From IMG/VR virus record IMGVR_UViG_3300005264_000193, positions 1-21,531 of that record: a stretch of DNA of 21,531 bases. One strand, 5' to 3'. Below the pieces are notes generated by a model. The model saw nothing but the letters and a program-made list of their open reading frames with translations, ran no database searches and was not told where the DNA came from. Positions 1 through 21,531 of this stretch are shown in pieces. This DNA comes from a virus. The position numbers and the translations under genes are program-made. Position 1 is the first letter of the stretch. The number at the start of each line of letters is the position of its first letter.

Positions 1-1710
1 ACAAAAGTTAGTAATCTTTTCAAAGGTCCGCTTGGTAAAATAAGTAAAACTATTGGTTTCGTATTTGAGAAAATTAAGAATAGTAAATTTTTCAGAATAG
101 GTAAGATATTAGGTAAGATATTCTTGCCGTTGGAGATGGCGTATAAAGGAATTAAAGGATTATTTAGTGAAGGTAGTATAAGAGATAAATTGTTGAATAT
201 GTCTGCTGGTTTACTTGACCCTATATTGATGATTCCTGAAATGATAGGAAATGGTATATTATGGTTAGCACGAAAGATATTTGGCGAGACGTTTCTTGAA
301 GGAATGGAATTTGATTTTTCAGCACAAGGTATAAAGGATAAAGTAAATGATATAACAGATTGGATATTCAATAATGTTACAGTACCCGTTATGGATTTCT
401 TCTCTATAACTTTACCTGATTTGATAAAGAAACCTTTTGTTTTATTATGGGATAAAATATTAGTTGTTAAGAAATTCTTTTTAGGTGATAAGAAAGAAGA
501 GAAACTAGGTATAATTGATATTATTCTTGATTTTTTCAAAGGTATATCTGAGACAGTATATAATTGGTTAGTTGATAATGTTCCAGGTGCTAAATGGGCA
601 CTTGAAGGTATACAAAGTTTGATTGATTCTTTCGGAACATTTATTGATCCCATTTTCGATAACATAACTTCGTTTTTCACAAATATTAGTTCTTCTATAT
701 ACAATTGGATACTAGATAATGTTCCAGGTGTTCAATGGATAGTTGAAGGTGCATCGAGTTTGATTGATTCATTCGGCTCCACAATTGAAAATAAGAAAAA
801 TGTGTTTGAGAAACTTGTCAATTGGATCAAAGAAATACCAGGAAAAATAACTGATTGGATTATGGAAAACGTGCCTGGTGCTAAACTTGCAGTCAAAGGC
901 ATTGATATTGCAAAGGGATTAGCATCTAAAGGAATTAGTTGGATTAAAGGATTATGGAGTGATGAAGATAAAGGAGGTAAATCGTCTGATATGGTAGGTA
1001 AATCTAGTCCGAAATCAAAACAAGCTATGAATTGGTTCATGTCCAAAGAAGGTGGAGGATTTACTAAAGAACAAGCTGCTGGTATTGTTGGTAACCTTCA
1101 AGCAGAAAGTAATCTTAATCCCAAAGCCTTCAATAAAGCAGGTGGAGGTCAAGGTGCTCAAGGTATAGCACAATGGAGAGGCAGTAGATTAAAAGATTTT
1201 GAGAAGTTTTCTGGTATGAAAATGAAAGATTCTACTTATGAAGAACAACTCAAATTTATGACATATGAAATGACTCAAGGTAAAGAACAGAAAGCTGGTA
1301 GAAAAATAAAACAAGCTGATACAGCAAAACAAGCTGCGAACGCTACTGATATATGGTATGAAAGATCAGGTGGACACACAAGGCAGAGAAGACAAAAATA
1401 TGCTGAAGCGGTAATGCAATCTCAAATGAAAGAACAAGGAAGGGTTGATGCCGCTCAATCTGATATAGATAAAGCAAAAAAAGAACAATCACAACAAAAA
1501 CAAATTGAAAAACAACAGGAAATTGAAAGACAAGAGAAAACTATCAGAGTAACACAACAACAAACGGATGTTACCAAAAATGTTGGTGGAGATGTTGCCA
1601 ATAATATGAATATGATGATAAATAGTGGTGGTAATGAAGGAATACCTAAAGATATACCAGAAGAAGCTGATAATTATATGCTCGGATTAGCTGTAGGAAT
1701 GGGAGCTTAA
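1..1710 (+). CDS. Tape-measure-type tail protein, C-terminal part, with tail lysozyme domain (5'-truncated by window)
   Basis: The reading frame is open from base 1, so the gene starts upstream; the TTG at 124 is not a credible start (no ribosome binding site, no stop before it). The visible 569 residues begin with a hydrophobic, amphipathic-helix-rich region containing three related units around D/E-NVPG (bases 556-636, 694-777, 844-910). From about base 1015 there is a domain matching the phage tail lysozyme family (Phage_lysozyme2): helix, AAGIVGNLQAES with the likely catalytic Glu at codon 1105-1107, then GAQGIAQW and a closing helix with WYERSGG. After about base 1440 comes a Gln/Lys-rich coiled coil. 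Such proteins set tail length and are released on DNA injection, where the lysozyme can cut peptidoglycan locally. The baseplate genes downstream fit. The lysozyme assignment is firm; the tape measure role is inferred from position and composition. Confidence 0.75.
   Translation, partial: TKVSNLFKGPLGKISKTIGFVFEKIKNSKFFRIGKILGKIFLPLEMAYKGIKGLFSEGSIRDKLLNMSAGLLDPILMIPEMIGNGILWLARKIFGETFLEGMEFDFSAQGIKDKVNDITDWIFNNVTVPVMDFFSITLPDLIKKPFVLLWDKILVVKKFFLGDKKEEKLGIIDIILDFFKGISETVYNWLVDNVPGAKWALEGIQSLIDSFGTFIDPIFDNITSFFTNISSSIYNWILDNVPGVQWIVEGASSLIDSFGSTIENKKNVFEKLVNWIKEIPGKITDWIMENVPGAKLAVKGIDIAKGLASKGISWIKGLWSDEDKGGKSSDMVGKSSPKSKQAMNWFMSKEGGGFTKEQAAGIVGNLQAESNLNPKAFNKAGGGQGAQGIAQWRGSRLKDFEKFSGMKMKDSTYEEQLKFMTYEMTQGKEQKAGRKIKQADTAKQAANATDIWYERSGGHTRQRRQKYAEAVMQSQMKEQGRVDAAQSDIDKAKKEQSQQKQIEKQQEIERQEKTIRVTQQQTDVTKNVGGDVANNMNMMINSGGNEGIPKDIPEEADNYMLGLAVGMGA
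556..910 (+). repeat. Three ~47-50-residue protein repeats (D/E-NVPG units) in the tape-measure region
   Basis: Units starting near bases 556, 694 and 844 encode W-[IL]-x-[DE]-NVPG-[AV] followed by an amphipathic helix; the first two also share a following G-x-x-SLIDSFG stretch. The DNA copies have diverged, so this is an old protein-level repeat. Regular helical units of this sort are common in tape measure proteins. Confidence 0.7.
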
Positions 1711-1726
1711 AGGGAGAGAAAAGAAT

Positions 1727-2521
1727 ATGCCAAATCCAGAAGATGAATTACAATATGTGAATCCTTGGATTGAACCATACACATCACCCGGTTTTACGGG
1801 TACGTGGATAATCATAGATGCTAAAGAATTGCACGAAGAAACTGCGTGGATGGGAGATGGTGCAGGAGGTTTAGTAGTTGGAGATAAGAAGAGGTCTTGG
1901 AAATTTCTTGCTCCTCAACAAATTCAAGAAAATGTTATACATGAATGGGCACCTTGGGAAACAATATCATCAAGAATAGCTGGAATGGGTAAAGAAGGTG
2001 TTCAAGTACTTGAAAGTTTGTCTTCTGTTGGTCAATCGTTATCTAAAGGTGTTTCTAATATGAGTGTAGGTGCTGGTTATAAAGCATTATCACAAATTAA
2101 AAAAGTGAAAACTAAAGTTGATACTCCTCTTGTATATGAAAACACACAAAGAATGGAATGGACGATGACGTTTAATTTGATTGCAGCTTCTGATGGAGAA
2201 CAAGACATAATGGTACCGGTGAGGAAATTAGAAGAAATGTCTGCTCCTGTAAGGGGTGATGTTCAAGGATTGACAGGTACAGATATAACATTACCACATA
2301 TTTTTAGTATATATTCAGAAACAAATGAAACGAATCCTGCTTCATCATTACTTATGATAGATATCGAACACACTGCATTGACTTCGATACAACCAACATA
2401 TATGGCACCTTATGACAAATATGGATATCCTACAAGATGCGAGCTTACATTAACATTTAAACAATTACCTCCATTGTATTCTGATAGTTTCACTGATACT
2501 GGTGGCGGATTCAATATGTAA
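1727..2521 (+). CDS. Baseplate / tail-tube junction protein, gp48-like
   Basis: 264 residues, ATG start with GGGAG at 1712-1716. The protein has two beta-rich parts separated by a Gly/Ser-rich helical insert (about residues 85-125). The C-terminal end, with PTRCELTLTFKQLPPL near residues 235-250, resembles the end of T4 gp48-type tube-initiator proteins, in which a tube-like fold closes with a strand of the form LTFxEL-x-PL. T4 gp48 is 364 residues, so this is shorter. It lies directly after the tape measure and before gp53, which suits a protein that joins the tail tube to the hub. No catalytic motif is visible. A gp54-like tube initiator is the main alternative; the family call rests on the C-terminal motif and position only. 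Confidence 0.55.
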   Translation: MPNPEDELQYVNPWIEPYTSPGFTGTWIIIDAKELHEETAWMGDGAGGLVVGDKKRSWKFLAPQQIQENVIHEWAPWETISSRIAGMGKEGVQVLESLSSVGQSLSKGVSNMSVGAGYKALSQIKKVKTKVDTPLVYENTQRMEWTMTFNLIAASDGEQDIMVPVRKLEEMSAPVRGDVQGLTGTDITLPHIFSIYSETNETNPASSLLMIDIEHTALTSIQPTYMAPYDKYGYPTRCELTLTFKQLPPLYSDSFTDTGGGFNM

Positions 2522-2547
2522 TATATAAAAGAAAGGGAATTATTATT

Positions 2548-2937
2548 ATGATAACAAAAGAGAGCAAGACATTCAGAGAATTGACAGGAAGACGTCCTTC
2601 AAATCAAAGTATTAGTAAAATGTTCAATATATTAGTAGATCACGATAGAACTACGAGATTCATGAATATCTTTAAATCATACATCTTCAATTCTAAAACT
2701 TTCAATGATCCCGTATTCTATAATATTTATGAGGTAGGATATGAAGAATGGTTTGATAATATTGCTGTTAAGTTTTATGGTACTCCTGATCTTTGGTGGG
2801 TTATAGCATCTTATAATAAATATGAGAATCCTTTTGAAGATTTGAATCCAGGCACTAATATAAAAGTATTGAAAGGTAGTTACATACCAACTTTGTTAAG
2901 AGATTTAGACACTATTCAAAATGTGGGGTTACAATAA
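2548..2937 (+). CDS. 53: Baseplate wedge subunit gp53
   Basis: 129 residues, ATG preceded by AAAGGGA near 2532. Residues 72-110 form a LysM-like unit (IAVKFYGTPDLWWVIASYN, then ending LNPGTNIKVLKG), the signature of gp53-type wedge proteins. The N-terminal part (residues 35-68) has the usual FxSYIFNSKTFNDP then VGYEEWFDNI. T4 gp53 is 196 residues, so this is a compact form. In the mature baseplate gp53 clamps the wedge against the central hub. The gene ends 2 bases before the start of the hub gene, so the two are probably translated together. Confidence 0.8.
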   Translation: MITKESKTFRELTGRRPSNQSISKMFNILVDHDRTTRFMNIFKSYIFNSKTFNDPVFYNIYEVGYEEWFDNIAVKFYGTPDLWWVIASYNKYENPFEDLNPGTNIKVLKGSYIPTLLRDLDTIQNVGLQ

Positions 2938-2939
2938 TA

Positions 2940-4355
2940 ATGCCTATCAAGAAAAATGAAGAATATGGATTTACAGTAGCATTAGGTTTGGAAGATGAAG
3001 TGGTGACTTTAGATCCTATTACCATTCAAGAGTTATATTTCATAGAAGATATATTTTCTTTTTGTATGACTGGTAAAATTATCTTTCAAGACCCTTTTGG
3101 TATGACTGAGTTCGGACCTCTTACTGGAAATGAAAGATTGTTGATTGCTTATGGCACTACAACTGAAAGAAGATTAGTGTTTGATATCATTAAAATGGAC
3201 AAAATAACAATGGCATCGCCAACCAAACCAATTGATGGTATACAGATATGCTTATATTTTGTTGATGTCACATTCAATAGATTTACTAAGAATAGGTATA
3301 GTAAATCGTGGAAAAATGCAAAAATAACTGATATATTGGAAAATGTACTATTTAAAATGGTCGAAGATGAGGGACCTGCTGAGAAAATCTTGTTGAATGA
3401 AGGTGGAAGATATGATAAGACGGATCAAAGAATAGATTTGACTACACCTTATTGGACACCTATGACTATAGTACAGTACTTGAATAAAAAAGCAAGACCC
3501 AAAGATATGTTGACTGATGGTAAATTACTGGGAGGATATTTATATTATAACAATACAAGATGGCCTGGTAACACTTCTAAGAATGTTGATAATAATTTCA
3601 CATCGGCTTGGACAAGTATAAACAATTTATTTAGTTATCCTGCTAATAGTGATAATGAAGTATGGATGGATCAAAATGACTTTGTTTTTTCTAATGCTCC
3701 AAGCCCTACAAGTCAAGATACGGCAAATTCTGAAGGTGATATGTTGAATGTTGATGGTCCTACTTATGTGAACAAAATACTCGATTGGACTTATGGAGGT
3801 ATTGATTATATTAACACAAGAAAACTTCAAGGTGCCCACGTACTTGGTTATAATTTTGATGGAAAACAGTTAATAGATAAAACTTTCAAGTATTCTAAGA
3901 AAAATGATACAAATAATACTGATTATGGACTAGCGGATGATGCAACTATACTTGGTCGAAGGACATTGTTTACTGATATAAGTGAATTTAATTCTGAAAT
4001 TATTTTAACAAGTTTGACGTCCGATGATGCAATAAAGGATAAATACTTTTATGAATGGTTAAGAAGATATAGTAAACAACAAGTACTCAGTGTTATAGTA
4101 CGGGGTTGGGAAGAGAGATTTGCTGGAAGAATGGTAAACATTATATGGCCCAGTACTGATAAAAAAGACTACAACGGCAATAAAAATTGGATTGGCGTGT
4201 ATGTTACCAAATCAGTAACACATACGTGGGGTATAAAAAATGGTTACAAACAGCGTTTAGTACTGTTGAAAAATGGTTATTATGACTCGAATAAAGATTC
4301 TCTTATACCGTCATTACATAGAAATATGAATAGTTTGAAGCCAATAGGAAGTTAG
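2940..4355 (+). CDS. Baseplate hub protein, gp27-like
   Basis: 471 residues; the ATG follows the gp53 stop by two bases with only a weak upstream GGGG. The N-terminus (about residues 10-115) is beta-rich with ELYFIEDIFSFCMTGKIIFQDPFG, like the first tube-like domain of gp27/gpD hubs. The C-terminal part (about residues 380-450) has QQVLSVIVRGWEERFAGRMV, then WIGVYVTKSVTHTW and YKQRLVLLKNG, the usual closing barrel strands of hub proteins. A less ordered, Asn/Ser-rich insert fills about residues 200-275. T4 gp27 is 391 residues. The trimer of such proteins links the tail tube (pseudo-sixfold) to the threefold spike. The spike gene follows at once. The hub role is well supported by the combination of motifs and order. 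Confidence 0.75.
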   Translation: MPIKKNEEYGFTVALGLEDEVVTLDPITIQELYFIEDIFSFCMTGKIIFQDPFGMTEFGPLTGNERLLIAYGTTTERRLVFDIIKMDKITMASPTKPIDGIQICLYFVDVTFNRFTKNRYSKSWKNAKITDILENVLFKMVEDEGPAEKILLNEGGRYDKTDQRIDLTTPYWTPMTIVQYLNKKARPKDMLTDGKLLGGYLYYNNTRWPGNTSKNVDNNFTSAWTSINNLFSYPANSDNEVWMDQNDFVFSNAPSPTSQDTANSEGDMLNVDGPTYVNKILDWTYGGIDYINTRKLQGAHVLGYNFDGKQLIDKTFKYSKKNDTNNTDYGLADDATILGRRTLFTDISEFNSEIILTSLTSDDAIKDKYFYEWLRRYSKQQVLSVIVRGWEERFAGRMVNIIWPSTDKKDYNGNKNWIGVYVTKSVTHTWGIKNGYKQRLVLLKNGYYDSNKDSLIPSLHRNMNSLKPIGS

Positions 4356-4360
4356 ATAAA

Positions 4361-5359
4361 ATGTTAAAAAATGAATTAGAAGACTTGAAAGTAAAGGATG
4401 AGCAACACTTTTATGGCATTTATCGCGGTGTTGTGGAAGATGATAATCCTTCTGAGGCACAAAAAGATGGTAGAATTCGTGTGAGAGTATGGGGAATTCA
4501 TACTCCTTATAAAGAAACTGATCCGATAAAAGGTATCAATGTTATACCTACTGATGAATTACCATTAGCTCAACCCGCATATCCTGTTGTTATTGGTAGT
4601 ATAACAGGTAAAGGTATGTGGTCTGTACCAGTACAAGGAACTCACGTATTCGTGTTTTTTGAAAACGGTGATCCTATGCAGCCGAGATACTTTGCTACAG
4701 TGCCTGGAATACAGCCTGAAAGTATGTCATTTAATAGTAATTTAGGTTTTACTGATCCTGATGGTTCTAATGGATATCCACTATCATCTTATTCCAATGA
4801 ACCTGATATGAATAGACTTATGAGAGGAGATGGTGTTAAAGGCACTGCTTGGCAAGATATAGAATCCGAGTCTGTAACTACTTATTGTGGCACATATGAT
4901 TGGGAACCAGGAACACATAGTGTAACGTATCCTAATAATTTTGTTATAGAGACTAGAGATTTACAAACCTTGGAAATGAATAATAATGCTACTTTATTGT
5001 ACCATAATACTGATAATTATTTTGTTATGAAAAATAGTGAGATATTACAAAAAGGATTATGGAAGAATAATGGTGGCATAGAAGGTACTAATATTTCTGC
5101 ACATAGTACATTATATGGCTGTAAATATATGGCAGGAACAGAAGTTGGTGTAGCAACTACAAATGTAACAATATCCTTACTTTCAAATAGTACAATTTTA
5201 CCAGATGGTGAAATAGGACAAATAAAATTTTTAGTTGGAATGGCCACTAATGTGACAGTTACTTTGAGATTGGTAAATGGATCACCAAGCTTTATAATGG
5301 GACTAGGAAGTCTTGTAAGTCTTATATATACCGGACCAGCAGGATGGGCTATAGGATAA
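4361..5359 (+). CDS. Baseplate central spike, gp5-like OB-fold protein without lysozyme domain
   Basis: 332 residues. Residues 16-115 form the OB-fold typical of gp5/VgrG-like spikes: FYGIYRGVVEDDNP, DGRIRVRVWG, LPLAQPAYPV, GMWSVPVQGTHVFVFFENGD, QPRYFATVPG. The linker (130-160) has DPDG and NEPDMNRLMRGD, and residues 180-230 have WEPGTHSVTYPNNFVIET, the lead-in to a gp5-type beta-helix. Two things differ from T4 gp5 (575 residues): there is no lysozyme domain, and the VxG-repeat beta-helix is absent or very short. The last ~60 residues (LPDGEIGQIKFL ... VSLIYTGPAGWAIG) look instead like a small fibre-tip domain found on phage fibres. No PAAR tip protein is seen nearby. The spike call is strong for the N-terminal half; the tip domain call is by resemblance. 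Confidence 0.75.
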   Translation: MLKNELEDLKVKDEQHFYGIYRGVVEDDNPSEAQKDGRIRVRVWGIHTPYKETDPIKGINVIPTDELPLAQPAYPVVIGSITGKGMWSVPVQGTHVFVFFENGDPMQPRYFATVPGIQPESMSFNSNLGFTDPDGSNGYPLSSYSNEPDMNRLMRGDGVKGTAWQDIESESVTTYCGTYDWEPGTHSVTYPNNFVIETRDLQTLEMNNNATLLYHNTDNYFVMKNSEILQKGLWKNNGGIEGTNISAHSTLYGCKYMAGTEVGVATTNVTISLLSNSTILPDGEIGQIKFLVGMATNVTVTLRLVNGSPSFIMGLGSLVSLIYTGPAGWAIG

Positions 5360-5383
5360 CATATAACTTAAAAGGATATACAT

Positions 5384-5773
5384 ATGGCACAAACAATCAT
5401 TTATTCAGATATAGATATAGAATTATCACAAGCAAACGATGGAGATGTACTAAAGGATATAAATGAGGATGCTGTAATAAATTCTATTATAAATATTATA
5501 AATACCATTAAAGGTAGCAGAAGGATGTTGCCTGATTTTGCTGCGGATATCCAAAGAATATTGTTTGAACCCATTGATACAAGAACGGCTAATGTAATAA
5601 GAAATAAAATGTATAACAATATAATCAAATGGGATAACAGAGTGAATATATCAAAAATACTTATCAGTCCGAATTATGATAGAAATATGTATGAATGTTT
5701 GATGGAATTTTCAATTGTTGGTTTGACTATTGACGATACTAGAACATTAAAGTTTGTTTTGAGAGCGTTTTAA
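5384..5773 (+). CDS. 25: Baseplate wedge subunit gp25
   Basis: 129 residues, close to T4 gp25 (132). ATG with AAAAGGATA upstream. The family core is clear: DVLKDINEDAVINSIINII (21-39), then GSRRMLPDFAADIQRILFEPID (44-65), which includes the conserved F-E-P segment, and a C-terminal pair of strands ending LKFVLRAF. gp25-like proteins (GPW_gp25) form the core of the wedge with gp6 and gp53 and begin sheath assembly. gp6 follows after 18 bases. Confidence 0.9.
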   Translation: MAQTIIYSDIDIELSQANDGDVLKDINEDAVINSIINIINTIKGSRRMLPDFAADIQRILFEPIDTRTANVIRNKMYNNIIKWDNRVNISKILISPNYDRNMYECLMEFSIVGLTIDDTRTLKFVLRAF

Positions 5774-5791
5774 ATAAAGGGGAAATAAATT

Positions 5792-7597
5792 ATGCCGAAT
5801 GTTTTTACACCGGAATATTTAGATATTGATTTTAATAGTCTTGTATCCGCTATTAAGGAAGAGTTATCAGAGAATGAAACTTTCAAGGATTACAACTATG
5901 ATGGTTCTAATATTGCAGTTCTTATTGAATTGGTGTCTTATATTGGTGAACTGAATTCATACTATTTGAATATGATATCCAAAAATGTGTTTATGGAAAC
6001 TACCGATATATATGAAAATGCAAATAGAATAGCAAGACAAGAAGGATATGAACCAAAAGGATATACATCATCTAAAACAACTTTGACATTAGCTATATCC
6101 GCAAATGATTTAGCAGGCGGTTATAATTACTCTCCAGGAAATGTGTTGGAAATTCCTGCTTGGAGTAAAATTGCATCAATAAAAACATATGACAACAATG
6201 ATATAAATTTCACCACAACTAAAAAATATACACTGACAGCTAATGATAGTTTAGAACTTAAAGATAGATTGTCGGTTGTTCAAGGCGATGTTGTAACCTA
6301 TGATTATGTTGGTAATGATATTGTTGATAACGAGATTATATTGCCTTTACAAAATTTTGCCACTGATGATGATGTAAATGATACAATAAATACAATCGAA
6401 TTGGTAGTAAATGAAGTGAAATGGATGAGAGTATCTGATTTTTATGATGATATCAGTTTGATAAAAAATGATATTGTTGATATAGATATGGTATATATGC
6501 TTCAATATGATAGATATAAACGATATAAAATTGTATTTAGTTCATCAAGAAGTGTTCCAACGGGATCAGATGAGATATCCATAACCTTGTTAAAATCTCT
6601 TGGTAGTAATGGCAATGTAGCTGCGAATTCTATTGTCAATCCTAATGAACAATTTCTAAGAAATATTTCAAATTTAAGTGTTGGACCAAATAGTGACGGT
6701 TGGTTATCATCTGAAACGTATTCTTTAACAAATTCTGCTGCTTCAATAGGAGGAGCTGATCCGGAAGATATTGATGAATTGAGAGAAAATGCTACCAGAA
6801 TTCATAGTGCCCAATATCGCAATGTTACATCTACGGATTATAAGGCATATCTTGAGAGTCGTTCAGATGTAGAATGCGCACATGCTTGGGGTGAACAAGA
6901 AATTGCTCCTTCCGGTAGTATTTTACTGTACAATAAAGTACATTTAGCGGTAGTGCCTCCTGGTAATCCTGTTAAATGGGCGACAGGCACTATAAATACC
7001 TCAACTTCTACCTGGACACCTTCTGGTTCCGAAACTGAGTCTGAAACTATATATACACCTATCTCATATATCGACACATATTTATCAAGAGTTTATGATG
7101 AAAACTCACTTTATGCGGAAAAAGAAGGGTTAGAAGAATATTTAGAACCTCGAAAAATGTTGAATGCCTATGAGCAATGGGAATTACCTGATTTGGTATA
7201 TTTTTCTTTCAAAATAGGTATAAGAATGCATCGATTATACAATTTTGCAGATATATCAACAGACATATTAGCGAAACTAGTGTATTATTTCAGACCAGCA
7301 AATATGGATTTCAATCAAATGATAAATTTTCTTGATATACAGGAATACTTATTAGATATGACTGAAATATCCCCGGTAAATAGTTATGATTATATAAAAG
7401 GGTTGAAAACACTGATCATTAGAGATATTGATTGTAATAATACAATATATGAAGATAATGAAATTGGTAATTATCCATATTACATTACCTCAACTTACCA
7501 TTCAGATACGGAAAATAAACTCCGACCAATAAAATTAGGTTTCAATCAATTTCCAGTATTAGCCAGCAATACTATTCAAATCGTTGAGGAGAGATAA
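5792..7597 (+). CDS. 6: Baseplate wedge subunit gp6 (baseplate J-like)
   Basis: 601 residues (T4 gp6 is 660), ATG with AAGGGG upstream. The N-terminus matches gp6: FTPEYLDIDFNSLVSAIKEEL, then DYNYDGSNIAVLIELVSYI and NVFMETTDIYENANRIARQ (residues 1-80). The middle carries the baseplate-J signature around residues 324-357 (DPEDIDELRENA ... VTSTDYKAYLESR). A short Thr/Ser-rich insert (around residues 400-415) is variable in this family. gp6 forms the ring of the baseplate wedge together with gp25 and gp53. The stop codon overlaps the ATG of the next gene by one base, so translation is likely coupled. Confidence 0.9.
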   Translation: MPNVFTPEYLDIDFNSLVSAIKEELSENETFKDYNYDGSNIAVLIELVSYIGELNSYYLNMISKNVFMETTDIYENANRIARQEGYEPKGYTSSKTTLTLAISANDLAGGYNYSPGNVLEIPAWSKIASIKTYDNNDINFTTTKKYTLTANDSLELKDRLSVVQGDVVTYDYVGNDIVDNEIILPLQNFATDDDVNDTINTIELVVNEVKWMRVSDFYDDISLIKNDIVDIDMVYMLQYDRYKRYKIVFSSSRSVPTGSDEISITLLKSLGSNGNVAANSIVNPNEQFLRNISNLSVGPNSDGWLSSETYSLTNSAASIGGADPEDIDELRENATRIHSAQYRNVTSTDYKAYLESRSDVECAHAWGEQEIAPSGSILLYNKVHLAVVPPGNPVKWATGTINTSTSTWTPSGSETESETIYTPISYIDTYLSRVYDENSLYAEKEGLEEYLEPRKMLNAYEQWELPDLVYFSFKIGIRMHRLYNFADISTDILAKLVYYFRPANMDFNQMINFLDIQEYLLDMTEISPVNSYDYIKGLKTLIIRDIDCNNTIYEDNEIGNYPYYITSTYHSDTENKLRPIKLGFNQFPVLASNTIQIVEER

Positions 7598-10110
7598 TGA
7601 GTAAATTTAGTGATCTTCCACATTACTTATTAGAAGAATATTTTAATCAATCAGTTTCTCAAGGAGTGAGAAACACTGATATTTCTGGTCCTTATCACAG
7701 ATATGTTGATAGTAATGGCAATTATCTTGAAAATGATATGGTTGGTTCATCGTTACATGGACATAGAAAATCCATAATAGCAACTGGTGGTTATTGGACA
7801 AGATTATGGATTAAAGTAGTTAGTTTGGAAGGAGAGATACCTGAATATCCTGGTTTTATTGAATTCCAATTTAGAGTGAATAGTGACTATCTTGAAGGTG
7901 ATAATTTTATACTAAGCAAGGGTTCAATGTTGACCGTCGCCGCTTCTGCAAATAGTATGGAATTTGAATCGGGTTCGGAAGTATATTTCAAGAAAGGGAC
8001 ATACCTTTATGATTGGTTAGTGAAAAATTCAGATACTTATAAAGATTTCTTCAATACTAATAAAACCTTTTGCTATTTTGGTAAGATATATACTCACAGA
8101 GATCAAACAAATACATATCATATCATATTTGATGGTATGAAAAACTATGTAATGAAAGCTTTACCAAGAGAAAACAGAACTGATAATCTTACAGAATTTA
8201 TGAGATTATATTTTGATAAGATATATCATAAAATATATAACAAAATGAGAGATGTTTCAAGCTTATTGGATGCTAGAGAAATTGATATAAATCATATTCA
8301 TTACATAGCTAAATCATATTTAATGGAAACAGATATAAACTTATCCGAAGAAGCTTTAAGAGAATGGGTAGAAAATCTCGTATATATATTGAAACGAAAA
8401 GGAACATATTCATCATTATATATTATATGGAAAACATTTTTAGTGAATTCCTTAAACACTTTGAATATATACAATAGGTGGCATATAGATCCTCAATATT
8501 TTACTTATGATGTTGACATACCCCTTGGTAAATTTGCTGATATAATATCTAATAGTATATCATCAGGACAGATATATATTCAGTTAGAGTCTTCAACAGT
8601 ATGGTATATTATACATACAATGTACAATAGAAATGTTATAGTACAGTGCTATGATAGTGATTATAATAGAATGTGGCCCATATCAGTGAATCCTATATCA
8701 ACAACAATGGTAAAGGTCACGTTTAATACCGCGGTTTCGGGATTTGTTTATTTATTGAGAAAAGGTGATCATGATCATATACAAGAAAGTCCAAATTCTT
8801 CATGGGAAATAAATCACAATCTAAATCAAAAGAAAGTACTTGCACAATTCAAAAACACTAATTATTTGAAAATGATTCCTGGTAATGTTTTATTGGAAGA
8901 TGTGAATAATTTAGTAGCTACGTTTGGAACACCTACTGATGGAATTGGAAATATTATAGATGATACATTAGTAGTTGTGGAACAAAGCACATCTGCAACG
9001 ATATGGAATTTGAATCATAATTTATCAAACAGAAATGTATTTGTTCAATGTTATGATAGTGATGGTAATAGAATACAATCGTTGTCATTATTATTGGTGG
9101 ATGAAGATAATTGTAGATCCACATTTAGTGAAAATGTATCAGGTTATGCTGTGATAAAAGCAGCGGAAAATGATGAATCGGCATTGCCTGATTATGAATT
9201 GGATGATATGATATTATCAACTCATTACAAGGTAGAAATGGATTTATCTTGTGAGCCTGTTGATGATGAAGATGTGTATATATTAAAGGAAGAAACTGTT
9301 GATAGATTGATTACTAATTGGGAATTGATGCGTCCTGTAACTAGATTTTCTCATTACCATGAATTGATATCTCCTATAACAGATTTTTCAGGACAATATA
9401 AATCATTGTACGGACCTGGTTATAATGCTAGTTTATATACGAAATTTTGTATATCTGCCGGTGAACTTGCGCCTGAACCAGATACAGATATAATGTATTT
9501 TGAGCAATATTCAAACGCAAATGTTTGGTATATAAAACATTCTTTAAATTCAAGTAATTTCATAATACAATGTTACAACAGTGAAAATGAACGTATTTGG
9601 CCAGATGATGTGAAAATTATAAATAATAGTAATATAGAAATATATTTTGGATTTGCTGTAAATGGCATTGCGTGTTTGATAGAGACGACAATAGGAGAAT
9701 TTAGTGGCTCTACTACCACATCTTTTCCTTTATCTGCTGACAATGTATTATCAACACATAATCTCAATGTTATGAATGTGTTGAATCAATATGATAACTC
9801 AACATTATCAAAAATGGTACCTTCGGCTATGACATTAGTAGATGCAGATAATATCTCGTCTATATGGAATTCATCTGAAATTAGTGGTGATATGTATAGT
9901 TTATCGACGGCTGCCACATACACACATATTCAAACAGAGATATCATTAACTGATGCCAATTCCGAAGAATGGTCCGTAACGGAAATAGCTTGGTTGACCA
10001 TAATAAACGGCAAAAGGAAAGTGAGATTTTACTCATATTTTAGTCCTATATTTAAACCATCATCTGTTTGGTTTACGTCACACTTTAGAATTGAGAAACA
10101 ACAAGCTTAA
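7597..10110 (+). CDS. Large baseplate wedge protein, tail protein I / gp7-like, with adhesin-like repeats
   Basis: 837 residues; ATG in TAATG overlap with gp6, ribosome binding site GAGGAG at 7586-7591. Residues 190-285 resemble the tail-protein-I fold of contractile tails: LYFDKIYHKIYNKMRDVSSLLDA, then LSEEALREWVENLVYILKRKGT with the usual RKGT. The N-terminal part (1-185) is beta-rich. Residues 575-600 hold WELMRPVTRFSHYHELISPI, a motif I associate with gp7-like proteins of environmental T4-like phages. Three copies of a ~62-residue repeat (326-388, 458-519, 632-694) share W-x-I-x-H-x-L-x3-N-x-x-x-QCY-[DN]-S, ending F-x-x-x-V-x-G; two partial related units lie at about 397-444 and 704-757. 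T4 gp7 is 1032 residues. It most likely links gp6/gp25 to the fibres. The repeats may be surface-binding decorations. Confidence 0.65.
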   Translation: MSKFSDLPHYLLEEYFNQSVSQGVRNTDISGPYHRYVDSNGNYLENDMVGSSLHGHRKSIIATGGYWTRLWIKVVSLEGEIPEYPGFIEFQFRVNSDYLEGDNFILSKGSMLTVAASANSMEFESGSEVYFKKGTYLYDWLVKNSDTYKDFFNTNKTFCYFGKIYTHRDQTNTYHIIFDGMKNYVMKALPRENRTDNLTEFMRLYFDKIYHKIYNKMRDVSSLLDAREIDINHIHYIAKSYLMETDINLSEEALREWVENLVYILKRKGTYSSLYIIWKTFLVNSLNTLNIYNRWHIDPQYFTYDVDIPLGKFADIISNSISSGQIYIQLESSTVWYIIHTMYNRNVIVQCYDSDYNRMWPISVNPISTTMVKVTFNTAVSGFVYLLRKGDHDHIQESPNSSWEINHNLNQKKVLAQFKNTNYLKMIPGNVLLEDVNNLVATFGTPTDGIGNIIDDTLVVVEQSTSATIWNLNHNLSNRNVFVQCYDSDGNRIQSLSLLLVDEDNCRSTFSENVSGYAVIKAAENDESALPDYELDDMILSTHYKVEMDLSCEPVDDEDVYILKEETVDRLITNWELMRPVTRFSHYHELISPITDFSGQYKSLYGPGYNASLYTKFCISAGELAPEPDTDIMYFEQYSNANVWYIKHSLNSSNFIIQCYNSENERIWPDDVKIINNSNIEIYFGFAVNGIACLIETTIGEFSGSTTTSFPLSADNVLSTHNLNVMNVLNQYDNSTLSKMVPSAMTLVDADNISSIWNSSEISGDMYSLSTAATYTHIQTEISLTDANSEEWSVTEIAWLTIINGKRKVRFYSYFSPIFKPSSVWFTSHFRIEKQQA
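8572..9678 (+). repeat. Three ~62-residue W-x-I-x-H-L ... QCY-D/N-S repeats inside the gp7/I-like protein
   Basis: Copies lie at 8572-8760, 8968-9153 and 9490-9678. Shared residues are W, then I/L-x-H-x-L, N, x-x-x-QCY-[DN]-S, a later [RK]I/MW or related residues, and a closing F-x-x-x-V-x-G. Shorter related units without QCY (NHNLNQKKVLAQF and THNLNVMNVLNQY) follow the first and third copies. DNA identity between copies is low, so these are old domain repeats. Confidence 0.75.
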
Positions 10111-10127
10111 AGGGAGTATTATATATA

Positions 10128-11201
10128 ATGAGAATACAATATTGGAGTTTTCTTTTAAATGAAGAAGGACAGCCTATAGAAAATGCTGAAGTTTGGGTAT
10201 ATTTAGCAGGTACCACTACGGCAGCAGATTTATACAGTTCTGAAAATGGTGTATATAGTTCATCACCATATCAGCTTACTTTCAATAGTGAAGAAGGTGG
10301 TTCTCAAAATATTGTTACTGATGCTAATGGTTTTTTCAATTTCTGGATAGGTGATATGGATGAAACCAATGGTTATCAAATTGATCAGAAATTTAAATTG
10401 AAATGGTATAAAGCAAATATAACAGAAGGTAGTATAGATAATATAACCATATTATTCTTTAATGGTATTTCCTTTACACAACTTATAGATACTCCAAATA
10501 CTTATACGAATGCAGGAGCTTTGTATAATATAAATGACACGGAAGATGGCATACAAGAAACGTCTGTAATATTAAATCCTGGCATAAATAATTTCTCTTT
10601 AACAAATGGCACTTCAATGTTGACTATATCAGGTGATTATGGCACGACAATTTTAAGTGAAGGGCAATCAAATGTACTGACAATTGAAAATGACTCGATA
10701 TTGAATCAGGATCTTACGACAAATGCAGATGTGGATTTTAATAGTATTACATTGAATGCGGGTACTGGTGTAACTGAATTTTCTACAGATATCACTTTAG
10801 CTGGTAATAGTGATGATGCAGTTCCGACTGAAAAAGCTATAAAGACATATGTAGATAATAATTTTATAGCAGGAACGAATGTTACTTATAATAATAGTGA
10901 TACAACTATAACATTAACTACATCTGATTTGAATGAGATATTGTTAGTGGAAAATGCCAGTGATGTAGTGATAAATTTACCAAGTATAGATTCTGGTGAT
11001 ATCGGTAAATTCATAAAAATACATAAGATGGGTGTGGGTAATATGACAATTAATAGAGCTGATTCGGATACAATAGAAAATAGTACAGTCTTATCTAATA
11101 CAATAAGTACTGAAATATGGTCAAATGTGGCATTATTCGTAGGTACCGCAACTAAATGGAAAATTGATGGTGCTCCTTTTGGTACATGGGTCAATACATA
11201 A
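10128..11201 (+). CDS. Fibre-like / baseplate-attached structural protein
   Basis: 357 residues, ATG with AGGGAG upstream. The N-terminus (1-110) has PIENAEVWVYLAGTTTAADLY, a transthyretin/Ig-like strand pattern (value-added start of many phage fibre anchors), followed by a GFFNFWIGD turn. Residues 115-135 hold SFTQLIDTPNTYTNAGALYN, the L-x-DTP-x-x-Y motif of phage fibres. Residues 219-246 hold STDITLAGNSDDAVPTEKAIKTYVDNN, another recurring fibre motif. The C-terminus (255-350) is a small beta domain (VVINLPSIDSGDIGKFIKI) of the kind found at fibre tips, and is similar in style to the end of the spike protein. It probably attaches to the wedge protein encoded upstream and reaches outward. The structural class is well supported; the exact role is not known. 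Confidence 0.65.
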   Translation: MRIQYWSFLLNEEGQPIENAEVWVYLAGTTTAADLYSSENGVYSSSPYQLTFNSEEGGSQNIVTDANGFFNFWIGDMDETNGYQIDQKFKLKWYKANITEGSIDNITILFFNGISFTQLIDTPNTYTNAGALYNINDTEDGIQETSVILNPGINNFSLTNGTSMLTISGDYGTTILSEGQSNVLTIENDSILNQDLTTNADVDFNSITLNAGTGVTEFSTDITLAGNSDDAVPTEKAIKTYVDNNFIAGTNVTYNNSDTTITLTTSDLNEILLVENASDVVINLPSIDSGDIGKFIKIHKMGVGNMTINRADSDTIENSTVLSNTISTEIWSNVALFVGTATKWKIDGAPFGTWVNT

Positions 11202-11263
11202 AATAAATATATACTTTTTTGATCGAATATGTTATCTTAAAAATAAGAGGAGATTTACTAAAT
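11202..11263 (+). promoter_or_regulatory. Gap ahead of gene 55 with its ribosome binding site
   Basis: This 62-base AT-rich gap holds GAGGAG at 11247-11252, 11 bases before ATG 11264, and fixes the start of gene 55. A TTG at 11219 that would lengthen the protein by 15 residues has no such site. The stretch AATAAATATATAC at 11202-11214 loosely resembles the T4 late promoter core TATAAATA but is not an exact match, so no promoter is claimed. Confidence 0.5.
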
Positions 11264-11854
11264 ATGTCCACCAATAATTATGTTGATAAAGAAGAAATGT
11301 TAGAGGAATTAATAATATATAGGAAATTGTATCTGGAATGGATAAATAAAGGTAAATTAGATGAAGATAAGCCATTTATAAGTAATACACTATATCGAAT
11401 GATTTCTGATATCGCTAATCATTATGCTAGTAGTGGTAAATTCGCAGGATACAGCTATAAGGAAGATTTTATATCAGAAGCAATTTCTACTTGTGTGAAA
11501 TATTGTCATAATTTTAATCCTGAAAAACAAAAAGTGCCACAGCCATTTTCATATATTACAATGATTTGTCATAATGCTTTTATTAACTATATAAATAAAC
11601 AAAATAAGCACTCAGAGATAAAAAAGGAATTATATGATATAGTTGTTTTGTTGATTGAAGAGGATCAGTATGGCCTAAAAGCAATAAATTATGAGTTATA
11701 TAAATTGTATAAGAGTTTGAAGAAGGAACATATAGATATATTATGCGGAAAATGTAATCACAAATGGGAAGATTTTAAGAATGTTGAAAAGTGTGTTAAA
11801 TGTGATAGTGATATGTTATTTAAACCTTTGGTAAAAAAGAAGAAAAAGACGTGA
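11264..11854 (+). CDS. 55: Late-transcription sigma factor gp55, with C-terminal zinc ribbon
   Basis: 196 residues from ATG 11264. Residues 4-115 follow T4 gp55 closely as I recall it: NNYVDKEEMLEELI (T4 YNYVNNKELLQAII), FAGYSYKEDFISEAISTCVKYCHNFNPEK and PFSYITMICHNAFINYINKQNK, the region-2-like part that binds the polymerase beta' coiled coil and melts the late promoter. The C-terminal end is different. T4 gp55 ends in a hydrophobic/acidic sliding-clamp-binding peptide (SLDFLYE). Here residues 161-180 form a zinc ribbon, CGKC-x12-CVKC (C161, C164, C177, C180), followed by DSDMLFKPLV and a Lys-rich tail. It would direct host RNA polymerase to late promoters, most likely including the tail genes around it. 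Its stop overlaps the start of an HNH endonuclease gene. Confidence 0.85.
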   Translation: MSTNNYVDKEEMLEELIIYRKLYLEWINKGKLDEDKPFISNTLYRMISDIANHYASSGKFAGYSYKEDFISEAISTCVKYCHNFNPEKQKVPQPFSYITMICHNAFINYINKQNKHSEIKKELYDIVVLLIEEDQYGLKAINYELYKLYKSLKKEHIDILCGKCNHKWEDFKNVEKCVKCDSDMLFKPLVKKKKKT

Positions 11855-12585
11855 GAAAAGGTCAACAACATTCTGAGGAAACAAAAAGAAAGATAAGCAC
11901 ATCGAAAAAGGATGTGAAATTAAGTGATGATCATAAGAGAAAAATAGGCGAATCTAATAAAGGTAATAAATTTCCTAAGAAGTTCGGACAAGAAATAAGT
12001 GAGAGACAAAAAGGAAAAAAGAATACTTTTTGGAAAGGTGGATATAGTAAAAGAGGTATTCCTACTTATGATACTTATGCACCGCAAATTGAATGGTGTG
12101 AGGAAGTGAGGCGAAACAAGGAAGATCCAAACGTACTGGAAGTAAAATGTTTCAAATGTAAGGAATGGTATATACCTAAATTATGGACAGTTAGAAATAG
12201 AATACAAGTATTAAAGAATACTAATTCTGCTGAATTACATTTTTATTGTTCCAAAGAGTGTAAAAATTCTTGTTCTATATACGGTAAAACACCTGAAACT
12301 CTTATGAAACAAGATGCGGTGAGAGCCGGAAGGTTACCTTGGTTAGAACTCGGAAGAGAAGTGCAAATTCAGTTAAGAAGTATGGTTTTAGAGCGTGACG
12401 AATATAAATGTGTTAAGTGTAATAATATCAGCAACTTACAATGTCACCATATTTATCCAGTGAGTATCAATCCTTTAGAAAGTGCTGATATAAATAATTG
12501 CATAACATTATGTGATAAGTGTCATAAAGAAGCACATAAAAAAGATGGATGTGGTTATAACCAATTACACTTAAAGGAGTGTTAA
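11851..12585 (+). CDS. NUMOD3/HNH homing endonuclease
   Basis: 244 residues from GTG 11851, which overlaps the gene 55 stop as GTGA; no ATG is available upstream. Residues 1-62 hold repeated NUMOD3-type DNA-binding motifs (HSEETKRKISTSKK, LSDDHKRKIGESNKG, ISERQKGKKNTFWKG). A central Cys-rich part (C100-x2-C103 ... C133-x3-C137) is likely zinc-binding. Residues 175-230 are a classical HNH nuclease: C187-x2-C190, H199-H200, N216, C221-x2-C224-H225 and H229. Free-standing endonucleases of this build are selfish elements that cut a phage lacking the insertion and spread by recombination. Translation is probably coupled to gene 55, as there is no strong ribosome binding site. The protein looks intact. 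Confidence 0.88.
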   Translation: MRKGQQHSEETKRKISTSKKDVKLSDDHKRKIGESNKGNKFPKKFGQEISERQKGKKNTFWKGGYSKRGIPTYDTYAPQIEWCEEVRRNKEDPNVLEVKCFKCKEWYIPKLWTVRNRIQVLKNTNSAELHFYCSKECKNSCSIYGKTPETLMKQDAVRAGRLPWLELGREVQIQLRSMVLERDEYKCVKCNNISNLQCHHIYPVSINPLESADINNCITLCDKCHKEAHKKDGCGYNQLHLKEC

Positions 12586-12597
12586 GAATGAGGGAGG
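12573..12597 (+). promoter_or_regulatory. Two consecutive ribosome binding sites before the fibre gene
   Basis: AAAGGAG at 12573-12579 lies 8 bases before ATG 12588, which opens an 11-codon frame ending at 12623. GGGAGG at 12592-12597 lies 7 bases before TTG 12605, the apparent start of the fibre gene. The second site decides the TTG start. The first points either to a short leader peptide or to an original ATG start now out of frame (see findings). Confidence 0.55.
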
Positions 12598-12604
12598 ATA
12601 AAAA

Positions 12605-14083
12605 TTGGATTTTCACGGAATAAAAATGATGGGAGACTTAGAGACTGATAATATAAAGTCTAAAGGATCTGATGGTATTACAATATATGATGATGATAAT
12701 GGACAAGCTGCGAAAATATATGCGGATGGTTCATTAAAGTTTAAAATTGAAAATGTTGATATTGGTAGTGGTACAATTGATGGAACTACTATTGCTACAA
12801 GTGATATTACAGTAGGTTCCGGTAAAACCTTGGATGTTTCTGATGGTACATTAACACTAGCGTATGATCAAATAAGCGGAAATGTGATTGAAGGTGGTAC
12901 TATTAATGATATAATTATCAACACATTAACATCAACATCAGCAACTATCACAACAATTTCACCCACTACTATCAATGCTTTCACATTAGCAGGCAAATTG
13001 ACTGCTGGTGTCAATGAAATTGAAGGTAGTAATTTTGATATAAATGGTGGCACTATAGATGATGTTGCCATTGGAACTGCTGTTATTAGTGACAGTACTA
13101 TCAATGCTTTCACATTAGCAGGCAAATTGACTGCTGGTGTCAATGAAATTGAAGGTAGTAATTTTGATATAAATGGTGGTACTATAGATGATGTTGTCAT
13201 TAATAATTCAACTATAGGTATCACAACAGCATTAGCAGGATCATTCACAGATTTAACTGCTACTGGTATTACAGATACGGGATTGACAGCAAATAGAGCA
13301 ATATACACTAATGGAAGCAAAGTTTTAACGAGTTCGGCTATTACGAATACTGAATTAGGTTATCTCGAAGGAGCGAGTAGTAATATTCAAGATCAGTTAA
13401 ATGGTAAATTAGGTTCAATTTCCTTATTATCAGATAGAGTTGCAATATCTGATAGTTTAGGTGGATTAGCATCGTCTGTTATCACTTCTAATGAATTATC
13501 AACACTTGATAATATAACAAGTAATATTCAAACACAAATAGACAGTAAACAGGAAACAATAATAGGTGCAGCGACCACAATAGATACTGAGAATTTGACT
13601 CCTAATAGAGTTTTACTATCTAATGGATCTGGTAAAGTTGCGGCTTCTTCTATTATTAGTATCACTGAATTGGAAAGTCTTAATGGTATTTCTAGTAGTA
13701 GTACTATTCAAGTACAATTGGATGGAAAAATAACATCAGTAGGTGTGCCTGCTATAGGGGATATAATATATTGTGCATCAGCAGGAACATGGATAAAAAC
13801 TAATTTAGCAACATTAGTGGAGGGTATGAGTATGAGTATGGATGTTTATGTACAAAGAGGAACCATTACAGGTAATTGGACAAGTAATCAACTATACCTT
13901 GCAACTACAGTTGATGCAACTAAATCATTTTTGAATCTTCACGGAAATTTGTTATTAAATAATAATCAAGGTTGGAGTGAATATGTAAATATTCACGGAA
14001 TTTTAGCTCCTGAAGGTCATTGTTTTACAGCAAATGAACTTGTTGATTGCCAAGGCTATTATGAAGTAATCACATATAATTAA
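12605..14083 (+). CDS. Tail fibre protein with repeat shaft
   Basis: 492 residues from TTG 12605, chosen because GGGAGG lies 7 bases upstream; in-frame ATGs at 12626 and 12629 are alternatives. The N-terminus (DFHGIKMMGDLETDNIKSKG) fits a phage fibre attachment segment. The shaft has many TINAFTLAGKLTAG / GGTIDDV-type beta units, including one nearly exact 43-residue duplication, followed by units of the form NRAIYTNGSKVLTSSAITNTELGYLEGASSNIQDQL, repeated as VITSNELSTLDNITSNIQTQI and SITELESLNGISSSSTIQVQL. This T-E-L-x-x-L-x-G/N-x-S-NIQ-x-Q-[LI] motif is typical of trimeric phage fibres. The last ~100 residues, after STATION-free sequence around SAGTWIKTNLATL, are a non-repetitive beta domain and probably the receptor-binding tip. 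No intramolecular chaperone domain is seen. Confidence 0.82.
   Translation: MDFHGIKMMGDLETDNIKSKGSDGITIYDDDNGQAAKIYADGSLKFKIENVDIGSGTIDGTTIATSDITVGSGKTLDVSDGTLTLAYDQISGNVIEGGTINDIIINTLTSTSATITTISPTTINAFTLAGKLTAGVNEIEGSNFDINGGTIDDVAIGTAVISDSTINAFTLAGKLTAGVNEIEGSNFDINGGTIDDVVINNSTIGITTALAGSFTDLTATGITDTGLTANRAIYTNGSKVLTSSAITNTELGYLEGASSNIQDQLNGKLGSISLLSDRVAISDSLGGLASSVITSNELSTLDNITSNIQTQIDSKQETIIGAATTIDTENLTPNRVLLSNGSGKVAASSIISITELESLNGISSSSTIQVQLDGKITSVGVPAIGDIIYCASAGTWIKTNLATLVEGMSMSMDVYVQRGTITGNWTSNQLYLATTVDATKSFLNLHGNLLLNNNQGWSEYVNIHGILAPEGHCFTANELVDCQGYYEVITYN
12967..13201 (+). repeat. 129-bp tandem duplication in the fibre shaft
   Basis: Bases 12967-13072 and 13096-13201 (106 bp) are identical except for two positions: 13051 C versus 13180 T (silent, Gly) and 13068 C versus 13197 T (Ala to Val). 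The offset is 129 bp, exactly 43 codons, so the frame is kept. Confidence 0.95.
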
Positions 14084-14109
14084 ATAAAAGAGAGGAGGTA
14101 GAAAAGAAA

Positions 14110-14346
14110 ATGTATTTTTATGCTCAAGTGGACGAACAACATAAAATTGTTCAAAGTGTTTGTCAAAGTGTTCAACCTACAGATAAGCCTCATTTATTTG
14201 TAGAAATTGATTCATTTGATGAAAGTTTAATAGGTAAAAAATGGAAGGGTAAAGGAAGATTTGATAATGTATCCGGAGAAAAATTGAGAAGTCTGTATAA
14301 TATACCGGAAGATGTAGATTTATCACGAATATTTCCAAATCATTAA
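14110..14346 (+). CDS. Small fibre-associated-type phage protein
   Basis: 78 residues, ATG preceded by the strong GAGAGGAGGT near 14090. The pattern MYFYAQVDEQHKIVQSV ... FVEIDSFDESLIGKKWKGKGRFDNVSG is one I recognise from small hypothetical proteins in phage structural regions, where a short start strand and an S-L-[IL]-G-K-x-[WY] motif recur. No catalytic motif is seen. It lies between the tail fibre and a coiled-coil protein, so a role in fibre folding or decoration is possible, but that is inferred from position only. Confidence 0.6.
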   Translation: MYFYAQVDEQHKIVQSVCQSVQPTDKPHLFVEIDSFDESLIGKKWKGKGRFDNVSGEKLRSLYNIPEDVDLSRIFPNH

Positions 14347-14362
14347 AAAAGGAGAATTTGTT

Positions 14363-14611
14363 ATGTCAGATAACACTGTAAATCACGATGAAATAAATTA
14401 TGAGAAGATGTGGTTAGAAGAGAAAGTAACGAAATTACAACTGGAGTCTCAACTTCTACAAATGCAGTTCACTAAGGTTCAAGAACAGTTGCAAATAACC
14501 AATATGGAGTTACTTAAATTTAAGAAAGATGAAAAAATACATGAACATGTTGAAATGATGAAGAATGCTCACAGTAATCCTCAAAAAGAACCTCCTGTTA
14601 AAGAGGAATAA
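14363..14611 (+). CDS. Small coiled-coil protein, function unknown
   Basis: 82 residues, ATG with AAAGGAG upstream. Residues 15-60 form a continuous, Leu/Gln/Lys-rich heptad pattern (KMWLEEKVTKLQLESQLLQMQ and on), so a coiled coil is likely. The C-terminal 20 residues are Pro/Lys/Glu-rich and probably disordered. It closes the fibre block and is followed by the longest gap before the recombination genes. It could be a structural cofactor of the fibre, but nothing in the sequence shows that. Confidence 0.6.
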   Translation: MSDNTVNHDEINYEKMWLEEKVTKLQLESQLLQMQFTKVQEQLQITNMELLKFKKDEKIHEHVEMMKNAHSNPQKEPPVKEE

Positions 14612-14615
14612 AGTT

Positions 14616-14644
14616 TTTACATTTCGACCAAGATGTGTTACCAT
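14616..14644 (+). promoter_or_regulatory. Possible sigma70-like promoter ahead of gene 47
   Basis: TTTACA at 14616-14621, a 17-base spacer, and TACCAT at 14639-14644 lie in the 71-base gap ahead of gene 47, at the change from structural to recombination genes. The -35 matches five of six consensus bases and the -10 four of six. A host-type early promoter here would suit gp47/gp46, which act early. The call is based on pattern and position only. Confidence 0.4.
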
Positions 14645-14663
14645 ATAGGTAAATATAATTTGT

Positions 14664-14673
14664 AGGGGAGGAG
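14664..14673 (+). promoter_or_regulatory. Strong ribosome binding site for gene 47 (GTG start)
   Basis: AGGGGAGGAG lies 9 bases before GTG 14683 and decides this non-ATG start; no ATG exists at the N-terminus of the conserved frame. Confidence 0.7.
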
Positions 14674-14682
14674 AATATAATT

Positions 14683-15672
14683 GTGGTTTTACTACTAACG
14701 GATACACACCTTGGTCTGTATAAATCCTCGGACCTTTGGCATGATGTCACTATAAATCTCTTTAAAGAAGTGGTTGATACTGCTTTGAGTAGAGAGATTC
14801 AAACCATCATACATCTTGGCGACTTTTTTAACGAAAGGAAATCTACCAACAATAAAACATTGGAGGTGGCTTATGAAATTGCAGAAATTCTAAAGACTAT
14901 CCCCGATACTTATATCATTACTGGCAATCATGATATATATTACAAGAACAAACTCAACCCTTCTGCCCTTACCATGTTCAAAAATTTCAAACATATTCAC
15001 ATAGTTACGGAGCCATGTACCTTATTGGATGATAGCATATGTATGATTCCTTGGGGTCAAGAGATACCTGAAAGTGTCACTGAAAAGTATTGTTTAGGAC
15101 ATTTTGAAATCAATAACTTCTTTATGAATAGTAAAGCTAAATGTGACAAAGCCAAACTAAATGCTTCTGATTTCAGTTCATTTGATCATGTCTATTCTGG
15201 GCATTTTCATACACCTTCCACACAAGGAAATATCACTTATCTTGGTTCACCTTTTCAACAATCCTTTCACGACGTTGGATCATCAAGAGGATACTACATT
15301 TTTGATAAAGGTGATCTAGAGTTTATCGAGTTTAAGGATTATCCGAAGTTTACAAATGTGAAAAGTTCTGATATACTGAATGTTGAATTAATTAAAAACA
15401 ATATCATCAATTTTGTGTTTGAAGAAGATTATGGTACGAATAAAAACATACAATTAGTTGAAAAAATACAGTCTTTGTCTCCACAATCTTTAAAAGTGGA
15501 TTTCGGTAAGATACCTATTGAAGATAATGATATAGAGATGTTGAAAGACATTGTGATCGAGGGACATGATATGATTTTAAATGAATACATTAATCAAGAT
15601 AAAAACAGACCAAAAGGTCTCAAGAAGAAGAAGATAAAGCAACTATTGAGTGAAATGATGGAAGAAATATGA
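14683..15672 (+). CDS. 47: Recombination endonuclease subunit gp47 (SbcD/Mre11-like)
   Basis: 329 residues from GTG 14683 (T4 gp47 is 339). It has the full set of metallophosphoesterase motifs: LLTDTHLG (D7, H9), HLGDFFNER (D47, N50), TGNHD (N82, H83, D84), LGHFEI (H140) and SGHFHTP (H174, H176). These residues hold the two manganese ions of Mre11-type nucleases. The C-terminal part (from about 215) is the capping and gp46-contact region and ends Lys-rich. With gp46 it resects DNA ends for recombination-dependent replication. The TGA stop overlaps the ATG of the next gene as ATGA. It does not adjoin gene 46 directly; three small genes lie between. Confidence 0.95.
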   Translation: MVLLLTDTHLGLYKSSDLWHDVTINLFKEVVDTALSREIQTIIHLGDFFNERKSTNNKTLEVAYEIAEILKTIPDTYIITGNHDIYYKNKLNPSALTMFKNFKHIHIVTEPCTLLDDSICMIPWGQEIPESVTEKYCLGHFEINNFFMNSKAKCDKAKLNASDFSSFDHVYSGHFHTPSTQGNITYLGSPFQQSFHDVGSSRGYYIFDKGDLEFIEFKDYPKFTNVKSSDILNVELIKNNIINFVFEEDYGTNKNIQLVEKIQSLSPQSLKVDFGKIPIEDNDIEMLKDIVIEGHDMILNEYINQDKNRPKGLKKKKIKQLLSEMMEEI

Positions 15673-15857
15673 ATGAATCTCAACAGATAGTAAAGAAAAT
15701 TCGATTACTTGAGGAGGAATTATACAACATTCAAGAGAAATGTTTACATCTGATGGTTGAAAAAATACCAAGTCATTATAATCCATCTGATGGTGATTAT
15801 TGCATTGGTAATGAATGTTTTTGTCCGGAATGTTTGAAAAGATGGAAAGATTATTAA
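15669..15857 (+). CDS. Small Cys-rich, zinc-ribbon-like protein coupled to gene 47
   Basis: 62 residues, starting in the ATGA overlap with gene 47. Residues 1-24 are a charged helix; then come C25-x-H27 and, after a Ser/Tyr/Asp turn, C45, C50, C52 and C55 in the order YCIGNECFCPECLKRW. The C-x-H ... C-x2-C-x3-W layout is one I recognise from small phage proteins that probably bind one zinc ion. No enzyme motif is seen. The coupling suggests it is made in step with gp47. Its role is not known. Confidence 0.7.
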   Translation: MNESQQIVKKIRLLEEELYNIQEKCLHLMVEKIPSHYNPSDGDYCIGNECFCPECLKRWKDY

Positions 15858-15880
15858 ATAAAAATAAGGAGATATAGATT

Positions 15881-16357
15881 ATGGCAGGACGATTTGAAGA
15901 TGTTGGTGATGAAATATTGGAATTTGTTAATAGTGTAAAAAAGGAGTATTTTCCTGAATTGAAAAGTGCTACTATTAAAGTAATGTTTGATACCAAGAAG
16001 AAAACCAGTAAAGGTAGATTACAGATTGCTACTATCTCTAAAACTAACGAATTACAAAGATATTTAACTATAGATGAATCGAATAGCACATATGGATATG
16101 ATTACTTTCTATATCTTGATCAAATGATTTGGAATAATGGCGCCACGACAAAAGATAAGGAAAGAATTGTTCGTCACACGCTACAATACACCGACGTGGA
16201 TATGGAAAAGGAAAACCCTTATATATTAAGAGGTTGTGAGGTTATGACTTTCTATGATGAGATAGAAAGAAATAAAGATGATCCAGAATGGGAAGCAAGA
16301 TTGATGGAAGTGGGAATTTCTCTTTATGAACAAGCGAAAAAGGAAAAGAAAGAATAA
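15881..16357 (+). CDS. PhageMetallopep-like protein with degenerate active site
   Basis: 158 residues, ATG preceded by AAGGAGATA. The build matches the putative phage metallopeptidase family (PhageMetallopep) as I recall it: residues 28-60 (ATIKVMFDTKKKTSKGRLQIATI), 73-84 (YDYFLYLDQMIW), then the position of the zinc helix and a closing LRG-H-D-V-E-E-F segment. Here the zinc helix reads IVRHTLQYTD (residues 96-105) instead of HELxH, so the catalytic Glu and second His are lost, and the RGHD segment reads YILRGCEVMTF (114-124), losing the His. Only H99 of the usual ligands remains. Proteolysis is therefore unlikely; a binding or scaffold role is possible. It sits between genes 47 and 46 and its stop overlaps the next start. 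The fold call is by motif memory. Confidence 0.65.
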   Translation: MAGRFEDVGDEILEFVNSVKKEYFPELKSATIKVMFDTKKKTSKGRLQIATISKTNELQRYLTIDESNSTYGYDYFLYLDQMIWNNGATTKDKERIVRHTLQYTDVDMEKENPYILRGCEVMTFYDEIERNKDDPEWEARLMEVGISLYEQAKKEKKE

Positions 16358-16653
16358 TGGGTATAGAATATAGTTCAAACTTGATGATAGGTGAAATGTT
16401 TAACAACAATGATGAATTGGATTATAAGGAATTGGATTGTAGTACATTGGAATTTGCTGGAAATTTAATAACGGGTGAATATATGTGTATTGGTATATCA
16501 TTATCTTCAATAAAGAAATATGACAGTTATGTAACTATTGAAGGTGTTGATAATTATGATTTTATAAAAGAGAAGATTACTGAAAAACTCAAGAAATTCT
16601 TTCCCAATAGAGAATTGAATGTGAAAATGTATCTTGTAACAACTATTTCTTAA
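16357..16653 (+). CDS. Unknown small protein between the metallopeptidase-like gene and gene 46
   Basis: 98 residues; the ATG shares one base with the previous TAA (TAATG), so translation is likely coupled. The N-terminal third is acidic with Asn/Asp/Glu runs (NNNDELDYKELD); the rest alternates strand-like and helical segments (YVTIEGVDNYDFIKEKITEKLKKFFPNRELNVKMYLVTT). There is no Cys cluster, membrane segment or known motif. I do not recognise the family. Its place inside the gp47/gp46 block is the only clue to function. Confidence 0.65.
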   Translation: MGIEYSSNLMIGEMFNNNDELDYKELDCSTLEFAGNLITGEYMCIGISLSSIKKYDSYVTIEGVDNYDFIKEKITEKLKKFFPNRELNVKMYLVTTIS

Positions 16654-16675
16654 TGATAAAGGTGTGTGTGAAAAT

Positions 16676-18763
16676 ATGGATCGTATAGAATTTAAAAAAG
16701 TAAGATTCAAAAACTTTCTTTCTTATGGCAAGAAGTGGCAAGAAGTGGAATTACTTAAAGGCATCAATCTCGTTACTGGTATTGATAAGGATACTGGCAA
16801 ATCTAATGGTTCTGGTAAATCATCATTATTAGAATCCATATCTTTTGCTCTTTTTGGTACTGTACACAATGATGTGAAACAGAGTTCCATTATCAATTGG
16901 AAAACTAAAAAAGGTACAAAAGTAGAGCTATATTTCAGTAAAGGTAATATAAATTATAAGATATGTAGGTCACTTAAACCTAACAATCTTGAAATCTATA
17001 AAGATGATGTACTTATAGATACTCCTTCACATGTCAAGTATTACCAAGATCAGTTAGAATCTATCATTGGTATTAACAAGAGAACTTTTTCTAAACTTAT
17101 CCATTCAAATATCAATTCTGCAAATCAAATACTATCAATGAAAAAGGGTGATAAGCGTAAATTCATGGAAGAATTGTTTGGACTTGGTATTTATACTGAG
17201 TTACAGAAGCTTTCCAATGAACGGTTAAAAGATATACAGGACAAATTGAGAGAAAATGAGTTGAAATATAGTCACAATGAGCGTTCAATAGAAGATATGA
17301 AAAATACTATTGATAATCTCAAATCTAAAATTTCTAAAGCCTCTTCTGAGAGTGATTATGCCGATGAGTTAAAGAGATTAGATGAATTATTAAAAGAGTG
17401 TATATCTAGTATGTTACAATCTTGGGAATTGAAGAGAATAAAAGAAGCCTATGACAAGAATGTTGAGGAAAAGGAGAGCAAAGAAAAGGAACTGGACAAA
17501 CTATGGGTTCAAACTGATATGTTGAAAAAAACTCTTATCAGTAAAGAGAAATCTATAAAATCTATAAAATTGCAAAAGGTACCGGATACTGAAATTATTG
17601 AAAAGAAGGAAAATGACATAAAAGAAATTTTGGATAATGTAACTCGATCAATTAACAAGTTGAATACTGATATTGCAGTCACTAAATCTGATTTGAATCG
17701 AATTAAACAACAAAAGGATGATTTGGATGGTGAAGATATATGTCCTACTTGTGGACAAACAGTTTCAGGTAAGATACATATGAGTCACAATGATGAAATA
17801 AAAAAACTTGACAAATCTTTAACAATGTTATATACTAAGCGTAAAGAAAGTGAGGGAGAATCCAAAGATAATCAATCTAAACTTGACAAAATTCAGTTGA
17901 TAAGAAAAAAGTGTGAACAAGTTAATAGAGACAAAGAGAAAAAAGATGAATTGTTACAAGAGATCGAAGAGTTAAAGAAAGATATAATTGAATATGATAA
18001 AAAGAAGGTTCCGTTAGCAAAAAGATGTACATATTTGGGTGTTTGTATTCCTCCAAATGAGAACAAATTAAAGGAACATGAAGAAAAAAGTGATATATAT
18101 AAATCACTTTTACAAGAAATTCAATATGTGAAAGATAAGAAGGAATTGGAAGACAAAGCAAGTTCGGAATTGAATCTTTTGGTGAAGGATACGACTAAGG
18201 CTATCAATAAAACAAAAAAAGAAAATGTTAATATCACGAAAGATGATATAAAATTGAATGACTTGAAAGATCATATATCATACATTAAGGAAATTTGTAA
18301 AGATGAGAATGCTAAAAGTCTTGCCATATCTAAATCAAGACCAGCATTAGTAAAAGGAACAAATGAATACTTGTCAAATATAGGGTTCAATTTCTATATA
18401 ACACTTGACAATTGGTTGAATGCTGTTATCAAGGGTCCTGGCATTGCTAACGGAGATTATAAGAGTTTATCAAGTGGAGAAAAGAAAACTGTTGATCTTG
18501 CTTTACAGAATGCTTTTCTTGACATTGCCCGTATTCAAGCAGGAGTGATACCAGATATTTTGATTTATGATGAAGTTCTCGATTCCAGTATTGATGGAAG
18601 TGGTTTATCTAAAATTATGGAAATCATACGGAGAAAGGAAATGGAAGATGGATTAAAAGTTTTTATTATATCACACAATGATAATATTACCGAAACGGAT
18701 GAGCCAGATCATATTTATAGAGTAATTAAGAAAAATGGTTTTAGTAATATGGTGATTGAATGA
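16676..18763 (+). CDS. 46: Recombination endonuclease subunit gp46 (SbcC/Rad50-like ATPase)
   Basis: 695 residues from ATG 16676, with AAGGTG at 16659-16664 upstream; a GTG at 16664 in frame would add four residues but lies on top of that site. N-terminus: RIEFKKVRFKNFLSYG, then the Walker A loop as GKSNGSGKSS (41-50). A long charged coiled coil (about 175-555) is interrupted by the zinc hook CPTCGQ (C356, C359). The C-terminal half holds the ABC signature LSSGEKK (598-604) and Walker B with PDILIYDE (626-633). T4 gp46 is 560 residues, so the coiled-coil arms are longer. It forms the ATP-driven clamp that feeds DNA ends to gp47. The stop overlaps the next gene as ATGA. Confidence 0.95.
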   Translation: MDRIEFKKVRFKNFLSYGKKWQEVELLKGINLVTGIDKDTGKSNGSGKSSLLESISFALFGTVHNDVKQSSIINWKTKKGTKVELYFSKGNINYKICRSLKPNNLEIYKDDVLIDTPSHVKYYQDQLESIIGINKRTFSKLIHSNINSANQILSMKKGDKRKFMEELFGLGIYTELQKLSNERLKDIQDKLRENELKYSHNERSIEDMKNTIDNLKSKISKASSESDYADELKRLDELLKECISSMLQSWELKRIKEAYDKNVEEKESKEKELDKLWVQTDMLKKTLISKEKSIKSIKLQKVPDTEIIEKKENDIKEILDNVTRSINKLNTDIAVTKSDLNRIKQQKDDLDGEDICPTCGQTVSGKIHMSHNDEIKKLDKSLTMLYTKRKESEGESKDNQSKLDKIQLIRKKCEQVNRDKEKKDELLQEIEELKKDIIEYDKKKVPLAKRCTYLGVCIPPNENKLKEHEEKSDIYKSLLQEIQYVKDKKELEDKASSELNLLVKDTTKAINKTKKENVNITKDDIKLNDLKDHISYIKEICKDENAKSLAISKSRPALVKGTNEYLSNIGFNFYITLDNWLNAVIKGPGIANGDYKSLSSGEKKTVDLALQNAFLDIARIQAGVIPDILIYDEVLDSSIDGSGLSKIMEIIRRKEMEDGLKVFIISHNDNITETDEPDHIYRVIKKNGFSNMVIE

Positions 18764-18981
18764 TATCGCGTCACCAAAAATTCTGTTCTAAAAATAGGAA
18801 TGATAAGATGTGTGATATCAATATATGTGATTTTTGTATGCATTACAATTTCAATGGCGAGTGGTATTTGTTTGAGGAATCTTGGCAATTTGTCTATATT
18901 GAAAAAGGATTTTGCCACCTTGATGGATGTTACAGAGATCCTTATGATTTATGTGATAAAGATGCTTTTCATAAGAAATAA
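18760..18981 (+). CDS. Small Cys-rich protein coupled to gene 46
   Basis: 73 residues, starting in the ATGA overlap with gene 46. It carries C9, C18, C23, C26, C52, C57 and C65, with the pairs MCDINICDFC (residues 17-26) and FCHLDGCYRD (51-60), and many aromatic residues between. This suggests one or two bound zinc ions. I do not recognise the family. An overlapping frame from ATG 18800 is open for 65 codons but lacks a ribosome binding site and loses the coupling, so this frame is preferred. Confidence 0.65.
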   Translation: MISRHQKFCSKNRNDKMCDINICDFCMHYNFNGEWYLFEESWQFVYIEKGFCHLDGCYRDPYDLCDKDAFHKK

Positions 18982-19000
18982 AGAAGGAGAAAAATAAAAA

Positions 19001-19057
19001 ATGTACACATTCATAATTATCTGTGTAATCATATTGATATATATGCTTATAATATAA
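19001..19057 (+). CDS. Possible 18-residue hydrophobic peptide
   Basis: The frame MYTFIIICVIILIYMLII is entirely hydrophobic and follows AAGAAGGAG with a 12-base gap. It could be a membrane peptide, or only a remnant left by the repeat described at 18978. It lies in a run of small membrane-segment genes ahead of the endolysin. Evidence for expression is limited to the ribosome binding site. Confidence 0.3.
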   Translation: MYTFIIICVIILIYMLII

Positions 19058-19077
19058 TCTATTAAAGAGGTAGGATA

Positions 19078-19182
19078 ATGTTTGAATTTGGTATATGTGT
19101 TGGTATGTTATTAGTTATTTATACTTATTACATGATTAATAAGGAAATTAAGAAATTCAAAGATAAAGAAGGAGAAAAATAA
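19078..19182 (+). CDS. Small single-span membrane protein (34 residues)
   Basis: ATG with AGAGG at 19066-19070, 7 bases upstream. Residues 5-20 are hydrophobic (GICVGMLLVIYTYYM), followed by a Lys/Glu-rich tail (NKEIKKFKDKEGEK), giving an N-out or N-in single-pass protein with a basic cytoplasmic side. The end of the gene forms the second copy of the 28-bp repeat. Its position upstream of the endolysin makes a lysis role possible but unproven. Confidence 0.5.
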   Translation: MFEFGICVGMLLVIYTYYMINKEIKKFKDKEGEK

Positions 19183-19185
19183 AAA

Positions 19186-19536
19186 ATGTATCATATAATG
19201 ATCGATGAAATGGATTGGGACTGGGACCTTGGACCTACTCACATATTAAATAAAAATTATAATTTCTTGCCTGTACATATAAGTAGAGATGTTTTTGATG
19301 TAGATGAGGATGAGGACGTGAATTATTGTGTTATTAGTATATCCGATAATAACTATTCGATGATTGACCACAAGAAACCTTATATATTTCTTCACATAAT
19401 TGATGGAGGACCATCTTTTGACAATCTGAGCCGTGAAGTTAGAGAACATATTGATGAAATGTTGAAAATCGTTATTAAGGATGTGAAATGTATGAGTAGA
19501 CAACACACTCACATATGGGGTGGTGGTGGTATATAA
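19186..19536 (+). CDS. Acidic protein of unknown function (116 residues)
   Basis: ATG with AAGAAGGAG upstream, inside the second 28-bp repeat. The protein is acidic, with DEMDWDWDLGP near the start and DVDEDEDVNY around residue 40, alternating strands (YCVISISD, PYIFLHIIDGG) and a C-terminal helix. It ends HTHIWGGGGI, with two His and four Gly residues. No Cys cluster or membrane segment. I do not recognise it; the length, codon content and ribosome site support a real gene. Confidence 0.6.
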   Translation: MYHIMIDEMDWDWDLGPTHILNKNYNFLPVHISRDVFDVDEDEDVNYCVISISDNNYSMIDHKKPYIFLHIIDGGPSFDNLSREVREHIDEMLKIVIKDVKCMSRQHTHIWGGGGI

Positions 19537-19671
19537 TGAAGAAATATACTTATTAATTACCAGTGTACATATTTTGTTTAGTGTTATGTATTCATTGAAC
19601 CTATATGATGCAAATAACTTTTCAACGCGTTACTTGAATGTTGTAATATCGAGACTTTAAGGAGATAGAAA

Positions 19672-19821
19672 ATGATTATAGCATTTGTATTGGGTTTAAT
19701 CATCGGTTGTTGTATTGCTATGTTTGTAATAAGTTTATGTGTAGCAAGTGGCAGATCGGAATTAGAAGAAGAGATATACATACTTCAACATAAATTGGGA
19801 AAGGATTGTTATGAAAAATAA
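19672..19821 (+). CDS. Small membrane protein, candidate lysis factor (49 residues)
   Basis: ATG with AAGGAG at 19659-19664, 7 bases upstream. One long N-terminal membrane segment (IIAFVLGLIIGCCIAMFVISLCV, residues 2-24) is followed by a short charged, coiled-coil-like tail (RSELEEEIYILQHKLGKD). It ends inside an 11-bp overlap with the next gene. The layout fits a small holin or an inner-membrane spanin-like subunit, but it is shorter than most; the endolysin gene lies 260 bases on. The 135-base gap before it holds no gene I can support. Confidence 0.55.
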   Translation: MIIAFVLGLIIGCCIAMFVISLCVASGRSELEEEIYILQHKLGKDCYEK

Positions 19822-20074
19822 GAGATACAACAAGAGACTGTGGTTGAATGGTAAAAATTCACCTTCTACTGGAAGTGCTGTTGCCTTCAGTGGTAAAGTA
19901 AAATGGGGAAATGAAAAGAAACAACAACGATGGGAAAGATTTCTTGAAGTTTCTGATTGTAATTGCAAAGTAAGATTACATCAAGTATATGAAGATACTG
20001 ATAAAATATACATTAAGAAACTAAAGAGATTACGGAATTTTATTGATGATTATATTAAATATTTAGAGGAGTAA
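19811..20074 (+). CDS. Basic conserved-type phage protein, function unknown (87 residues)
   Basis: ATG overlaps the end of the previous gene by 11 bases. It starts strongly basic (KNKRYNKRLWLNGKNSPSTG), passes AVAFSGKVKW and has FLEVSDCNCKVRLHQ in the middle (residues 44-58), followed by a Lys-rich helix. The S-D-C-x-x-K-V-R-L-H element seems conserved-looking, but I cannot name the family. It lies between the small membrane protein and the endolysin, so a regulatory or lysis-related role is possible only by context. Confidence 0.65.
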   Translation: MKNKRYNKRLWLNGKNSPSTGSAVAFSGKVKWGNEKKQQRWERFLEVSDCNCKVRLHQVYEDTDKIYIKKLKRLRNFIDDYIKYLEE

Positions 20075-20082
20075 TTATTATT

Positions 20083-20595
20083 ATGAATATCGATGCTTAC
20101 ACTCTGGCACAAAGATTTACTGGTATAAAAGAAATAGATGGACCAATGAGTAATTCTCAAATTTTATCTATGTTGAAACTCGATACTGATTGGCCAGAAG
20201 ATGATAGTGTTCCGTGGTGTTCCGCTTTTGTCAACTATATCGCTTGGTTACTACGTTTACCCCGTTCTAAATCATTGAGAGCAAGATCATGGTTGGAAGT
20301 GGGTCATCCTATCAATATAAATGATGCTAAAAAGGGTTATGATGTAGTAGTTATCAAGCGAAAAGAAAGTGATCCTGGACCGGAAGTTATCAAATTTGCA
20401 GGGCACGTTGGTTTCTTTGCAGGATACGAAAAGTATAGTTATGGTATGGGTAAAATTTACATATTGGGTGGCAATCAAAGTAATTCAGTAACATTGAATG
20501 GATATAGTTATCTCAGATTACTAGGTATAAGAAGAATATATGATGAGGAACCCAAATTCACTATGGATAATGATAATGTTATAAAAATGGTGTAA
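20083..20595 (+). CDS. Endolysin, TIGR02594-type Cys/His peptidoglycan hydrolase
   Basis: 170 residues, ATG with GAGGAG upstream. The catalytic elements are in the expected order for the NlpC/P60-CHAP-like group annotated as TIGR02594: VPWCSAFVNYIAW (C46), FAGHVGFFAGY (H108) and YILGGNQSNSV (N131 as the third residue). The W-C-S-A-F-V segment at the start of a helix is typical. There is no signal peptide, so a holin or similar would be needed for access to the wall. The small membrane protein genes just upstream fit that. The C-terminal 15 residues are acidic and without a wall-binding domain. Confidence 0.85.
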   Translation: MNIDAYTLAQRFTGIKEIDGPMSNSQILSMLKLDTDWPEDDSVPWCSAFVNYIAWLLRLPRSKSLRARSWLEVGHPININDAKKGYDVVVIKRKESDPGPEVIKFAGHVGFFAGYEKYSYGMGKIYILGGNQSNSVTLNGYSYLRLLGIRRIYDEEPKFTMDNDNVIKMV

Positions 20596-20600
20596 TAAAA

Positions 20601-20648
20601 ATGAGTTTAAAAGAATTGATGAGAAAAGGTGGTGATGATGGTGAATAA
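20601..20648 (+). CDS. Possible 15-residue peptide ahead of a coupled gene
   Basis: The frame MSLKELMRKGGDDGE starts 5 bases after the endolysin stop and overlaps the next start by 11 bases. Its ribosome binding site is weak. It may only be a route for ribosomes to reach the next gene. Confidence 0.2.
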   Translation: MSLKELMRKGGDDGE

Positions 20649-20760
20649 AGAAGAATATAGAGCATTTATTGTAAAGAAGTTAGAATTGGAGTATGAAAAC
20701 CAATTGAAAGTCTCGAATTTGTTGGATATGTGTACTAAATTGGTCGAAGAAGAAATGTAG
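20638..20760 (+). CDS. Small helical protein (40 residues), unknown
   Basis: ATG 20638 (or GTG 20641) with AAGGTGG at 20626-20632. The product is charged and helical throughout (KEEYRAFIVKKLELEYENQLK). No known motif. The ribosome binding site is good, with 8 bases of spacing if GTG is used. Confidence 0.45.
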   Translation: MVNKEEYRAFIVKKLELEYENQLKVSNLLDMCTKLVEEEM

Positions 20761-20782
20761 AAGAAAACGAAGGAGGTGAAAA

Positions 20783-20929
20783 GTGAGACAAATGGGTAAA
20801 GAAGTTAAAAAAATGATATCGGAATTGAATTACATAGAAGATATATGTAAAGAATATTCAGAGGAAATTAGTAAATCCATAACACAAATACATCAAATAT
20901 TGAATTCCTTAATGAAAAATGAAAAGTAA
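20783..20929 (+). CDS. Small helical protein (48 residues) with GTG start
   Basis: AGGAGG at 20771-20776 lies 6 bases before GTG 20783; ATG 20792 is 15 bases away and less likely. The product is a single charged helical segment (KEVKKMISELNYIEDICKEYSEEI). It overlaps the next gene by 11 bases. Function not known. Confidence 0.5.
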   Translation: MRQMGKEVKKMISELNYIEDICKEYSEEISKSITQIHQILNSLMKNEK

Positions 20930-21143
20930 TGAATTTATGAATATGAAGGTTTTTGATTATGAAGACGACATAACTTATCTAAATATAGGTGATGTTTTCA
21001 TAATGGGTGACCATATGAAAGAACAAAAATCTGATGAGTTTGCCGGTAAATCAGATAGAGTTGTGTCCTATTATGAAGTAGTGGGTAAAAAGGGTGGAAA
21101 TGTTAATTATATTGTAAAAATTGAGAGATTAGAGGAGAATTAA
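20919..21143 (+). CDS. Unknown small protein (74 residues)
   Basis: The ATG at 20919 overlaps the previous gene by 11 bases; there is no clear ribosome site of its own, so it is probably coupled, and ATGs at 20937 and 20943 are alternatives. The product has acidic N-terminal and strand-rich C-terminal parts (DITYLNIGDVFIMGD, DRVVSYYEVVGKKGG, YIVKIERLEE), suggesting a small beta barrel. I do not recognise it. Confidence 0.6.
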   Translation: MKSNEFMNMKVFDYEDDITYLNIGDVFIMGDHMKEQKSDEFAGKSDRVVSYYEVVGKKGGNVNYIVKIERLEEN

Positions 21144-21147
21144 GAAA

Positions 21148-21483
21148 ATGACTCAGCAACAACAAAATGGTGAAAGTATTGCATTTGTATATAAATTCAA
21201 TTATGAGATGAATGAAAGTTTGTGGACTGCCAATATTGCAGGATTTACAAAGAATGAGGCTATGGACAAACTACAATCATTAATCTCCAATAAAGCAAAG
21301 AAAATCACGAGTATTGAACAACAATGTAGATTGGATGCTATCTCAGATCCGTTGATTGATGAAATTACTGAACCTTTACTTAAACAAATCGAAGAATTAA
21401 AGAAGAGTGTTGGTAGTAAAACAGACGATACTACTGTTGCTGAAGCGAAAAAGTCACCTGGAAGACCCAAAAAGGTAAAATAA
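21148..21483 (+). CDS. Unknown protein with basic GRPKK tail (111 residues)
   Basis: ATG with AGAGGAG just upstream at the end of the previous gene. Residues 10-35 are strand-like (IAFVYKFNYEM), the middle is helical (DPLIDEITEPLLKQIEELKKSV), and the end reads KKSPGRPKKVK, an AT-hook-like basic stretch that could contact the minor groove of AT-rich DNA. The N-terminus is Gln-rich (MTQQQQN). DNA binding is inferred from the tail alone. Confidence 0.6.
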   Translation: MTQQQQNGESIAFVYKFNYEMNESLWTANIAGFTKNEAMDKLQSLISNKAKKITSIEQQCRLDAISDPLIDEITEPLLKQIEELKKSVGSKTDDTTVAEAKKSPGRPKKVK

Positions 21484-21487
21484 AGAT

Positions 21488-21531
21488 ATGTTAGGACTTC
21501 TTAATGTTGAATCTGGTATAGCTGATAAAAT
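21488..21531 (+). CDS. Start of a further gene, cut by the window edge
   Basis: ATG 21488 opens a frame, MLGLLNVESGIADK, that is still open at base 21531. AAAGG at 21471-21475 gives a weak upstream site. The start is hydrophobic and loosely recalls the first residues of some three-span phage holins, but too little is visible to name it. Confidence 0.35.
   Translation, partial: MLGLLNVESGIADK

Follow-up and report, generated by a model that had tools for sequence, protein, structure and literature searches.

The PhageMetallopep family (Pfam PF18894; PHROGs 513 and 18648) consists of putative phage metallopeptidases, and we found no paper that studied any of its members. Those members that carry the active-site motifs show a weak likeness to the minigluzincins (selecase MJ1213, projannalysin) and to the DNA-protein-crosslink proteases SprT, Wss1 and Spartan; Wss1, Spartan and GCNA have been assigned to the minigluzincins (PMC4559962, PMC5098910). 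For the SprT-like metallopeptidases of jumbo phages, a patchy distribution has been taken as a sign that they are directed at the host (PMC7824862). In phage T4, gp46 and gp47 form a complex of the Mre11/Rad50 type, which is thought to resect DNA ends (PMC3016280).

We analyzed a 21.5-kb virus record with T4-like genes (the window, 21,531 nucleotides over its full length), in which a gene for a 158-amino acid protein lies between genes for gp47- and gp46-like proteins. This protein resembles PF18894 members in length, in framework and in the positions of its H-L and RG...F motifs; in contrast to the minigluzincins and the SprT, Wss1 and Spartan proteins, it has neither HExxH nor their zinc site. 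From the sequence, we propose that it is a probable pseudo-metallopeptidase and a variant of this known family.

The gene lies within a T4-like gp47/gp46 block

The T4-like genes of the window encode gp25-, gp6- and gp53-like baseplate wedge proteins, a gp5-like hub, a late sigma factor and the gp47- and gp46-like nuclease subunits. On the plus strand, the gp47/SbcD-like subunit (14683-15672; phrog_100, E 1.3e-70) is followed by a 62-amino acid protein (15669-15857; phrog_4837, E 6.1e-5), whose gene overlaps the gp47 stop by 4 nt (15669-15672), by the 158-amino acid protein (15881-16357), by a 98-amino acid protein (16357-16653) and by the gp46/SbcC-like ATPase subunit (16664-18763; phrog_77, E 5.7e-95). 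The genes are tightly packed, and the ATG of the 98-amino acid gene shares one base with the TAA of the gene upstream (TAATG, 1-nt overlap). Because the gp47-like protein is 28-34% and the gp46-like protein 23-28% identical to the T4-like proteins with which they were aligned, the window phage is, by sequence comparison, a deep branch and a distant relative of T4.

The arrangement of gene 47, small genes and gene 46 is common to T4-like phages and the window phage. In T4-like phages, the interval between 47 and 46 often contains small genes, which vary from phage to phage, so little about function can be read from position. We compared the 98-amino acid neighbor with the small gene that two cyanophages have in this interval, and found no kinship. 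A match of this neighbor to an Ackermannviridae vWFA protein (E 0.6) was rejected, as it involved a single family and an internal part of a far longer protein with no gp46 or gp47 annotated nearby.

The 158-amino acid gene has an ATG start, 158 open codons and, by direct reading, a ribosome-binding site (AAGGAG, 15866-15871, plus strand) 9 nt upstream of the ATG. Its in-frame codon score is 0.257 bits per codon, compared with 0.249 for the gp46-like gene, while the remaining two forward frames score negative; its GC3 is phage-like. Since the frame is open and follows the codon dialect of its own phage, the gene looks maintained, and the codon and ribosome-site evidence argues for a gene that is translated. 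These features and the gene order bear out the initial annotation, which described an intact gene with a good ribosome site between the gp47- and gp46-like genes.

The protein belongs to the PhageMetallopep family

The 158-amino acid protein matched the PF18894 profile with 45.2 bits (E 1.2e-11), well above the curated cut-off of 23.7 bits and across most of the model (residues 11-139 on profile positions 8-128 of 134). We also built a profile from 20 motif-bearing members, with the window protein excluded. On this profile the protein scored 30.1 bits, and the best of 5000 shuffled sequences of the same composition scored 7.5 bits. In hhalign comparisons with nine motif-bearing members (95% probability), HTLQY in the window protein fell on HELxH and RGCE fell on RGHD. 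Both profiles thus agree with the family assignment that had been made from the letters of the DNA. The similarity of the framework is retained at an identity of about 20%. The window protein itself had no match in PHROGs, whereas all 20 of the other PF18894 members match PHROGs 513 and 18648. Weak matches to DUF5065, KH_PARP14_6 and FlgD were all below cut-off and were taken as chance.

The residues of the active site have been replaced

To compare active sites we used members that were fetched from IMG/VR by DNA pattern and then verified as PF18894. In an alignment of 110 members (about 32 clusters at 70% identity), H99, E100, H103, G118, H119, D120, E122, F124 and G132 are 100% conserved, although the conservation of columns 117-124 is partly a product of selection, as the larger fetch selected on RGHDxE and not on HExxH. 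Each of the 121 ORFs retrieved with RGHDxExF has HExxH at most 40 residues upstream. Of the nine invariant residues, H99, G118 and F124 are retained in the window protein, where the other six have become T100, Y103, C119, E120, M122 and K132.

At the HExxH position, the protein has HTLQY (residues 99-103; CAC-ACG-CTA-CAA-TAC, 16175-16189, plus strand), in which the first zinc-binding His is kept and the catalytic Glu and the second zinc-binding His are gone. At the RGHDxE position, it has RGCEVM (residues 117-122; 16229-16246, plus strand), in which the presumed third zinc ligand has changed from His to Cys, the Asp to Glu and the Glu to Met. It therefore contains neither HExxH nor RGHD with its following acidic residue, the two signatures expected of an active metallopeptidase of this family. 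Going by codons, residues 100, 103, 119, 120 and 122 are at least eight base changes away from those of the family, which makes a sequencing error or a single recent mutation an unlikely cause. As there is a single His and a single Cys in the entire protein, the usual zinc site of the family cannot form. The loss of the zinc site and of the catalytic Glu, claimed from the two motifs at the outset, is thus borne out against residues that are invariant in 110 members, and we consider it very likely, from these replacements, that the protein is catalytically dead as a peptidase.

Alternatively, the protein could have remained a metalloenzyme by rebuilding its metal site, for example from H99, C119 and acidic residues, and its chemistry may then be a different one. 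H99 is kept, the Cys at the third-ligand position is able to bind zinc, and acidic residues are plentiful. However, the protein has only that single His and single Cys, the catalytic Glu has become Thr and the second ligand Tyr, and both the Asp of RGHD and the Glu that follows have changed as well. We regard a rebuilt site as very improbable.

In all fetched DNA, the window protein was the only full-length profile match without HExxH, in a sample in which motif-less members are under-sampled because members were fetched by motif patterns. The other sequences rejected by the joint motif filter were fragments plus two proteins that keep HExxH, L188 with its short loop and L144 with KGHD. The latter is a PF18894 protein of an uncultured 484-kb phage (L144:7761-8216) that has HELEH and KGHD for RGHD, and it was the sole such motif-bearing member that we saw.

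The motif-less form was found in one phage

We searched for orthologues by exact peptides in viral contigs (IMG/VR) and genome contigs (GTDB) and found none, and tblastn of the 158-amino acid protein in INPHARED returned no orthologue and one spurious match (E 9); records very close to the window may be absent from these collections. DNA patterns for the dead motifs gave 0 matches at the exact spacing, and a pattern for RGC[DE] gave 6 matches with 0 relatives among them; some codon choices were fixed in both sets of patterns, which are therefore not exhaustive. Relatives reached through gp46 comprised 80 loci, all 23-27% identical, and 0 of these carried PF18894.

No PF18894 match above cut-off was present in 48 T4-like phage records, many of them fragments, or in another 10 T4-like or large phages, among them HTVC008M, phiM12, Cr30, PhiW-14, CP220, Vi01, RaK2, T4 and Atu_ph07. 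A search of 27 of these records with alignment A4, for which no separate positive control was run, was likewise empty. A weak match to the HExxH region in RaK2 belongs to a different, vWA-linked metallopeptidase and was set aside; in this phage (L285:10-2622), a MoxR-like ATPase gene adjoins the metallopeptidase-vWA-like protein.

Because no orthologue was found, the pseudo-enzyme claim is carried by one sequence. The initial annotation had spoken of a conserved dead enzyme, and conservation is the part of it that we do not uphold: IMG/VR, INPHARED and the GTDB genomes yielded no orthologue, and 58 T4-like or large-phage records are without the family. It had also named two findings that would count against its reading, namely no match to the metallopeptidase fold and orthologues with intact HExxH in the same place, and at the level of sequence we encountered neither.

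A dead form confined to one record could be a decaying remnant, that is, a transferred peptidase gene that was inactivated, has not yet been lost and has no present function. This reading would account for the absence of a dead-form relative from every collection searched and for the loss of nearly all characteristic active-site residues. Against it stand the open frame of 158 codons, the phage-like codon usage and GC3 and the good ribosome site, as well as a framework similarity that has survived divergence to about 20% identity; a long-unused phage gene would be expected to gain frameshifts or stops. We consider a remnant unlikely, and we think it fairly probable that the 158-amino acid protein has been kept for a binding role.

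If the phage does keep the dead form, then phages can make use of the PF18894 fold as a binding module. If, on the other hand, the gene is nothing more than a remnant, PF18894 matches should not be annotated as peptidases without a check of the motifs; no second motif-less full-length member was among those fetched.

Neighborhood and kinship of the motif-bearing relatives

To place the family in its genomic context, we scanned the genes downstream of PF18894 in 17 representatives. A gene for the terminase large subunit lies within 4.5 kb downstream in 12 of them, and the other five have a terminase small subunit (1), a single-strand annealing protein (1), a helicase (1) or none of these (2). 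From these downstream genes, the family appears tied to the packaging and DNA-handling part of phage genomes. PF18894 relatives are thus mostly found near terminase genes, whereas a location between gp47 and gp46 was seen only in the window phage.

The best PDB profile matches of motif-bearing PF18894 were MJ1213 (E 0.024) and projannalysin (E 0.19), both confined to the HExxH helix, and the Pfam SprT-like profile matched 2 of 21 PF18894 members (best E 0.0094). The initial annotation had drawn a parallel to SprT-like proteases and DNA repair; what stands of it is a weak kinship of the PF18894 family as a whole, so that the analogy is reasonable on sequence grounds but not established.

In PHROGs, the PF18894 family carries the label 'transposase' (phrog_513; all 20 motif-bearing members, alignment A4, e.g. 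L021, L145 and L153), and PF18894 genes are labeled in the same way in two RefSeq phage records. This label looks like a propagated misannotation.

Possible function next to the gp46/gp47 nuclease

The reading that we favor, with confidence evenly balanced, is that the 158-amino acid protein is a pseudo-metallopeptidase that likely acts by binding only, may be co-translated with gp46/gp47 and most likely serves in DNA-end processing, recombination or replication. The protein keeps the PF18894 framework but can neither hold the family's zinc nor polarize water, because it has lost two of its three metal ligands (H103Y, H119C) along with the catalytic Glu (E100T) and the conserved acids nearby (D120E, E122M). 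It would fold stably, would be translated together with the gp46/gp47 nuclease and might act through binding alone, with the old substrate cleft holding a partner, either DNA or protein; the most likely setting would be the processing of DNA ends, recombination or replication. Should the dead form prove to be maintained, its location between two subunits of an Mre11/Rad50-type nuclease makes such a partner directly testable.

On the basis of gene order, we tentatively suggest a function tied to gp46/gp47 or to DNA ends, and we are inclined to doubt it. The neighborhood did not recur in other phages: in contrast to the 47-46 interval of the window phage, the T4-like records examined have no PF18894 member. 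As none of these other records has PF18894 between 47 and 46 or elsewhere, the nuclease link is not a recurrent one. A more specific proposal, which we consider quite improbable, is that a DNA-associated protease of the minigluzincin type has lost catalysis and now serves the Mre11/Rad50-type nuclease as a third subunit or regulator that recognizes protein-blocked or recombining DNA ends for gp46/gp47.

Instead, the protein could be maintained for binding alone but have a partner other than the nuclease. It might, for instance, serve as an inhibitor or decoy of some host protein, while its gene is simply carried along in an operon that is expressed. The host-directed reading of the jumbo-phage SprT-like metallopeptidases (PMC7824862), the position of most motif-bearing PF18894 genes near terminase and not near the nuclease (12 of 17 with the terminase large subunit) and the inconstancy of the genes between 47 and 46 in T4-like phages all favor such a partner, while the position between two functionally coupled genes, with overlapping ends, gives a mild prior for a shared process. 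We judge a partner other than the nuclease rather unlikely and retain the binding-only protein in DNA-end processing, recombination or replication as our preferred reading.

Other features of the window

Ahead of Walker A, the gp46-like protein carries an insertion (16793-16834; GIDKDTGKSNGSGKSSLLE) that the five aligned T4-like gp46 proteins lack. A DNA pattern for this insertion and Walker A stretch, with the window as positive control, had no other match in IMG/VR. The late sigma factor-like protein (11219-11854) ends in a C-terminal CxxC...CxxC stretch that resembles a zinc ribbon (CGKCNHKW...CVKCDSDM), and the end of its gene overlaps by 4 nt with a NUMOD3/HNH homing-endonuclease-like gene (11851-12585). 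This gene is followed by one for a probable fiber protein (12605-14083) with an internal repeat, in which INAFTLAGKLTAGVNEIEGSNFDINGGTIDDV occurs twice.
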